Assembly: GCF_011064545.1 (NCBI RefSeq)
Contig: NZ_JAAMFG010000026.1
Coordinates: 62,001-126,000 of the forward strand
Length of the DNA stretch: 64,000 nt
Reading direction: 5' to 3'
Origin: Wenzhouxiangella sp. XN24
Lineage (GTDB): Bacteria > Pseudomonadota > Gammaproteobacteria > Steroidobacterales > XN24
How positions within the stretch are numbered: the first letter of the stretch is position 1; each line of letters opens with the position of its first letter. A model generated the notes under the pieces. It ran no database searches. It saw only the letters and a list, made by a program, of their open reading frames with translations, and was not told the origin of the DNA. Below are positions 1 through 64,000 of this stretch, one piece after another. The translations under genes were made by a program, and so were the position numbers.

Positions 1-2
1 TG

Positions 3-1838
3 ACCGAGGATGGGCGCTGCCTCTTGCCGTCGCGCGCGGCAACGTGCCGTCAATACCAGGACCTCACGCCGCAGCCGACCATCACGACCGAAACCGGGGA
101 GCCGGGGATGGCGTTGACCAGCCGTGCCTGGGTCGAACTCGACGCCGGTTCTCCCGTATGCAAGCTTCGCCTGACCGCCCGCAGCGACAGCGACGGCTGG
201 GTCGTCCTGGCCCTGCGTCCCCAGAACCCGGAGGGCGTGAGCTTCATCAACGAGGTGCGTCTGCTGGCGGATCGAGATGGCTGGCAGGTCGATGACGCAC
301 CCGAGGTGCGCTTCAGTCAACCTGCTGAACAGCACCACGTATCCGACTACGGGAACGGGGACGTCCATATTCACCTGCAGGATCGGGAGGAGCAGACGGA
401 GGTACGGTGCGACGTCGGGCTCGCCACGGCCGCAGCTCTTTTCCCGGTCAAGGCCGGCGAAGCCGCCGAGATCACCGCCAGCATGGTGTTGCCGCAGGAC
501 CAGGCCACAAGCCTTGATGCCGAGGCATGGCAGCACACCTGTCGGCATCGCTGCCGCCTCGAGTGCCCGGAGCCGCGATACCAGTTCCTGTATGACGCTG
601 CCGTCACGTCGCTGGTGCTGCACTCGCCTGACGACGTCTATCCCGGGCCGTACACCTACAAGCGATTCTGGTTCCGGGACGCGGCATTCATCATCCATGC
701 GCTGCTGTGCGCAGGCCTCACGGATCGCGCCGAACGCGCCTTGAAGCGTTTCCCGGAACGCCAGACCCCGCTGGGATACTTCCGCTCCCAGGAAGGCGAA
801 TGGGATGCCAACGGCGAGGTACTGTGGATCCTGCGGCGTTACACGGAACTCACGGGTCGCGACCTGCCGTCGCAGTGGCACGGACCGCTGCAGCGGGGGG
901 CGCGCTGGATCATTCGCAAACGTCTCGACGACTCGCTCGATGCGCCTCATGCCGGCTTGCTGCCCCCCGGATTCAGTGCCGAACATCTCGGCCCGAACGA
1001 CTATTATTTCTGGGACGATTTCTGGGGCATCGCGGGTCTCGAATCTGCGGCGGCGCTATTTGCCAACTCCGATCCCGGCCAGGCCCTCGAGTTCGGCCAG
1101 GCGGCGGAAGCCTTTTCCGCTGCGGTGGATCGAAGCCTGGCCGGTTGCGCCACCCGCCTCAAGCGCCCGGCCATGCCGGCCTCGCCTTACCGTCGCCTGG
1201 ACGCCGGCGCGATCGGCTCGCTCGCCCTCGGCTATCCGCTGCAACTCGGGCCCGCACGGGATCCACGGCTGCTCGACAGCGCGGAATTCCTCCTCCATCG
1301 CTGCTTCGTCAAGGGCGCTTTCTACCAGGACATGATCCATTCCGGGCTGAACGCGTATCTCACCCTGCACGTGGCCCAGGTGCTGCTCCGGGCCGGCGAC
1401 CCGCGTTACCTGGAACTGATGGATACCGTGGCCGACATCGCTTCCCCGACAGGCCAGTGGCCGGAGGCCATTCACCCGGCCACCGGCGGCGGTTGCATGG
1501 GTGACGGACATCATGTGTGGGCCGCCGCTGAATGGGTGCTGATGTTGCGCAACTGTTTCGTGCGCGAGGAAGGCCATTCCCTCGTCCTGGGCGCAGGCAT
1601 CCCCGCCCGCTGGCTGGCCGCTGGACAGCCGATCCGCTTCGGTCCGGCGCCGACGTCGTTCGGCCCGGTGTCGCTCTCGATACGCCCCCGGCCCGGCGGC
1701 GAGACACGCATCGAATGGCGCGCCGAATGGCGCGGCCCGCCACCCCCGCTCGAGATCCGCCTTCCCGGCTTCGAAGCGGTCACGACATCCGGTGAAAGCG
1801 GCGACCTGCTGTTGAACCCTACGGAAGCATCGCCATGA
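3..1838 (+). CDS. Glycoside hydrolase, (alpha/alpha)6-barrel, GH15/amylo-1,6-glucosidase-like (5' end outside window)
   Basis: The reading frame is open to the left edge of the window, so the N-terminus is missing; 611 residues are visible. The first ~190 residues are beta-rich, as in the N-terminal domain of GH15/GH63-type enzymes. From about residue 200 the protein is helical with aromatic and acidic motifs typical of an (alpha/alpha)6 glucosidase barrel: YKRFWFRDAAF, EWDANGEVLW and DYYFWDDFWGIAGL. The likely role is hydrolysis or trimming of a glucan or glycoside; substrate and exact family cannot be fixed by eye. The stop overlaps the start of the next gene (ATGA), so it is translationally coupled to a GT4 glycosyltransferase. 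This suggests a polysaccharide or glycoside synthesis/turnover operon. The class is fairly sure, the specificity is not. Confidence 0.7.
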   Translation, partial: TEDGRCLLPSRAATCRQYQDLTPQPTITTETGEPGMALTSRAWVELDAGSPVCKLRLTARSDSDGWVVLALRPQNPEGVSFINEVRLLADRDGWQVDDAPEVRFSQPAEQHHVSDYGNGDVHIHLQDREEQTEVRCDVGLATAAALFPVKAGEAAEITASMVLPQDQATSLDAEAWQHTCRHRCRLECPEPRYQFLYDAAVTSLVLHSPDDVYPGPYTYKRFWFRDAAFIIHALLCAGLTDRAERALKRFPERQTPLGYFRSQEGEWDANGEVLWILRRYTELTGRDLPSQWHGPLQRGARWIIRKRLDDSLDAPHAGLLPPGFSAEHLGPNDYYFWDDFWGIAGLESAAALFANSDPGQALEFGQAAEAFSAAVDRSLAGCATRLKRPAMPASPYRRLDAGAIGSLALGYPLQLGPARDPRLLDSAEFLLHRCFVKGAFYQDMIHSGLNAYLTLHVAQVLLRAGDPRYLELMDTVADIASPTGQWPEAIHPATGGGCMGDGHHVWAAAEWVLMLRNCFVREEGHSLVLGAGIPARWLAAGQPIRFGPAPTSFGPVSLSIRPRPGGETRIEWRAEWRGPPPPLEIRLPGFEAVTTSGESGDLLLNPTEASP

Positions 1839-3121
1839 ACATTCTCATCGCCACCAACACCTTCACGCCCCATGTCGGCGGCGTGGCGCGATCCGTGGAG
1901 GCATTCACGGCGGAGTATCGGCGACGCGGACACCGCGTGCTGGTGCTCGCGCCGGAGTTTCCCCATATGCAGGAAGACGAGATCGACGTGATCCGGATCC
2001 CGGCGATCCAGAATTTCAATGCCAGCGATTTCTCCGTCGTCCTGCCATTGCATCCGAGCCTGAGTGAACAGGTCGATGATTTCGATCCGGATATCGTGCA
2101 CTCCCAGCATCCTTTCCTGCTGGGCTCCACCGCGATGCGCCTCGCCCGGCACCGCAGGCTGCCGCTGGTGTTCACCCATCACACGCTCTACGAGCAATAC
2201 ACGCACTACGTGCCGGGCGACTCGCCCGCATTGAAGCGCTTCACCATCGAGCTGGCGACCCGATACGCGAATCTCTGCGACCAGGTTTTCGCGCCGAGCG
2301 AGAGCATCCGGGACATACTCCGGGAACGCGGCGTTGGCACGCCGATCGAAGTCGTGCCGACCGGTGTCCAGCCGGAGCGTTTCGCCCACGGGGACCGGTC
2401 CGCGTTCCGTGCGGCCCACGATATCCCTGGTGACGCGTTCGTCGTCGGACACCTCGGGCGCCTGGCCCCGGAGAAGAACCTGGAGTTCCTGGCCCGGGCC
2501 GTCATCCGGTTCCTCTCGGACCATCACGACGCCATGTTCCTGGTCGTCGGTGCCGGCCCGTCGGAAGCCACCATTCGGGCATTGTTCAGCGAGGCCGGCC
2601 TCGCAGACCGGCTCAGCATCGTCGGGGTACTCGAAAAACAGGCGCTCGCAGACGCCTTGCACGCGATGGATGTATTTGCGTTCACCTCGCACAGCGAGAC
2701 CCAGGGCATGGTGCTCACCGAGGCCATGGCAGCCGGGCTGCCCGTCATCGCGCTCGACGCGTCCGGTGTCAGGGAGGTCGTCCGTGACCGGAACAATGGC
2801 CTGCTGCTACGCGACGGGACGCCGGAAGAATTCGCCGCCGCGCTGCACTGGGCGCGGTCATTGTCGGCCGGGCAATTCCAGGAACTCAAGCGAGGTGCCC
2901 TCGCCACGGCCAACGATTTCTCGCTCCCCCGCTCGGCGGACAGCGCGTTGGCGTGTTATGAATCGCTGCTCCGGCAGAGGCCTGAGGGAGCAATCCCGGA
3001 CGAAACCCCCTGGCGGGAAGCCATGGCTGCAATCAAGACGGAATGGGAACTTTTGAAGAACGTGGCGGTGGCGAGCGACGCCGCGCTCGGCACCCGCCTG
3101 TTCAGCGAACGCGAATCCTGA
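1835..3121 (+). CDS. GT4-family glycosyltransferase
   Basis: 428 residues with the GT-B fold of family 4 retaining transferases. The N-terminal Rossmann half opens with NTFTPHVGGVARSV, the glycine loop that contacts the acceptor. The C-terminal half carries GHLGRLAPEKNLEFL and, around residues 285-310, the E-x7-E-type nucleotide-sugar signature (FTSHSETQGMVLTEAMAAG). Related enzymes glycosylate diacylglycerol or phosphatidylinositol, or build polysaccharides; the donor cannot be read from the sequence. It acts in the cytoplasm or at the inner membrane. The start overlaps the stop of the upstream glycoside hydrolase, and a 31-base gap leads to the phosphodiesterase-EEP fusion, so the three genes look like one transcript. 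Confidence 0.88.
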   Translation: MNILIATNTFTPHVGGVARSVEAFTAEYRRRGHRVLVLAPEFPHMQEDEIDVIRIPAIQNFNASDFSVVLPLHPSLSEQVDDFDPDIVHSQHPFLLGSTAMRLARHRRLPLVFTHHTLYEQYTHYVPGDSPALKRFTIELATRYANLCDQVFAPSESIRDILRERGVGTPIEVVPTGVQPERFAHGDRSAFRAAHDIPGDAFVVGHLGRLAPEKNLEFLARAVIRFLSDHHDAMFLVVGAGPSEATIRALFSEAGLADRLSIVGVLEKQALADALHAMDVFAFTSHSETQGMVLTEAMAAGLPVIALDASGVREVVRDRNNGLLLRDGTPEEFAAALHWARSLSAGQFQELKRGALATANDFSLPRSADSALACYESLLRQRPEGAIPDETPWREAMAAIKTEWELLKNVAVASDAALGTRLFSERES

Positions 3122-3152
3122 GGCGCTTCGTATTGCACGGAGCCGCACACCC

Positions 3153-5579
3153 ATGCTGACCCGGATCGAGGTTTTTTTTCGCCGCCTGAGACGCAACCTG
3201 AGCCGCAGCCTGTGGCTATCGCGGTTGTTGCGACTTCCCGCCTCCCGGGGGTCTCCCACCCGACCCGGATTGCTGATGATCCAGATCGACGGCCTCGGGC
3301 GGCGGCAACTCGAGCGTGCACTCGAACGCGGGGAGATGCCGTTCCTCAGTCGCCTGCTGGGCCGCGAGCACTACCACCTCCACTCCCATTATTCCGGCCT
3401 GCCGTCCGCCACACCCGCCGTGCAGGGCGAGCTGTTCTACGGGGTCAAGACGGCCGTTCCCGCGTTCGCTTTTCGCGATCATGAAACTGGCCGCATGGTG
3501 CGCATGTATGACGCCGACGCAGCGGAGCGCGTGGAAGCGAGGCTGGCCGAGACGGGTCATGAGCCGTTGCTCAAAGACGGCAGCGGCTACTCGAACAACT
3601 ATCGGGGGGGGGCTGCTGAACCACACTTCTGTCCGTCCTCGATGGGCTGGGGCGCAATGCTCCGGGCCGCGAACCCCGTGGTGCTGCTGACGTTCATTCT
3701 GAGTCACCTCTACAGTTTCGTGCGCGTCAGCGTGCTCCTGGTCTTCGAGATCGGCCTCGCCCTCTACGATTTCGTGCGCGGTGTCGTCGGCGGCCAGGAC
3801 CTGATCAAGGAGCTGAAATTCGTGCCGACGCGCGTCGCGATTTCGGTGTTGTTACGCGAGTTCTGTGTCATCGGGGGCAAAATAGATATCAGTCGCGGCC
3901 TGCCGGTGGTGCATATCAACCTCCTTGGCTACGACGAGCAGTCGCATCGCCGTGGACCTCGATCGCTTTTCGCCCACTGGACATTGAAAGGCATCGACGA
4001 TGCCATCGCCCGCCTGTGGCGGGCCACCAACCGGGCCGAGTGGCGCCATTACGATTTGTGGATCTACTCGGACCATGGCCAGTCGGCCGCAGTGCCGTAC
4101 CATCAAGCGCAAGGATATACGCTCGAGAACGCCGTCTCCCGGGCGTTCTCGAATGCCGGGCTGGCCGACCCGCACAAGCAGGCAGACGACAAGCCCGCCG
4201 TGGCCCAACGTGCCCGGCTGCTCGGTGGACATCGCCTGCAACGGATCTTCTCGCGCCTTTCGAATCACGACGACGGCACGGGGGTCGGCCATGAGCTGCT
4301 CGTAGCCTGCCTCGGCCCCGTGGGACATGTCTATTTCCCGCCCGACACGGATGCGGCCCAGCGTCTCGCCATCAGTCGCGCGTTGGCCGTCGAGCACCGG
4401 GTCCCCGTGGTTATCGAGAAGAGTGGTCCGGACAGTGTCCATGCGATCACGAGCCAAGGGGAGTTCGAATTGCCGCGCGAAGCAGCCCTACTGTTCGGAG
4501 AGGACCATCCTTTCATCGATTCGATCGGCCCTGATCTCGTGCAGCTCTGCCATCACGCGGATGCCGGCGACCTGGTTCTTCTCGGTTGGCGCAAGACGCT
4601 CAACCCGCTGTCTTTCGCCGAGGAAAGTGGTGCGCATGCGGGCGTGGCACCCGACGAAACCCACGGTTTCGCATTGTTGCCGGACGACGTGCCCGCGGCG
4701 GATCACACATCCGGCTACCTGCGACCCCTGGATCTTCGCCAGGCCGCGCTGCGTCATCTCGGCCGCTCGGAAAGCCGGCTTGCCGACGGCCCGGCACAAC
4801 GCCAGGCGGATGACGGACGCACCCTCCGGCTTATGACCTACAACGTCCATAGCTGCATCGGCATGGACGGCAAGCTCGATGCCCAGCGGATCGCTCGCGT
4901 CATCTCGCGCTTCAGCCCGGACATCGTGGCGCTCCAGGAACTCGATGTCGGGCGCAGCCGCACTCGCGGTATCGACCAGGCGCACGAGATCGCCCGCTAC
5001 CTTGAGATGGACTTTCATTTTCATCCGGCGATGCACCTGGAAGAAGAGCTGTATGGCGATGCCGTACTGAGCCACCTGCCCATGCGACTGGTGAAGGCCG
5101 GCGCGCTGCCGGGCCTCGCCGACAAGCCGGGACTGGAACCACGGGGTGCGTTGTGGGTTGCCATAGAGCACTGCGGAACGGAGATCCAGGTGATCAATAC
5201 GCATCTCGGCCTGTCACGGCGAGAGCGCCTGGCGCAGGTGGATGCGCTATTGGGCGAGGAATGGCTCGGTCACGAAGCGTGCCGGGATCCGGTGATCTTC
5301 TGCGGCGACCTGAATGCCATGCCGCGCTCTCGCACTCATCGGCGCCTCGCACGGCGCATGAGGGACGTCCAGGACGAAGCACCAGAGCATCGACCGCGCG
5401 GCACGTTCTCCAGCCGCTTCCCAAGCATGAGAATCGATCACGTGTTCATCGGCGCCGGACTCATCGTGGACCGCATAGACGTGCCGGACTCTGAACTGGT
5501 GCGTGTCGCCTCCGATCACCTGCCGCTACTGGCCGAACTCCGGCTGGATCGCGACGAGCTGCCGGCCGGCGACAGCTAA
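3153..5579 (+). CDS. Fusion of alkaline-phosphatase-superfamily phosphodiesterase and EEP (endonuclease/exonuclease/phosphatase) domain
   Basis: 808 residues, two hydrolase domains. Residues ~38-540 resemble type I phosphodiesterase/nucleotide pyrophosphatases: metal-binding Asp46 in MIQIDGLG, nucleophile region LPSATP (Ser85/Thr87), YDEQSH and SDHGQ. A hydrophobic stretch at about residues 172-212 interrupts this domain and could be one or two membrane helices or a hairpin. Residues ~558-800 are an EEP domain with the family landmarks TYNVHS, ALQELD, NTHLGLS, CGDLNAMP, RIDHVF and SDHLPL. The basic N-terminus lacks a clear signal peptide. Two phosphoester-cleaving domains in one chain, next to a GT4 and a glycosidase, suggest processing of a phosphorylated glycolipid or phosphodiester intermediate; this is inference. 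A run of nine G lies in frame at 3604-3612. The stop overlaps the stop of the convergent gene in the shared bases CTAA. Confidence 0.82.
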   Translation: MLTRIEVFFRRLRRNLSRSLWLSRLLRLPASRGSPTRPGLLMIQIDGLGRRQLERALERGEMPFLSRLLGREHYHLHSHYSGLPSATPAVQGELFYGVKTAVPAFAFRDHETGRMVRMYDADAAERVEARLAETGHEPLLKDGSGYSNNYRGGAAEPHFCPSSMGWGAMLRAANPVVLLTFILSHLYSFVRVSVLLVFEIGLALYDFVRGVVGGQDLIKELKFVPTRVAISVLLREFCVIGGKIDISRGLPVVHINLLGYDEQSHRRGPRSLFAHWTLKGIDDAIARLWRATNRAEWRHYDLWIYSDHGQSAAVPYHQAQGYTLENAVSRAFSNAGLADPHKQADDKPAVAQRARLLGGHRLQRIFSRLSNHDDGTGVGHELLVACLGPVGHVYFPPDTDAAQRLAISRALAVEHRVPVVIEKSGPDSVHAITSQGEFELPREAALLFGEDHPFIDSIGPDLVQLCHHADAGDLVLLGWRKTLNPLSFAEESGAHAGVAPDETHGFALLPDDVPAADHTSGYLRPLDLRQAALRHLGRSESRLADGPAQRQADDGRTLRLMTYNVHSCIGMDGKLDAQRIARVISRFSPDIVALQELDVGRSRTRGIDQAHEIARYLEMDFHFHPAMHLEEELYGDAVLSHLPMRLVKAGALPGLADKPGLEPRGALWVAIEHCGTEIQVINTHLGLSRRERLAQVDALLGEEWLGHEACRDPVIFCGDLNAMPRSRTHRRLARRMRDVQDEAPEHRPRGTFSSRFPSMRIDHVFIGAGLIVDRIDVPDSELVRVASDHLPLLAELRLDRDELPAGDS
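3604..3612 (+). repeat. In-frame run of nine G inside the phosphodiesterase-EEP gene
   Basis: Nine consecutive G encode the end of Arg and Gly-Gly at about residues 152-153 of the fusion protein. Loss or gain of one G would truncate the protein within its first domain. It is the longest coding homopolymer noticed in the window. Confidence 0.9.
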
Positions 5580-6109
5580 AGGGTGTGGATCGTGTCCGCG
5601 CCCCGGGCCTGGAGCGCTTCCTCGGCTTTGCTGCGCTGGGCCAGGTCGAATGCGTGGACAACGACCGCAGAGGCCCCGGCCTCCAGACCCGCACGCACGC
5701 GGCTGATGTAGGGGTCGTGATCGGGACGCAAAGACACCAACCCACCCAGCAGCATGCCGGCAATGGCGCCGAAAAACACCAGCACGAGTGCCGCAGGCCA
5801 GGCGGAGCGCAGCACCAGCGGCAAGCCGAGCGCATACAGCAGGCCGAACACCACGATGCCTGCCACGGCTCCTGCCAGCCCCAGCCAGGCATGTGTGCGC
5901 AGGATCGTGCGAAAGATTCCGGCCTCCTCGGGTTCGAGCGCCCTGTTCACCCCTTCGACACCCGGATAGAGAACTTCCAGCTGAGACGCCTGCAACGCCA
6001 GCAGGTCACGCAGTTCCTCGGCGGCGCGTCCGGCCGCGTCCCGATCGGAAAATATCCCCGCCACCTTGTGGTCGGAGCGCTCTCCGGTGAGTCCAGGCGC
6101 GTGCTTCAT
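5576..6109 (-). CDS. Membrane protein with YflT-like N-terminal domain and glycine-rich TM hairpin
   Basis: 177 residues. A short alpha/beta N-terminal part (VAGIFSDRDAAGRAAEEL) resembles the general-stress YflT/DUF1269-type fold that precedes a glycine-zipper membrane hairpin. Two hydrophobic segments follow at about residues 73-120, then a C-terminal alpha/beta tail (ASAVVVHAFD). The plan matches the protein at 6492-7004, though direct identity is low. Such proteins are often tied to envelope stress, but no function is assigned. It converges on the phosphodiesterase-EEP gene with overlapping stop codons. Confidence 0.7.
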   Translation of the reverse strand: MKHAPGLTGERSDHKVAGIFSDRDAAGRAAEELRDLLALQASQLEVLYPGVEGVNRALEPEEAGIFRTILRTHAWLGLAGAVAGIVVFGLLYALGLPLVLRSAWPAALVLVFFGAIAGMLLGGLVSLRPDHDPYISRVRAGLEAGASAVVVHAFDLAQRSKAEEALQARGADTIHTL

Positions 6110-6387
6110 TCCGGGCTCCAGTCGCGGCCGCTGCCGATCGGGCTCGTTGCGGCGGCCTGCCGTCAGGTAAAGACAGCTCTATCGAACGAGACGTCTGTAC
6201 AAAACGTAGCAAAGGAACAGCCCTGCCGCCATGCGCGACACGCCGGATTGCAGCGTGACTCCCGCCTGCCGGGCTGCCACGGGCCCGGCCGTCTCGAGCC
6301 GCAGCGGCCCGGGAGCCCTGCTGATTCTGTGCTACTTTTTTTTAGAAGACTTGAAATTGCCGTGAGCCGCGGCAGAGGAAACCGACG

Positions 6388-6492
6388 ATGCGAAAATCCG
6401 CCGTGACGTGGCGCAATATTCTCCTCCTGGTCGCATGCCTGCTGGTCTTCTACTTTGTCGTACTGACGATTGCACGCAGCCTGGCACAGTGA
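6388..6492 (+). CDS. Small single-pass membrane peptide, 34 aa
   Basis: The peptide has a basic N-terminus (MRKSAVTWRN), one hydrophobic helix of about 19 residues and a short tail ending ARSLAQ. AGAGGA lies at good distance upstream as a ribosome binding site. The stop codon shares its last base with the ATG of the next gene (TGATG), the usual sign of translational coupling. It resembles other bacterial single-TM microproteins in plan only; I recognise no family. The coupling and the ribosome binding site are the reasons for calling it real. Confidence 0.6.
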   Translation: MRKSAVTWRNILLLVACLLVFYFVVLTIARSLAQ

Positions 6493-7004
6493 TGAAGAAA
6501 AGACTCTGTTTCGTCTCTCCCGACGTCGAGCATGCGGTTGCCGTGGTGCAGCACCTCGAAGCAGACGGCCTCCCGCGCAAGAATATCTATGCCCTGGGGC
6601 CACCGGATCTCCCGATGGAGCGATTACCCGGGCCCGGGCCGGAGAGAGACGATTTCATGCCGGCATTTATTCGCGGTGTCACCTTCGGCGCCGTCGGCGG
6701 ACTGCTCATAGGCCTTGTCGTGCTGGCCTTCGCGCCGTCCCGGATCGAAGTCGGCGCCGGGGGCGTGTTGTTGCTGGGTTTGCTGGGCGCCAGCGTGGGG
6801 GGCCTCGGCACGGGAATCTCCGGCCTCGCGTTTCCGAGTTCCCGGCTCGCGCCCTTCGCAAACGACATCGAAGCCGGCCGTATCGTCGTCATGGTGGACG
6901 TGCCCAAGGATCGCGTCGAGCGCGTCAATGCACTCATCCGCCGGCTCGATCCCGACGTGAATGTCGAAGGTGTGGAGCCGCCCCCGCCTGTCATCCCGCC
7001 CTAG
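6492..7004 (+). CDS. Membrane protein, YflT-like domain plus glycine-zipper hairpin
   Basis: 170 residues from the ATG that overlaps the stop of the 34-residue peptide. This start is preferred over upstream in-frame codons because it gives the natural N-terminus MKKRLCFVSPD and is coupled to the preceding ORF. The layout is an N-terminal alpha/beta domain (~1-55), two Gly-rich membrane segments (~58-105), a C-terminal domain (GRIVVMVDVPKDRVE) and a proline-rich end. The organisation matches the 5576-6109 protein across the intergenic region, suggesting two diverged copies of one family. The stop TAG overlaps the stop of the convergent methyltransferase gene in the palindrome CTAG. Confidence 0.72.
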   Translation: MKKRLCFVSPDVEHAVAVVQHLEADGLPRKNIYALGPPDLPMERLPGPGPERDDFMPAFIRGVTFGAVGGLLIGLVVLAFAPSRIEVGAGGVLLLGLLGASVGGLGTGISGLAFPSSRLAPFANDIEAGRIVVMVDVPKDRVERVNALIRRLDPDVNVEGVEPPPPVIPP

Positions 7005-7630
7005 GCGGTCGCGCGCATCGTACCGATTTCCGGCCGGACGAACCGCGCCATCTGGGTCGTACTTCCGCGCGCGGGATCTGCCGGCCCGATGTCGAAAAAG
7101 CACACCCGATAGCCGTTCCGCGCAGCAACGCCGCCGGCCCACTGGCGGAACTTCGCGCGCGGCCATTCGAAACGATGGCCCGGGTGCCGGAATTCTCCCG
7201 GCCCGAGGTCGTGGAGGATGTTGTATTCCTGGTTGGGCGTGGTTACCAGCACGGTGTTCGGGCGCATGGTAGCGAACACGGCCCGTTCGACGCATGCCAG
7301 CCGCCGGGGATCGACATGCTCGATGACTTCGAGGAGTACCCCGGCATCGAAGCCACACAAATCCCGGTCGCCGCTCTCGAACGAGCCGCGCCGCACCTGC
7401 GTGCGATCGTCCTGCAGGGGCACCCTCGCCAGGCCCAGCGCCCGTCGCGCCGCTTCCAGGGCGCGGTCGTCGATATCGATGCCGACGAGGCGTTCGAAGC
7501 ATGCATGTGCTGTGAGTTGCTGCAGCAACTCGCCTTCGCCGCAGCCCAGGTCGAGCACGCTGCGTGCTCCACTCGACACGAGGTGCTCGACCACCGTGGC
7601 GAGCCGCTGCCGATGCAATGCGCTGGCCAT
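7001..7630 (-). CDS. Hen1-type RNA 3'-terminal ribose 2'-O-methyltransferase (standalone domain)
   Basis: 209 residues, a Rossmann SAM methyltransferase with motif I VLDLGCGEGE (residues ~25-34) and acidic motif GIDIDD. Diagnostic for Hen1 is the metal-binding set ExxEH (Glu101, Glu104, His105) followed by VTTPNQEYN and the RHxxHxFEW element (residues 148-154). Hen1 proteins use Mn2+ to methylate the 2'-OH of a 3'-terminal ribose. Most studied bacterial Hen1 proteins carry an extra N-terminal domain and sit beside Pnkp as an RNA-repair pair. Here only the methyltransferase domain is present and no Pnkp or ligase gene is in the window. The next gene upstream on the same strand, the hybrid kinase, ends 43 bases away. 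The family call is firm; the RNA target is unknown. Confidence 0.82.
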   Translation of the reverse strand: MASALHRQRLATVVEHLVSSGARSVLDLGCGEGELLQQLTAHACFERLVGIDIDDRALEAARRALGLARVPLQDDRTQVRRGSFESGDRDLCGFDAGVLLEVIEHVDPRRLACVERAVFATMRPNTVLVTTPNQEYNILHDLGPGEFRHPGHRFEWPRAKFRQWAGGVAARNGYRVCFFDIGPADPARGSTTQMARFVRPEIGTMRATA

Positions 7631-7673
7631 CGTCAGCCCGGCCGTCCGGACGCCGAGTGCGGCGACCTCGGGT

Positions 7674-10748
<3,075 letters not shown>

Positions 10749-10749
10749 C

Positions 10750-10760
10750 GGGGGGGGGGG
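10750..10760. repeat. Homopolymer run of 11 G (C on the coding strand) against the kinase start codon
   Basis: Eleven G in a row on the plus strand read as C on the minus strand, ending one base before the ATG of the hybrid kinase. It occupies the ribosome-binding-site position. Such runs can change length by slipped-strand mispairing; here that would alter spacing and translation of the kinase. Confidence 0.9.
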
Positions 10761-10977
10761 TACCCGGGAATTACTCAAAGTCGCCGGCGACTGCAGTTCG
10801 CGCGGCCCGCATCCGACACAGGCTACGGCCACGGGACAGAAGCTGCAATCCGGGATTATGCCGTGCCCGGCCGGGATCGGTCACGCCCATCGCCGCTTTC
10901 GCTGCATCGCGGTAAACTACGGGCTTACATGGGCGCTCCTGGTGGCGTCTGCAACGCATGCTGATGACTGGCGGGTG

Positions 10978-11466
10978 ATGACAATGACGAAGCTGGACAA
11001 GAGCGAGGCCGTGGCCCGGTCGATCCTCGGGGCGGAACTCGAGCCCGAGGAATGTACTGCACTGGCTGAGAAGATCGGCCTGCAGGAGATACGCAAGGGC
11101 GAGCTGGTGGTGCGCGAGGGTGAAGCCCGCAGGACGCTGTTCGTGCTGGCCGACGGCAAGATGAGTGTCTGCAAAGCCGATGGCAAAAGCGAAACCTGTC
11201 TTTACCAGCTCCGCAACGGCGAATGCGCAGGTACACGGGCTTTTCTCGACGGATCCGAGCGCAAGGCGATGCTTCGGGCCGACACGGACGGCGTCGTCCT
11301 GACCCTCGAACCGGAGGATTTCGAGCAGCTGATCGAGAGCCATCCCCGCCTGGTGTACAAGGTCATGAAAGCCCTGTTTCGCGTCACGCACACCAATCTC
11401 ATGCGCATGAATCTCGAATCCGCCGAGCTGCGCAACTACATGATGAAGACGGGCGGTCGCTACTGA
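10978..11466 (+). CDS. Cyclic-nucleotide-binding (Crp/Fnr-type sensor) domain protein without DNA-binding domain
   Basis: 162 residues from ATG 10978; ATG 10984 is a possible alternative. One cNMP-binding beta-barrel: KGELVVREGE, the LFVLADGKMSV strand pair and GECAGTRAFLDG at the phosphate-binding-cassette position. The classical R-x-A-A/S pocket is not obvious, so the ligand is uncertain. After the barrel there is a helix (MKALFRVTHTNLMRMN) but no helix-turn-helix, so it is not a Crp-type transcription factor. It may be a small regulatory or scaffold protein. A UPF0178 gene follows 16 bases later, likely the same transcript. Confidence 0.75.
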   Translation: MTMTKLDKSEAVARSILGAELEPEECTALAEKIGLQEIRKGELVVREGEARRTLFVLADGKMSVCKADGKSETCLYQLRNGECAGTRAFLDGSERKAMLRADTDGVVLTLEPEDFEQLIESHPRLVYKVMKALFRVTHTNLMRMNLESAELRNYMMKTGGRY

Positions 11467-11482
11467 GTCCGGGTGCGCCAGC

Positions 11483-11941
11483 GTGGCTGATGCGCCCCAC
11501 ATCTACGTAGACGCCGATGCCTGCCCGGTGAAGGCCGAGACAGCGAAGGTCGCGATCCGGCACGGCCTGGCCGTCACCTTCGTCGCCAATTCCGGCATGC
11601 CGCTGCCGCGCGGCCCCCGGCTGCGCATGCAGGTCGTCTCCGGGGCCTTCGACGCTGCGGACGACTGGATCGTCGCCCAGCTGAAAGCCGACGATATCGT
11701 CATCACCGCGGATATCCCCCTGGCCTCCCTCGCGCTGAAAAAAGGCGCCCGGGTCCTCGGGCCGAGCGGCAAGCCCTTCACCGACGACAATATCGGCAAC
11801 GCGCTCGCCACCCGGGAACTCATGGCCGATCTGCGCGCGTACGGCGTCGGGGGCGGGCCACCGCCCTTTACGCCGCGAGATCGCTCCCGCTTCCTGCAAT
11901 CCCTGGAAATGCTGGTACGACAGTCCGCGACGCGGCCCTGA
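11483..11941 (+). CDS. UPF0178 (YaiI/YqxD, DUF188) family protein
   Basis: 152 residues starting at GTG. The family signature is clear: N-terminal IYVDADACPVK, VANSGMPLP, the DDWI acidic motif, DIVITADIPLA and GKPFTDDNIGNALA. The family has a PIN-like fold, which suggests nuclease activity, but the cellular role of YaiI-type proteins is not established. It sits between the cNMP-binding protein and the MFS transporter on the same strand with short gaps. Confidence 0.92.
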   Translation: MADAPHIYVDADACPVKAETAKVAIRHGLAVTFVANSGMPLPRGPRLRMQVVSGAFDAADDWIVAQLKADDIVITADIPLASLALKKGARVLGPSGKPFTDDNIGNALATRELMADLRAYGVGGGPPPFTPRDRSRFLQSLEMLVRQSATRP

Positions 11942-11957
11942 ACAGCGTGACCAGTTG

Positions 11958-13280
11958 ATGCACCCCACTCACCCGCAGCGCTTCGAGCGCATCCGCTGGA
12001 CGATCTACGCCGTGTTGATCGTCGCCTACATGCTGGCTTTCTTTCATCGCTTCGCCCCCGCGATGGTGGCCGCGGAGCTGACCCAGGCATTCGGCATCAC
12101 TGCGGCCGCACTCGGCTCGCTCGCCGCCATGTACTTTTACGTCTATACGGCGATGCAGCTTCCGGCCGGCGTGCTGGCAGATACGCTCGGCGCGCGCTTC
12201 GCCGTCACGCTCGGTAACATGATTGCGGGCGCCGGCGCGATCCTGTTCGGCCTCGCAGACAGTTTCGCCACCGCCAGCGGCGGACGCCTGCTCGTCGGAC
12301 TGGGCGTGTCGGTGGTCTTCGTCGGCCTGATGAAGAGCAACACCGCCTGGTTCAGCGAGCGGCGTTACGGCACCATCAGCGGCCTGACGCTGCTCCTCGG
12401 CAACATCGGCGCGATCGCCGCGACCGGCCCCCTGGCACTGATACTCATGAAGGTCGAGTGGCGCACGCTGTTCATCGCCCTCGGCGTGTTCGCCATTGCG
12501 CTGGGCGCAGTGTCCTGGTGGCTCGTGCGCGACAAGCCCGAAGATCTCGGTTTCCCGTCACTGCGCGAAATGGAAGGCCTCCCGGCCCATGCGCCTCGTC
12601 ACCGGCACTGGATCCACGACCTGCGGAACGTGCTGGCGAACCGCCGCCTCTGGCCCGGCTTCATCTACGATTTCGGCATGACGGGCAGCCTTTTCGGCAT
12701 GCTGGGACTGTGGGCGGTACCGCTGCTGCGGGATGTACACGGACTGACCCGCCCAGAAGCCTCTGTTTACACGACCGTGGCCACGGCTGCGTTCGCGATC
12801 GGCTGCCTCGCGGCGGGGAGCCTCTCCGACCGCCTTGGCCGCCGGGTACCGCTGCTGCGCGCGGGTGCGGTCATCTACCTGTCGGCAGCCCTCGGCCTCC
12901 TCTTCCTGCCGTGGACACCCGGCTTGCCGGCTTTGCTTCTATTTGCCCTTCTCGGCCTGAGTGCAGGCAGTTTCGTCATCGCTTACGCCCATGCCAGGGA
13001 AGTCACGTCGCCTGCCTTGTCGGGCATGGCCATCGCGCTGGTCAACACCGGACTTTTTCTTGGTACCGCGGTTTTCCAGCCGCTGTTCGGCTGGGCCATG
13101 GACCTGGGCTGGGACGGTCGTCTTTCCATGGGCGTACCCGTGTATGCCGCGGCGGACTATGACCGCGGCCTCTGGCTGCTGGTGTGCTTCGCCGCCCTGG
13201 CGGCTATCGCGTCGCGGTTCCTCGTCGAAACGGGTTGCGCCAACATCAGCGCAAAGAGAGCATCGGACCCGATTCCCTGA
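11958..13280 (+). CDS. MFS transporter
   Basis: 440 residues from ATG 11958; a TTG one codon upstream is less likely. Around twelve hydrophobic helices in two halves, with the MFS loop 2-3 signature seen as AGVLADTLGARF and its counterpart in the second half as SLSDRLGRRVPL. A central cytoplasmic loop (~190-225) separates the halves. The overall pattern resembles anion or sugar-phosphate transporters, but the substrate cannot be read. It is a polytopic inner-membrane secondary transporter. It converges on the efflux outer-membrane gene across a 59-base gap containing a perfect 7-bp hairpin. Confidence 0.85.
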   Translation: MHPTHPQRFERIRWTIYAVLIVAYMLAFFHRFAPAMVAAELTQAFGITAAALGSLAAMYFYVYTAMQLPAGVLADTLGARFAVTLGNMIAGAGAILFGLADSFATASGGRLLVGLGVSVVFVGLMKSNTAWFSERRYGTISGLTLLLGNIGAIAATGPLALILMKVEWRTLFIALGVFAIALGAVSWWLVRDKPEDLGFPSLREMEGLPAHAPRHRHWIHDLRNVLANRRLWPGFIYDFGMTGSLFGMLGLWAVPLLRDVHGLTRPEASVYTTVATAAFAIGCLAAGSLSDRLGRRVPLLRAGAVIYLSAALGLLFLPWTPGLPALLLFALLGLSAGSFVIAYAHAREVTSPALSGMAIALVNTGLFLGTAVFQPLFGWAMDLGWDGRLSMGVPVYAAADYDRGLWLLVCFAALAAIASRFLVETGCANISAKRASDPIP

Positions 13281-13307
13281 ACTCGAATTTCAACATGCAC
13301 GGTTGCT

Positions 13308-13324
13308 GCTCGAGCCGCTCGAGC
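13308..13324. terminator. Possible bidirectional terminator between convergent genes
   Basis: GCTCGAG and CTCGAGC form a 7-bp perfect stem with a 3-base loop between the stops of the MFS gene (+) and the outer-membrane efflux gene (-). No T run follows on either side, so an intrinsic terminator is only suggested. Confidence 0.35.
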
Positions 13325-13339
13325 GAGATCGGCTGAGGT

Positions 13340-14755
13340 TCAGGTGACTTCCCAGCCGCCGCCCAGTGCCTTGAAAAGCGTGGCGGTGGCCACGTACCGA
13401 TCCGCCAGTGCGCGAGCCTGTGCCAGTTCCGCCGCCAGTAGCGCGCGTTGCGCATCGAGCAGCTCGATGATGCTGATATAGCCAGCCTCGTACCGGATTT
13501 CGGCAAGCTCTTCCGTGCGGCGCAACGCCCTGATCTGCGCCTCGACGGCTTCGAGGCGCTGCCCGCTGCTCTCGTAGAACGCCAGCGCGTCCCGCACTTC
13601 CGCCAGGGCAACGGCCACCGTCGCCCGGTAACGCAGGTCCGCCGCCTCCAGCCTTGCCTCGGCCGATTCGAAACGGGCACGCGCCCGGCCGAAATCGAAC
13701 AACGGCCCGTCGAGCCCCGCGCCCACGCGCCAGGCCTCGGCCTCGGAACTGAAAAGCCCAGCGCTGTCTGCGGCTGCCGTGCCGATCAACCCGGAAAGTG
13801 CGAGCCTGGGGAGACGCGCAGCTGCCGCGACGCCGACGGCGGCCGTCGCCATCTTGAGTTCGCTTTCCGCGGCGCGCAGATCAGGACGACGACGCAGGAG
13901 GTCCGCGGGCAGGTTTACGGGAATCGTCTCCGGGACGGCGCCTTTCTCCAGCCCTCCCTCCGGAAGATCGAACGCCGTGAACAGTACCGCCGGCGGCATC
14001 CCCAGCAAGATACCGAGCGCGCTTTCGCGCCCCCGGAGCTCTTCGATGCGCGCAGGCAGCTCCGCGCGTGCGCTGGCGAGCGACGACTCGGCCTGGCGCA
14101 ACTCGAGCTCTCCGATCGCTCCGGCCTCGTAACGCAATCGTCGCACCCGGACGCTCTCCTGCCGGGCCGCCACCGTGCGCTCGGTCACGCGCAGCTGCCG
14201 CTGTGCACTACGCAGGCCGGCATAAGTCACGACCACGTCGGCGATAAGTCCCAGGCGCACCGCCTCCCCGGCGTAGACACTGGCCTCGAGGTCTGCCGCC
14301 GCCGCTTCGCGCTCGCGGGCCAGCCGTCCCCAGAGGTCGATCTCGTAGCCCAGCAAGCCGGAGACGGAGAACAGGGTGCGTGGCGCGGCATCGAATCCTT
14401 CGATGCCGAATGCCGCGGCAGGTTGACGCTCCCGTGACGCTTCGGCCTGCAGGTCGACCGTAGGCAGCTGTTCCGCACGGGCCAGTCCCAGCCGGGCGCG
14501 CGCTTCCTCGACGCGCGCCACCTGTATGCGCAGCTCGAGGTTGTCCCCGAGCGCACGCTCGACCAACTCGTCGAGCACAGGATCGCCAAACACGCGCCAC
14601 CATTGTTGCAGTTCCGCGTCCGCCACCGGTTCCAGCACAGCCTGGTCCGGCCAGGCCTCCGGCATCTCCAGCTCGGGGCGTTCGTAATCGGGTCCGACTG
14701 CGCAAGCCGTCAACAGGCCGGCCGCCGCCAGGCCAGTCAGCCTGTCAAGACGCAT
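13340..14755 (-). CDS. RND efflux outer-membrane factor, NodT/OprM family lipoprotein
   Basis: 471 residues from the ATG giving MRLDRLTGLAAAGLL; a lipobox (LLTAC, cysteine at ~18) marks signal peptidase II processing. Two homologous halves of about 200 residues are typical of TolC/OprM trimers: GPDYERPEL after the lipobox, VARVEEARARLGLARAEQLP in half one, DLLRRRPDLRAAESELKMA opening half two. It forms the outer-membrane duct of the efflux system encoded just upstream. Its start lies 11 bases inside the end of the permease gene, indicating translational coupling. Confidence 0.93.
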   Translation of the reverse strand: MRLDRLTGLAAAGLLTACAVGPDYERPELEMPEAWPDQAVLEPVADAELQQWWRVFGDPVLDELVERALGDNLELRIQVARVEEARARLGLARAEQLPTVDLQAEASRERQPAAAFGIEGFDAAPRTLFSVSGLLGYEIDLWGRLAREREAAAADLEASVYAGEAVRLGLIADVVVTYAGLRSAQRQLRVTERTVAARQESVRVRRLRYEAGAIGELELRQAESSLASARAELPARIEELRGRESALGILLGMPPAVLFTAFDLPEGGLEKGAVPETIPVNLPADLLRRRPDLRAAESELKMATAAVGVAAAARLPRLALSGLIGTAAADSAGLFSSEAEAWRVGAGLDGPLFDFGRARARFESAEARLEAADLRYRATVAVALAEVRDALAFYESSGQRLEAVEAQIRALRRTEELAEIRYEAGYISIIELLDAQRALLAAELAQARALADRYVATATLFKALGGGWEVT

Positions 14756-17700
14756 CCGCCCCCTCCTCCCCACTGCCGCGCCGTGCCGCGCGCCAGCTGA
14801 CGAAATCCTCCAGCAGCTTGTAGAACAGGGGCACGAAGAGCAGCGCCAGCGTGCTCGCCGCCAGCATGCCGCCCACCACGACCGTGCCGATTTCCCGCCG
14901 GCTCGCGGCCCCTGCGCCGCCGGCGAACACCAGGGGCAAAGTGCCGATGATGAAAGTCAACGCAGTCATCATGATCGCGCGGAAACGCTGGCGGGCTGCG
15001 GCGAGTGCGGATTCCATGGAACTCATGCCCTCGGCACGGTTCTGGGCCGCAAACTCCACGATCAGGATGGCGTTCTTCGCCGCCAGGCCGATCAGGACCA
15101 GCAATCCCACCTGGAAATAGATGTCGTTGGGGTACCCGCGCAGCATCATCGCCAGGGCAGCGCCCAGCACGGCAAACGGTACCGCGGTCGCGACCGCCAG
15201 CGGCAGCGACCAGCGCTCGTATTGCGCCGCCAGGATGAGGAAAACCATTACCAGGCCCATGGCGAACGCCGCCGTTCCCGCGCCGCCCGCCGCCTCGATC
15301 TGGTAGGCCTCACCGATCCAGCCCAGCTCCGTGTCCGCGCCCAGCTCCTCGCTGACGATGCTCTCCATGGCGGCCTTAACGGCCCCACTCGTATAGCCGG
15401 GCGCCGGCTCGGCGAGGAATTTCACGGCAGCAAACAGGTTGTAGCGGTCGACCGCATCCGCACCGCCCTTGCGCTCCAGCCTCACGAGGGAGCTCAGGGG
15501 GACCATCGTGCCGTCCCGGGACCGCACGTGAACGCGCCTCAGGTCGTCCGGCTGATCGCGGAACTCGCCTTCCGCCTGCAGATTGACCTGCCAGGTCCTG
15601 CCGGCCAGCGTGAAATCGTTGACATAAAGCGCACCGAAAGTGCTTTGCATTGCGTCGAATACCGCATCGATCGGCACGCCCCGCGCACGCACCTGTTCCC
15701 GGTCGATCTCCGCCCGGTAACCGGGCACCTGCGCGCTGAAAGTAATCTGCAGGCTGCCCACCTCGGGGCGCTCTTCGACCGCCGTCCGGAAACGGTTCGT
15801 GAGCGTTTCCAGCGCCGACGCGCTCGCAGCGCCGCGCGCTTGCAGATAGCCTTCCACCCCGCCGGTCAGTGACAGCCCCTGGATCGGCGGCGGCATGAAC
15901 GCGAACACATTGGCTTCCTTGACACCCTGGCCAAGGCCCATGATCTTGCCGACGACGGATGCCGCGTCCTGTCCCGGCCCGGTTCTTTCGTCCCAGTCCG
16001 CGAGCCGGGCGAAGCCGACCAGTGCATTACTCTTCTGTGTGCGACCGAGGATGTCGAAGCCGGCGAAGGACGTGAACTCTTCGATCTCCTCGAACTCGAG
16101 CAGCCCTCCGGTGATCCGGTCCCGCACTTCTTCCGTCCTCTGCAAGGCCGCGGCGGGGGCCAGCTGGCCGACGACCAGTGCCAGGCCCTGGTCCTCCTGC
16201 GGAACCAGGCCGCTTGGCAAGCGCAGGATCAGCGCGACGGCGAGCACGATCACGCCGATGAACAGGGCGACCCCCAGGAGGGCGTGACTGAGCAGGAACC
16301 CGACGCCACCGACGAAACCCCGGGTGGTCGCATCGAAACCGCGATTGAACAGCTGGAACGGCCTCGTCACCGCGACACCGGCTTTGTCCAGCAACAAGGC
16401 GCACAAGGCCGGCGTCAGGGTCAGGGCGACGAGCGCGGAAATCACCACGGAGATCGCGATAGTGACCGCGAACTGGCGATACAACTCGCCCGAAAGCCCC
16501 CCGAGGAAGGTCACGGGCACGAACACGGCGACCAGCACCAGGGTCGATGAGACCACGGCGCCGGCGACCTGTCCCATCGTCTTGATGGAGGCCTCGCGAG
16601 CGCGCAGGTCTTCCTCCTGCATGAGCCGCTCGACGTTCTCCATGACGATGATGGCGTTGTCCACCACGATGCCGATGGACAGCACCAGGCCGAACAGCGT
16701 CAACAGGTTGATCGAGAATCCGAAGGCCTGCATGCCGAGGAACGTACCGATCAGTGACACGGGAATCGCCGCCACCGGAATCAACGTGGCGCGCAGATGC
16801 TGGAGAAAGACGAAAGTCACGAACACGACCAGCACGACCGCGATAAGCAAGGTGATGTAGACCTCGCGGATCGAGAACTCGACGAATTCACTGGTGTCGT
16901 AAGGAATCCGGTACTCGATTCCCTCCGGGAAGCGCATGGAGATCTCTTCCAGGAGCGCGCGCGCGGCGTTAGCCGTTTCCAGTGCGTTTGCGCCGGGTTG
17001 CAGAAAAATCCCCATGGGCACCGCGGGCTGGCCGTTGTAGGTGGCCGAAAAGGCGTAGTCCTGGGCACCGAGTTCGGCACGGCCCACGTCCTCCAGGCGC
17101 AATACGCCGCCGTTCTCGTCGTTGCGCAGGATGATCTGCTCGAACTCGTCGGCGGTCTCCAGCTGGCCGCGCGTGGAGATTGCGAACGTGAAAGCCTGGT
17201 CGTCCGGCACGGGCTCGGCGCCGATCCGCCCCGCGGCAAACTGTGCACTCTGTTCGCGTATGGCGGCGGCCACGTCGCTCGGCGTCAATCCGTACCGCGC
17301 GAGGCGATCCGGACGCAACCAGATACGCATGGAATAGTCCTGCCGACCGAAAAGCGAGACGTCGCCCACACCGGGCAGGCGCACCAGTTCGTCGATCACG
17401 TTGAGCAGCGTGTAGTTGCTGATGAACAGGGTGTCGTAACGGCCGTCCGGCGAGATCATCACCGGCACCATCAGCATGCTGGTCGAGCGCGCCTCGACTC
17501 GCACGCCCTGCACGCGCACTCGCTCCGGCAGACGGGGCAAGGCCGCCTGGACGCGATTGTTGACGTTTATCTGGGCCTGCTCGGGATCGGTGCCGATGGC
17601 GAAGGAGACGGTGACCTGGAGGAAACCTGCATCGGTGCTCAACGACTCCATGTAAATCATGTCGTCCACGCCGTTGATCTCCTGCTCGAGGGGCGCGGCC

Positions 17701-17885
17701 ACGGACTCTGCGATCACTTGCGCGCTGGCACCGGGAAACGCGGTCGAAACCACGACCTGCGGCGGCACCACGTTGGGGTATTGCTGCACGGGTAATGCCC
17801 GCAGTGCCGCGACGCCGCCGAGAATCACGAGGATGGAAATGACCGAGGAGAAAATCGGCCGGTCGATGAAGAAATGCAGCATCAT
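14745..17885 (-). CDS. RND multidrug efflux permease, HAE1 family (MexB/AcrB-like)
   Basis: 1046 residues, normal for the family. It begins MMLHFFIDRPIFSSVISI, the first RND helix, followed by the periplasmic porter segment QQYPNVVPPQVVVST and GVDDMIYMES. The proton-relay region in TM4 reads SIGIVVDNAIIVMENV: AcrB has two adjacent aspartates here, this protein Asp-Asn. The C-terminal half repeats the pattern with GLAAKNAILIVEFA. It exports amphiphilic compounds using proton motive force with the adaptor and outer-membrane channel of the same operon. Its ATG overlaps the adaptor stop (ATGA). Confidence 0.95.
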   Translation of the reverse strand: MMLHFFIDRPIFSSVISILVILGGVAALRALPVQQYPNVVPPQVVVSTAFPGASAQVIAESVAAPLEQEINGVDDMIYMESLSTDAGFLQVTVSFAIGTDPEQAQINVNNRVQAALPRLPERVRVQGVRVEARSTSMLMVPVMISPDGRYDTLFISNYTLLNVIDELVRLPGVGDVSLFGRQDYSMRIWLRPDRLARYGLTPSDVAAAIREQSAQFAAGRIGAEPVPDDQAFTFAISTRGQLETADEFEQIILRNDENGGVLRLEDVGRAELGAQDYAFSATYNGQPAVPMGIFLQPGANALETANAARALLEEISMRFPEGIEYRIPYDTSEFVEFSIREVYITLLIAVVLVVFVTFVFLQHLRATLIPVAAIPVSLIGTFLGMQAFGFSINLLTLFGLVLSIGIVVDNAIIVMENVERLMQEEDLRAREASIKTMGQVAGAVVSSTLVLVAVFVPVTFLGGLSGELYRQFAVTIAISVVISALVALTLTPALCALLLDKAGVAVTRPFQLFNRGFDATTRGFVGGVGFLLSHALLGVALFIGVIVLAVALILRLPSGLVPQEDQGLALVVGQLAPAAALQRTEEVRDRITGGLLEFEEIEEFTSFAGFDILGRTQKSNALVGFARLADWDERTGPGQDAASVVGKIMGLGQGVKEANVFAFMPPPIQGLSLTGGVEGYLQARGAASASALETLTNRFRTAVEERPEVGSLQITFSAQVPGYRAEIDREQVRARGVPIDAVFDAMQSTFGALYVNDFTLAGRTWQVNLQAEGEFRDQPDDLRRVHVRSRDGTMVPLSSLVRLERKGGADAVDRYNLFAAVKFLAEPAPGYTSGAVKAAMESIVSEELGADTELGWIGEAYQIEAAGGAGTAAFAMGLVMVFLILAAQYERWSLPLAVATAVPFAVLGAALAMMLRGYPNDIYFQVGLLVLIGLAAKNAILIVEFAAQNRAEGMSSMESALAAARQRFRAIMMTALTFIIGTLPLVFAGGAGAASRREIGTVVVGGMLAASTLALLFVPLFYKLLEDFVSWRAARRGSGEEGADAS

Positions 17886-19075
17886 CCGCCCTGCGAATCG
17901 ATCTGCTCGGCCTCGACCGCCATCCCGTCGCGCAGGCCCACCTGTCCCTCCACCACTACGCGGTCGCCATCCTCGAGTCCTTCCAGGACGAGCCGACCGT
18001 CCTCGACTTCGGGACCCAGGCGGACGTCACGGCTGCGCGCTTGATCCTGTGCATCGATGACGAAAATCACGGCACCGGCCATGCCCTGGGACACCGCTTC
18101 CGGCGGCACGACATACGCGTCCCGGAATCGTTTCACCGCGAGGCGGACACGTGCCAGCGCCCCGGGTTTCAATGCCAGCTCCGGGTTCGGAAAGATCGCG
18201 CGCATCATCACGCTGCCGCTGGCCTCATCCACCTTGCTGGAAACGAAATCGATGCGGCCGGCCTGCGGATGGCGCCCGCCCTCCTCCAGCAACAACCGGA
18301 CTTCCAGGTTCGTGTCTCCCGGATCGGACGCCAGGCTGCGCCGGCCCACCGCATCCTCCGCCGGCATGGCGAAACGCGCCTGGACCGGATCGAGCTGCGT
18401 CACGGTCGTCAGGAGCCCGCCCCGCGATATGAGGTTGCCCTCTGTCACCGCCTCGAGCCCGGTCACGCCCGCCACCGGCGCGCTCACGGTCGCGTATTCG
18501 AGATCCAGCCCGGCCTGGGCGACGCCCGCTTCAGCAAGCGCGACGCGCGCCTCGGCCAGCTCCCGGGTAGACAGGGCCTGGTCACGTTCCCGCTCGCTCA
18601 CTGCCGCCTGCTCGAACAGCCCCGAAACCCTGCGCCACTCGCGTTCCGCCTGGTTCAGCGCCGCACGGGCATTGGCCAGCTCGGCTTCCGATCGCTGCAG
18701 GGCGATGCGATAAGGCGCCCTGTCGAGACGAAACAATGATGTTCCCTTTGCGACGGACGAGCCTTCGTCATAGAGGCGTGCTTCGAGGATGCCGCCCACG
18801 CGCGCCCGAACTTCCGCTTCGCGAGCGCCATGCAGGCGCGCGACATAATCCCGGTGAATGACCGCTTCCTGGCGCTCTACGACGACGAAACTGACAGGCG
18901 CGGCCGGGCCACCGGCGCCTTCACCTTCGGCCTGGCCTCCCGGACCGTCTCCGCACGCGGCCAGGACCGCGAAAGACAAAAGAACGGCCGCGTACCAGGA
19001 GGGTGCGCGCGCGTGTTCCGCCTTGTCGCGGTCAGTCCTCGGCGCCGGTGCCCCTCCGGGTTGTATCAGGGTCAC
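17882..19075 (-). CDS. RND efflux periplasmic adaptor (MFP), lipoprotein
   Basis: 397 residues from a GTG at 19075. A much longer open frame exists but would run deep into the peptidase gene. The N-terminus then has a Pro/Arg-rich leader, a hydrophobic segment and a lipobox LAAC. Adaptor landmarks follow: RVGGILEARLYDEGSSVAKG (barrel-sandwich half), a coiled-coil hairpin from ~150 to 210, and GVTGLEAVTEGNLIS (second half). It links permease to outer-membrane channel. The start lies about 40 bases inside the S9 peptidase gene, so reinitiation or coupling is likely; the exact start is uncertain. Confidence 0.88.
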   Translation of the reverse strand: MTLIQPGGAPAPRTDRDKAEHARAPSWYAAVLLSFAVLAACGDGPGGQAEGEGAGGPAAPVSFVVVERQEAVIHRDYVARLHGAREAEVRARVGGILEARLYDEGSSVAKGTSLFRLDRAPYRIALQRSEAELANARAALNQAEREWRRVSGLFEQAAVSERERDQALSTRELAEARVALAEAGVAQAGLDLEYATVSAPVAGVTGLEAVTEGNLISRGGLLTTVTQLDPVQARFAMPAEDAVGRRSLASDPGDTNLEVRLLLEEGGRHPQAGRIDFVSSKVDEASGSVMMRAIFPNPELALKPGALARVRLAVKRFRDAYVVPPEAVSQGMAGAVIFVIDAQDQARSRDVRLGPEVEDGRLVLEGLEDGDRVVVEGQVGLRDGMAVEAEQIDSQGG

Positions 19076-21119
19076 CGGCGGTCCAGCGATCCAGCCAGGC
19101 TTCGACGGTCCGATGCCATTGCACCGAGTTCGCCGGCTTGAGGATCCAGTGATTCTCATCAGGGAAGTATAGGAAACGGCTCGGGATCCCGCGCCGCTGC
19201 AGCGCCGTGAACGCCGCAAGGCCCTGCTCGAGCGGCACGCGGAAGTCTTTCGCACCGTGGATCACCAGCATCGGCGTCCGCCACCGGTCAACGAAGTTCA
19301 CCGGGTTGAAGCGCTCGTAACCGGCCGGGTTTTCGTACTGTGGACCGCCCATTTCCCACTCCGGGAACCACAGCTCCTCGGTCGTGTAGTACATGCTGCG
19401 GGTATCGAACACTCCACTGTGATTCACGAGGCAGTCGAATCCTTCCGGCCATGCGCCTGCGATCCAGTTGATCATGTAACCGCCGTAACTCGCGCCGAGG
19501 GCACAGGCCCGCTGGCCGTCCAGCAAAGGGAACTGCGCCTGCGCCGCGGCCCAGCCGAGGCGCAAGTCTTCCAGCGGCTTACCGCCCCAGTCCCGGCTGA
19601 TGCTGTCGGTGAAGGACTGGCCGTAGCCGGTGGAGCCATGGAAATCGATGAACACCACGGCGTACCCCTTGCCCGCGTAGGTCTGGGGATTCCAGCGATA
19701 GTGAAAACTGTTGCCCATGCTGCCCTGCGGACCGCCATGGATGATGAACGCGACGGGGTAGCGGCGGCCAGGCTCGTAGCCCACGGGTCGAACCAGCCAG
19801 CCGAAAACTTCCCGGCCGCCGGCGCCGGCAAAACTGAACTGTTCGAACGCGCCGAACTCGACGTCTTCGAGCCGCTCCGCATTGTGGTCCGTCAGCCGAC
19901 CCAGCGCCCCGCCGGAGGCATCGGTGCGGAACAACTGGGCGGGGCTCGCGAGATCGTCGCGGGTGAAGACGACGACCCCGGAGCCTGCGTCGAATTCGCC
20001 GACCGCACCGTCGCCGCTGATCGCCTGTGTGCGCCCGGAGGCCACGTCGATCGAAAACAGCCGCCGGTGCCCCTGGTCGTCGGCCCGCGTGTAGAGGGTG
20101 CGACCGTCGGTCGAGAAAGCGAGTCCATAAGGCGAGCGATCCCAGTCCGGCGCGACCTCGCGGGTCTTTCCAGAGCGCAGATCGCGCAACAGTATCCGCC
20201 GGCGGTCGGCCTCGAAACCCGGCCGGGCCATGGCCAGCCACGCGAGGTAGCGGCCGTCGGGGGAAAATACCGGCGCGGTGTCCGTCGCAGGGTTGTCCGA
20301 CGTGAGATTACGGGGAGACGCCTCACCGCGAAGCGCCACGCGCCAGAGATCGGTGTTCGTGGACCACGGCTCCTCGCCGGGCGCCACACGGGCGACGAAC
20401 ACCAGTTGCTCGCCATCCGGACTGAACGTCATGTCACTGCGGCCGCCGAACGGACGCGTCGGCACGTCGCCGTCGAAATCCGGCGTCAACAGGCGTGGTG
20501 TTCCCGCCTGGTGGTTTTCATCCAGGTCGACCGCGAACAGCTGCGAGCGGCGGCCATCCTTCCACGTATCCCAGTGGCGCAGGAACAGCCGATCGTGGAG
20601 CACCCCGGTCGCGGGACCGGCGGTGCGTTCGTCGAGACGTTCACGAGTGCACTCGAGATTGTCGCAATCGAGGAACACCTCGAGACTCACGACCAGCTTG
20701 CGGCCGTCGGGCGCGACCACGAAGCTGCGCACGGCGAGCGGATAGTCCGTCACCTGCGCCGCTTCCCCGCCGTCGAGCGGCAGGCGCCAGACCTGCTGCG
20801 AGCCCGAGCGGTCCGAGAGAAAATAGAGGCTTCGCCCATCGTTACCCCACTGCGGCCCCGAGGCACTCGATGTCGGCGTCGTGACGCGCACGGGTCCCGT
20901 CGAACCTGCGGTCGGCACCAGCCACAGCGTACTCACGCCGCGATCGTTATCGCGATCCGTTTCCCGCAATGCATAAGCGACGAACAGGCCGTCGGGTGAC
21001 AGCCGGGGATCGGAGACCCGCGCCAGGCTCACGAGGTCCTCCACGTCGAACGGCCGGGACTCCGCAACAGCCCAGGGAAACAACAGCAGGACGACCAGGC
21101 CAATAATGATATTCTTCAT
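19032..21119 (-). CDS. S9-family (prolyl oligopeptidase/acylaminoacyl-type) secreted peptidase
   Basis: 695 residues from the ATG after AGGGAG; a TTG directly upstream is the other option. A signal peptide (hydrophobic core IIIGLVVLLLFPWAV, cleavage near VAES) sends it to the periplasm. Residues ~30-400 are a beta-propeller with TolB-like repeats (SPDGLFVAYA, SPDGRYLAWLA). The C-terminal alpha/beta-hydrolase domain has the nucleophile motif GASYGGYM, an Asp in KDFRVPLEQ and His in DENHWI, completing the Ser-Asp-His triad. It cleaves short peptides or N-blocked residues. Its 3' end overlaps the start of the efflux adaptor, so it may head the efflux operon. Confidence 0.92.
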   Translation of the reverse strand: MKNIIIGLVVLLLFPWAVAESRPFDVEDLVSLARVSDPRLSPDGLFVAYALRETDRDNDRGVSTLWLVPTAGSTGPVRVTTPTSSASGPQWGNDGRSLYFLSDRSGSQQVWRLPLDGGEAAQVTDYPLAVRSFVVAPDGRKLVVSLEVFLDCDNLECTRERLDERTAGPATGVLHDRLFLRHWDTWKDGRRSQLFAVDLDENHQAGTPRLLTPDFDGDVPTRPFGGRSDMTFSPDGEQLVFVARVAPGEEPWSTNTDLWRVALRGEASPRNLTSDNPATDTAPVFSPDGRYLAWLAMARPGFEADRRRILLRDLRSGKTREVAPDWDRSPYGLAFSTDGRTLYTRADDQGHRRLFSIDVASGRTQAISGDGAVGEFDAGSGVVVFTRDDLASPAQLFRTDASGGALGRLTDHNAERLEDVEFGAFEQFSFAGAGGREVFGWLVRPVGYEPGRRYPVAFIIHGGPQGSMGNSFHYRWNPQTYAGKGYAVVFIDFHGSTGYGQSFTDSISRDWGGKPLEDLRLGWAAAQAQFPLLDGQRACALGASYGGYMINWIAGAWPEGFDCLVNHSGVFDTRSMYYTTEELWFPEWEMGGPQYENPAGYERFNPVNFVDRWRTPMLVIHGAKDFRVPLEQGLAAFTALQRRGIPSRFLYFPDENHWILKPANSVQWHRTVEAWLDRWTAGDPDTTRRGTGAED

Positions 21120-21233
21120 CAAGAATTCTCCCTATGCCATTGTTATTATTATTTTTGAAATTGTTTTCTCCCGGAGGCAAAGCCAAGCGAACAGGGCCCC
21201 GTGCCATGCGGGCGCAATCGCTCCGAGCACCGC

Positions 21234-21887
21234 TCATCCCCCGGCTTCGTCGCCCCAGATCTCTTCCAAACGGCTGTCGCGACCGCAGCTGAACCGGTAA
21301 TAGCGATAACGCAGGGGGTTCTCCAGGTAATAATCCTGGTGATAGGCCTCGGCGGGATGGAACGTACCACCCTCGGCTTCGATCTCCGTCTCGACCGCCC
21401 GATCGAATCGGGCGACGACCTCGGCGAGAGAAGCCTCGGCGGCCACACGTTGCGCATCGTCATGATAGAAGATCGCGGTCCGGTACTGCGCTCCGCGGTC
21501 GCAGAACTGGCGATCGACGACGAACGGATCGATGTTTCGCCAGAACACGCGCAGAAGTTCGTCGTAGCTGATCCGCGCGGGGTCGAAAGTCACCTGGACG
21601 ACCTCGGCGTGGCCCGTGCGCCCCGCGACCACATCGCGATAGGTCGGATCGGGCTCGGGCCCGCCCGCATAGCCGGAAGTCGTCGCGATCACCCCGTCGA
21701 GCTTGTCGAAGGGTGGTTCCATGCACCAGAAACACCCGCCCGCAAAAGTCGCCCGAGCATGATCTCCTGCGTCAGCCTCCTCGGCTTGCGACGTGACGAC
21801 ACCCGCCGAAACGGCCAGGAGCATGCCCAACAGCAGCCGGCCGAAGAGCGTGCGATCCGTCCGTCCCCGGTAGAGCGGCCCCCTCAT
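21234..21887 (-). CDS. msrA: Peptide-methionine (S)-S-oxide reductase MsrA, exported
   Basis: 217 residues from the ATG overlapping the msrB stop (TGATG). The N-terminus has Arg residues and a hydrophobic core (LFGRLLLGMLLAVSAGVV), consistent with a signal peptide or anchor, so the enzyme acts in the periplasm. The active-site motif GCFWCMEPPF supplies the catalytic cysteine; TSGYAGG, YHDDAQR and AYHQDYY are further MsrA signatures. It reduces the S epimer of methionine sulfoxide in oxidised envelope proteins. Confidence 0.95.
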   Translation of the reverse strand: MRGPLYRGRTDRTLFGRLLLGMLLAVSAGVVTSQAEEADAGDHARATFAGGCFWCMEPPFDKLDGVIATTSGYAGGPEPDPTYRDVVAGRTGHAEVVQVTFDPARISYDELLRVFWRNIDPFVVDRQFCDRGAQYRTAIFYHDDAQRVAAEASLAEVVARFDRAVETEIEAEGGTFHPAEAYHQDYYLENPLRYRYYRFSCGRDSRLEEIWGDEAGG

Positions 21888-22411
21888 CACGGCGTGCGCA
21901 ACGGCGGCAGCTCCTGGCCAGCCGGGACGAACTCCAGCGCCAGGCCGTTGTTGCACCAGCGCTGCCCCGTGGGCGGCGGTCCGTCATTGAACACATGGCC
22001 CTGGTGCCCGCCGCAATTACTGCAGTGGTATTCGGTACGTGGCCAGATGAGGCGGAAGTCGCGCTTCGTGTCCATCGCGCCATCGAGCGGCCGGGTGAAG
22101 CTCGGCCAGCCGGTGCCGCTGTCGAACTTGTCCGCACTGGAAAACAGTGGCTGGTAACACGCAGCGCAGATGTAAGTGCCTTCGCCGTACTCCTTGTCGA
22201 GCGGACTGCTGCCGCCCGGCTCGGTCCCTTCCTCGAACAGGATGTGGTACCGGTCCTCGGGGAGGAGATCCCGCCAGGCCTCGCGACTCACCTGCTGAGC
22301 GTCCGAGGGCGCCGGCGGAGAGGCGTCGTCACCCATGGCGCGCACAGGCAGGGGGAGCATCGGTAACAGCAGCGCTGCGGTCATATGTCTGAGCATGGTT
22401 CGTCTTCGCAT
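21887..22411 (-). CDS. msrB: Peptide-methionine (R)-S-oxide reductase MsrB, exported
   Basis: 174 residues; ATG 22411 is taken, with ATG 22396 possible. A short basic start and hydrophobic core (TAALLLPMLPLPVRA) look like a signal peptide. The catalytic domain has the zinc-binding pairs CAAC and CSNC, SGTGWPSF, and the catalytic cysteine in RWCNNGLALEF. It reduces the R epimer and is coupled to msrA, giving a complete periplasmic methionine sulfoxide repair pair. No membrane reductase that would recharge them (DsbD or MsrQ type) is seen nearby. Confidence 0.95.
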   Translation of the reverse strand: MRRRTMLRHMTAALLLPMLPLPVRAMGDDASPPAPSDAQQVSREAWRDLLPEDRYHILFEEGTEPGGSSPLDKEYGEGTYICAACYQPLFSSADKFDSGTGWPSFTRPLDGAMDTKRDFRLIWPRTEYHCSNCGGHQGHVFNDGPPPTGQRWCNNGLALEFVPAGQELPPLRTP

Positions 22412-22573
22412 TTTGTCTTCGCATGTGGGGGAATTATTACAACACGGACTTTGAGTACGTGTTTCGCCCGGAGTTCAAGTTCGGAGTCTCGCCCCGGCCG
22501 TGGGCGAGGTTCCCTCCGCCCTCCGGACCGGCTAACCTGCGCACTCGTATGCCACCCGCCCCGGGGAGTTGCC

Positions 22574-22981
22574 ATGTTCCTGCGCGCATTCGTTGCCGGC
22601 TTCGTTTCCACGCTGGTGTTTCACCAGGGCCTTTACTGGCTGCTCTACCAGACCGGATCACTCCCCCAACCGCCATGGAACATGAGCCCGGTGCCGCCGT
22701 TGGGCGTGCCGGCCGTGATCTCGCTGGCCTTCTGGGGCGGCGTCTGGGGTATCGCGTTGTGGCTGCTGGTGCGGCGTTTCTTCGGCGCGCGGCAATGGCT
22801 GATGGCGGTGGCCCTCGGCGCGCTCCTGCCGAGCCTGGTGGCGCTGGCGATCGTCTTCCCGCTGAAGGGCGGCGCATTCATGGCCGACTGGGACCCCCGG
22901 ATCCTCGTCGGCGCCTTGCTGCTGAACGGCGCATGGGGCCTCGGCGTGGCCTTGTTGATGAAGCTCATGCGAGGCCGCTGA
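22574..22981 (+). CDS. Small polytopic membrane protein, unknown function
   Basis: 135 residues from the ATG preceded by GGGGAG five bases upstream; earlier in-frame starts lack a ribosome binding site. Four hydrophobic helices: FLRAFVAGFVSTLVFHQGLY, VISLAFWGGVWGIALWLLV, QWLMAVALGALLPSLVALAI and ILVGALLLNGAWGLGVALLM. Similar short proteins are common in proteobacteria without assigned function. It stands alone on the plus strand and converges on the diheme cytochrome gene. Confidence 0.78.
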   Translation: MFLRAFVAGFVSTLVFHQGLYWLLYQTGSLPQPPWNMSPVPPLGVPAVISLAFWGGVWGIALWLLVRRFFGARQWLMAVALGALLPSLVALAIVFPLKGGAFMADWDPRILVGALLLNGAWGLGVALLMKLMRGR

Positions 22982-23017
22982 AACACCCCTCGGCGCCGCG
23001 GCTGCCTGGCGCCCGCC

Positions 23018-24421
23018 TCACAGCGTCTTGAGGTACTCGATCAACGCCCGGCGCTCGGCGTCGCTGAGGACATCGCCGAAGGTATGGCCCTGGTTGCCGT
23101 AGCCGTGCCGGGTGGTGTCATAAATCGTTCGCGCGTCTGCGGCGTTCCGTGCGCCCTCCTTGCCGTGGTCCAGCACCTCGTGACGCCAGCCCAGCGTGGC
23201 CTGGTCGTACTCCGGGCGCTCGCCGGCGTGACGCCAGTAGGTGGGTCGGGCGCGGCTGTCCAGCAAGGCGGCGATGCTGGGCACCGAGTCGTTATGCAGG
23301 TACGGGGCCGTCGCCCACACGCCGTCCAGCGGCGGGGCCACGTAGCCCGGCGCCGGGCGCGCCACGGCGCCCTCACCGTAGAACGAACTGTTGAACCAGC
23401 GGATGAAACGCTCCGCCTCGACCGCCTGCAATGCATAGGCCGGGTCGGTGCCGACCTGTTCGAGCGATACCAGCAGGTTGGGATAGGTCCATTCCGCACC
23501 ATAGGTCCCGTGGCACGCCGCACAATGGGCAGTGAATACCGTCTCGCCCTCCGCCGCGAGCTCCGCATCGATCGCGTGGGGCCACTCGGGCGCCTCCAGC
23601 GAGACGATGTAAGCGCGCACATGCGCGAACCACTCGTCGATGGCCTGCGCTTCCTCGATGCGATCCGTGCACACCAGCGACTTGAGCATCATGTAGTGCA
23701 CCTGGTCGCCCTGGCCGCCACCGTGATAGAACATCGCGTGCTTTTTCTGCATCCGCCACCAGGGCGGGACTGCCGTCGGCAGGGGCGAGTTCGGCGGCGG
23801 CGCGAGCAGCGGTTCCTCCAGCCACTCGAGCGTGCGCGGGTCACGATGCGCCATCAGCGCCATCGTCAGGTTCGGCGCCGGGTTCACCCCGACCGTATCC
23901 GTCTGCATGTAGGGGGCGATCGCGCCGATCCGGTCGGCCCAGCGACGCCAGGCCGCGGCCGCAGGACCGTCCTCCACCAGCAATCCGAAACTCTCCACCG
24001 CCGGCATCGGATCCACGCTGAAATCCGCGAAAGCGTTGCCCAGGCCGACGATGACCTCGCCGTCGAAACTTCCCCCGTGACACGCCAGGCAGTTGCTCAC
24101 GACGAGTTCGACCCCATTGTCGTCCACCGTCGCGTTCAGGTCGTAAGGCAACTCGGCGTTTCGCCCCAGCCGCCCCGGCAGCGAGGGCCCGGTATCCCCA
24201 CCGGGTCGCGCCGCCTCGTATGCGTCCAGCGGCACGCCGCAACTGACGTAGCCGCGGTTGACCAGGATCTCGTAGCCCAGCGCCGCATCCCCGCTCCGCT
24301 GCGGCGTCTGCGGCAATACTCCCGGCTCGCCCAGCGTGACCGGCGCATCGTCCGGCCGGCCGCAGCCGCCCGCGAAAGCTACGCACAGCACCAACACCGA
24401 ATTCCTGATCCATCTGTTCAC
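23018..24421 (-). CDS. Diheme c-type cytochrome lipoprotein
   Basis: About 467 residues from a GTG at 24421, chosen because GAGGTG precedes it and it gives a compact lipoprotein signal (VLCVAFAGGC). Two heme-binding motifs are present: NCLACH (~110) and HCAACH (~325). The second half resembles di-heme cytochrome c peroxidase/thiosulfate-oxidase-like domains (GVWATAPYLHNDSVPSIAALL, a motif around the distal heme face). It probably moves electrons in the periplasm; a specific oxidase activity cannot be claimed. The lipocalin-like gene upstream on the same strand ends about 50 bases away. An upstream GTG at 24469 is an alternative start. Confidence 0.82.
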   Translation of the reverse strand: MNRWIRNSVLVLCVAFAGGCGRPDDAPVTLGEPGVLPQTPQRSGDAALGYEILVNRGYVSCGVPLDAYEAARPGGDTGPSLPGRLGRNAELPYDLNATVDDNGVELVVSNCLACHGGSFDGEVIVGLGNAFADFSVDPMPAVESFGLLVEDGPAAAAWRRWADRIGAIAPYMQTDTVGVNPAPNLTMALMAHRDPRTLEWLEEPLLAPPPNSPLPTAVPPWWRMQKKHAMFYHGGGQGDQVHYMMLKSLVCTDRIEEAQAIDEWFAHVRAYIVSLEAPEWPHAIDAELAAEGETVFTAHCAACHGTYGAEWTYPNLLVSLEQVGTDPAYALQAVEAERFIRWFNSSFYGEGAVARPAPGYVAPPLDGVWATAPYLHNDSVPSIAALLDSRARPTYWRHAGERPEYDQATLGWRHEVLDHGKEGARNAADARTIYDTTRHGYGNQGHTFGDVLSDAERRALIEYLKTL

Positions 24422-24472
24422 TCGTTTCACCTCGTGATTCCGCCGCCGCCCCGGAACGATGGCCGACACCCT

Positions 24473-25558
24473 TCAGCGCGACGGAAAATTGCTCAGTTCC
24501 AGCATGCCCCAGTTCGACTCACCTGCGGCGACCGGCTCCTCGCCGACTGCGACCAGGCCGAACCAGCCGCCGTCGGCTTGCGGAGGCGGATCGCCGAGCG
24601 GCGCAATGCGTCGCTGTTCAAGCGACGGCGCGTCCAGTGTCCAGGCCAGCGGATAGCGGGTCCCGCCGAAGTCGCGCCAGCCGTCATCCGCGGGCGCGAG
24701 CACGATGTCCTCGGCCAGCGAGGACGGACGCGAAATGCATTCGGTCAACGGCGTGCCGCCGCCGGCCCGGCGACGCAACTGCGCACAACGCAACATGCCC
24801 TTCTCGCCGAGATCGAGCCAGGCGCGCGCCAGCGCCAGCTGCCCTCGGCCCACCGGCAGCGCCTGGCCCCACAAGCGATCCAGCATGGCGTCGCCCCGAA
24901 CGGGGACAGACTCGCCGCCGATCTCCAGCATGCCCTCGACCTGCCATCCCGGCCACCAGTAACCGCGGTACAGTTCGCTCTCGATCGGCAGCGGGCCTTC
25001 TACGGGACGCCCCAGGCGCAGCTTCATACCCGCGTCCGACGCAGCACTCTCGAGCAACAGCGTGGCGCCGTCGTCGAGGATCGTGAAACGCCAGTCCTCC
25101 AGCCACACCGCCGGCCCGCTCGACGCACCCGCCAGTCCTAGCGCATCGCGGCTCAGGCGTTCCTCGCCCTGCGCGGATGCACCGACCGGCTCCACGCTGA
25201 AGCGTGCCCGGTAGATATTCCGCGTGGCCCATGCCGAATCCCGCTCGACCGGTTTCTCGGCCACCGCGAGCCGATAGAAGGCGAGGTGAAAACCATACAC
25301 CGCGCCTGCGCCGTCGGTGACCCGGCCGCCGAACAACCAGTATTCGGCAAACTGCCCGGGTTTCGCGCGGTGATCCTCCGGCATGCGCAGGGGCACGTCG
25401 TCCGGCCGCGGAAAGCGGGCCGCGAGGCGGTCGATACCCTCCAGGGACAGCTGCGGCGCGCCGGCGCCGACATCGTCCGCAGGATCGTAAAGCATGCGCA
25501 TCGAGAGGACCGCGACGCCCACGGCCAGGAGGGCCAGCAGCAGGCCGCGTTTCGACAT
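24473..25558 (-). CDS. CrtC/AttH-type lipocalin-like predicted secreted hydrolase
   Basis: 361 residues with an N-terminal signal/anchor (LLLALLAVGVAVLSM). The family pattern is an early H-x5-EWWYF-type box, seen here as EDHRAKPGQFAEYWLFGGRV, then YGFHLAFYR, WLEDWRF and a second beta-barrel half with GYWWPGWQVEG and RLWGQALPV. Relatives include carotenoid 1,2-hydratase CrtC and the AttH proteins found beside ABC-type lipoprotein exporters. No carotenoid or exporter gene is nearby, so a role in carotenoid hydration is not supported. It is probably co-transcribed with the diheme cytochrome. Confidence 0.75.
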   Translation of the reverse strand: MSKRGLLLALLAVGVAVLSMRMLYDPADDVGAGAPQLSLEGIDRLAARFPRPDDVPLRMPEDHRAKPGQFAEYWLFGGRVTDGAGAVYGFHLAFYRLAVAEKPVERDSAWATRNIYRARFSVEPVGASAQGEERLSRDALGLAGASSGPAVWLEDWRFTILDDGATLLLESAASDAGMKLRLGRPVEGPLPIESELYRGYWWPGWQVEGMLEIGGESVPVRGDAMLDRLWGQALPVGRGQLALARAWLDLGEKGMLRCAQLRRRAGGGTPLTECISRPSSLAEDIVLAPADDGWRDFGGTRYPLAWTLDAPSLEQRRIAPLGDPPPQADGGWFGLVAVGEEPVAAGESNWGMLELSNFPSR

Positions 25559-25623
25559 CGATGAAATTCCGCCCTGCAGTGATTACGTCCTGATTCTATA
25601 TCGCCCCGCCGGGGCGCGCCGAT

Positions 25624-26097
25624 TCAGGCGGGCCGCTTGCGGCGCACATAGAGGGTCTTGGCGACGCGCGCCACGACGTCGCCCGCCTCGTCAACGACCT
25701 CGACCGGCCATGTCGGCTCGTGTTTCCCGCCGCCGGCCGTCGCTGCGATCACCGCGTCGATCATGGCCGGGGAGAGCTCGAAGGAGGCCGTCACGCGACC
25801 GCGCCCCGGCCGGAGAAAATCCACATGCGCCGCGCGGTCCCAGACCACGTAATCCGGACCGATGTTGCGCGCCAGCATGATGACGTAGAAAGGATCGGTC
25901 ATGGCATACAGGCTGGCACCGAAGTGCGTGCCGAAATAATTGCGGTTGTACCAGTGGAGCCCCATCCGCACGACCACCCGGCGCCAGTCCGGCGCAATCT
26001 CGCGCACCGTGATTCCCGTCATCAGGTAGGGGGGATAGCAATTGAAGAGCAGCCGCAGCGCCCGCGGAGACTGCATGGCGCGCACGAGCCTGTTCAT
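25624..26097 (-). CDS. DUF4442 hotdog-fold protein (thioesterase-like)
   Basis: 157 residues. The hotdog-fold landmarks of DUF4442 are present: LLFNCYPPYLMTGI, YNRNYFGTHFGASLYAMTDP (the central helix and its preceding loop) and AHVDFLRPGRG. The fold is shared with acyl-CoA thioesterases, so binding or hydrolysis of an acyl thioester is likely but unproved. Wax ester synthase and hydrolase genes lie about 2 kb upstream on the same strand, which would fit a lipid role. Confidence 0.85.
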   Translation of the reverse strand: MNRLVRAMQSPRALRLLFNCYPPYLMTGITVREIAPDWRRVVVRMGLHWYNRNYFGTHFGASLYAMTDPFYVIMLARNIGPDYVVWDRAAHVDFLRPGRGRVTASFELSPAMIDAVIAATAGGGKHEPTWPVEVVDEAGDVVARVAKTLYVRRKRPA

Positions 26098-26128
26098 GGG
26101 CCGTAAGCCCCCCCTTCGAAGCCGCCCG

Positions 26129-27532
26129 TCACCAGCTGCCCTTCACCAGGCGACGTGCGATCTCCGGGTAGCGCGACACGTCGAACACCGGTTCCACGTG
26201 GTAGCCGAGCTGCGCGTTGTAGTCGCGCATGACCTTGATCACCAGGCCGGACAACGCCAGCACGGCCACGAGGTTGACGATGGTCATGAAAGCCATCGCC
26301 AGGTCCGCCATCGCCCACACGAGCGGCAGGTTGAGCTGCGACCCGGTGTAGATGCCGACCAGCACCACCCAGCGGTAAGCCGTCAACAACCGCTTGTCCG
26401 GGTGAATGAATGCAATGCTCGTCTCGCCGTAATACGTGTTGGCCATGATCGAGGTGAAAGCGAAAAACAACAATGCGATGGCCATGAATGCCGCGCCCCA
26501 GTCGCCGACCAGTGCGCTCATCGCCGCCTGGGTGAGCGCCATGCCGGTGACGCCGCCTCCCGCCTCGAACTGTCCGGAAATGAGAATGATGGCCGCCGTG
26601 CAGGAACAGATCACGATGGTATCGGTGAACACGCCGAGCATCTGGACGTAGCCCTGGCTCGCAGGATGGCGAACGTCCGCCGTGGCCGCGGCAATGGGCG
26701 CGCTGCCGGATCCCGCCTCGTTGGAGAACAGGCCGCGGCGCACGCCGTTGATCAGCGCCTGGGCGATGCCGTAACCCAACACGCCCCCGGCCGCCTGGCC
26801 GATGCCGAAAGCGCTGTCGATCACGAGGCGAATGATCCGCGGCAGCTGCTCCATGTGGCTGAACACCAGCCACAGGGCGGTGCCGAGATAAGCCACCGCC
26901 ATGAAGGGCACGATGATCTCGGCCACCCGTGCGATACGCCGGATACCGCCGAAGATCACCAGCCCCGCCAGGAACGCCGTCAACAATCCCGTCCAGGCCG
27001 TGTCGATGCCCGTGACTTCCTGGACGGCCGCGGACATCGAGTTCGACTGGACGCCGTTGAAGGCCAGCGGATAGGAAACGATGAGGAATATGGAGAACAG
27101 GATGCCCATCCATCGCTTGCCGAGGCCGTACTGCATGTAGAAAGCCGGTCCGCCACGGTAGCTGCCGTCGCCATTGGGGACCTTGAACAGCTGCGCGAGC
27201 GTGGATTCGAAAAAGCTGGTCGCCATGCCCAGCATGGCGGTCACCCACATCCAGAAAATGGCCCCCGGGCCGCCGAGTTCCAGGGCGACGGCGACACCGG
27301 CGAGATTGCCGGTGCCGACCCGCGCGCCGAGGCTCGTGCAATAGGCCTCGAAGGACGAAATCCCACCGTGCTCCCGCCGGAAGCTGCGCTTCATGACGCC
27401 GAAGGTGTGGGGGAAATGGCGCAGCTGGATGAAACCCGACAGCACCGTGAAGAGCACCCCGGCGCCCAGCAGGAGCCAGATCAGCAGGGAACCCCACATG
27501 AGCTGGTTCGCGGCATCGATGAATTCTTTCAA
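26129..27532 (-). CDS. Alanine/glycine:cation (Na+) symporter, AGCS family
   Basis: 467 residues starting at TTG. AGCS signatures are clear: GTGNLAGVAVALELGGPGAIFWMW (the conserved glycine-rich cation site), FYMQYGLGKRWMG, LFSNEAGSGSAPIAAA, and FAFTSIMANTYYGE late in the chain. About ten membrane helices. It imports alanine or glycine with sodium. It stands between the hydrolase and DUF4442 genes; a shared transcript is possible. Confidence 0.93.
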   Translation of the reverse strand: MKEFIDAANQLMWGSLLIWLLLGAGVLFTVLSGFIQLRHFPHTFGVMKRSFRREHGGISSFEAYCTSLGARVGTGNLAGVAVALELGGPGAIFWMWVTAMLGMATSFFESTLAQLFKVPNGDGSYRGGPAFYMQYGLGKRWMGILFSIFLIVSYPLAFNGVQSNSMSAAVQEVTGIDTAWTGLLTAFLAGLVIFGGIRRIARVAEIIVPFMAVAYLGTALWLVFSHMEQLPRIIRLVIDSAFGIGQAAGGVLGYGIAQALINGVRRGLFSNEAGSGSAPIAAATADVRHPASQGYVQMLGVFTDTIVICSCTAAIILISGQFEAGGGVTGMALTQAAMSALVGDWGAAFMAIALLFFAFTSIMANTYYGETSIAFIHPDKRLLTAYRWVVLVGIYTGSQLNLPLVWAMADLAMAFMTIVNLVAVLALSGLVIKVMRDYNAQLGYHVEPVFDVSRYPEIARRLVKGSW

Positions 27533-27599
27533 GGAACTGCCTCGCGCCTCGCCATCGGTCGGCCTGACAGTCTACGCGATCGGTCGCAGGTGCAAAGAC

Positions 27600-28373
27600 T
27601 CAGTCGCCACTGTCGGGCGCCGGATACGCGAAACGCAGGAAAGTGTGCCGCTGGAAAGGCCGCCAGTCTTCCTCGGCCTGCGCCAGGCGGTCCGCGATCG
27701 CCCACAGCGCCATGGGGTTGTGGCCGAGCCCGCAATGGCTGCCATACACGCGGATGTTCTCCGTCCGCGGAGTCGGATGCTCCAGCGAGCAACGCCAGTG
27801 GACGACGCCGTCCGTGCGCGTATAGATCGAGGTCGACGGAACCGGTGGCGGGCGCGACAGGCGCGTCAGCAAGGCGGGATCCATATGCGCCTCGCGTTGC
27901 CCGCTCACGTCCTCGTAGAGCAGCGTGACCGCGGTGCCCTTGTGGCTGCGGAACGGTGTGCCGAGCGTGATCACCAGGCGCACATCGTCCGGCGCCAGCC
28001 AGGCGAGTTCTCGCGCATAAAGCCCGCCGAGGCTCCAGCCGATCACGCTCACCTTGCGGCCGTAGCGCAAGCGCAGTTCCCGCAGCCTCGCCAGGAGCCG
28101 CTCCTCCTTCTCGCCCACGCCGCCCAGGTTACGTCCGAGCTTCCAGCGATGCGCCGCGTAGCCCAGTGACTTGAGGAACTGTCGCAAGGGGAACGTCGAA
28201 CTTCCGTTGGCGAGGAATCCCGGCAGCACCAGCACCGGGTGTCCATCGCCCATCGGGGCCTGGCGCAACAAGGGATAGAGCCAGGCCATCGCGCCCAGCT
28301 CGAGTACGGCCCGCCCCTCGAGCAGCTGCCAGATCAGCGCCGGGGGGCCGGACTCGGGTTCAGCCTGCGCCAT
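27600..28373 (-). CDS. Alpha/beta hydrolase (lipase/esterase-like)
   Basis: 257 residues from ATG 28373, which lies 14 bases inside the end of the wax ester synthase gene. The nucleophile elbow is GWSLGGLYAR, preceded by HPVLVLPGFLANGSS (oxyanion region); GSHCGLGHNP supplies the likely catalytic His. No signal peptide. The overlap with the acyltransferase suggests a role in hydrolysing or remodelling the same neutral lipids (wax esters or triacylglycerol). The hydrolase class is firm, the substrate inferred. Confidence 0.83.
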   Translation of the reverse strand: MAQAEPESGPPALIWQLLEGRAVLELGAMAWLYPLLRQAPMGDGHPVLVLPGFLANGSSTFPLRQFLKSLGYAAHRWKLGRNLGGVGEKEERLLARLRELRLRYGRKVSVIGWSLGGLYARELAWLAPDDVRLVITLGTPFRSHKGTAVTLLYEDVSGQREAHMDPALLTRLSRPPPVPSTSIYTRTDGVVHWRCSLEHPTPRTENIRVYGSHCGLGHNPMALWAIADRLAQAEEDWRPFQRHTFLRFAYPAPDSGD

Positions 28374-29841
28374 TGGCTCGCTTCGCCGGCGCCTTGCGGC
28401 TGCGCGTGCGGATCGTCTTTTTCGCCCCCTCGGCCGCACAGGCCTCGCGCAACTCCTCGAAGCTCGCACGAATATCGCCCGCCAGACGCTCCACGTCGGG
28501 CGCCGCCTCGTGCGCGGAAGTGATGCTGATGGACAGGTCATCCATGTAACTGGTCACCACGATGATCAGGCCGAGCCCGTCCAGCACCGGTGCCGTGCCG
28601 AAACCCTCGAGCAGGCGCGCCGTACCCAGGTAAAGGGGAACGCGCGGACCGGGGACGTTGGTGATGACGAGGTTGAACGGCGGACGATGGTAACGCGCCA
28701 GGTGCAATCCGGAGTACAGGCCGGCGGCCGCCGTGGCCAGTGAATACGGTACGAAACGCGAGGTATCCGCAAGCGTCGCTGCGCCGATGGCATGCGTGTA
28801 GGCCTTGCTGTCGACCGCATGGCTATGGATCCGGCGCAGGCGCTCGACGGGCTTGCGCGTGCCGACTTCCAGCGGGATGAGCATGGCGGAGACCCTGTTG
28901 CCCCCCTCGTTTACCTGGTGGCGGATCGAGATCGGCGCCATGGCGACCAGGTCCTTGTCCGGCAGCCGGCCAAAGGCCTGCAGGTAACGGCGCAGTCCGC
29001 CGCTGCATACCGCGAGGACGATGTCGTTCACCGTGGTGCCTTCCACGGCCCCCCTGATCATGCGGATCTCGTCGAGCGGCAGCTTCACCGCGTCGAAACA
29101 GCGCCGAGAACTGATCGGCACGTTGAACGGGCTGCGGGGCGCCTGGAACAACATGGGCGGAGCGTGGTGATCCCGGGCCATGAATTCGCGCCCGGCACCC
29201 AGCCCGCCGCGCAGCAGGTTGGCCGCCCAGTGGAGCGTCTCGCCGGGTTCACGGAAGGCTCCGCCGAAACTGCGTTTCAGAAGACCGAGCGCCCCGGGCA
29301 CCGGCCGAGGCTGTGCCGGACGTTTGGCAGCTGCCTTGCGCTTGCGGCGGCGCGGCTCGCTGCTCCAGACCGCGTTGAACATGTCGAGTGTCCCGAGACC
29401 ATCCGCTGCGGCATGGTGAATACGGGAAATGACCGCAAAGCTGCCCGGCGGGAAGTCACCGGAAGCATCCAGGCCAGAGACGAAAGTGAGGTGCCAGAGT
29501 GGGCGCTCCGGGTCCAGGGGACGGGAAAACATCCGGGCGGCCAGCTCGCGCAGCCGTTCCCAGTCGCCCGGTCTCGGCAGCGCAGAGTGCTGCAGGTGCA
29601 GATCGAGATCGAAATGCGGATCCTCGATCCAGAACGGCCGTCCCAGATGCAGCGGCACTTCGACGAGCCGGCGGCGAAACAGCGGTGAGCCGTCGAGACA
29701 CGCGTCGATATGCGCGCGGAACTCAGCGAAGCCGAATGCTCCGGCGACCGGCTCATAGACATGCAGGCCCCCGACATGCATCGGGGCGTTACGTGAATCG
29801 AGGTACACGAATGCGGCATCGAGGCCGGAGAGTTGCTCCAT
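28360..29841 (-). CDS. Wax ester synthase/diacylglycerol acyltransferase (WS/DGAT)
   Basis: 493 residues. It begins with the family start MEQLSGLDAAFVYLDS and has the condensing-enzyme catalytic motif HHxxxDG as RIHHAAADGLGTLD (~145). Further landmarks are VNDIVLAVCSGGLRRYL and NLVITNVPGPRVPLYL in the C-terminal half. A Lys/Arg-rich loop follows the catalytic domain and the C-terminus is basic. The enzyme esterifies acyl-CoA with fatty alcohols or diacylglycerol to make storage lipid. The overlapping hydrolase downstream suggests a lipid storage/turnover pair. Confidence 0.95.
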   Translation of the reverse strand: MEQLSGLDAAFVYLDSRNAPMHVGGLHVYEPVAGAFGFAEFRAHIDACLDGSPLFRRRLVEVPLHLGRPFWIEDPHFDLDLHLQHSALPRPGDWERLRELAARMFSRPLDPERPLWHLTFVSGLDASGDFPPGSFAVISRIHHAAADGLGTLDMFNAVWSSEPRRRKRKAAAKRPAQPRPVPGALGLLKRSFGGAFREPGETLHWAANLLRGGLGAGREFMARDHHAPPMLFQAPRSPFNVPISSRRCFDAVKLPLDEIRMIRGAVEGTTVNDIVLAVCSGGLRRYLQAFGRLPDKDLVAMAPISIRHQVNEGGNRVSAMLIPLEVGTRKPVERLRRIHSHAVDSKAYTHAIGAATLADTSRFVPYSLATAAAGLYSGLHLARYHRPPFNLVITNVPGPRVPLYLGTARLLEGFGTAPVLDGLGLIIVVTSYMDDLSISITSAHEAAPDVERLAGDIRASFEELREACAAEGAKKTIRTRSRKAPAKRANGAG

Positions 29842-29937
29842 GTCTTGCTTTCCTGAAGATCAGATCACGATTATGCGCGGACAGCGCAGCGTAGCAAAGC
29901 AAGCCGCAGCGTGGCCTGCCGCGGACGGTCTCCCTCG

Positions 29938-31569
29938 CTATCTCGATGCGCGGGCCCGCAGCCCCGCCACGATCATTTCGTCGCGCTCGGCGAAACCGCG
30001 GCGGAAATGGGCCTTGCCGTCCTGGTCGATCCAGGCCGTCCATGGGGCATAAACCACGGGAATAGGCACCGCCAGCTGGAGTGTTTGCGGTGTGCCGCCG
30101 GCGAGCGCCTGGCCGAGTACCTCCTGCGACCAGGTGGCCGGCGCCCCCGCCAGCGCACGCGCGAAAGCGATGGGATCCTCGATGCGGATGGCGCCAGGCA
30201 GGGCTTCGCCTTCATCAGGGCCCCCATGCAGGAACAGGCCCTGCGGGTTCGGCATGGCGAAGCGGATCACCCCCAGGAAACTCGGCGGTCCCGGGATCTG
30301 GCGCACGATGAGCGCTTCGGGACGCGACCAGTCGGCCCGCGTCGCGTCGATGGGCTCACCGTCGGCAGAGAACACCTGCAGACCCCGCGCTTCCAGCGCC
30401 GCCGGTCTCCGGCGTGCAAGGGGCGCCACCTGCGTGCGGACCAGGTCGGCCGACAGGATCCAGTCGGGATGGACCACGCAATAGCGCAAGTCGCTGCGAA
30501 ACTCGGCCGCCATGCGGGTTCCCGGCGCGAACGCGGCGGTTTGCGAGAGTACGGCCTGGCCGCCACTCAACAGCGAGACCTGTGCGCTGGCGGGATCCAC
30601 CGCCAGGAAACGGCCGCGGACATCCGCCAGCACCCAGCGCGCCCGCTCGAGGTTCGCCCGGAGCACCTCGATCACCTCACCGACGGAGCGGTTGGCCGCC
30701 CGCATGCTCGCGGGGCCGAACAATCCATCCGGCTCCAGGCCATGGCGCGCCTGGAATCGCCGCAACGCCGTCTCCAGGCCCGGATCGAAAACTGTCGAGT
30801 CGTCATCGGTTGCCGGATGATCGCCGCTCCACACCAGCCGGCGCCGCAGCAACCTCACCCGCGGATCATCCATGCCCGCCTGCAGCACGCGGCCGGCCGG
30901 CACCGGCTGCCATCCTCCCTCGCGCTCGATCAGTCGATAACGCGCGAGCGCCCCTTTCAGGCGCCCGTACAGCGGTTGTGACGGACGCAACTCGGCCAGC
31001 TGCGCAGCGAGATTGGACCCCGAGGCCATCGCAGCGACCTGCAAAGCCCCGGCCTCGCCCCGGATGTTTCCCTCGAGGTCCCACCGTGGCCGGCCGGTAG
31101 CGGCATCCACTTTGCCGAAGTAGAAGTGCGTCGCCAGCCGCAACAGCGCATCGGTCATGAGCATGTCGACCGCTGCCGCGATCGCCGGATCATCGGGTGC
31201 CGCGACCCGGCGCTCGACGGCAGCGCGAATGGCGGCGAAATGATAATCGGCGGGTGCCAGTCCCTCCCCGGCGCTGGCCGCGATTTCTCCGAGCAACGCC
31301 GCTTCGCTGGCCGGATCGGTCCACAGCAGGGAGAAACCCCGGGACTCGTAGATCTCGGGCAGGGCCTGCATCGAGCGCAGGCGCTGTCCGGCGATGGTGA
31401 CCTGGCCCGTGCTCCGGAGCTGTTCCACGGCACGCCGGATCGTTTCCGCGACCGCCGCCGGGTCCGGCACCGCCCAGGCGGGCGCGGCATACGACAGAAC
31501 CAGCAGCACTGCCAGCAGAACGGGCCGCAAGGGGCGAACGACAGGCAGCCAAACGCAGTCAGCCCTCAC
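29938..31569 (-). CDS. L,D-transpeptidase YcbB-like protein lacking the catalytic cysteine (probable pseudoenzyme)
   Basis: 543 residues from GTG 31569, with a signal peptide (VLLAVLLVLSYAAPAWA). Layout as in LdtD/YcbB: N-terminal scaffold domain (~35-220), peptidoglycan-binding helices (~230-305, ALRRFQARHGLEPDGLFGPASM), then the YkuD-type domain. Conserved flanks are recognisable (LIVRQIPGPPSFLGVIRFAMPNP). The active-site segment is not: the usual HDTP is LHGGP, and the usual SSGCIRV around the nucleophile is ALPGAIRI, with alanine at residue 460 instead of cysteine. It should not catalyse 3-3 crosslinks and may instead bind or regulate peptidoglycan. The frame is intact and codon use is normal, so it is not an obviously decaying gene. 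Its start overlaps the OPT transporter stop. Confidence 0.85.
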   Translation of the reverse strand: MRADCVWLPVVRPLRPVLLAVLLVLSYAAPAWAVPDPAAVAETIRRAVEQLRSTGQVTIAGQRLRSMQALPEIYESRGFSLLWTDPASEAALLGEIAASAGEGLAPADYHFAAIRAAVERRVAAPDDPAIAAAVDMLMTDALLRLATHFYFGKVDAATGRPRWDLEGNIRGEAGALQVAAMASGSNLAAQLAELRPSQPLYGRLKGALARYRLIEREGGWQPVPAGRVLQAGMDDPRVRLLRRRLVWSGDHPATDDDSTVFDPGLETALRRFQARHGLEPDGLFGPASMRAANRSVGEVIEVLRANLERARWVLADVRGRFLAVDPASAQVSLLSGGQAVLSQTAAFAPGTRMAAEFRSDLRYCVVHPDWILSADLVRTQVAPLARRRPAALEARGLQVFSADGEPIDATRADWSRPEALIVRQIPGPPSFLGVIRFAMPNPQGLFLHGGPDEGEALPGAIRIEDPIAFARALAGAPATWSQEVLGQALAGGTPQTLQLAVPIPVVYAPWTAWIDQDGKAHFRRGFAERDEMIVAGLRARASR

Positions 31570-33526
31570 GACGTCTCACCTGCAGGTAAAACCATGCCGC
31601 AAACGCCATGAATGCAGTGAATCCCGCCAGCATCGCCGCAGTCTCTCCGCCCAGCCAGCCGGTGCCCAGGCCGAGGGGGCGGCGTCCGAGCACGAACGCC
31701 GCTCCGGCAATGCCGACACCCAACAGGCCTTCACCACCCACGAAACCGCTCCCCAGCAGAATCCCCCGCTCGCGCCGGTCGCCCGCCTCGTCGGGGCTAC
31801 GGGCGCTGCGTTCCGCCCACCAGCGCAACAAGCCGCCCAGAAACACCGGCGTCATGGTCGACACCGGAAGATAGACGCCGACCGCGAACGGCAGCGACGG
31901 AATTTTAAGTAGTTCACACCCGACGGCAATACCCACCCCGGCGGCCACCAACCCCCAGGGCAGCGACTGGTCAAGCACGCCGTCGATGACCAGCTTCATG
32001 AGCGTCGCCTGCGGAGCGGGCAACTCGGTGCTGCCGAAACCGAACGTCTCTGCGAGCAGCAGCACGGCAAGGCACACGAACACGGCGGAGGTCAGCACAC
32101 CCACCAGCTCGCCCACCTGCTGCCGGCGCGGCGTGGCGCCGAGGAGATAGCCCGTCTTGAGATCCTGCGACGTGTCGCCGGAAATGGAGGCTGCGATGGC
32201 CACGACGCAGCCGACGGTGATCGCCGCGGCCTTGCCCGTGATATCGGTCCAGCCCATCGCCAGGAAAATGCCTGCCGTGCCGAGCAGCGCCGCGATCGTC
32301 ATGCCGCTGGTCGGGTTGCTGGTAACCCCGACGAGGCCGACGATCCGGGACGCGACAGTGACGAAGAAGAACGCGAAAACGGCCACGAGAATCGCCGCGA
32401 CCAACCGGTGGCCCACCCCGCCCACGTCACCGAAAGGTATGGGCACGAAGGCCAGGACGCCGATCACCAGCGCGACCCCCAGGCCGACGAACTTCAGCGG
32501 CAGATCACGATCGGTGCGCGCCACGACCACCGCGTTGGCGCCACGCTGACTCTTGAGCTGGGCGAAACCGATGCGAAAACTGTCCACCATGACCGGCAGG
32601 CTGCGCACCAGCGTGATGATCCCCGCCGCTGCGACCGCGCCGGCGCCGATGTAGCGGACGTAGCGTGTCCACAGTTGCGCGGGCGTCATATCGATCATCA
32701 ACAGGGCCGTCTCGGGATAGAGCGGCAGCGTGCGCGTCGCGCCCCACCAGTCGAGCAACGGAATGACCACCAGCCAGGACAGCAGGCCGCCGCCGACCAT
32801 GACGGCCGCAATGCGCGGTCCGAGGATGAAGCCGACGCCGAACAGCGCGGGCGCAAGATCCATGCCGATCTCGGCCTTGCGCGGCCAGGGCAGGCGAATA
32901 TGGACCGCGTCCGGGATCGCCCTCGCCCAGGACGTCAATGCCTTGAACGCCGCGCCGCCCGCCAGCCCGATGAAGACGAAGCGCGCATTTCCGCCGCCGA
33001 CCTCGTTCGCCACGAGCACTTCTGCGCAGGCCGTACCTTCGGGATAAGGCAGGCGACCGTGTTCGCGATCGATGAGAAAACGTCGCAAGGGCACCATGAA
33101 CAGGATCCCGAGCACCCCGCCGCACATGGCGAGCATGGTCATCTGCAGGAGATCCGGCGACAGGCCCCACAGGAACAATGCCGGGAGCGTGAAGATGATG
33201 CCGCTCGCGAGAGAGCTGGATGCCGAACCGACGGTCTGGGCGAGATTCGCCTCGAGTATGGTGCCGCGGCGCCCCGCCGCCTCGAGGGCCCGAAAGACCG
33301 CAACCGTCATGACTGCGACGGGGATCGACGTGCTGATCGTGAGTCCCGCACGCAGGCCAAGATAAGCATTCGCGGCGCCGAACACGATGCCGAAGAGGAT
33401 TCCGAGTCCGATCGCCTTGAGCGTGAACTCCTGCAGGTTCGCGCCGTGCGCAATGTAAGGCTCGTAACGTCCGCCCGGCGGGGGCGGCTCGAATGCGCCC
33501 GGACCGAGGCCCTGCCTGGCGCTCAA
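31559..33526 (-). CDS. OPT-family oligopeptide transporter
   Basis: 655 residues starting at TTG, which overlaps the stop of the MscS gene (TTGA). A Pro-rich N-terminus is followed by about fifteen hydrophobic segments. OPT landmarks include ANAYLGLRAGLTISTSIPVA, ANLAQTVGSASSSLASGIIF, LPYPEGTACAEVLVANE and SISGDTSQDLKTGYLLGATP. Family members import small peptides or metal-chelate complexes with protons; the bacterial substrate is often unknown. Its end overlaps the start of the cysteine-less L,D-transpeptidase, so import of cell-wall peptides is conceivable but speculative. Confidence 0.93.
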   Translation of the reverse strand: MSARQGLGPGAFEPPPPGGRYEPYIAHGANLQEFTLKAIGLGILFGIVFGAANAYLGLRAGLTISTSIPVAVMTVAVFRALEAAGRRGTILEANLAQTVGSASSSLASGIIFTLPALFLWGLSPDLLQMTMLAMCGGVLGILFMVPLRRFLIDREHGRLPYPEGTACAEVLVANEVGGGNARFVFIGLAGGAAFKALTSWARAIPDAVHIRLPWPRKAEIGMDLAPALFGVGFILGPRIAAVMVGGGLLSWLVVIPLLDWWGATRTLPLYPETALLMIDMTPAQLWTRYVRYIGAGAVAAAGIITLVRSLPVMVDSFRIGFAQLKSQRGANAVVVARTDRDLPLKFVGLGVALVIGVLAFVPIPFGDVGGVGHRLVAAILVAVFAFFFVTVASRIVGLVGVTSNPTSGMTIAALLGTAGIFLAMGWTDITGKAAAITVGCVVAIAASISGDTSQDLKTGYLLGATPRRQQVGELVGVLTSAVFVCLAVLLLAETFGFGSTELPAPQATLMKLVIDGVLDQSLPWGLVAAGVGIAVGCELLKIPSLPFAVGVYLPVSTMTPVFLGGLLRWWAERSARSPDEAGDRRERGILLGSGFVGGEGLLGVGIAGAAFVLGRRPLGLGTGWLGGETAAMLAGFTAFMAFAAWFYLQVRRREG

Positions 33527-34851
33527 GATGCCGTGTCCCGCGGCGTACCGGTCGGATCCCCGAGATCGACGCGCAACGGCTCCGCGCTGCGCAGGTGCAG
33601 GTCGCGCTGCGGGTAGGGAATCTCGATACCCTCGTCGTGGAAGGCCTTCCAGATCTTGCGCAGGACGTCGCTGCGCACGTTGTTGATGCCCTGCATGGCG
33701 TCGCCGATCCAGATACGCAGCTCCAGTTCCACCGCGCTGTCACCGAAGGCGCGCAGCTGGCAGATGGGCGCGGGACTCTCCAGGACGCGCGGGACCTCTC
33801 TGGCGCACTCGACGCAAATCTCGAGCGCCCGCTCGACGTCCGTGTTGTAGTGAACGCCGATGGGGATCTTGAGCCGCATGTTGTTGTGGGAATGCGTCCA
33901 GTTCTCCACGCGGGTCGTGATGAAATCCTCGTTCGGGATGAGATGCTCGATGCCGTCCCGGGTGATCACGGACACGTAGCGTCCCCCGAGCGTGTTGACC
34001 CACCCGTAAGTACCGGCCACGGCAACCACGTCCCCGGGCTTGATCGACTTGTCCACCAGCAGGATCACGCCCGAGAACAGGTTGGCGATCACCTTCTGCA
34101 GGCCCAGGCCGATCCCCACGCCGAGCGCGCCGCCGAACACCGCCAGCGCCGTCAGGTCGATCCCCGTAGTCGACAGCGCGGCGAGCACGGCGAGAACTAT
34201 CAGGGTGAATTTCAGCAATTTGCCGAACAGGACCTGCACCGACGGGGTCAGGTTCGGGCTGTGCTTGAGGCGCGACTCCAGGATGGCGGACACCGTGGTC
34301 GCCAGCCACAGGAGCATCGCAAGGGCGAAAACCGATTTCGTGACCGTCAGGAGGGAGATGCGCACGGCGCCGAACTGGACGGCAAAGGAGTCCAGCAACG
34401 CGACGGTCGGATCGAGCAGGCGGAGAATGTTGAGCGCAGCGACGGTCCACGCCGTGATGGCCACGGCCTGCGCCCAGACGGGATTGCGGATCAGGCGCGA
34501 GGCGATCTTGATGATCACCCAGGCCATCAGCAGGCTGGCCACGATCTCCAGGATGCGCGCGGGCCAGCCCTGCATCACGGCCGCCTGCCACGCCACGCCC
34601 ATCATCAGGAGCCAGGTGAGCGGAAAAAGCAGGGTGGCTAGGGCTGCGATGAACTGCTGTCGCCATCCCCCCGGGGAGAATCGCCCGAGCCAGCGACGGA
34701 TCCGGGGCGCGAGCAAAGCGGCGAAGACCAGCGCCGCGGAAACCGCGAGCAGCTGCAGCAAATTGGGCAGAACCAATACCTGTTCGTTGACCCATTGCCA
34801 GGCCAACGAAGTGTACTCGCCCAGCCTGGCCGGATTGAGCCACTCGTCCAT
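33523..34851 (-). CDS. MscS-family mechanosensitive channel
   Basis: 442 residues. Four to six hydrophobic helices precede the pore-lining helix, seen as LTALAVFGGALGVGIGLGLQKVIANLFSGV (Gly/Ala-packed TM3 of MscS). After it comes the cytoplasmic beta domain (KPGDVVAVAGTYGWVNTLGGRYVSV, LIPNEDFITTRVENWTHS) and the C-terminal alpha/beta vestibule. It releases solutes on hypo-osmotic shock. It is the first gene after the hydrogenase operon terminator and is coupled to the OPT gene. Confidence 0.94.
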   Translation of the reverse strand: MDEWLNPARLGEYTSLAWQWVNEQVLVLPNLLQLLAVSAALVFAALLAPRIRRWLGRFSPGGWRQQFIAALATLLFPLTWLLMMGVAWQAAVMQGWPARILEIVASLLMAWVIIKIASRLIRNPVWAQAVAITAWTVAALNILRLLDPTVALLDSFAVQFGAVRISLLTVTKSVFALAMLLWLATTVSAILESRLKHSPNLTPSVQVLFGKLLKFTLIVLAVLAALSTTGIDLTALAVFGGALGVGIGLGLQKVIANLFSGVILLVDKSIKPGDVVAVAGTYGWVNTLGGRYVSVITRDGIEHLIPNEDFITTRVENWTHSHNNMRLKIPIGVHYNTDVERALEICVECAREVPRVLESPAPICQLRAFGDSAVELELRIWIGDAMQGINNVRSDVLRKIWKAFHDEGIEIPYPQRDLHLRSAEPLRVDLGDPTGTPRDTAS

Positions 34852-34908
34852 CGCCGGCTCCTCACCTGCCTATCGAGTTCCTGACGAGCATATCATCGTC
34901 TGTAAAGC

Positions 34909-34936
34909 AGGAAGCCCGGCACGGGCCGGGCTTCCT
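34909..34936 (-). terminator. Terminator hairpin after the hydrogenase operon
   Basis: A perfect 12-bp GC-rich stem (arms 34909-34920 and 34925-34936) with loop ACGG lies 38 bases beyond the hynL stop. In the minus direction it is followed by CTTTA, a weak T-rich tail. It separates the hydrogenase genes from mscS on the same strand. Confidence 0.65.
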
Positions 34937-34973
34937 TCGTCTTCACAGCAGGTCCGATGACTCGGACCGATAT

Positions 34974-36707
34974 TTACAGCGCCTTCACCTGCACCAGTTC
35001 CTTGCCATCCGGATCGGTGACGTGCACGGCGCAGGCCAGGCACGGATCGAAGCTGTGGATGGTGCGCAGGATCTCGACCGGCTGCTCGGGATCGTACAAC
35101 TGATGATTGTCCTCCAGCGCCGCCTCGTAGGCCCCCGGTACACCCTTGCTGTCCCGCGGACCTGCGTTCCAGGTGCTCGGGACGACGGCCTGGTAGTTGT
35201 CGATGAGCCCGTTCTTGATGACGATCCAGTGCGACAGCCCGCCGCGGGGCGCCTCATGAATACCGACTCCCCGGGCCTCGCTCGGCCAGGAGGACGGATC
35301 CCACTGGATCTCGTTGAAGGTCTTGGTGTCGCCGCTCTTGATGTTGGTCATGAGCTGGTCCATCCAGCCCTGCATCGCGTCGGCCACGATCTTGGTCTCG
35401 AGCGTGCGGGCCGCTGTACGACCCAGCGTCGAGAACAGGGCTTCGACCGGCGCGTCCATGGTCCGGAGCGTGTAATTGACGAGTTCCTGGGTCTGCTCAT
35501 GGCCGCGCGCATACAACAGCAGCACCCGGGCCAGCGGTCCCACCTCCATCGACTGGCCGTGCCAGCGTGGCGACTTCAACCAGCTGTAGCCGTCATCGAC
35601 ATTCAGCTGCTTGTACGGCGCTGCGGGTCCTCCCCGGTTCTCGTAGTCCAGCTTCGTCTCGCCATCCCAGGGGTGCAGGCCCTGGTCCTTGCCGCCCGAA
35701 TAGTCGTACCAGGAATGCGAGGCGAACTCCTGGATGCCCTCGGGATCCTTGAAATCGACTTCCTGGATGTCGTTGAGGTTCTTGCCGATGATGGCCCCGC
35801 GCGGGAACAGGAAGCTGTCGACGTCATTCATGGTCTTCATGGGGAAATCCCCGAAGCACAGGAAATTGCCGAGCCCCTCGCCACGACCGAACCAGTCCTT
35901 GTAGAACCCGGCGATCGCCAGCGTATCCGGGACATACACCTGGTCGACGAAGGTCTTCATCGAGGTGATGACGTCCTGGACGATGCCGAGCCGCTCGGCA
36001 TTGATCGCCGAGTCGGAGTTCAGGTCGATCGGGCAAGGCACGCCGCCCACCACGAAATTCGGGTGCGGGTTCTTGCCGCCGAACACGGCGTGCAGCTTGA
36101 CGAAATCGCGCTGCCAGGCAAGCGCCTCGAGATAATGCGCCACCGCCATCAGGTTGGCTTCCGGAGGCAGCTTGTAGGCCGGATGTCCCCAGTAAGCGTT
36201 CGCGAAGATGCCCAGCTGGCCTCCCTCGACGAAGCCCTGCAGCTTCTTCTTCATGTCGCGGAAGTAGCCCACGGAAGACTTGGGCCAGCTCGGCGACACC
36301 GTTTGCGCCAGCTCGGAGGTCGCAGCCGGGTCGGCACTGAGCGCCGAGACGACATCGACCCAGTCGAGCGCATGCAGGTGATAGAAATGCATGACGTGAT
36401 CGTGCACGTACTGTGCGCCGATCATCAGGTTGCGAATCATCTGTGCATTCGGCGGGATGTCGTATTTGAGCGCATCCTCCACGGAGCGGATGGCGGCCAT
36501 GCCGTGCACCAGGGTGCAGACGCCACAGATGCGCTGGACGAAGGCCCAGGCATCACGCGGGTCACGGCCGCGCATGATGATTTCCAGCCCGCGCACGCTC
36601 GTGCCCGAGGAGTACGCCTGCTGGATGCGGTCACCTTGCATCTGCACCTCCACGCGGAGGTGGCCTTCGATGCGGGTGATCGGGTCGACGACGACTCGAT
36701 TGCTCAT
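34974..36707 (-). CDS. hynL: [NiFe]-hydrogenase large subunit HynL
   Basis: 577 residues. The NiFe active site ligands are in RICGVC (Cys61, Cys64) and DPCLACAVH (Cys556, Cys559). A 15-residue extension after His562 is the C-terminal peptide removed by the maturation protease once nickel is inserted. The start MSNRVVVDPITRIEGH is the canonical large-subunit N-terminus. It has no export signal of its own and would be carried across the membrane by the Tat signal of HynS. It ends the hynS-isp1-isp2-hynL operon; placing the large subunit gene after two electron-transfer genes is typical of Isp-type (group 1e) hydrogenases of purple sulfur bacteria and Aquifex. The gap to isp2 is 50 bases. Confidence 0.96.
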   Translation of the reverse strand: MSNRVVVDPITRIEGHLRVEVQMQGDRIQQAYSSGTSVRGLEIIMRGRDPRDAWAFVQRICGVCTLVHGMAAIRSVEDALKYDIPPNAQMIRNLMIGAQYVHDHVMHFYHLHALDWVDVVSALSADPAATSELAQTVSPSWPKSSVGYFRDMKKKLQGFVEGGQLGIFANAYWGHPAYKLPPEANLMAVAHYLEALAWQRDFVKLHAVFGGKNPHPNFVVGGVPCPIDLNSDSAINAERLGIVQDVITSMKTFVDQVYVPDTLAIAGFYKDWFGRGEGLGNFLCFGDFPMKTMNDVDSFLFPRGAIIGKNLNDIQEVDFKDPEGIQEFASHSWYDYSGGKDQGLHPWDGETKLDYENRGGPAAPYKQLNVDDGYSWLKSPRWHGQSMEVGPLARVLLLYARGHEQTQELVNYTLRTMDAPVEALFSTLGRTAARTLETKIVADAMQGWMDQLMTNIKSGDTKTFNEIQWDPSSWPSEARGVGIHEAPRGGLSHWIVIKNGLIDNYQAVVPSTWNAGPRDSKGVPGAYEAALEDNHQLYDPEQPVEILRTIHSFDPCLACAVHVTDPDGKELVQVKAL

Positions 36708-36757
36708 AGTTTAATTACCCCGATCCTTGTAAGTCGTTCGCTGCCGGCGTGCCGGGC

Positions 36758-38086
36758 TCAGTCCAGGTTCTCGCTGACCAGCTGGACGAGATTTACGATG
36801 TCCTTGTCCCAGTTCAGCCATTCCTTGCCCTTTTCGAGCGTCTGCATGCAGGTGTTGCAGGCGGTCACCACCGTCGGTGCACCGGTCCGCTCGACCTCCT
36901 CGCGCTTGAGCTCGAAAGCCGCGTTGCGGAGTTTCTGGGCGCTTTGCAGCATGGAGACGCCGCCGCCACCGCCGCAGCACAGGTTCGTCCGGCCATGGGA
37001 CTCCATTTCCGTGAGCTTCACGCCGAGCGCCGCGAGCAACTCGCGAGCCTCGTCGAAGGAGCCGCCCATGCGACCCAGCTTGCATGGGTCATGGAAGGTC
37101 ACGTGCGCAGCCTCGCCACTGGGCTTCTTCAGCTTCAGGCGACCGGCCTTGGCTTCCTGGCCGAAATACTCGGCAACCGAGAAGAACTCGAACGGCAATT
37201 CCTTGCCGTACAGCGTCGCCGCTTCCCAGCGCAGCACCGGATAAGCGTGACCACACTCGGCGACGATCACTTTCTTCGCGCCCGTGGCGACGGCCGCGTC
37301 GATGACCCGCTTGCTGATCCGCTTCTGGGCCTGCTTGTCACCCGACAAGGCGCCGAAATTCGCAGACTCGAAGCCGTCGCTGCGAATCGTCCAGTTGGCA
37401 CCGATCTTGTTCATGATGCGGGCGGTCGAGGCCAGCAGCTTCTCGTCCTTGAGGAAATCCAGCGCGGAGGACAGCACCATGACGTCGGCCTTGTCCTTGT
37501 CCAGGGGGACGTCGATTCCCTGTGCCCGGACCCGCTCGACGGTTTCGCGCAGCTTGTCCGGCCCGGCGCCGAGAATCGTCGCCTTGTCGCGCTGCTCGTC
37601 GGACACGGCCTGCAACTCGGCCGGGGCCATGCCGGCCGCCGCGAGGCCGTTCCGTACCACCTGGATCATGCTCTGGATATGGATGCCCATCGGGCACAGC
37701 AGGCTGCAACGGCCGCACTGGGTGCAGGAGTCGTAAGCCAGCTCTTTCCAGTCTTCCAGGTCGGCGATCGTGAGATCGCGCGTCGTCAGCCGGTTGAACA
37801 GGCGCATGGGCGCGACTTCGCGACGGTAGACTTTTTTCAGCGGCTCGGTCTTGAAGATCGGCGTGTACTTGGCTTCATGCGTGCCCAGGTAGAAATGGCA
37901 GGCTTCCGCACACATGCCGCAGTGAATGCAGGACTCGAGATACGTCGCCATGTCGGCGTCGATGCCTGCGATGAAGGCTTGTTTCGCCCGGGCGATCTTC
38001 TGCTCGTCGGACAGCCCCTTCGGTTTCAGGCCGGCTGCGGCGCGTTGGCCGAGCGTGCCGTAATCGGGAATCGTTGTCGCGCTCAT
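36758..38086 (-). CDS. isp2: Hydrogenase-associated Fe-S subunit Isp2 (HdrD/DsrK-like)
   Basis: 442 residues. The N-terminal part binds two [4Fe-4S] clusters: CIHCGMCAEAC (~53-63) and CTQCGRCSLLCP (~120-131). The C-terminal half has two cysteine-rich CCG-type domains (CGHAYPVLRWE; HDPCKLGR; TNLCCGGGGG; TACNTCMQTL), as in HdrD, GlpC and DsrK, where they bind a noncanonical Fe-S cluster and handle thiols or quinones. Between hynS/isp1 and hynL this matches Isp2, which passes electrons between hydrogenase and the membrane cytochrome Isp1. Its ATG overlaps the isp1 stop. No signal peptide is seen, so it should sit on the cytoplasmic face. Confidence 0.92.
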   Translation of the reverse strand: MSATTIPDYGTLGQRAAAGLKPKGLSDEQKIARAKQAFIAGIDADMATYLESCIHCGMCAEACHFYLGTHEAKYTPIFKTEPLKKVYRREVAPMRLFNRLTTRDLTIADLEDWKELAYDSCTQCGRCSLLCPMGIHIQSMIQVVRNGLAAAGMAPAELQAVSDEQRDKATILGAGPDKLRETVERVRAQGIDVPLDKDKADVMVLSSALDFLKDEKLLASTARIMNKIGANWTIRSDGFESANFGALSGDKQAQKRISKRVIDAAVATGAKKVIVAECGHAYPVLRWEAATLYGKELPFEFFSVAEYFGQEAKAGRLKLKKPSGEAAHVTFHDPCKLGRMGGSFDEARELLAALGVKLTEMESHGRTNLCCGGGGGVSMLQSAQKLRNAAFELKREEVERTGAPTVVTACNTCMQTLEKGKEWLNWDKDIVNLVQLVSENLD

Positions 38087-38832
38087 GCCCGTACTCCTCT
38101 CCGTGCGAATGCAGCTCCCACCTTGTAGCGTGATGGCCAGATGACCAGGGCGTGCATCAGTTTGCCGAACGGGAACCAGATCAGCAGCGCGCAGACGCTC
38201 AGGATGTGCAGACCGAGCATGGTCTCGTAATCCATGAAGGGCGTGATGTGCGCGACGGAAAAGAAGCCCGTCAGGAACGGAACAAACGCGATCACCCAGC
38301 TGATGTAGTCGTCCCAGGTCGAGATCTGGCGCAGCACCGGGTTCATCAGCCGACGTGCCAGGAGCACGAGCAGGATACCCATCGTCACGACCGTGAAGAA
38401 GGTGATGATCCAGCCGGGCAGGGTCGGCCAGGTGAAGCCGACGATATCCGCGAAAAACAGCATGTGCGGCGCGCCGAGGAACAGGATGATGAACATGCTG
38501 ATATGCCAGGCGTAGCCCGAGTAATGCTGGAAGACGATGTTCTTCTCCAGCTCGTGCGCCGGGGCGGAGCGGGTGAGGAGCGTTGTCAGCCCGCCGTAGA
38601 ATTCACCCGGCGGCGTCGAACGGGTCGCCACCGCCTTCGCACCGCCTGCGGCGGGCGCGCCCTTCGGCGGTTCCAGCCGCTTGCGCGACGCGAGGATCAG
38701 TACCGTGAGGCGCCAGACCACGCCGACGATGAAGATGGCTACCGACCAGCGGAAGGCCGGGCCCCGGGCGAAGTCGAGCAGGGTCATGCCCTGCCAGTAC
38801 AGGCCCTCATTCAAATACAGAGGCTCGTTCAT
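38083..38832 (-). CDS. isp1: Hydrogenase-associated membrane cytochrome b subunit Isp1 (NarI/DsrM-like)
   Basis: 249 residues from the ATG preceded by AGGAGGAAC; a longer frame would run back into hynS. Five or so membrane helices with histidines placed as in NarI/DsrM b-type cytochromes: FQHYSGYAWHISMFIILFLGAPHML, FFSVAHITPFM, LGLHILSVCALLIWFPFGKLMHALV. It would take electrons across the membrane and exchange them with the quinone pool. It is coupled at both ends: its ATG overlaps the hynS stop, and its stop overlaps the isp2 ATG. Confidence 0.9.
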   Translation of the reverse strand: MNEPLYLNEGLYWQGMTLLDFARGPAFRWSVAIFIVGVVWRLTVLILASRKRLEPPKGAPAAGGAKAVATRSTPPGEFYGGLTTLLTRSAPAHELEKNIVFQHYSGYAWHISMFIILFLGAPHMLFFADIVGFTWPTLPGWIITFFTVVTMGILLVLLARRLMNPVLRQISTWDDYISWVIAFVPFLTGFFSVAHITPFMDYETMLGLHILSVCALLIWFPFGKLMHALVIWPSRYKVGAAFARRGVRA

Positions 38833-39896
38833 GCTTGTTCCTCCTGCTGCTGCGCCTTCTTCTGCTTGCCGCGAGCCAGGGCAGCCGCGGCGAGACCGGC
38901 GGCGGCCCCTGCGGCGGCACTGGCACCCACGGTCTTCGCATCGCCCCAGTAAGCCGCGGACAGCGGCCGATAGAAGCTGCCCTTGTCCCAGAAATCCGGT
39001 TCCGAGCATCCCAGGCAGCCGTGTCCCGACTGGACCGGCCAGCTGACCCCGTCATTCCATTTCAGCGTGGCGCAGGCGTTGTAGGTCACCGGGCCCTTGC
39101 AGCCCAGCTTGAACAGGCAATAGCCCTTCTTGGCCCCTTCGTCGTCGAAGGTCTCGGCAAACAGGCCCCGATCATAGAAGGTCCGGCGGTAGCAACGGTC
39201 GTGGATGTTCTGACCGAAGAACGCCATCGGGCGGCCGAACTCGTCGAGCTCGGGGATCGTGCCGAAGGTCAGGTAATGGGCCAGCACGCCGGTCATCACC
39301 GTCGGCACGGGCGGGCAGCCCGGCACGTTGATGATGGGCTTGTCCTTGATGAGGTCCTGGACGCCGACCGCCTGGGTCGGATTCGGGTTCGCTTTCGGGA
39401 TGCCGCCGTAGGCCGCGCAGGTCCCGATCGAGACGATCGCCGCGGCGCCCTTCGCCGCATGCAACAGCATGGACAGATGCGTATGGCCGTTGGTGCAGGA
39501 ATACGCCTCGTAGTCCCCGGTCGGTATGGAACCGTCCACGAGCAACAGGTAGTTGCCGTAGTTCGCCTCCATCTCCTTGTACATCGCCTCTTCGGCGCGG
39601 TCGCCGGAAGCGGCCATCAGGGTGTGGTGGTAATCGAGCGAAAGTGCATCGAAGATCAGGTTCTCGACGGTCGGGCTGTGCGAGCGCGTCAACGCCTCGG
39701 TGCAGCCTGTGCACTCCTGGAACGGAAGCCAGAACACCGACGGCCGCTTGGCCGTTTCGATCGCTGCCGCAACGGCGCTGACCATGCTCGGCGGCAACGC
39801 CATCATGGAGGCCGTAGCCGCGCAGAATTTCATGAACCCGCGACGGCTGACTCCGTTCGCCCGAAGGACATCGCCTACGGTATTGCTTACTGCCAT
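38829..39896 (-). CDS. hynS: [NiFe]-hydrogenase small subunit HynS, Tat-exported
   Basis: 355 residues from the ATG giving MAVSNTVGDVL; the twin-arginine signal SRRGFMK follows at ~17. Cluster ligands are visible: proximal ECTGC, GTCAAYGG and PGCPP; distal HDRC, YCLFKLGCKGP; medial NACATLKWN, GHGCLGCSEPDFW. Proximal positions that are cysteine in O2-tolerant enzymes are glycine here. The Ala/Gly-rich C-terminus (~320-345) with a basic end may be a weak membrane anchor. It relays electrons from HynL towards Isp1/Isp2. Confidence 0.96.
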   Translation of the reverse strand: MAVSNTVGDVLRANGVSRRGFMKFCAATASMMALPPSMVSAVAAAIETAKRPSVFWLPFQECTGCTEALTRSHSPTVENLIFDALSLDYHHTLMAASGDRAEEAMYKEMEANYGNYLLLVDGSIPTGDYEAYSCTNGHTHLSMLLHAAKGAAAIVSIGTCAAYGGIPKANPNPTQAVGVQDLIKDKPIINVPGCPPVPTVMTGVLAHYLTFGTIPELDEFGRPMAFFGQNIHDRCYRRTFYDRGLFAETFDDEGAKKGYCLFKLGCKGPVTYNACATLKWNDGVSWPVQSGHGCLGCSEPDFWDKGSFYRPLSAAYWGDAKTVGASAAAGAAAGLAAAALARGKQKKAQQQEEQA

Positions 39897-39951
39897 GCTG
39901 TGCTCCTCCGCACGGCCCCGCCTGAATTCCTCGGGGGGCCTTCGGTTGGCT

Positions 39952-40377
39952 TCAATTACCGGCCGACGCAAGCGCGTCGACAAGTTCCGTGAGACCTTTC
40001 TGGACATCCTCCGCCTGCGCCTGCAGGAGGTCGGGGACCCAGCTGATCTCGATGAAACGGCTGGCGACGCCGCCACTGCCGTTCATATGCTCAATGATCC
40101 AGACACCGGAATAACGACTCTCGCGAATCACCGTGGTACCGAGCGCCTCCAGTTCCGCACGGACCTCGCCATCACCGAGGGCTCCCATCAGGCGATCCAT
40201 ATCGCCGGGGCCCATCGGCAGGCTCTGGACGTCGATCACGGTCGGCTCGCCCGACTCGACCAGCCGTCCGAGGGCATGTCGGATTTCATGCAGCAGTGGA
40301 AGCGTATTGCCGCGGAGTTCGGGCTCACTTGGCCCCTCAGACTCCACTTTCACCCCGATTTCCGAGAGACCGCTCAT
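39952..40377 (-). CDS. hupH: HupH/HyaF-type hydrogenase assembly protein (C-terminal domain form)
   Basis: 141 residues from the ATG preceded by GGAGG. It matches the C-terminal domain of HupH/HyaF: LLHEIRHALGRLVESGEPTVIDV, SLPMGPGD, LGDGEVRAELEALG, ESRYSGVWIIEHMN and FIEISWVPDLL. Full-length HupH is about twice this size, so this is a single-domain version. The family helps deliver or mature the small subunit. It sits 55 bases upstream of hynS on the same strand, fitting that role. Confidence 0.85.
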   Translation of the reverse strand: MSGLSEIGVKVESEGPSEPELRGNTLPLLHEIRHALGRLVESGEPTVIDVQSLPMGPGDMDRLMGALGDGEVRAELEALGTTVIRESRYSGVWIIEHMNGSGGVASRFIEISWVPDLLQAQAEDVQKGLTELVDALASAGN

Positions 40378-40517
40378 CGCGCCTCCGCCGACTTGGCGCA
40401 CGCATCCGCCATGGGCGACGTGCGAATCGGTTTTTGTTGTCTGTTGTTCAATGTCTTACAGCAATTTAGGCCGCAAGCCCGTTGTCAGCAATACGCAATT
40501 TACACAACGCTAATGCG

Positions 40518-41036
40518 TCATTCGGCACGAATCGGGACTCCTGTCCACGCCGTGATGAGCTCAGCCACGGCCCGCGCCGCCTCCGGCATGGCGGCGGCCA
40601 CCGCCGGCGTCGGTTCCGTGCCCCAGTCCACCGCGCCCGGCTGGATGCCGACGAGCGCGCGGCGGGTCGGCAGACGCTCCGTCAGGCGCGCGATATTCAT
40701 CAGGTCCATGAGCCCGACTTCGTGAATACTGCGGCCGTGGCCGCCGAGCATTTCGTCCATCTTCTCGTCGACGAAGACCTTCACCGTGCCGGGCGCCGCG
40801 CGCAGCTCGGTGGCATCGACCACGATGACGTGCTCCGCATTCTCGACGTCGGTCGCGAGGGAGAAACTCAGGGTGCCGCCGTCCATCCACTCGACTCCCG
40901 GCACATCGGGATTCAGTGCCCGCAGCCGTTCGACCACCCAGGGGCCGACACCCTCGTCCGTGAGGATCGTGTTACCGACACCCAGCACCAGCAGGCCCTG
41001 CTTTTCGTGTTCTGCTTCGTTCATCTGCGACTCCAT
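40518..41036 (-). CDS. hynD: Hydrogenase maturation endopeptidase (HyaD/HupD/HynD family)
   Basis: 172 residues. Family landmarks: VLGVGNTILTDEGVGPWV (nickel-binding Glu in DEGVG), MDGGTLSF, VIVVDATEL (second acidic ligand) and a late ALVGIQPG segment. It recognises nickel-loaded HynL and cuts after the last His of the C-terminal motif, removing 15 residues. It heads the structural gene strand, 140 bases from hupH, and is transcribed divergently from hypC. Confidence 0.92.
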   Translation of the reverse strand: MESQMNEAEHEKQGLLVLGVGNTILTDEGVGPWVVERLRALNPDVPGVEWMDGGTLSFSLATDVENAEHVIVVDATELRAAPGTVKVFVDEKMDEMLGGHGRSIHEVGLMDLMNIARLTERLPTRRALVGIQPGAVDWGTEPTPAVAAAMPEAARAVAELITAWTGVPIRAE

Positions 41037-41168
41037 GCGACGCGACCCGGCGCTGGACGCAGGATACCGGGCTGTCCGGCGGCTGCATCAGGACATCTAC
41101 CAGCTTGCATCGAAGGGCCCTGGATGGCAGCGTAGTGACACTCAGATCCCCGCGCCGGAGTCCTTGTT
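41037..41168. other. Divergent intergenic region between hynD and hypC
   Basis: This 132-base gap must carry the start signals for the minus-strand structural operon and the plus-strand hyp operon unless internal promoters are used. I looked for a sigma-54 element (GG-N10-GC) and for a good -35/-10 pair and found neither clearly. Its regulation cannot be read from the sequence. Confidence 0.5.
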
Positions 41169-41402
41169 ATGTGTCTTGGCATCCCGATGAAAGTCGTCTC
41201 GATCGATGGGTTCCTGGCCCGCTGCGAAGCCAAGGGCGTCCATCGCGACGTCAGCCTGTTCATGATGCAGGACGAGCCCGTGGACGTCGGCGAGTTCGTC
41301 ATGGTCCATGTCGGCTACGCCATCCAGAAAATGACCGAGCAGGAAGCCCGCTCCGCATGGGAAGTCTATGACCAGATGCTGGGCAACGAGGCGAGCGTCT
41401 GA
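41169..41402 (+). CDS. hypC: Hydrogenase maturation chaperone HypC
   Basis: 77 residues beginning MCLGIPMKV, where Cys2 is the essential residue that binds the Fe(CN)2CO unit with HypD. The small OB-fold pattern VGEFVMVHVGYAIQKM is typical. It carries the iron moiety from HypD to HynL. First gene of hypCABDFE, 3 bases before hypA. Confidence 0.95.
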   Translation: MCLGIPMKVVSIDGFLARCEAKGVHRDVSLFMMQDEPVDVGEFVMVHVGYAIQKMTEQEARSAWEVYDQMLGNEASV

Positions 41403-41405
41403 GTA

Positions 41406-41777
41406 ATGCACGAGCTGTCCGTCTGCCAGGCACTCGTCCAGCAGCTGGAGGCGGTGTCCGCGTCTAACGGCGGCGGTGCCGTAGAACTCGTGCGCCTGCG
41501 GATCGGCCCGCTGTCGGGCGTCGAGGCTCCGCTGCTGCAACGCGCCTTCCCTCTGGCGGCGGCCGGCACCGTGGCCGACGGCGCCGAACTCGTCATCGGC
41601 GTCGCCGATCTCGTGGTGCATTGCAATGACTGTGGCGCGCGCAGCGATGCCCTGCCGAACCGCATGCTTTGCGGCGCCTGCAACAGCTTCCGCGTGCGCA
41701 TGGTCTCGGGCGACGAGATGCTGCTGGAATCCGTCGAACTGGCGACGCCGGCGGCGGCTCCCGCCGAAATGTTATAG
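41406..41777 (+). CDS. hypA: Nickel insertion protein HypA
   Basis: 123 residues. The N-terminal MHELS contains the nickel-binding His2. The zinc site has two CxxC pairs: CNDC (~77) and CGAC (~91). It delivers nickel to the large subunit together with HypB, encoded 39 bases downstream. Confidence 0.95.
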   Translation: MHELSVCQALVQQLEAVSASNGGGAVELVRLRIGPLSGVEAPLLQRAFPLAAAGTVADGAELVIGVADLVVHCNDCGARSDALPNRMLCGACNSFRVRMVSGDEMLLESVELATPAAAPAEML

Positions 41778-41816
41778 AGTTCCGTCCCTGGATTCCTCAA
41801 AACTACGGAGTTCGCC

Positions 41817-42749
41817 ATGTGCGATACCTGCGGCTGCAACATCACCGACGGCAATCGCCACCTGGTCTCCCCCGGCGGGCGACTTTCACAGACCGACGAC
41901 GGCCGGGCCGCGGTCACCGTACTGAAGAGCCTGCTCGACGAGAACGACCACCAGGCGCTGCATAATCGCGGCCATTTCGACGCCCGCGGCATCCTGGCCG
42001 TGAACCTGATGTCCTCGCCCGGGGCCGGCAAGACGGCCCTGCTCGAAGCCACCATCGATGCGCTGGGCGATCCGGCCCGCATGGTGGTGATCGAGGGCGA
42101 CCTGGAAACCGAGAACGATGCCGCGCGCATTCGTGCGAAGGGTGTCCAGGCCGTGCAGATCGCCACCGGCAGCGCCTGCCACCTGGATGCCCACATGGTC
42201 CATGACGCCCTGCATCGGCTGGATCTGGAGGGCGTCGACCTGGTGTTCATCGAGAACGTGGGCAACCTCGTATGCCCCGCGAGTTTCGACCTCGGCCAGC
42301 ACCTCAACGTGACGCTGCTTTCCGTGACCGAAGGGGACGACAAGCCGGCCAAATACCCGGTCATGTTCCGCGCCGCCGACCTGATGCTGTTGACCAAGAC
42401 CGACCTGCTGGCCGTGCTCGACGATTTTGACCCGCTCAAGGCGGAGCAGGCCCTGCGCCTGGTCGGCTCGGCAGCGCCCGTGCTGCATGCCGCGGCACGC
42501 AAGGGCACCGGCATCGACCAGTGGATCGCGTGGATCGAGGGTGAACTGGAGGCGCAGCGGGCCCGGATCGGCGCCGGCACGACCCGTCGCCCTGCAGTGC
42601 AGTCCGACGGTGCCCGGCTGCACGCGCCGCAAACCGTCGGCGTGTCTCATGACCATTCGCACGACCACTCGCATGGCCACTCGCATGGCCACTCGCATGG
42701 CCACTCGCACGACCACTCCCACGACCACGCGGCGGGCGCGAAGCGATGA
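41817..42749 (+). CDS. hypB: Nickel-handling GTPase HypB with C-terminal histidine-rich tail
   Basis: 310 residues. The N-terminus has the CxxCGC nickel site (MCDTCGCN). The GTPase domain has P-loop SSPGAGKTALL, VIEGDLETENDA, FIENVGNLVCP and LLTKTDLL. The last ~25 residues are a tandem His-Asp/His-Ser/His-Gly tract with more than a dozen histidines. In well-known HypB proteins the His-rich stretch lies near the N-terminus, before the GTPase domain; here that part is short and the tract is moved to the C-terminus. It probably stores or buffers nickel. The stop overlaps the hypD start. Confidence 0.95.
   Translation: MCDTCGCNITDGNRHLVSPGGRLSQTDDGRAAVTVLKSLLDENDHQALHNRGHFDARGILAVNLMSSPGAGKTALLEATIDALGDPARMVVIEGDLETENDAARIRAKGVQAVQIATGSACHLDAHMVHDALHRLDLEGVDLVFIENVGNLVCPASFDLGQHLNVTLLSVTEGDDKPAKYPVMFRAADLMLLTKTDLLAVLDDFDPLKAEQALRLVGSAAPVLHAAARKGTGIDQWIAWIEGELEAQRARIGAGTTRRPAVQSDGARLHAPQTVGVSHDHSHDHSHGHSHGHSHGHSHDHSHDHAAGAKR
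42653..42733 (+). repeat. Tandem short repeats encoding the HypB His-rich tail
   Basis: Degenerate 6/12-base units built on CACTCGCATGGC and CACGACCACTC repeat through this stretch; three 12-base copies from about 42665 are exact. They code His-Ser-His-Gly and His-Asp units. Unit gain or loss in multiples of three bases would change the number of metal-binding histidines without a frameshift. Confidence 0.85.
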
Positions 42750-43849
42750 GCGCCACGGCGCGCGAATGGCTGGACCGCATCCGCGCCCTGCCGCTGCCCG
42801 AGCGCGTCCGCGTGATGAACGTCTGCGGCGGCCACGAGCGGTCCATCTCCATGGCAGGCCTGCGCGGCGCCCTGCCCCCGCAGGTCGAACTGATACCGGG
42901 GCCGGGCTGCCCCGTCTGCGTCTGTCCCGAGGAAGATGTCTACCACGCCATGCAGATCGCCCTGCACGAGCCGGATGTCATCGTGGTCAGCTTCGGCGAC
43001 ATGCTGCGCGTGCCCGTCAACCTGCCGCTGAAGGAAACCCGCAGCCTCGAGCAGGCCAAGGCCGCCGGCGGCGACGTCCGCCCGGTCGCCTCGCCGCTGG
43101 AGGCCGTCGAGATCGCGGCGCAAAACCCGGATCGGCGCGTGGTGTTCTTCGCCGCCGGATTCGAGACCACCACGGCCCCCGTGGCGGCCATGCTGGCCGC
43201 CGACGCCCCGCCCAACCTCATGGTGCTGTTGTCGGGGCGCCGGACCTGGCCGGCGGTGGCGTTACTGCTCGAATCAGAGGACCCGGGCTTCGATGCCCTG
43301 ATCGCGCCGGGACATGTCTCCACCATCATGGGTCCGGAGGAATGGGAATTCGTCGTCAAGGATCACGGCCTGCCCGCTGCAGTCGCCGGCTTCCATCCGG
43401 AGAGCCTGCTGGCGGCGACCTACTCGGTCCTGCGCCAGGTGGTCGAGGGCAAGTGTTTTCTCGATAACTGCTACCCGGAGGTGGCGCGCTCGCAGGGGAA
43501 TGCCACTGCGCGCCAGTTCCTGGAAGAGACGATGGACATCGTGGACGCATCCTGGCGCGGCATCGGTGTCATTCCGGCGTCCGGTTACGGACTGAAGCCA
43601 CATCTGGCAGCGCGCGACGCGCGCCTGCATTTTCCCGATTATGGCGCCCACGACCGGCAGCGGGCAGGCCTCATGCCGAAGGGCTGCGATTGCGCGCGCG
43701 TCGTCATGGGCAAGATCTATCCGAACCAGTGCCGCATCTATGGCTCGGCCTGCACGCCCCGCACGCCGATCGGGCCGTGCATGGTCTCCGACGAAGGCGC
43801 ATGCCGCATCTGGTGGTCGAACGGGGTCCGCACCCGGGAGGTCGCCTGA
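42746..43849 (+). CDS. hypD: Hydrogenase maturation Fe-S scaffold HypD
   Basis: 367 residues with ATGA overlap to hypB. The conserved HypD cysteine motifs are present: MNVCGGHE, GPGCPVCVCP, and the C-terminal [4Fe-4S] ligands in PKGCDCARV and GSACTPRTPIGPC. FFAAGFETTTAPVA is another family signature. It is the platform where iron receives two cyanides and CO, working with HypC and HypE. Confidence 0.96.
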   Translation: MSATAREWLDRIRALPLPERVRVMNVCGGHERSISMAGLRGALPPQVELIPGPGCPVCVCPEEDVYHAMQIALHEPDVIVVSFGDMLRVPVNLPLKETRSLEQAKAAGGDVRPVASPLEAVEIAAQNPDRRVVFFAAGFETTTAPVAAMLAADAPPNLMVLLSGRRTWPAVALLLESEDPGFDALIAPGHVSTIMGPEEWEFVVKDHGLPAAVAGFHPESLLAATYSVLRQVVEGKCFLDNCYPEVARSQGNATARQFLEETMDIVDASWRGIGVIPASGYGLKPHLAARDARLHFPDYGAHDRQRAGLMPKGCDCARVVMGKIYPNQCRIYGSACTPRTPIGPCMVSDEGACRIWWSNGVRTREVA

Positions 43850-46122
43850 GTCCCGGTCGCCGGCTCTGGATCACGGGCCATGTCCAGGGGGTCGGTTTTC
43901 GCCCCTTTCTCTATCGCCTCGCGGATCAGCACGGCCTCACGGGCTGGGCCCGGAACACCGTCGGCGAGGTCGAGGTCCTGGTCTGCGGCCAGCCCGCCGC
44001 GGTCGATGATTTCACTCGCGACGTCATCAGCGCGGCCCCGGCCATCGCCGCGCCGCGACTGCGTCGCGTCGAGGACTGGCAGGGCCCGCCACCGCAGCGT
44101 TTCGAGATCCTCGCCAGCGAAGCAGGCGCCACACCGCGCATCTTCGTCCCGCCGGACTATTTCACCTGCAACGACTGCCTGCGCGAGCTTGCGGACCCTG
44201 CGGACCGGCGCTATCGCTATCCCTTCATCAATTGCACACAGTGCGGTCCGCGCTATACGTTGATCGAGGCGCTGCCGTATGACCGCGCCAATACGTCCAT
44301 GGCCGGCTTTGCGCTGTGCCTCGCCTGCAGGCGGGAATACACGGACCCCGCCGACCGGCGTTTCCACGCCGAACCCATCGCCTGTCCCGACTGCGGTCCA
44401 AAGCTGCACTGGACGGCCATGGACGGCGGCGCGCCGCAGGACGGTGCGGCGGCCCTCGACGCATGCATCGCCGCGCTGAAAGCCGGACGACTGGTCGCCG
44501 TCAAGGGCGTCGGCGGTTACCACCTGGTCTGCGACGCGGCCGACACCGCAGCGATCGCGCGCCTGCGCCGCCTGAAACCGCGCCCCACCAAGCCGCTTGC
44601 GGTGATGGCACCGCTGGCCGGCGAGGACGGCCTTGCCGCCGTGCGGCGGATCGCGCGTCCCACGGAGGACGAAGCCCGGCTGCTGTTGTCGCCGCAACGG
44701 CCCATCGTGCTGTTGGGCAAACGGGCGGGGGCACTGCCGGACGCGTTGGCCCCGGGACTCGCGGAGCTCGGTGTCATGCTGCCCTACAGCCCGTTGCATG
44801 CGCTGTTGCTGGACGCGCTCGACCGGCCGCTGGTCGCCACCTCCGCGAACATCAGCGGCGAGCCGGTTCTTACCGCGGGCGAGGAGGTGGAAGACCGCCT
44901 CGCCCACCTGGCCGAAGGCTGTCTGCACCATGACCGCCCCATCGTGCGTCCCGCCGACGACCCGGTCTGGCGCCGGACCGCGGGACGCGTTCGTCCGCTG
45001 CGGACCGGCCGCGGCGGCGCCCCGGTCGAGTTGACGCTGACCACGCCCGTGGCCCGACCGGTGCTGGCGACGGGCGCCCACATGAAGAATACGATCGCCC
45101 TCGCCTGGGGGGATCGTTGCGTCGTATCCCCGCATATCGGCGACATGGGCGCCGAGCGCAGCATGGAAGTCTTCGAGCAGGTCGGCACTGATCTGCAGGC
45201 GCTTTACGGCGTCCGGGCCGAAGCGCTGGTGTGCGACGCCCACCCGGCTTACGCGACGACCCGTTGGGCACGGCGCGCCGGCCTGCCCGTATCGTCCGTG
45301 CTCCATCACCATGCCCACGCAGCCGCGCTCGCGGCCGAGATGGCGACGGACGATCCCGTCCTGATTTTTGCCTGGGACGGTGTGGGGTACGGCGGCAACG
45401 GCGAATTGTGGGGTGGCGAGGCTTTTCTCGGCCGCCCCGGGGCCTGGCGCCGGGTAGCGAGCTTCCGTCCCTTCCATCTGCCGGGCGGTGAGCGCGCCGG
45501 GCGCGAGCCCTGGCGGAGCGCGGCCGCGCTGTGCTGGGAAAGCGGCCGGGACTGGCCGGAGTGCCCGGACCGGGACGGCCTGGCGCGGGGCGCGTGGGAA
45601 CGCCGCCTGAATACCCCGGCCACCAGCGCCGTCGGCCGACTGTTCGACGCCGCAGCGGCGCTCAGCGGAGTCTGTCTGCACGCAGACTACGAGGGCGAGG
45701 GCCCGATGCGACTGGAAGCCGCAGCGAACGAGGTGCTTGCGGCGGATGGGGCGCCGACCCGCGGTGCCGCCCTGCCCCTGGCACCCGATACGGATGGCGT
45801 GCTGCGTGCCGACTGGGCGCCGCTGGTCGAGCCGTTGCTGGACGCCTCTTGCAGCGTGGGCGAGCGCGCCGCCGGCTTCCACGAGTCGCTGGCCCGGACC
45901 GCGGTCGCCATCGCGACGACACTGGGGCGCGAGCAAGCCCTGTCGATGGTCGGCGCGACCGGAGGTGTGTTGCAGAACCGGCGGCTTGCCGATCGCATGC
46001 AGGCCTTGTTCGGCGCTGCAGGCATCGAGCTGGCCCTGCCGGAACGACTCCCCGCCAACGATGCGTGCATATCCTTCGGCCAGGTGGTCGAACAGGCCGC
46101 AGCGGATGCGCAACGCGGTTAG
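43813..46122 (+). CDS. hypF: Carbamoyltransferase HypF
   Basis: About 769 residues if the GTG at 43813 is the start, overlapping the hypD end by 37 bases; no ATG is well placed. Domains: acylphosphatase (GHVQGVGFRPFLYRLA, ~24-105); two zinc-finger units (CNDC, CTQC; CLAC, CPDC); YrdC-like carbamoyl-adenylate domain (~215-390); Kae1-like domain with HHHAHAAALAAEM metal site and FAWDGVGYGGNGELWGGE. It makes carbamoyl-AMP and passes the carbamoyl group to HypE for cyanide synthesis. Confidence 0.94.
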   Translation: MVERGPHPGGRLSPGRRLWITGHVQGVGFRPFLYRLADQHGLTGWARNTVGEVEVLVCGQPAAVDDFTRDVISAAPAIAAPRLRRVEDWQGPPPQRFEILASEAGATPRIFVPPDYFTCNDCLRELADPADRRYRYPFINCTQCGPRYTLIEALPYDRANTSMAGFALCLACRREYTDPADRRFHAEPIACPDCGPKLHWTAMDGGAPQDGAAALDACIAALKAGRLVAVKGVGGYHLVCDAADTAAIARLRRLKPRPTKPLAVMAPLAGEDGLAAVRRIARPTEDEARLLLSPQRPIVLLGKRAGALPDALAPGLAELGVMLPYSPLHALLLDALDRPLVATSANISGEPVLTAGEEVEDRLAHLAEGCLHHDRPIVRPADDPVWRRTAGRVRPLRTGRGGAPVELTLTTPVARPVLATGAHMKNTIALAWGDRCVVSPHIGDMGAERSMEVFEQVGTDLQALYGVRAEALVCDAHPAYATTRWARRAGLPVSSVLHHHAHAAALAAEMATDDPVLIFAWDGVGYGGNGELWGGEAFLGRPGAWRRVASFRPFHLPGGERAGREPWRSAAALCWESGRDWPECPDRDGLARGAWERRLNTPATSAVGRLFDAAAALSGVCLHADYEGEGPMRLEAAANEVLAADGAPTRGAALPLAPDTDGVLRADWAPLVEPLLDASCSVGERAAGFHESLARTAVAIATTLGREQALSMVGATGGVLQNRRLADRMQALFGAAGIELALPERLPANDACISFGQVVEQAAADAQRG

Positions 46123-46169
46123 AATAAAGAGCTGTCACTCCGCACCGCCGGTCAGAAGGAGAATCCCGC

Positions 46170-47183
46170 ATGGCGCTTGACGAGGCACGGATCGGCCTGG
46201 CCCACGGCAACGGCGGCCGCTACATGCGCGAGCTCATCCAGGAGGTCTTTGCACGGCATCTCGGCGGGGGCGTCCTCGACACGAACCTGGATGCCTGTCC
46301 CCTGCCGGCCCTGCCGGAAGGCGAGGTGGTGTTCACGACCGACGGTTTCACCGTCCAGCCGCTGGAATTCCCCGGGGGCGACATCGGCTCACTGGCCGTG
46401 CACGGCACCACGAACGACCTGGCGGTCGCCGGCGCCAAGCCCCTGTATCTTTCCCTGAACGTATTCATCGAGGAAGGCCTCGAGGTCGAGGTGCTGGACC
46501 GGATCGTGAGCAGCCTGGCTCGTGCGGCACGCGAAGCCGGCGTGCAGGTCGCCGCCGGAGATACCAAGGTCGTCCGGCGCGGGGAAGGTGGCGGGCTGTA
46601 CCTGGCCACCACGGGCATCGGCGTGCGCCGGCACGGCCTCCGGCTCGGCATGGAACTCATCCAGCCCGGCGACCAGCTGCTGGTGAGCGGCAGCGTCGGG
46701 GACCACGGCATCTGCGTGATGCTCGCCCGCGAGCAGTTCGGACTCAGTGGTGAACTCCTTTCCGACGCGGCCAGCGTGTTCCCGTTCACCAGTGCCCTGC
46801 TCGATTATCCCGGCTTGCGTTTCATGCGCGATCCGACACGCGGCGGCCTCGCGACCGTGGCTCACGAGATCGCGCGTGCCTCCGGGCTCTCGGTGCGCCT
46901 CGACGAAACCCGGATTCCCGTCCGCGACACGGTGCGCAGCGTGTGCGAGATGCTGGGTTACGATCCGTTCTACCTGGCCTGCGAGGGCCGGGTCGTGGCG
47001 GTGCTCGCCCCGGAGGCGGCGCAGCGCGCGCTCGCCGCGTGGCAGGCGCTGCCCGGCGGAGACGACGCAGCGATCATCGGCCAGGTCGACGCCGAGGGCC
47101 GACCGGTCGTGATCGAGACCGAACTGGGTGGCCGGCGGATGCTCGAGGAACTCGAGGACGACCCGCTGCCACGGATCTGCTGA
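46170..47183 (+). CDS. hypE: Hydrogenase maturation protein HypE
   Basis: 337 residues. It has the PurM/SelD-like fold with FTTDGFTVQPLEFPGGDIG and DPTRGGLATVAHEIA. The chain ends PRIC: the C-terminal cysteine is the carbamoyl acceptor that is dehydrated to thiocyanate. An AGAAGGAGAAT ribosome binding site precedes the ATG. It supplies cyanide ligands to HypCD. Last recognised hyp gene; the SAM hydrolase follows after 16 bases. Confidence 0.96.
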   Translation: MALDEARIGLAHGNGGRYMRELIQEVFARHLGGGVLDTNLDACPLPALPEGEVVFTTDGFTVQPLEFPGGDIGSLAVHGTTNDLAVAGAKPLYLSLNVFIEEGLEVEVLDRIVSSLARAAREAGVQVAAGDTKVVRRGEGGGLYLATTGIGVRRHGLRLGMELIQPGDQLLVSGSVGDHGICVMLAREQFGLSGELLSDAASVFPFTSALLDYPGLRFMRDPTRGGLATVAHEIARASGLSVRLDETRIPVRDTVRSVCEMLGYDPFYLACEGRVVAVLAPEAAQRALAAWQALPGGDDAAIIGQVDAEGRPVVIETELGGRRMLEELEDDPLPRIC

Positions 47184-47199
47184 CTGACGGACCTGACTC

Positions 47200-48009
47200 A
47201 TGCCTTTCGCCCCGTCCGGACTGATTACGCTCATGACCGACTTCGGTACAGCGGATCCTTTTGCCGGCATTGTCAGCGGCCGCATCCTGAGTCGTTCTCC
47301 CGCGTCCCGCATCATCGACCTGGGGCATGGCATGCCGATGGGCCGCCCCGACCTGGCAGGCTTCTGGCTGGGACGTGCCTGGCGTGATTTCCCGGTCGGC
47401 ACCGTGCATCTCGCAGTGGTCGATCCGGGAGTCGGGACGGCCCGCCGTGTCCTCCTGGCGCTCGCGGAGGACCGGCTCCTGCTCGCGCCGGACAACGGCC
47501 TGCTCGCTGAGGCGTTGCGTGACTGCCGGACGGCACGCTATTTCGCCATGGCGGCGGACCTGCCCGGGCGGCTCGGGCTCACGCAGATCTCGCAGACATT
47601 CCATGGCCGGGACCTGTTCGCGCCGCTGGCCGCCGCGCTGGCCACGGGCACGCTGGCGCCGGAGGATTTCGGCCCCCCCACCACGCCGGCCGACCCGGCG
47701 CCGCTTCCGGCCCCGACCCGCGACGCCGAGGGCATCAGCGGCGAAATCCTGCTGGCGGACCACTTCGGCAATCTTTTCACCAATATCGGCGCTTCACTGG
47801 TCGCCTCGTGCCGGCAACCCTGGGCGATCGTCGGCACGCAGTCCCTGGCGGTCCGGAACACCTATGCCGACGTGCCGCCGGGCGCGCCGCTCGCACTGGT
47901 CAACGCCTTCGGCGTGCTGGAACTGGCGGTCAATGGCGCCAGTGCTGCGACAGAGCTCGGGCTCGCCCCCGGAACGCCGCTCCGACTCGTGGACGGCCTC
48001 GGCGCCTGA
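47200..48009 (+). CDS. SAM hydrolase (adenosine-forming), DUF62 / SAM hydroxide adenosyltransferase
   Basis: 269 residues. Family motifs: LMTDFGTADPFAGIVSG at the N-terminus, VVDPGVGTARR (catalytic Asp and Arg), APDNGLL, FHGRDLFAPLAAAL (catalytic His) and, in the C-terminal barrel, DHFGNLFTNI. Enzymes with this Asp-Arg-His set hydrolyse S-adenosylmethionine to adenosine and methionine; the halogenase relatives use halide instead. A link to hydrogenase maturation is not known to me; its place directly after hypE suggests co-transcription but may be incidental. Confidence 0.9.
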   Translation: MPFAPSGLITLMTDFGTADPFAGIVSGRILSRSPASRIIDLGHGMPMGRPDLAGFWLGRAWRDFPVGTVHLAVVDPGVGTARRVLLALAEDRLLLAPDNGLLAEALRDCRTARYFAMAADLPGRLGLTQISQTFHGRDLFAPLAAALATGTLAPEDFGPPTTPADPAPLPAPTRDAEGISGEILLADHFGNLFTNIGASLVASCRQPWAIVGTQSLAVRNTYADVPPGAPLALVNAFGVLELAVNGASAATELGLAPGTPLRLVDGLGA

Positions 48010-48060
48010 GGCCGGAGAGACGCCATCCAACAATCACTGCAGACACGGAAAGGTCCAACA

Positions 48061-50109
48061 ATGAATAACGACAGAACTGACGCCATCCGGAACCTGGCCC
48101 TCATCGGACCGGCCGGCACCGGCAAGACCACGCTCGCGGAAACCCTGCTGCACACCGCCGGGGCGATTCCGCAACGCGGCCGGGTGGATCGCGGCGATAC
48201 CGTATGCGATTTCGAGGCGCGCGAAATTTCCATGGCGCATTCGCTGGATACAGCGGTCTGTCATTGCGAGTGGCAACAGACTGAAATCAACATCATCGAC
48301 ACACCCGGTTTCACCGACTTCTTGCCGCGCGCGATCGCGACATTGCCCGCCGTGGAATGCGCAGCCCTCGTGCTCTCCGCTTCGGGTGGGCTCGAGACCG
48401 GCGTGCGACGAATGATGAAGGCGGCCGGCGACGCGCAACTGTCCCGCATCATCATCGTCAACAAGATGGACACCGATCCCGACAAGCTCGACGAGCTGCT
48501 TGCCGAAATCCAGGAGGCATTCGGGGCACGGTGCCTGCCGGTCAACCTGCCGAGCGACCATGGCCGTAAGGTGGTGGACTGCTTTTTTCACGAGAGCGGC
48601 GACGCCACGGACTTCTCCAGCATCGAGGAAGCGCATACGCGGATCATCGACCAGGTGGTCGAGGTGGACGAGGCGCTCATGGAAGCCTATCTCGAGTCGG
48701 GCCAGAACCTGGATCCGCAGCAACTCCACGCCGCATTCGAACAGGCCCTGCGGGAACGGCATCTCATCCCGGTGATTTTCGTTTCGGCGGAAACCGGTGC
48801 CGGGGTCGAGGCCCTGCTCGACTACATCGTCAAGCTCCTTCCCAGTCCGCGGGAAGCCAACCCACCACCTTTCATGCGTGGGGAAGGCGCCGGGGCAGAG
48901 CCGGTCGTGGTGGAATCGGAACCCGATCGACACGTCGTGGCCCATGTCTTCAAGGTCGTCGTGGATCCCTACGTCGGGCGCATGGCGGTCATCCGGGTCC
49001 ACCAGGGGACGATCCGCGCCGGGGCGCAGGTATTCGTGGGCGAGTCGCGCAAACCGGTCAAGCTGAGTCATCTCTACAAGCTGCAAGGGAAGAAGACGTC
49101 CGAGGTTGCCGCCGCGGGACCGGGAGACATCATCGCCGTCACCCGTATCGAGAGTCTCGGCTTCAACGACGTGTTGCACGACTCCCACGACGAAGATCAC
49201 TTCCATGTGCGGCTCCCGGAAGCCGCACCGCCGATGATGGGCATCGCGATCGAGCCGGCGCAACGCGGCAACGAGCAGAAACTCTCCGATGCGCTGCAGA
49301 AGCTGTGCGCCGAAGACCCGGCGCTGCGCGTGGAACACCGCCCGGGAACCAATGAAACGGTGGTCATGTGCAGCGGCGAGCTCCACCTGAGGCTGGTCGT
49401 CGAAGCGATGAAGGAGCGGTTCAACGTCGAGGTCCGGACCCACCCGCCGACCATCCCGTATCGCGAGACGATCACGCGGCCGGCCGAGGGCCACCACCGC
49501 CACAAGAAACAGACCGGCGGTGCCGGGCAGTTCGGCGAGGTTTACCTGCGCATCGCGCCCCTGCCCCGCGGCTCGGGTTTCGAATTCGCCAGCGAAGTCG
49601 TCGGCGGCTCCATCCCGCAGCAGTTCATCCCCGCCGTGGAGAAGGGCGTTCGCCAGGCACTGGCGTCAGGCGCGATCGGCGGATTTCCGCTGCAGGACAT
49701 CCGGGTCGCCGTGTACGACGGGAAAACCCACCCGGTGGACTCCAAGGAAGTCGCTTTCATCAGCGCCGGACGCCGTGCGTTCATCGAGGCCATCCGAAGC
49801 GCCGCGCCGATCATTCTCGAGCCGATCGTGCAGCTCCAGGTGACCGTCCCCGTGGACTCGCTGGGCGCCGTCACCGGTCATTTGTCGGCGCGACGCGGGC
49901 GCGTGCTGGGCTCGACCTCCCTGTCCGGCCAGCGCATCCAGGTCGATGCCGAGGCCCCGCTGGCGGAACTGCAGGATTACGCCAACCAGCTGAAGTCGCT
50001 GACCGGCGGCTCCGGCGCCTGGTCGATGCAGCTCGATCGCTATGAGCCGGTCCCGCCGAAAGTCCAGCAGGATCTCACGCGAGACCTGCACGAGGAAGAA
50101 AACGATTAG
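48061..50109 (+). CDS. Elongation factor G-like GTPase (EF-G paralogue)
   Basis: 682 residues, close to EF-G length. G domain: GPAGTGKTTL (G1), DTPGFTDF (G3), VNKMD (G4); the usual RGITI switch 1 is replaced by AREISMAHS. Domain II is present (~285-385), then domains III-V with HHRHKKQTGGAGQFGEVYLRI and RRGRVLGS. The N-terminal motif differs from the housekeeping EF-G start and the gene is not beside rpsL/rpsG/tufA, so it belongs to the FusA2/EF-G2-type paralogues whose role is less clear. It follows the SAM hydrolase after 51 bases. Confidence 0.88.
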   Translation: MNNDRTDAIRNLALIGPAGTGKTTLAETLLHTAGAIPQRGRVDRGDTVCDFEAREISMAHSLDTAVCHCEWQQTEINIIDTPGFTDFLPRAIATLPAVECAALVLSASGGLETGVRRMMKAAGDAQLSRIIIVNKMDTDPDKLDELLAEIQEAFGARCLPVNLPSDHGRKVVDCFFHESGDATDFSSIEEAHTRIIDQVVEVDEALMEAYLESGQNLDPQQLHAAFEQALRERHLIPVIFVSAETGAGVEALLDYIVKLLPSPREANPPPFMRGEGAGAEPVVVESEPDRHVVAHVFKVVVDPYVGRMAVIRVHQGTIRAGAQVFVGESRKPVKLSHLYKLQGKKTSEVAAAGPGDIIAVTRIESLGFNDVLHDSHDEDHFHVRLPEAAPPMMGIAIEPAQRGNEQKLSDALQKLCAEDPALRVEHRPGTNETVVMCSGELHLRLVVEAMKERFNVEVRTHPPTIPYRETITRPAEGHHRHKKQTGGAGQFGEVYLRIAPLPRGSGFEFASEVVGGSIPQQFIPAVEKGVRQALASGAIGGFPLQDIRVAVYDGKTHPVDSKEVAFISAGRRAFIEAIRSAAPIILEPIVQLQVTVPVDSLGAVTGHLSARRGRVLGSTSLSGQRIQVDAEAPLAELQDYANQLKSLTGGSGAWSMQLDRYEPVPPKVQQDLTRDLHEEEND

Positions 50110-50198
50110 AATGGCGCCATGTGGTCGCGGTCTTGACGTACGTCAATGCGCCGCGCCGCTGGCGCGCCAACATACTTTCATATGCGACGGACAATTCG

Positions 50199-50660
50199 AT
50201 GCTCGATATCAGTGAACTCATGACGCCGCGACGCAGCCTCGTGATCATCAGCCCGGAAGCCACCGTGGACGAGGCGCGGCGCACCATGGCGGCCCACGCC
50301 ATCCGGCATCTCCCGGTGCTGGACGAGAGCGGCAGGATGATCGGCCTGGTGTCGCAGACGGACGTGCTGGTCGCCGGGAACGGCGGCGATCGCCCGGTCC
50401 GCGAAATCATGGTGCGCGACCTCGACGTCGTCGATGAACGCAGCAACGTCCGGCACGCGGCGATGATCATGTTCAGGCAGAAGAGAAGCTGCCTCCCCGT
50501 GACTCGGGACGGCCAGTTGCAGGGCATCGTCACGGATTCCGATTTCCTGGGGGTAGCCATCACCCTCATGGAACAGCTCGAGGCCGCCGAACCCGAACCC
50601 GAGCCGGAAGCGGACATCGACTCCGAGAACATGGAGATGCAGGACGACGTGATCTCCTGA
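50199..50660 (+). CDS. Tandem CBS-domain protein
   Basis: 153 residues from the ATG giving MLDISELM; an upstream GTG at 50121 would add 26 residues that look non-conserved. Two CBS motifs (~1-65, ATVDEARRTMAAHAIRHLPVLDE; ~70-125, VVDERSNVRHAAMIMFRQKRSCLPV) form a Bateman module that usually binds adenine nucleotides. The tail is Glu/Pro-rich. It may regulate a partner enzyme by energy state; none is identified. Confidence 0.8.
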   Translation: MLDISELMTPRRSLVIISPEATVDEARRTMAAHAIRHLPVLDESGRMIGLVSQTDVLVAGNGGDRPVREIMVRDLDVVDERSNVRHAAMIMFRQKRSCLPVTRDGQLQGIVTDSDFLGVAITLMEQLEAAEPEPEPEADIDSENMEMQDDVIS

Positions 50661-50685
50661 GGCCGGGGCGTACGACACCCGGAAG

Positions 50686-50702
50686 GAGCGCGCCCGGCGC
50701 TC
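50686..50702. terminator. Weak hairpin between convergent CBS and ExeA-FHA genes
   Basis: GAGCGC and GCGCTC form a 6-bp stem with a 5-base loop at the junction of the two convergent genes; the right arm reaches into the last codon of the minus-strand gene. No T run, so function is doubtful. Confidence 0.25.
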
Positions 50703-51891
50703 AGCCCGGCAGGATCGTCGTCGCGCTGACGTCGTCCTCGACCGCCTCGAGGCTGCGCGTCGGCGCGATCCCCTCCCCGAGCACCAGGCGGAACTGGCCG
50801 ACCTGCACGACATCGCCGTGGTTGAGGCGGCGCTGGCGAACGACGTGGTCGTTGACCCGGATGCCATTCGTACTGTTGAGGTCGACGACCGTCCACCGGC
50901 CGCCCTCACGCACCAGCATGGCGTGGTGCCGGCTGACCGAATCATGGTCGAGCCGCACATCGTTCCAGGGATGCCGCCCGATCAGCAGCCGCGAGGCATT
51001 CAGGCTGATCCGCGCCGTCGGCTGTCCGTCCAGCAGGATGTCCAGCGCCGCCACTCGCCGCGGGGGCGGCGCATCTTTCGCGGTGTCTCCGTCTTCCGGT
51101 GGCCTGACGCAATGCCCGCCGACGGTATCCTCGTTCGCCTCCAGGGCGATATTCAGCGCGCGCGCGGCCACCTGGTCGATGCGCCCGGGCAGGCCGCCGG
51201 AAAGCTCGTGGATGCGCGCCGAAGCCTCGGGACTGAAAAGCTTGTCCGGCCGGTCGGACCCGGCGGCTTCGGCATGGAATTCGAGGTAATCGCGAGTCTC
51301 CGCGATCCCGAGCGCCTCGAGCCGGTGCTGCCAGCGGATCATCTGGCGCAATGCATGCATGCGCGGTGCAGCGAGCTGGCGTTCCACCCCGTCGCCTCCC
51401 AGGAGGACGAGCTTCAGGCGTCCGTGGCGCACCGAGTTGAGGAGCGAAAGCCATCCCAGTTCCTTGATGACGGCCCCGGAGACCGTGCTCGGCACCTCTG
51501 CGACGATGATGGTCGTGGTGTTCTTCTGCAATTGCTGCCCGAGGAACACTTCGATCAAGCCACGCATCTCGTCGCGGCTGGCATTGAGCCCGTCGAAACC
51601 GAATCCGGCGAGCAGTCCGGCAAAAAAATCGTCCGGGCCGGTCGGCAAAGAGCCCAGCGGGGCCACCAGCGCGCCGGGAAGCGACTGCCGGAGCGTGAAA
51701 TCGAGGGTGGTTTGCTTGCCGGCACCCTGCTCGCCCGTCAGCACCACCAGCAGGTCGACCGACTGTAATGCGCTTTCGAGGAAACCGGCCGCCTCGCGGT
51801 GCTGCGGACCGGCATAGAACACGGCGCCGGGATCGGTTCCGAACGGGAAACGAGCGAGTCCCAGCCGGTTCAGGATGTCGCGATTCGTCAC
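50701..51891 (-). CDS. ExeA/GspA-like AAA ATPase fused to FHA domain, degenerate Walker motifs
   Basis: 396 residues. The N-terminal part (~1-265) follows the ExeA/GspA pattern: LGLARFPFGTDPGAVFY opening, P-loop at residues 53-61, winged C-terminal region. The P-loop reads GEQGAGKQT: the residue after Lys59 is Gln instead of Thr/Ser. The Walker B stretch TIIVAEVPS has Ala131 where Asp is expected. ATP hydrolysis is therefore doubtful. Residues ~285-375 are an FHA domain with GRHPWND, SVSRHHAML and DLNSTNGI, which binds phosphothreonine. ExeA proteins usually help assemble type II secretion or pili; no such genes are nearby. Confidence 0.82.
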   Translation of the reverse strand: MTNRDILNRLGLARFPFGTDPGAVFYAGPQHREAAGFLESALQSVDLLVVLTGEQGAGKQTTLDFTLRQSLPGALVAPLGSLPTGPDDFFAGLLAGFGFDGLNASRDEMRGLIEVFLGQQLQKNTTTIIVAEVPSTVSGAVIKELGWLSLLNSVRHGRLKLVLLGGDGVERQLAAPRMHALRQMIRWQHRLEALGIAETRDYLEFHAEAAGSDRPDKLFSPEASARIHELSGGLPGRIDQVAARALNIALEANEDTVGGHCVRPPEDGDTAKDAPPPRRVAALDILLDGQPTARISLNASRLLIGRHPWNDVRLDHDSVSRHHAMLVREGGRWTVVDLNSTNGIRVNDHVVRQRRLNHGDVVQVGQFRLVLGEGIAPTRSLEAVEDDVSATTILPG

Positions 51892-51904
51892 GATCGGGCC
51901 GTCA

Positions 51905-52324
51905 TCACCACTCGCCGACGTTCGGCATGCTCGCCCACGGTTCCCGCGGCGGCAGGGCCGTCCCTTTCTGGAGCAGCTCGATGGATATGAGGTCGGGGGA
52001 GCGGACGAACGCCATGCGCCCGTCGCGTGGCGGCCGGTTGATCACCACGCCGCCATCCAGCAGGCGCTGGCACGCGGCGTAGATATCATCGACCGCGTAG
52101 GCGATGTGCCCGAAATTGCGTCCCCCGCCATAATTTTCGGGATCCCAGTTCCAGGTCAACTCGATCTGCGCGCTCTCGTCGCCGGGTGCCGCCAGGAAAA
52201 CAAGGGTGAAGCGGCCCGACTCGCTGTCGTGTCGGCGTTGTTCGACCAGGCCGAGGTGATCGCAATAGAAGGCGAGCGAGGCTTCGAGGTCCGTGACACG
52301 AACCATGGTGTGCAGGTATTTCAT
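51905..52324 (-). CDS. gloA: Lactoylglutathione lyase (glyoxalase I)
   Basis: 139 residues. Metal ligands are visible in the usual places: His in YLHTMVRV, Glu in QIELTWN, His in FGHIAYAV and Glu in [23 protein letters not shown] is the standard opening. It isomerises the methylglyoxal-glutathione hemithioacetal in the cytoplasm. Its ATG overlaps the stop of the AI-2E permease gene. Confidence 0.95.
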
Positions 52325-53403
52325 CCGCCGGCCGCCTCCGATTCCGCTTTCACGATCCCGCCGTCACGCGGCCAGGCCCTGAGTATGGCCTGGATGACGG
52401 TAGCGAGTGGAATCGCAAAGAATACGCCCCACAGCCCCCACAGGCCGCCGAAAAACAGGATGGCCGCGATGATGGCCACCGGGTGGAGATCCACCACTTC
52501 GCTGAACAGGACGGGCACCAGCACGTTGCCGTCGAGGAACTGGATGATGCCGTAAGCGATCAGCACATAATAGAAATCCGCGGAGAGGTCGAACTGGAAG
52601 TAAGCTACCAGCGCGACAGGCAACGTGACCACCGTGGCGCCGATGTAGGGAATCAGCACGGAGATCCCTGTCAGCGCCGCCAGCAACACGGTGTATTGCA
52701 GGCCGAGGAAGCTGAACGCGATCCAGGCCACGGTACCGACGATGAGGATTTCGACCAGCTTGCCTTGCACGTAGTTGCCGATCTGGCGGTCGACCTCGTG
52801 CCAGACCTCCCGAGTCAGGTGCCGATCCTGCGGCAGGAAGCCCGACACCCAGCCCATCAGCAGGTCCTTGTCCTTGAGCAGGAAGAATACGAGGATCGGC
52901 ACCAGCACCAGGTAGACGAGGACCGTGATCAACGTCATCAGCGAAGCCAGGGAAAAACTCAGCAGGCCCTGGCCGAAACGCAGGAGTTCCCCGTTGAAGC
53001 CCGCGAAAACATCGCGGATCTGTTGTTCCGAGACGAGAGCCGGGTAGCGCTCCGGGAGCTGGAGCAGCGCCTTCTGGACCTCCGCGATCATGAAAGGCAC
53101 CTGCTGGAACAACTGCCCCATCTGCCGCGTCAGCAGGGGCACCAGCCATAAGAAGCAGAGCCACAGGACCGCCAGGAACAGCGTGAATACGACCAGCACG
53201 GCCACAGGGTGCGGCAGGCCGCGGACACGAAGCTCCGCGGCGATATTGTTCAACAAATAGGCGATCACGAGCGCCGCGAGCAGCGGCGCGAGCATTTGCC
53301 CGAAGGCCCAGATGGATATCGCCAGCACCAGGACGATCAAGGTCAGGGCGACGACCTGAGGATCTTCCAGCTGCCGGCGTAGCCACGCGAAAATCGCGTT
53401 CAT
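52321..53403 (-). CDS. AI-2E/PerM-family membrane permease
   Basis: 360 residues from ATG 53403. About seven or eight hydrophobic segments with the family motifs [42 protein letters not shown] and [22 protein letters not shown]. Members include AI-2 exporters, Na+/H+ antiporters and proteins of unknown substrate; none is favoured here. It is the gene before gloA and starts back-to-back with the small membrane protein on the plus strand. Confidence 0.9.
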
Positions 53404-53485
53404 GCAATGGTCTCCCAGGCGGGCGTACAAGGATATCAGTTCGAGGCGGGACGCACCGCCATGGTTGTGGCCGCAGGACGGGTCT

Positions 53486-53845
53486 GTGAGAATCGCGCAG
53501 AAAGAACGCCAGGGAGCACGGATTTTGGACTGGTTACGCCGCGAGGCCTTGCTGTTGGCGATATTCGGCGGCTTCGGGCTGTTCGTCCTGCCTGCGCTCG
53601 TTTTCCTTGTCGGACAGCAGCTCCTCGGCCCTTACCGTCCCGATGGCGGCATGGGGACATTCTATGGCGACCTATACGGCCACCTGGCCTCCGGCTCTCC
53701 ATGGCCCTGGCTGCTGGTGACGGGTCCATGGCTGACGATCCAGCTGCTGCGATTGCTCTGGCTGCCTGTTTCGCGGGGCACCCGGCGGGCCCCGGACACG
53801 GCGGAACAAAACACTCCGGAGCAACGCGCCGAACCCTTTATTTGA
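53486..53845 (+). CDS. Small membrane protein, unknown
   Basis: About 119 residues from GTG 53486 (AGGA seven bases upstream); TTG 53525 with AGGGAG is an equally good start and gives 106. Two hydrophobic segments: REALLLAIFGGFGLFVLPALVF and WPWLLVTGPWLTIQLLRLLWL, joined by a loop with PYRPDGGMGTFYGDLYGHL. The C-terminus is charged. I recognise no family. It precedes the DUF1232 gene by 56 bases. Confidence 0.6.
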   Translation: MRIAQKERQGARILDWLRREALLLAIFGGFGLFVLPALVFLVGQQLLGPYRPDGGMGTFYGDLYGHLASGSPWPWLLVTGPWLTIQLLRLLWLPVSRGTRRAPDTAEQNTPEQRAEPFI

Positions 53846-53901
53846 CGCTCGCGCAGGCGCGTCGTACTCTCCGGCCGAGGCCGCCAAGGAGCCCTATCGC
53901 C

Positions 53902-54468
53902 ATGTCTCTAAAGGTTACATTCGAGCTCGCCGACGCCGACCTCGATCATTTCCGTCGTGTCATGCGGCAGGCCCGGGCTGCAGCGAAGGGGCGTGGAGCA
54001 GACGAGATCCTGGACGCCGCCGAGCAGGTCCTCGCCGGCGTGGAGGAACGGAACGTTCCCGATTTCATCGGCGACCGGCTGCGCCGGCTGAGAACGCTGA
54101 TCGATATGGTCCGGGATACGGAGTGGGCCCTCCCGGACGAGGAAAAGGGCCGGGTCCTCAATGCGCTGGGCTATTTTGCGGAAGCCGAGGACCTGATACC
54201 CGACGTCGTGCCCGGACTCGGTTTCCTGGACGACGCCATCATGGTGGAACTCGTGGTCCGGGAATTGCGGCACGAAATCGAGGCCTACCAGGATTTCTGC
54301 TCTTTCCGGGCGAGCCGGGACTCAGCCGACGCCGATCCGGACGCAAGGCTCGAGTGGCTCACCGCCAGGCGCCAGGCCCTGCAGTCGCGGATGCGCAATC
54401 GCCGCCGCAAGGACCGGGGACGCAGACGGGTCCGGAGCTCGGGGCGCTCGCCGTTTTCGCTTTTCTAG
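53902..54468 (+). CDS. YkvA-like DUF1232 protein
   Basis: 188 residues from the ATG preceded by AAGGAG. The DUF1232 core is at ~80-120: LPDEEKGRVLNALGYFAEAEDLIPDVVPGLGFLDDAIM. An N-terminal helical part and a very basic C-terminus (RNRRRKDRGRRRVR) flank it. The family is often a small membrane-associated protein of unknown function. The stop TAG overlaps the stop of the convergent 79-residue gene in CTAG. Confidence 0.82.
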   Translation: MSLKVTFELADADLDHFRRVMRQARAAAKGRGADEILDAAEQVLAGVEERNVPDFIGDRLRRLRTLIDMVRDTEWALPDEEKGRVLNALGYFAEAEDLIPDVVPGLGFLDDAIMVELVVRELRHEIEAYQDFCSFRASRDSADADPDARLEWLTARRQALQSRMRNRRRKDRGRRRVRSSGRSPFSLF

Positions 54469-54704
54469 CCCGCGCTGCGTCGGAACCGACTGACCTCCCA
54501 GGCCGCCCAGGAGGACGCGGGATTCTCCGGATCCAGTTCCATGCGCGCCCTCGCCGGCCGTCGCGCGCGCAGGCCGGAGCTGGACAGGGGATCCGGCGCC
54601 AGCCACTTTCGGGGCAGCAGGGGCCGCAATCGCCGGCGCAATCTGCCGATGAAAGGCCCGACCTCGTGCATCGAATCGCTCTCCGGCGCCGAACTGCGCC
54701 TCAT
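54465..54704 (-). CDS. Small basic protein, 79 aa, coupled to upstream membrane protein
   Basis: The ATG overlaps the stop of the 54701-54985 gene (ATGA). The peptide is Arg-rich with no hydrophobic segment: GRLRRRLRPLLPRKW, then a tail ELDPENPASSWAAWEVSRFRR. No family is recognised. Translational coupling and precise stop overlap with the DUF1232 gene support it, but it is short and could be spurious. Confidence 0.5.
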   Translation of the reverse strand: MRRSSAPESDSMHEVGPFIGRLRRRLRPLLPRKWLAPDPLSSSGLRARRPARARMELDPENPASSWAAWEVSRFRRSAG

Positions 54705-54985
54705 GGCAGGAAATAGACCACGATCAGCCCGAGTCCCGCCCACATGCCGATTTGTGAAATCCACCACCAGGAAAGGTTTTTCACCAGGCTGATGAAACTG
54801 GCGGCGCAAACGATGGTCATAGCAAGAAACATGACGGCACTGGTCACCAGCGAACCGATTTCCGCGCTGACCTGGGGGTGCTCCCCGGCCAGCAGGAGGA
54901 AGATGAGCACGACGACGCCCAGCCCGGCGGCTATGGAAGCGGCCGAACCGAGCATGATACCGGTCACTACGGTCAATGGATTCAT
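54701..54985 (-). CDS. Small polytopic membrane protein, unknown
   Basis: 94 residues with three hydrophobic helices: VVTGIMLGSAASIAAGLGVV, LVTSAVMFLAMTIVCAASFI, and WWISQIGMWAGLGLIVVYFL. A short basic/Trp loop (KNLSWWW) joins the last two. No family assigned. It is divergent from prc and coupled to the 79-residue gene. Confidence 0.7.
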   Translation of the reverse strand: MNPLTVVTGIMLGSAASIAAGLGVVVLIFLLLAGEHPQVSAEIGSLVTSAVMFLAMTIVCAASFISLVKNLSWWWISQIGMWAGLGLIVVYFLP

Positions 54986-55092
54986 TGCTGCTCACCCTGG
55001 CCCTGGAAACGCTTGCCTGGCGTCCTCCGGCCCTCTAGCCTTAGTCGCTGGCTCGCCGATTTCGCGGCAGTCACCGCGGTCACGGAGATAAG

Positions 55093-57192
55093 ATGCGTAT
55101 TGTACTGAACCCAGCTCTTGCGAAGGTAGCCAGCATCGCGCTGGCGCTGCTGCTCACCACCAGCGTCGCTGCCCAGCCGGCACCGGCAGAGGATGCGCTC
55201 GCGCCTTCCGATCGGCATGGCAAGATCAGCCGCCTGGTCACTACGCTGTTCGAACGCTCCCATTATCGCCGGGCGACGGTGGACGATTCGGCGTCTTCGC
55301 AGATGCTGGACGCTTACCTCGATGCACTCGACCGCAACCGACAGTACTTTCTCGCCGCCGACATCGCAGAATTCGAGCCGCTGCGGACGCGCCTGGACGA
55401 CGCCGTGAAGCGCGGCGAACTCGATGCCGTGTTCGCCATTTACGACCGCTACCTCGCCAGGGCCCGCGAGCGGGTCGAGTTCGCCCTCACCGTGCTGGAC
55501 GAGGAGCCGGATTTCTCCATCGACGAGGAATTCATGTTCGACCGGAGCGAGGAGCCATGGGCGGCCTCGCGCGACGAGCTTGACGACCTGTGGCGCAAGC
55601 GCGTGAAAAACGACGCGCTGGGCCTGTTGCTTACCGAGAAGAGCTGGGAGGAAACCCGCGAAATCCTCGACGGACGTTATTCGCAGGTGCTCAAGCGCCT
55701 TTTCCAGGTGAAGAGCGACGACATCTTCGAGACCTTCATGAACGCCTATGCGAACACGATGGATCCGCATACCAGCTACTACTCACCGCGGAATTCCGAG
55801 GAATACCGTATCCAGATGAGCCTGAATTACGACGGCATCGGGGCTACGCTGCAGATCCAGGACGAATACGTCGCCATCATCAACGTCATTGAAGGCGGGC
55901 CCGCCGCCCTCGACGGCACGCTCAAGCCGAAGGATCGCATCGTCGCTGTCGGCCAGGGCGAGGACGGGGAATTCGTCGACGTCGTGGGCTGGCGGCTCGA
56001 CGAGGTCGTCGACCTGATCCGCGGGCCCGGCGGATCGACGGTGCGCTTGCAGGTGCTTCCCGGCGGAGCCGCCCCCGGAAGCTCGCCCGAAGTCATTGCA
56101 CTGGTGCGTGACAAGGTCAAGCTGGAGGCGCAGGCGGCCCGCAAGGACATCGTGGAAATCGAGCGCGAGGATACGGCGCACCGCATCGGCGTCATCACGG
56201 TGCCCTCCTTCTACCAGGACTACAATGCGCGCGCTGCGGGCAACCGTGAGTACACGAGCACCACGGCGGATGTTCGTCGCCTCACGCTTGAACTCGTGGA
56301 AGAAGGTATCGACGGCCTCGTGCTCGACCTGCGCAACAACGGCGGCGGCCACCTGTCCGAAGCGACCGCCATGACGGGACTGTTCCTGCATGGCGGGCCG
56401 ATCGTGCAGTTGCGCGACACCAGCGGCCGGGTCGAAGTGCTCGAGGAACAGGACACGGGCGTGGTCTACGACGGCCCCCTGGCCGTGCTCGTCAATCGTT
56501 TCAGCGCCTCCGCCTCGGAGATCTTCGCCGCAGCCATACAGGACTACGGTCGGGGCGTCGTGGTCGGCCAGCGGACGTACGGCAAAGGCACCGTGCAGAA
56601 CCTCTACCCTCTCGACCGCTACGCGCCGGGCGACGACCCCCGTTTCGGCCAGCTGACCCTGACGATCGGCAAGTACTATCGCGTGACCGGTGACAGCACG
56701 CAGAATCGCGGTGTCATCCCCGATATCATCGTGCCATCGCCGATCGATTCACACATGGTCGGCGAGAGCACGCGCGATACGGCCCTCCCGTGGGACCAGA
56801 TCCGCAGCACCCGTTTCACGCCCCGCGGGCAACTCGAGGAGGCGATCGAACTCCTCAGCACCGAGCATGGCCGGCGGCGCGGTTCGGACCCGGATTTCGT
56901 CTACCTGCTCGAGGATATCGAGGCCATCGAGACGCAGCGCAGCAGAAAATCGGTGTCATTGAATCTCGAGACACGGCGGGAGGAGACCCGCCGATTCGAA
57001 GCCGAGAGACTGGCGCGCGAGAACGAGCGCCGGGTGTCACGGGGCCTGGAGCCGGTTGCATCGCTCGAGGATGTCGATGAAGAGGACGCCCCGGATATCC
57101 TGCTCCGGGAGGCGGCCTCCGTCGTGGTGGATCTCACGAAGGTACCGGATGGGGTGGTGGCCAAGACCCGGCAACCGGGCGGGACGAATTAA
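55093..57192 (+). CDS. prc: Tail-specific protease Prc (C-terminal processing peptidase, S41)
   Basis: 699 residues, signal peptide LALLLTTSVAAQ, ribosome binding site GGAGAT. N-terminal helical domain (DALDRNRQYFLAADI), PDZ domain (~245-330, YDGIGATLQIQDEYVAIINV), then the S41 core: GVITVPSFYQDY, LDLRNNGGGHLSEA, and the catalytic pair Ser473 in RFSASASEIFA and Lys498 in TYGKGTVQ, 25 residues apart as in E. coli Prc. C-terminal helical domain. It degrades periplasmic proteins with nonpolar C-termini and processes cell-wall enzymes. Confidence 0.95.
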   Translation: MRIVLNPALAKVASIALALLLTTSVAAQPAPAEDALAPSDRHGKISRLVTTLFERSHYRRATVDDSASSQMLDAYLDALDRNRQYFLAADIAEFEPLRTRLDDAVKRGELDAVFAIYDRYLARARERVEFALTVLDEEPDFSIDEEFMFDRSEEPWAASRDELDDLWRKRVKNDALGLLLTEKSWEETREILDGRYSQVLKRLFQVKSDDIFETFMNAYANTMDPHTSYYSPRNSEEYRIQMSLNYDGIGATLQIQDEYVAIINVIEGGPAALDGTLKPKDRIVAVGQGEDGEFVDVVGWRLDEVVDLIRGPGGSTVRLQVLPGGAAPGSSPEVIALVRDKVKLEAQAARKDIVEIEREDTAHRIGVITVPSFYQDYNARAAGNREYTSTTADVRRLTLELVEEGIDGLVLDLRNNGGGHLSEATAMTGLFLHGGPIVQLRDTSGRVEVLEEQDTGVVYDGPLAVLVNRFSASASEIFAAAIQDYGRGVVVGQRTYGKGTVQNLYPLDRYAPGDDPRFGQLTLTIGKYYRVTGDSTQNRGVIPDIIVPSPIDSHMVGESTRDTALPWDQIRSTRFTPRGQLEEAIELLSTEHGRRRGSDPDFVYLLEDIEAIETQRSRKSVSLNLETRREETRRFEAERLARENERRVSRGLEPVASLEDVDEEDAPDILLREAASVVVDLTKVPDGVVAKTRQPGGTN

Positions 57193-57217
57193 CGGAAATC
57201 GGCAGGCTACGGGGGAC

Positions 57218-57245
57218 TTGCATCCCGCATGACCGGTGTTATACT
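57218..57245 (+). promoter_or_regulatory. Sigma-70-type promoter for the second RND operon
   Basis: TTGCAT and TATACT separated by 16 bases, 51 bases before the adaptor ATG. Both hexamers match the consensus at five (TATACT) or four (TTGCAT) of six positions. Confidence 0.55.
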
Positions 57246-57246
57246 C

Positions 57247-57267
57247 CACTACAACACTAACGTAGTG
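57247..57267 (+). promoter_or_regulatory. Inverted repeat next to the -10 element (possible operator)
   Basis: CACTAC and GTAGTG form a perfect 6-bp inverted repeat with a 9-base spacer, starting two bases after the -10 hexamer. Position at the transcription start fits a repressor site of the TetR/MarR kind, though no regulator gene is adjacent. Confidence 0.4.
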
Positions 57268-57295
57268 CATCATCGGAACCGGCGAGAGGCCCCAA

Positions 57296-58495
57296 ATGAG
57301 CTGCACACCGCTACAGCCCCACCAGTCACCCGGCCAGTCCGTGAACCGTGGGAACAAGCCCGCCGCGCGCCTGCGGCGTTTCCTGCCAGCCATGTGGAAT
57401 GCGGCGACCCATCGACTGGTGCAGTTCCAGGCCTTGCTCGTGCCGTTGATGATCAGCGTACTCCTGCTGGCGGGTTGCGAGGGGAACAGCGACGCCGACG
57501 ACTCCGCGGAAGAAGAGGAAATCACCCGGATCCCGGTGGAAATCACCACCCTGCAGCGAGGCGACGTGTTCGCCGTCTACACGGGAACGGCTTCGCTGGA
57601 GACCGATGCCGATGCGCTGGTGATCGCCAAGGTGAGCGGGGAGGTCATGGACCTGCTCGTCGAAGAGGGCGACCGGGTCGAGGAAGGCGAGGTGCTGGCG
57701 CGGCTCGACGGAGACCGTCTGCGCCTGGAGATGCAGCGCTCGCTGGCAAACCTGAGCAAGCTCGAGCAGGAATACGAACGCAACCTGAAGCTGTTCGATC
57801 GGGGCCTCGTGAGCTCCGGCGCTTTCGAGGACCTGAAATACGAACTCGATGCGCTCCGCGCCGCCTATCGTATAGCTGAGCTGGAGTACAGCTATACGGA
57901 GATCCGCGCGCCCATCGCGGGGGTGGTGAGCGAGCGGCACATCCGGCTGGGCAACAATATCTCGGTCAATGAACCGGCATTCCGCGTCACCGCAATGGAT
58001 CCGCTGATCGCGTATATCCATATTCCGGAGCGCGAATTCCGTCGGCTGGAAGCGGGCCAGACCGCCCGGCTGACCCTGGATGCCATTCCCGGGCAGAGTT
58101 TTCCTGCGAATGTGGAGCGCATCAGCCCGGTCGTCGATCCGGAGACCGGCACGTTCAAGGTCACGCTCGAGATCCCGGACCCCGCAGGAACACTCAAGCC
58201 GGGGATGTTCGGCCGCTTCAACATCGTCTGGGACCGGCGCTCCGACGTGCTGCTTGCGCCGCGGGCAGCCATCCTGGATGACGATGTTTCCCAGGCGGTA
58301 TTCGTCGTGATCGACGGCAAGGCGGAGCGCCGCAGTATCCGCACCGGCTACTCGCAAGGCGAGCAGGTCGAGATCATCGACGGGCTCGACGGCGACGAGC
58401 AGGTCGTGGTGATCGGCCAGTCCGGACTGCGCGACGGTGCCAGCGTCGAGGTCGTGCATCGCGGTGCGGCCCGCGTGGCGCAAGAAGATATCTGA
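57296..58495 (+). CDS. RND efflux periplasmic adaptor (MFP), lipoprotein
   Basis: 399 residues. A long basic leader of ~40 residues precedes the hydrophobic core and lipobox (LLLAGC, Cys ~62), so an internal start could be used. Adaptor motifs: AKVSGEVMDLLVEEGDRVEEGEVLARLD, coiled-coil hairpin ~145-200, YTEIRAPIAGVVSERHI, then beta-barrel and membrane-proximal domain (EIIDGLDGDEQVVVIG). First gene of an operon with two permeases and no outer-membrane factor. Confidence 0.9.
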   Translation: MSCTPLQPHQSPGQSVNRGNKPAARLRRFLPAMWNAATHRLVQFQALLVPLMISVLLLAGCEGNSDADDSAEEEEITRIPVEITTLQRGDVFAVYTGTASLETDADALVIAKVSGEVMDLLVEEGDRVEEGEVLARLDGDRLRLEMQRSLANLSKLEQEYERNLKLFDRGLVSSGAFEDLKYELDALRAAYRIAELEYSYTEIRAPIAGVVSERHIRLGNNISVNEPAFRVTAMDPLIAYIHIPEREFRRLEAGQTARLTLDAIPGQSFPANVERISPVVDPETGTFKVTLEIPDPAGTLKPGMFGRFNIVWDRRSDVLLAPRAAILDDDVSQAVFVVIDGKAERRSIRTGYSQGEQVEIIDGLDGDEQVVVIGQSGLRDGASVEVVHRGAARVAQEDI

Positions 58496-58520
58496 CGGTC
58501 TCCGGCCGAGTACTCCCCGC

Positions 58521-61500
58521 ATGCGCCTCATCGATATCGCCACCGAGCGTCGCGTCACCATCGCGATGTTCACCGTCGCCATCGTGCTGTTCGGTTTTGT
58601 TTCGCTCTCGAGACTCGACGTCAACCTGCTGCCGGACCTGTCTTATCCGACGATCACGGTACGCACGGAACTCCAGGGCAGCGCTCCGCTGGAAGTCGAA
58701 AACCTGCTGACCAAGCCCATCGAGGAAGCCGTCGGCGTCATCAAGAACGTGCGCCAGGTGCGCTCGGTGTCGCGGGCCGGGCAGTCCGACGTGGTGCTGG
58801 AATTCCTCTGGGGCACCGAGATGGACATCGCCGGCGTCGAGGTCCGGGAAAAACTCGATCTGCTCGAATTGCCGCTGGAAGCGGGCCGCCCGCTGCTGTT
58901 GCGCTTCGACCCGTCCAATGAGCCCATCAAGCGGCTGGCATTCATGGACCAGGCGGCGAGCGGGCTCGCCGACGATCCGCAGCGGCTCCGGGCACTGCGC
59001 CGCTTCGCCGAGGACCGCCTCAAGAACGACATCGAAGCCGTCGAGGGGGTCGCCGCGGTGAAGGTCAGCGGCGGCCTCGAGGAGGAGATCCAGATCCTGG
59101 TGGACCAGGAAAAAACTGCCCAACTGGGACTCTCGGTGCGCGCCGTGGCGGCCCGGCTGCGGGCCGAGAACGTCAACTTGTCCGGCGGCCGGCTCGAACA
59201 GGGCAGCCAGCGATTCCTGGTCCGGACGCTGAACGAGTTCGGCAGCGTCGAGGAGATCGCCGACGCGGTCATCGCCACACCCGAAAACCGCCCCATCTAC
59301 CTGCGCGACATCGCCACCGTGACGCGCGGTTTCAAGGAACGCGAAGCGATCACGCGAGTGAACGGCGTCGAGAGTGTCGAGCTCGCCATCTACAAGGAAG
59401 GTGATGCCAACACCGTGCAGGTCGCCCAGCGGGTCAATCAGCGCGTCGAACTGCTGGAACCGAAGCTCGAACCCGGCACCGAGCTCAAGCCGATCTACGA
59501 CCAGTCGGTGTTTATCTCACAGGCCATCGACCAGGTTCGCAACGCCGCCCTCCTCGGCGGCTTGTTCGCCATTCTCGTGCTGTATGCCTTCCTGCGCGAC
59601 GCCCGGGCCACGTTCATCATCGGCATCGCGATCCCCGTTTCGGTGATCGGCACGTTCCTGCTGATGTATGCAGCGGGAGTCAGCCTGAACATCATGTCGT
59701 TGGGCGGTATCGCCCTGGCGATCGGCATGCTGGTGGACAACAGCATCGTGGTGCTGGAGAACATCGTCCGCAAGAAAGAGCAGGGACTTTCGGTGCTGGA
59801 CGCCGCCCGGCGCGGCACGGCCGAGGTGGCCGGTGCCGTGACGGCTGCGACGCTGACGACCGTGGCGGTGTTCTTTCCGATGGTCTTCGTGAGCGGAATC
59901 GCGGGACAACTGTTCCGCGACCAGGCGCTCACGGTGACCTTCGCCCTGCTGTTTTCCCTGCTCGTCGCTCTCACCCTGATCCCGATGCTGGCGGCGCGTG
60001 GCGACGTGCCCCGCTATGCCGACGAACAGGCCCGCGTGCCCCCGGGCCGCGTGACCCGCATCGCCGGCGGCGCGCTGCGTCTCGCGGGACGCGTCGTCTT
60101 CGGCATCGCGTGGCTCCTGGCCTGGCTGATGCGGCCTCTCGTGTGGTTCTTCCAGGGCTTGTACCGAACGGCCGCGGCGGCCTATGCGCCTTTGCTGGCA
60201 GGCGCGCTGCGCAGGCGCTGGCTGGTGATGCTGCTGGCTGCCGGCGCATTCGCATCGAGCATCGCGATGCTGCCGCGCCTCGGTTACGAGCTTTTGCCGC
60301 AGCTGGCCCAGGGCGAGTTTGCCGTGGACCTGCGGCTGCCCGCCGGCGCACCGCTGGTCGAAACCGATGCCGCGATCCTGCGCCTGCAGCAGGCCACCCG
60401 GGATCTGCCGGACGTGGCACTGAGCTACTCGGTGGCTGGCACCGGAAACCGGCTCGACGCCAGCCCCGTGGATGCAGGTGAACACACCGGCCAGCTCAAT
60501 GTGCAGCTGGCGCCGGGCGCCGGGGCCGCCGGCGAGGCCGCCACCGTCGCCGCGATGCGCAACACGCTGGATCGCATGCCCGGCGTCTCGCACGAGATCT
60601 CCCGTCCGGCCCTGTTCGCGTTCAGCACCCCGCTGGAGATCGAGATCGCCGGCTACGAGCTGGAGCGCATCGCCACTGTCGCCGAGCAACTCCGGGGCCG
60701 CCTCGTGCAATCGCCGCGCTTTGCGGATGTCCGCAGCACGGTCGAGGAAGGCAATCCCGAGATCCAGATCGTTTTCGACCAGGAGCGTGCCGCCCGGCTG
60801 GGCCTCATCGTCCGCGATATCGCCGACACGGTCGTGGCCAAGGTGCGCGGGGAAGTCGCCACGCGCTATACCTGGCGCGACAAGAAAATCGACGTGCTCG
60901 TACGCAGCGTCGATACGCGAGACTCTTCGTTGCGCGAAATCGAGAATCTCATCGTCAATCCCGAAAGCAGTCGCCCCATCCCGCTCGAGGCCGTGGCCGA
61001 TATCCTCGTCGCGGCCGGACCCTCCGAAATCAGGCGCGCGGACCAGTCCCGCGTCGCCATCGTCTCGGCCAATATCGCATATGGCGACCTGGCCGGCGCC
61101 ACGGAAGAGATTCGCGAGGTGCTCGCCACGCTGCCGATGGCGACCGACGTCTCTGCGACCATCGCCGGGCAAAGTGCGGAAATGCAGGAGTCTTTCCGCT
61201 CGATGATGTTCACGCTCGCGATGGCGGTTTTCCTGGTCTATCTCGTGATGGCTTCACAGTTCGAGTCGCTGTTGCATCCTTTCGTGATCCTGTTCACGAT
61301 TCCGCTCGCCCTGGTGGGCGCCGTCTGGTCCCTGTGGCTCACCGGCACGACGCTGAGCGTGGTCGCATTCATCGGCCTGATCATGCTGGCGGGCATCGTG
61401 GTGAACAATGCGATCGTGCTCGTCGACCTGATCAACCAGCTGCGCCGGGCCGGCAAGGAGTGCAACGCGGCCATCATGGAAGCCGGACGCGCCCGCCTCC

Positions 61501-61727
61501 GCCCCATCCTGATGACCACGCTCACGACGACGCTCGGACTTCTGCCGATGGCACTCGGGTTCGGCGAGGGCGCTGAAGTGCGCACGCCCATGGCCATCAC
61601 CGTGATCGGGGGGCTGCTCGTCTCGACCTTGTTGACGCTGCTGGTGATCCCGGTGGTGTATTCCCTGCTCGACCGTGGCATCCGCGTGCTCGATGACGGC
61701 ACCGAACGCCGGGAAGCCACCGCATGA
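58521..61727 (+). CDS. RND efflux permease, HAE1-like, first of a tandem pair
   Basis: 1068 residues from ATG 58521. It opens MRLIDIATERRVTIAMF. TM4 carries AIGMLVDNSIVVLENIVR, with Asp-Asn at the proton-relay position. A long insertion after TM6 (~515-590) is Arg/Pro-rich and then hydrophobic. The second half has MLAGIVVNNAIVLVDLINQL. It forms the inner-membrane pump with the adaptor 25 bases upstream. Its stop overlaps the next permease start (ATGA), as in mdtB-mdtC. Confidence 0.93.
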   Translation: MRLIDIATERRVTIAMFTVAIVLFGFVSLSRLDVNLLPDLSYPTITVRTELQGSAPLEVENLLTKPIEEAVGVIKNVRQVRSVSRAGQSDVVLEFLWGTEMDIAGVEVREKLDLLELPLEAGRPLLLRFDPSNEPIKRLAFMDQAASGLADDPQRLRALRRFAEDRLKNDIEAVEGVAAVKVSGGLEEEIQILVDQEKTAQLGLSVRAVAARLRAENVNLSGGRLEQGSQRFLVRTLNEFGSVEEIADAVIATPENRPIYLRDIATVTRGFKEREAITRVNGVESVELAIYKEGDANTVQVAQRVNQRVELLEPKLEPGTELKPIYDQSVFISQAIDQVRNAALLGGLFAILVLYAFLRDARATFIIGIAIPVSVIGTFLLMYAAGVSLNIMSLGGIALAIGMLVDNSIVVLENIVRKKEQGLSVLDAARRGTAEVAGAVTAATLTTVAVFFPMVFVSGIAGQLFRDQALTVTFALLFSLLVALTLIPMLAARGDVPRYADEQARVPPGRVTRIAGGALRLAGRVVFGIAWLLAWLMRPLVWFFQGLYRTAAAAYAPLLAGALRRRWLVMLLAAGAFASSIAMLPRLGYELLPQLAQGEFAVDLRLPAGAPLVETDAAILRLQQATRDLPDVALSYSVAGTGNRLDASPVDAGEHTGQLNVQLAPGAGAAGEAATVAAMRNTLDRMPGVSHEISRPALFAFSTPLEIEIAGYELERIATVAEQLRGRLVQSPRFADVRSTVEEGNPEIQIVFDQERAARLGLIVRDIADTVVAKVRGEVATRYTWRDKKIDVLVRSVDTRDSSLREIENLIVNPESSRPIPLEAVADILVAAGPSEIRRADQSRVAIVSANIAYGDLAGATEEIREVLATLPMATDVSATIAGQSAEMQESFRSMMFTLAMAVFLVYLVMASQFESLLHPFVILFTIPLALVGAVWSLWLTGTTLSVVAFIGLIMLAGIVVNNAIVLVDLINQLRRAGKECNAAIMEAGRARLRPILMTTLTTTLGLLPMALGFGEGAEVRTPMAITVIGGLLVSTLLTLLVIPVVYSLLDRGIRVLDDGTERREATA

Positions 61728-64000
61728 GAATCTCCCGGGCAGCCATCGGCCGGCCGGTCACGACGGTGATGATTTTCGTCGCGCTGGCCGTGATCGGCCT
61801 GGTGGCATCGCGGATGCTGCCGCTCGAAAAGTACCCCGACATCGAATTCCCCGGCATTTTCATCAACATCCCCTACCAGGGCTCGAGTCCCGAGGAAGTC
61901 GAACAACTGATCACGCGTCCGGTGGAGGAAGCGCTGGCGACGCTCAGCGGCGTCGAACGCATGCAGTCCGCCTCGCGCCAGGACAACGCACAGGTATTTC
62001 TCCAGTTCGGCTGGGACCAGGACGTCGCCGCCAAGGGTATCGAGGCTCGGGCCAAGGTCGATGCCGTCCGGCACCTGCTGCCTGACGACGTGCGGCGGGT
62101 GCTGGTGTTCACCGGGTCGCTCGGTGACCAGCCGATCCTGAATCTGCGCATCAGCAGCGACCGGGATCTATCCGACGCATACAGCATGCTGGATCGACAG
62201 TTGAAGCGTCGCATCGAGCGTCTCGAGGGCGTCTCCCGTGTGACCCTGTACGGCGTGGACCAGCGCGAGATCCGCATCCTGCTCGACGCCGACCGGATCG
62301 CGGCCCACGGGGTAGACCTCAATGCGCTCCGCGAATTGCTGGAGAAAGCCAACTTTTCCGTCAGCGCCGGGCAGCTGACCGACGGCGAACGGCGCTTCAG
62401 CGTGCGACCCATCGGAGAGATGAGCTCCGTGGACGAGGTGAACAACATCCTGGTGCGCGACAACCTGAGATTGAGCGACATCGCCGCCGTGGAATTGCTC
62501 AGCCCCGAACGGCTGAATGCCCGTCACCTGGACCGGCGCTACTCGATCGGACTGGACGTATTCAAGCAACCGGGTGCCAACCTCGTGGACGTGGCCCGGC
62601 GCGTCAAGAGCGAAGTGGATGCCGTGGCGGACACGGACCTGATGCGGGGCATCCACGTCTTTGCGCTGGGCGACCAGGCAGAGGGCGTCACCTCGTCGCT
62701 CAGCGACCTGATGACATCGGGGGCGATCGGCGCCCTGCTCGCCTTCGCCGTGCTGTACCTTTTCCTGCGCCAGGGGGCGACGACCCTGATCGTGGTCGCC
62801 TGCGTGCCGTTCTCGCTGCTCATCACGCTCGGCGTCATGTATTTCCTCGACATCACGCTGAATATTCTCTCGATGATGGGCCTGATGCTTGCGGTCGGCA
62901 TGCTCGTGGACAACGCGGTCGTGGTCACCGAAAGTATCTTCCGCGAGCGGCAACGCGACCCGGGCAATCCGCTGCGGGCCACTCTCCGCGGGGTCAACGC
63001 CGTTTCGATGGCGGTGACGGCCGGGACACTCACGTCCATCATCGTGTTCGTGCCGATACTGTTCGGCGTGAAGACGAATATCACGCTGTTCCTGACGCAC
63101 GTCGCAGTCAGTATCGTCGTGGCCATGCTCGCCTCGCTGCTGATGGCGCTGACCGTCGTGCCGATGATCGTGTCGCGTATTCCCTCCCCGCCGCCGCCTC
63201 GCAAGAGTTCCTGGATATCGCGCCTGAGCATGCGCTACGCGGGCGCCCTGGACTGGACCCTGCGCCATCGCTGGTGGACTGCGTTGGTCGTCGTGCTGAT
63301 CGTCGCCAGCGTGGCCATCCCGCTGAAGGCCGTGAAATTCGATGCGTTCCCGCAGGAGGCCGGGCGCCAGCTTCTCTTGCTCTATAACGTGAAAGACAAG
63401 TATCCGCTGGCGGAGATGAAACGCGCGGTGGACGAAATCGAGGAATACCTTTACGCGAACCAGGAACGCTTCGACATACGGCAGGTATACAGTTTCTACG
63501 AGGAAGGCCGTGCCCAGTCGACCCTGTTGCTCCATGACGGGGACGACGCCAGGGTCCCGACCGGCGAAGTGATCTCGCGGGTCATGGCCGATCTCCCGGA
63601 AATCGTCATCGGCCAGCCGAATTTCGAGTTCGGCAACCAGGGCGGCGACGAAGGATTCACACTGCAACTGGCCGGAGAGTCCACCGAAGCGCTCGCGGAA
63701 CTGGCCCCGCAGGTCGTGCGGCTTTTGTCCACGGTCGAAGGGTTGCGCGACGTACGCACGGACATCAGCGGCGGCGACCGCGAGATCCGAGTGAAGGTGG
63801 ATCGCATGCGCGCCATGCGACAGGGCCTCGACCCGCAGACCATCGCATCCTCGCTGTCGGTGGCCATGCGCGGCGAACAGTTGCGGGAGTTCCGCGGCGC
63901 GGACGGGGAAGTGAAAGTCAGGATCGCCTTTCGCGAGGACGACAGACAGAGCCTTGCGCAACTCGCCGATCTTCCGCTTTACGCGCCCGACGGCCGACGT
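61724..64000 (+). CDS. RND efflux permease, second of a tandem pair (3' end outside window)
   Basis: 759 codons are visible; the frame is open at the window edge. It starts MRISRAAIGRPVTTVMIF, followed by the porter start LPLEKYPDIEFPGIFINIPY. TM4 region is AVGMLVDNAVVVTESIFRER. The ATG overlaps the stop of the preceding permease, implying balanced synthesis and perhaps a mixed trimer as in MdtBC. The C-terminal third and any outer-membrane gene lie beyond the window. Confidence 0.92.
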   Translation, partial: MRISRAAIGRPVTTVMIFVALAVIGLVASRMLPLEKYPDIEFPGIFINIPYQGSSPEEVEQLITRPVEEALATLSGVERMQSASRQDNAQVFLQFGWDQDVAAKGIEARAKVDAVRHLLPDDVRRVLVFTGSLGDQPILNLRISSDRDLSDAYSMLDRQLKRRIERLEGVSRVTLYGVDQREIRILLDADRIAAHGVDLNALRELLEKANFSVSAGQLTDGERRFSVRPIGEMSSVDEVNNILVRDNLRLSDIAAVELLSPERLNARHLDRRYSIGLDVFKQPGANLVDVARRVKSEVDAVADTDLMRGIHVFALGDQAEGVTSSLSDLMTSGAIGALLAFAVLYLFLRQGATTLIVVACVPFSLLITLGVMYFLDITLNILSMMGLMLAVGMLVDNAVVVTESIFRERQRDPGNPLRATLRGVNAVSMAVTAGTLTSIIVFVPILFGVKTNITLFLTHVAVSIVVAMLASLLMALTVVPMIVSRIPSPPPPRKSSWISRLSMRYAGALDWTLRHRWWTALVVVLIVASVAIPLKAVKFDAFPQEAGRQLLLLYNVKDKYPLAEMKRAVDEIEEYLYANQERFDIRQVYSFYEEGRAQSTLLLHDGDDARVPTGEVISRVMADLPEIVIGQPNFEFGNQGGDEGFTLQLAGESTEALAELAPQVVRLLSTVEGLRDVRTDISGGDREIRVKVDRMRAMRQGLDPQTIASSLSVAMRGEQLREFRGADGEVKVRIAFREDDRQSLAQLADLPLYAPDGRR

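Follow-up and report, generated by a model that had tools for sequence, protein, structure and literature searches.

A conserved VTT-glycosidase-GT4-phosphodiesterase-EEP gene cassette in Wenzhouxiangella sp. XN24 and its possible role in membrane-lipid editing

In PlcP-Agt membrane-lipid remodelling, a phospholipase C gene adjoins that of a glycolipid-making glycosyltransferase, and putative Pho boxes are reported from PlcP clusters (PMC4796936). A study on DedA proteins describes eukaryotic homologues as phospholipid scramblases and some bacterial ones as flippases of undecaprenyl phosphate (UndP) (PMC10127716). Here, we analysed a locus at the left edge of a 64,000-nucleotide stretch of DNA (the window) from Wenzhouxiangella sp. 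XN24. It encodes a DedA/VTT-type protein (VTT), a putative glycosidase (GH), a GT4 glycosyltransferase and a phosphodiesterase fused to an EEP domain (PDE-EEP). The original prediction knew of no described system with this set, and our literature search agrees: no published description was found among the matches listed in open-licence full text, an absence that counts as weak evidence.

The locus had been described as an operon of three co-directional open reading frames (ORFs). The ORF list places all three on the plus strand at the positions given, the first of them (3–1838) being open at the left edge of the window (Table 1). The operon-like arrangement was thus retained, while its extent had to be revised. 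The GH gene extends about 415 bases beyond the left edge of the window, to a start at L002:11586, which gives a full length of 750 residues, and a fourth gene, VTT, precedes it. The ATG of GH overlaps the VTT stop by 4 bases, and the GT4 start overlaps the GH stop by the same distance. The unit is therefore VTT-GH-GT4-PDE-EEP, larger than the three genes first reported.

Table 1. Features of the cassette in Wenzhouxiangella sp. XN24 (window positions unless prefixed).
Feature	Position	Strand	Evidence
VTT gene, 254 aa (upstream of GH, outside window)	L002:10825-11589		PF09335 profile
GH, C-terminal 611 of 750 aa, GH15/GH65-like (alpha/alpha)6	1..1838	+	ORF list, fold model
GT4 glycosyltransferase, 428 aa	1835..3121	+	PF13439, PF00534
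PDE-EEP fusion, 808 aa, single ORF	3153..5579	+	ORF list, motifs, Pfam
Basic amphipathic N-terminal helix, residues 1-25 of PDE-EEP	3153..3227	+	Hydrophobic moment, net charge
NPP-like alkaline-phosphatase-superfamily PDE domain, residues ~37-545	3261..4787	+	Conserved residues, fold match
Hydrophobic helical segment inside PDE, residues ~172-212	3666..3788	+	Hydropathy, low-confidence model
EEP domain, residues ~557-808	4821..5579	+	Conserved residues, fold match

The joining of an alkaline-phosphatase (AP)-superfamily phosphodiesterase to an EEP domain in one 808-residue chain was borne out by Pfam, motifs and fold matches. All motifs quoted in the original prediction are present, namely D46, S85/T87, SDHGQ (306–310), TYNVHS (562–567), NTHLG (682–686), CGDLNAMP (717–724) and SDHLPL (787–792). 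In the PDE domain, PF01663 matched residues 256–314 only (2.6e-8, 34.3 bits versus a gathering score of 23), and a profile search matched this family in 12/12 A1 members. Residues D46, T87, D261, H265, D307, H308 and H495 did not vary among the 47 homologues aligned, and we assume for them the two-metal ligand and Thr/Ser nucleophile roles of NPP enzymes. The domain matched Xac NPP (7n1s; VIA Z 23.6, 325 aligned, rmsd 2.7) and ENPP6 (5ege; VIA Z 23.3, 338 aligned, rmsd 3.0). The EEP domain matched PF03372 over residues 561–789 (3.1e-23, 83.1 bits versus a cut-off of 24.5) and resembled 4ruw (VIA Z 30.1, 237 aligned, rmsd 2.2) and human neutral sphingomyelinase (8j2f; VIA Z 25.2, 235 aligned, rmsd 2.8). 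Its residues N564, E596, H684, D719, N721, D788 and H789, presumably the catalytic N, E, H, D/N and D-H set, were invariant in the same 47 homologues. It also exceeded the cut-off of the Pfam PGAP2IP C-terminal domain (28.8 bits versus 27), which we take to be a eukaryotic GPI-lipid family; this was counted in favour of a lipid substrate. Combined, PDE and EEP are both predicted phosphoesterases whose active sites appear intact, with a chemistry that we infer from fold and context.

The hydrophobic stretch reported within the PDE domain is real. The highest 19-residue Kyte-Doolittle mean is 1.92, starting at residue 186, and the maximum is at least 1.6 in all 47 homologues. In the model, a helix reaching about residue 248 comes after this segment, and the pLDDT is only 54–71 over residues 161–230; this low modelling confidence of the insert was counted against lipid editing. 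At the N-terminus of PDE-EEP, the window starting the basic helix at residue 3 has the sixth-ranking hydrophobic moment of 793, and the first 26 residues carry a net charge of +2 to +8 (median +5, 81 homologues).

The gene called a glycosidase is in place, and the call derives from its fold; an assignment by profile did not hold, as no Pfam or NCBIfam family reached its curated cut-off in searches of those libraries, and PF00723 (GH15) matched only 1 of 34 GH members (E 0.065). The predicted model (pLDDT 83.5) aligned with dextran dextrinase (9ju0; VIA Z 34.8), 7fe3 (VIA Z 31.6, 526 aligned, rmsd 4.6) and glucoamylase (1lf6; VIA Z 31.1, 525 aligned, rmsd 3.0), with residues before about 80–90 left uncovered, and Foldseek also matched it to a GH65 2-O-alpha-glucosylglycerol phosphorylase. 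Over most of its chain, the modelled GH thus resembles the (alpha/alpha)6 alpha-glucosidases of GH15 and GH65, the families of clan GH-L. W362, R364, D365, E466 and E627 were invariant in 34/34 members, and E466 and E627 may, judging by GH15 motifs and a weak alignment register, be the equivalents of the GH15 acid/base residues. The N-terminus of GH was rejected as a membrane anchor, its amphipathicity (median percentile 0.95) being no higher than that of the GT4 control (0.96).

GT4 carries N- and C-terminal GT4-type domains (PF13439, 9.3e-38; PF00534, 4.3e-33; both above cut-off), and scored far under the cut-off of every named NCBIfam family. The top profile was alpha-monoglucosyldiacylglycerol synthase (NF049988; 138.5 bits, below the cut-off of 400), a glycolipid synthase, which was counted for lipid editing. 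MshA- and BshA-type profiles (109.2 and 84.6 bits) and polysaccharide GT4 families also matched. Among the PDB matches were PimB and PimA, likewise counted for lipid editing, with a "predicted glycosyltransferase" and BshA ranking above both. Because of the sub-cut-off scores, the MshA/BshA matches and the rank of BshA, a non-lipid acceptor for GT4 is possible. The VTT protein belongs to DedA/VTT (PF09335; 84.0 bits versus a cut-off of 33.9) and scored 24.2 bits against the undecaprenyl-phosphate transporter UptA (NF052604), whose cut-off of 250 was not reached.

In a collection with one genome per species, a PDE relative is encoded by 328 stretches. The cassette is co-conserved in 80 loci from several phyla, these being the best 80 of the 328 by PDE similarity with 248 more distant ones outside the counts, and in 11 of 369 genomes of the class; the set of 91 related loci includes two duplicates (L063/L104 and L065/L108, identical rows). 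The question of whether the genes stay together was answered positively: the VTT-GH-GT4-PDE-EEP order recurs in Gammaproteobacteria, Betaproteobacteria and Thermodesulfobacteriota and is kept across phyla, with labels taken from record titles, many of them of metagenome-assembled genomes (MAGs), and doubtful for Halobacteria, Chloroflexi, Lentisphaerae and Hydrogenedentota. The junctions are near zero or overlapping (median gaps of -4, -4 and 8 bases). Loci counted as testable for GT4, GH and VTT if they had 1450, 3800 and 4700 bases of upstream sequence, respectively, thresholds that set aside the GH-less loci L137, L141, L143 and L153. Among the testable loci, PDE was preceded by GT4 in 74 of 75, by GH in 60 of 61 and by VTT in 52 of 59. 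Protein distances among the five parts correlated with Spearman coefficients of 0.82–0.92 (57 loci; fusion parts cut by length into the first 530 and last 250 residues), as shared ancestry alone would also produce. The whole cassette occurs in Thiobacillus denitrificans RG, Rheinheimera pacifica DSM 17616, Arsukibacterium ikkense GCM72 and Microbulbifer harenosus HB161719. The titles of these four strains are not marked as MAGs. Within its own order the distribution is patchy, with full-length PDE-EEP plus GH in 2 of 59 genomes, including the one studied here.

The genes do not form a fixed set, since GH, VTT or PDE-EEP can each be absent, a point counted against lipid editing. In two of the seven loci without VTT before GH (L089 and L099), tblastn located a VTT-type gene downstream of GH, ahead of GT4; a profile search also found it with a profile that contains both sequences, so that only tblastn is independent. 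VTT was found by neither search in 5 of the 59 testable loci, nor did one turn up close to GH-GT4 in L171–L175. GH-GT4 without PDE occurs in 7 of the 369 class genomes, and a PDE profile found nothing in the seven GH-only genomes and G001 (positive control 3/3). A few loci carry GT4-PDE-EEP without GH. As GT4 pairs with GH alone or with PDE-EEP alone, it is the hub of the cassette.

Relatives do not usually encode PDE and EEP as two separate ORFs, a possibility raised in the original prediction: in 82 of the 91 loci, one uninterrupted ORF covers both domains. Among the other nine, three are split, three have PDE with a different EEP gene nearby and three break inside EEP on short contigs; in the Methylothermaceae clade, as seen in a quick tree with long branches, the split genes stay adjacent. 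All three loci with an intact PDE minus its fused EEP have the different EEP gene no more than about 5.4 kb away; it directly precedes VTT in two of them and is the second gene downstream in the third. In contrast, where the fusion is intact, an extra EEP gene occurs in none of 81 loci within the flanking sequence covered (both flanks of at least 5 kb in 59 of 91 loci). The replacement-type EEP is 31–33% identical to the fused one and falls in a different EEP clade of a quick tree with long branches. Elsewhere in the class, all 8 loci fetched have sequence for PLD and VTT next to it and on its strand, as located by tblastn with the PLD-VTT protein of L194, antisense ORFs hiding PLD-VTT in two of them. 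Since a lost EEP is replaced nearby in 3/3 cases and an extra EEP accompanies 0/81 intact fusions, EEP belongs to the cassette. The replacements and the adjacent split genes further suggest selection to keep both activities in it.

Wider settings were rejected. No other family is linked to more than 21 of 91 loci; the distance of this largest one varies, and the Rheinheimera/Arsukibacterium group accounts for 13 of the 21. As partners in a wider operon, AI-2E and SLAC1 gave no tblastn match in 11 relative loci, and VIT, sortase and the genes after the cassette were missing there, the exceptions being VIT and sortase in the congener G002 and, in three loci, weak matches to a histidine kinase. 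A mobile element was dismissed: the PDE matched none of 50,697 phage records, and the plasmid matches were two Streptomyces records only (28% identity over 53–57% of the query), with no EEP match in 12.9 kb of the one record fetched. PADLOC matched 0 of 4 proteins, which speaks against anti-phage defence. A sigma-70-type promoter scan found none, fewer than in shuffles, and was uninformative. Pho-regulated lipid remodelling gained no support either: when a crude consensus was run over 63 loci, limited to the 300 bases ahead of VTT, the mean best score was 9.30 versus 9.10 in shuffled sequence, with a score of at least 12 in one locus. As this simple scan showed no Pho-box excess, a phosphate-starvation trigger is unsupported.

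We propose, with a probability of about 0.5, that the cassette edits an alpha-glycosylated membrane lipid at the cytoplasmic face. GT4, as the hub, would transfer a sugar, most likely alpha-glucose, onto the lipid, and the GH15/GH65-like enzyme would remove the alpha-linked sugar or trim a longer chain, so that both together might set sugar level or length. PDE-EEP could be held at the same face by its basic amphipathic helix and hydrophobic hairpin and would cleave phosphodiester and phosphomonoester bonds in the same lipid pool, whereby the NPP-like domain may act like a phospholipase C on the head group, while EEP may attack either that lipid or the phosphorylated product. Movement of the lipid between leaflets would fall to the VTT protein. 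The gene set and its order, the fusion, the intact catalytic residues, the replaced EEP and the fold classes are observed, and from them we infer that the substrate is a lipid, that it is handled on the cytoplasmic side and that the specificity is alpha-glucosyl, as well as which way the flux runs and how PDE and EEP share the work. That the substrate is a phosphorylated glycoconjugate, as originally suggested, was not confirmed. Four features favour a membrane lipid over a soluble glycoconjugate, namely the presence of VTT, the hairpin and the basic N-terminus of PDE-EEP and the PLD-VTT neighbours of the replacement EEP. More tentatively, and with odds clearly below even, the locus might represent an undescribed glycolipid cycle passed between phyla as one cassette, in which the membrane-anchored double phosphoesterase, GT4 and a new-family GH make, re-set and recycle the lipid and VTT distributes it. 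In this view, EEP and VTT would be interchangeable modules that also serve a second lipid gene group, PLD-VTT-EEP.

The same parts could instead handle a polyprenyl-phosphate glycan, with GT4 glycosylating an undecaprenyl-phosphate-linked sugar, VTT flipping the carrier, PDE-EEP cleaving or dephosphorylating the carrier link and GH trimming the glycan. UndP flippases among DedA relatives (PMC10127716), the weak UptA match and the polysaccharide GT4 families are consistent with this, but the UptA score is far under its cut-off and the unit contains no polymerase or carrier flippase, the best other family reaching only 21/91 loci; we regard it as rather unlikely. A cytoplasmic compatible-solute or oligosaccharide cycle, in which GT4 would synthesise an alpha-glucosyl solute, e.g., one of glucosylglycerol type or a longer alpha-glucan, with GH degrading it and PDE-EEP dephosphorylating an intermediate, also seems unlikely. 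The membrane features of PDE-EEP in 47/47 homologues and the frequent VTT neighbour weigh against it, despite the match of GH to the glucosylglycerol phosphorylase and the GH-GT4 pairs lacking PDE-EEP. Many carrier genera, as named in record titles, are presumably marine or saline, which would suit such a solute, while others, e.g., Thiobacillus and Methylobacter, we take to be of freshwater or soil type, which weighs against it.

Both phosphoesterase folds are common to nucleotide enzymes (Xac NPP, TDP2, nocturnin), and seven genomes have GH-GT4 without PDE-EEP, so the two domains might act on unrelated substrates such as nucleotides, the fusion merely co-regulating them. The replacement of a lost EEP beside the cassette and the adjacency of the split Methylothermaceae genes make this quite improbable. 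The patchiness within the order is all that would speak for a chance neighbourhood or annotation artefact, which is hardly credible and is refuted by an order kept across phyla with overlapping junctions.

If lipid editing is correct, the cassette would add a route for glycolipid editing in Gram-negative bacteria and assign functions by context to bacterial VTT proteins, non-nuclease EEP proteins and membrane-anchored NPP-like enzymes, all three of them groups that are poorly understood. It occurs in several phyla, including in named strains, yet none of the libraries searched contains a curated family model for its GH.

A comparison with known families and systems locates the distinctive features. 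GH shares the overall fold of GH15/GH65 alpha-glucosidases (Z 31–35), and a weak alignment puts its WxRD in register with that glucoamylase (1lf6), whereas it is only 12–16% identical to the GH15/GH65 structures named and has an extra conserved N-terminal 100 residues. Similar to NPP/type I phosphodiesterases (PF01663; Xac NPP, ENPP5/6), the PDE has the fold (Z 23–24) and, by motif, seven metal/nucleophile residues, but differs in its hydrophobic helical insert, C-terminal EEP and a Pfam match limited to 256–314. The EEP domain agrees in fold and catalytic residues with its superfamily (PF03372; neutral sphingomyelinase, TDP2, bacterial 4ruw), while being fused to an AP-superfamily domain. The PLD-VTT plus EEP gene groups of Gammaproteobacteria likewise have EEP and VTT adjoining, with PLD instead of GT4/GH/PDE and an EEP of another clade. 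Finally, the phosphoesterase-plus-glycosyltransferase logic of PlcP-Agt resembles that proposed here. However, the cassette shows no Pho-box excess in the simple scan, adds a glycosidase and a VTT protein and, in a contrast by family and not by fold, has an NPP-like domain fused to EEP where the lipase of that system is PlcP.

The original prediction placed a glycosidase (GH), a GT4 glycosyltransferase and a fusion of an alkaline-phosphatase-superfamily phosphodiesterase with an EEP domain (PDE-EEP) in one operon, and all three ORFs proved to be real when followed in the sequence of this 3.29-Mb genome, of which the window covers positions 62001-126000 of contig C26. Reading of L002, the own-genome stretch that includes sequence upstream of the window (window position = L002 position − 12000), showed that the GH starts at L002:11586, upstream of the window, and has a full length of 750 aa. 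Ahead of it is a gene whose 254-aa product carries a VTT domain (PF09335, 84.0 bits). The VTT stop and GH start overlap by four bases (ATGA), as do the GH stop and GT4 start, while 31 bases separate the GT4 stop from the PDE-EEP start. Ahead of the VTT gene lie genes for an AI-2E family transporter (same strand) and a SLAC1 protein (opposite strand), neither of which was found close to the cassette when 11 relative loci were compared. A VIT/VWA-domain protein adjoining a sortase-domain protein is encoded further upstream, and a 55% identical pair occurs in the congener G002. Two small proteins encoded just 3′ of the cassette have hydrophobic stretches rich in glycine; they gave no Pfam match at 0.01 and no tblastn match in the 11 relative loci.

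Coordinates of features in the XN24 genome and in related loci
Feature	Coordinates	Remark
VTT-type gene, other kind	L089:8119-8637	between GH and GT4
VTT-type gene, other kind	L099:8149-8631	between GH and GT4
GH residues 1-150	L002:11586-12035	among the most conserved
VIT/VWA and sortase-domain proteins	L002:5009-7677	some 4.3-7 kb before the window starts
VIT/VWA and sortase pair, G002	L062:11256-13930	~1 kb downstream of the cassette
Small protein	window 5576-6109 (-)	
Small protein	window 6408-7004 (+)	
PDE-EEP behind GT4 remnant and other genes	L092:9858-12415	cassette decayed or misassembled
AP-superfamily frame, Streptomyces sp. BHT-5-2 plasmid p1	L179:6001-6879	distant PDE-domain relative

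A GTDB-based collection was scanned with a PDE alignment, and the best 80 of 328 relatives were kept; together with 11 from other genomes, these make up 91 loci. The genes stay together in a preserved order. Enough sequence to judge is available for 75 of the 80 loci, and in 74 of these PDE directly follows GT4; the exception is L092, in which GT4 is reduced to a 53-residue remnant. GH precedes GT4-PDE in 60/61 loci and VTT precedes GH in 52/59, with median junction gaps of −4 (VTT-GH), −4 (GH-GT4) and 8 bases (GT4-PDE). In the class survey loci (own and L063-L072), GT4 adjoins PDE-EEP in 11/11, L071 being cut by a contig end, and GH and VTT were each found in 9/11; the congener G002 has all four genes. 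VTT-GH-GT4-PDE-EEP is a real, conserved operon. Beyond these genes, no family is common in its surroundings: the largest links 21/91 loci, its distance from the cassette varies, and 13 of the 21 belong to one close group.

A reverse survey with the GH alignment gave a match in 27 of 369 class genomes, at full length in 16. Nine of these carry the cassette and seven have no PDE match in a search run with a positive control; in all seven, GT4 directly follows GH, and VTT was found before GH in two. Conversely, VTT-GT4-PDE without GH is present in L141 and L137, and GT4-PDE-EEP without GH in L143, L153 and L070. Since GH-GT4 without PDE and GT4-PDE without GH both occur, GT4 is the hub, and GH and PDE-EEP are two modules that are mostly found together.

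Both domains of the fusion are seen by Pfam (PF01663 at residues 256-314, PF03372 at 561-789) and by comparison of an AlphaFold model built from a 47-row alignment, A3 (mean pLDDT 83.4, pTM 0.87). A eukaryotic PGAP2IP EEP-type profile is barely above its cut-off (28.8 bits vs 27). The PDE domain model matches Xac NPP 7n1s (VIA Z 23.6, 325 aligned, rmsd 2.7) and ENPP6 5ege (Z 23.3, 338 aligned, rmsd 3.0), and the EEP domain model matches 4ruw (Z 30.1) and human neutral sphingomyelinase (Z 25.2). Residues D46, T87, D261, H265, D307, H308 and H495 of the PDE, and N564, E596, H684, D719, N721, D788 and H789 of the EEP, are identical in 47/47 rows; we take them to be the catalytic positions of the respective families. 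The hydrophobic stretch proposed within the PDE is also conserved: its 19-residue mean is 1.6 or higher in 47/47 homologues, a level that the rest of the chain attains in 3/47, and it is modelled with modest confidence as helices 186-212 and 217-248. A strongly basic, amphipathic helix forms the N-terminus. In the Streptomyces L179 locus, the 28% identical frame has a hydrophobic region preceding its PDE match, and an EEP match is absent from the 12.9 kb examined.

Fusion is the norm among the related loci rather than two ORFs, with a single full-length PDE-EEP ORF in 82/91 loci (81 by length filter plus L064, a longer ORF). In the class survey, a match over essentially all 808 residues was found in 11/369 genomes, own included. 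Of 59 relatives, counting the own genome, just two (the own genome and G002) have the full-length fusion, while the congener G001 gave EEP-only matches. PDE and EEP are two adjacent ORFs in three Methylothermaceae loci (L132, L142, L155), which form one starred clade in a quick-method PDE tree. PDE occurs without fused EEP in L101, L107 and L133, which are placed apart from that clade, among fused relatives. The ORF breaks inside EEP in L127, L137 and L154, on short MAG contigs.

All three PDE-alone loci have a separate EEP gene nearby: in L101 and L107 it immediately precedes VTT, and in L133 it lies ~1.2 kb downstream and is read from the opposite strand. These EEPs share 53-64% identity among themselves and only 31-33% with the fused domain, so they are a different EEP type standing in for it rather than the original domain detached from the chain. 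Additional EEP matches, beyond the PDE ORF, were seen in 7/91 loci, all without an intact fusion, and no extra EEP gene was found at 81 intact-fusion loci within the flanking sequence examined (for the 91 loci, the shorter flank has a median of 8.1 kb and the longer one of 10 kb, and neither is under 5 kb in 59). Therefore, the cassette seems to require an EEP activity, which another gene can supply, and the EEP half of this unusual double phosphoesterase appears to be under selection to remain with it.

Elsewhere in the class, the replacement type was matched at E ≤ 1e-30 in 9/143 genomes; in one of these, G183, the match is itself a cassette fusion. The other eight loci (L189-L196), all gammaproteobacterial, have PLD- and VTT-encoding sequence next to EEP, in the same orientation. 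Pfam finds PLD in all six with scanned ORFs, with four PLD-VTT fusions and one separate VTT gene; a literature search for an EEP, PLD and VTT gene group found no paper. We infer that the replacement EEP normally belongs with VTT and PLD-like, i.e., phospholipid-type, functions. Of seven loci lacking VTT ahead of GH, L089 and L099 instead have a VTT-type gene within the cassette, which a search with the VTT portion of a PLD-VTT protein picked up at 28-31% identity; this is a second case of part replacement akin to the EEP exchange.

The GH query reached no Pfam or NCBIfam family at its cut-off, and 34 members gave only scattered Pfam matches at E 0.02-0.08; each of the families concerned, GH15 included, was hit by a single member. 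Over ~525 residues, the GH model (pLDDT 83.5) resembles enzymes of GH15 and GH65: dextran dextrinase 9ju0 (VIA Z 34.8), GH65 alpha-1,2-glucosidase 7fe3 (31.6), and glucodextranase 1ug9 and glucoamylase 1lf6 (31.1), with lower Z for other (alpha/alpha)6 families such as GH125, GH78 and GH116. Invariant W362-R364-D365 falls on W-RD of 1lf6 in a weak sequence alignment, and E466 and E627, also invariant, may, judged by motifs, correspond to the GH15 acid and base positions. The N-terminal 150 residues have a mean majority of 0.79-0.87 per 50 residues; residues 31-78 are modelled at pLDDT <50 and fold matches start only at ~residue 80-90, and this part is possibly an interaction surface. Long frames of ~960-1150 aa in L176-L178 and other weak survey matches (24-33% identity) may, judged by sequence, represent a wider glycosidase family.

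GT4 transferases are retaining with respect to the anomeric configuration of the donor, and GH15/GH65 substrates are alpha-glucosides; it is therefore chemically coherent for GT4 and GH to work as a pair on one alpha-glucoside. The best named GT4 profile is alpha-monoglucosyldiacylglycerol synthase, at a score far under cut-off, and PDB relatives include PimB and PimA, with BshA and an unnamed glycosyltransferase ranking higher. A membrane lipid would be the most economical common substrate of the cassette enzymes, favoured by the VTT protein, the hydrophobic hairpin of the PDE and the exchange of its EEP with a PLD-VTT-associated one. Lipid editing is the best supported but unproven reading.

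Bacterial DedA/VTT proteins fall into three subfamilies, of which one includes UndP flippases and another putative flippases of phospholipids (PMC10127716). Literature searches found no description of the VTT-GH-GT4-PDE-EEP set, which is, as far as these show, an undescribed operon of familiar enzyme types, including a GH family that lacks a curated model. PlcP-Agt lipid remodelling carries putative Pho boxes in the published account (PMC4796936), whereas a simple scan gave no excess of Pho boxes at the cassette; among the systems described, PlcP-Agt remodelling comes closest to it in logic.
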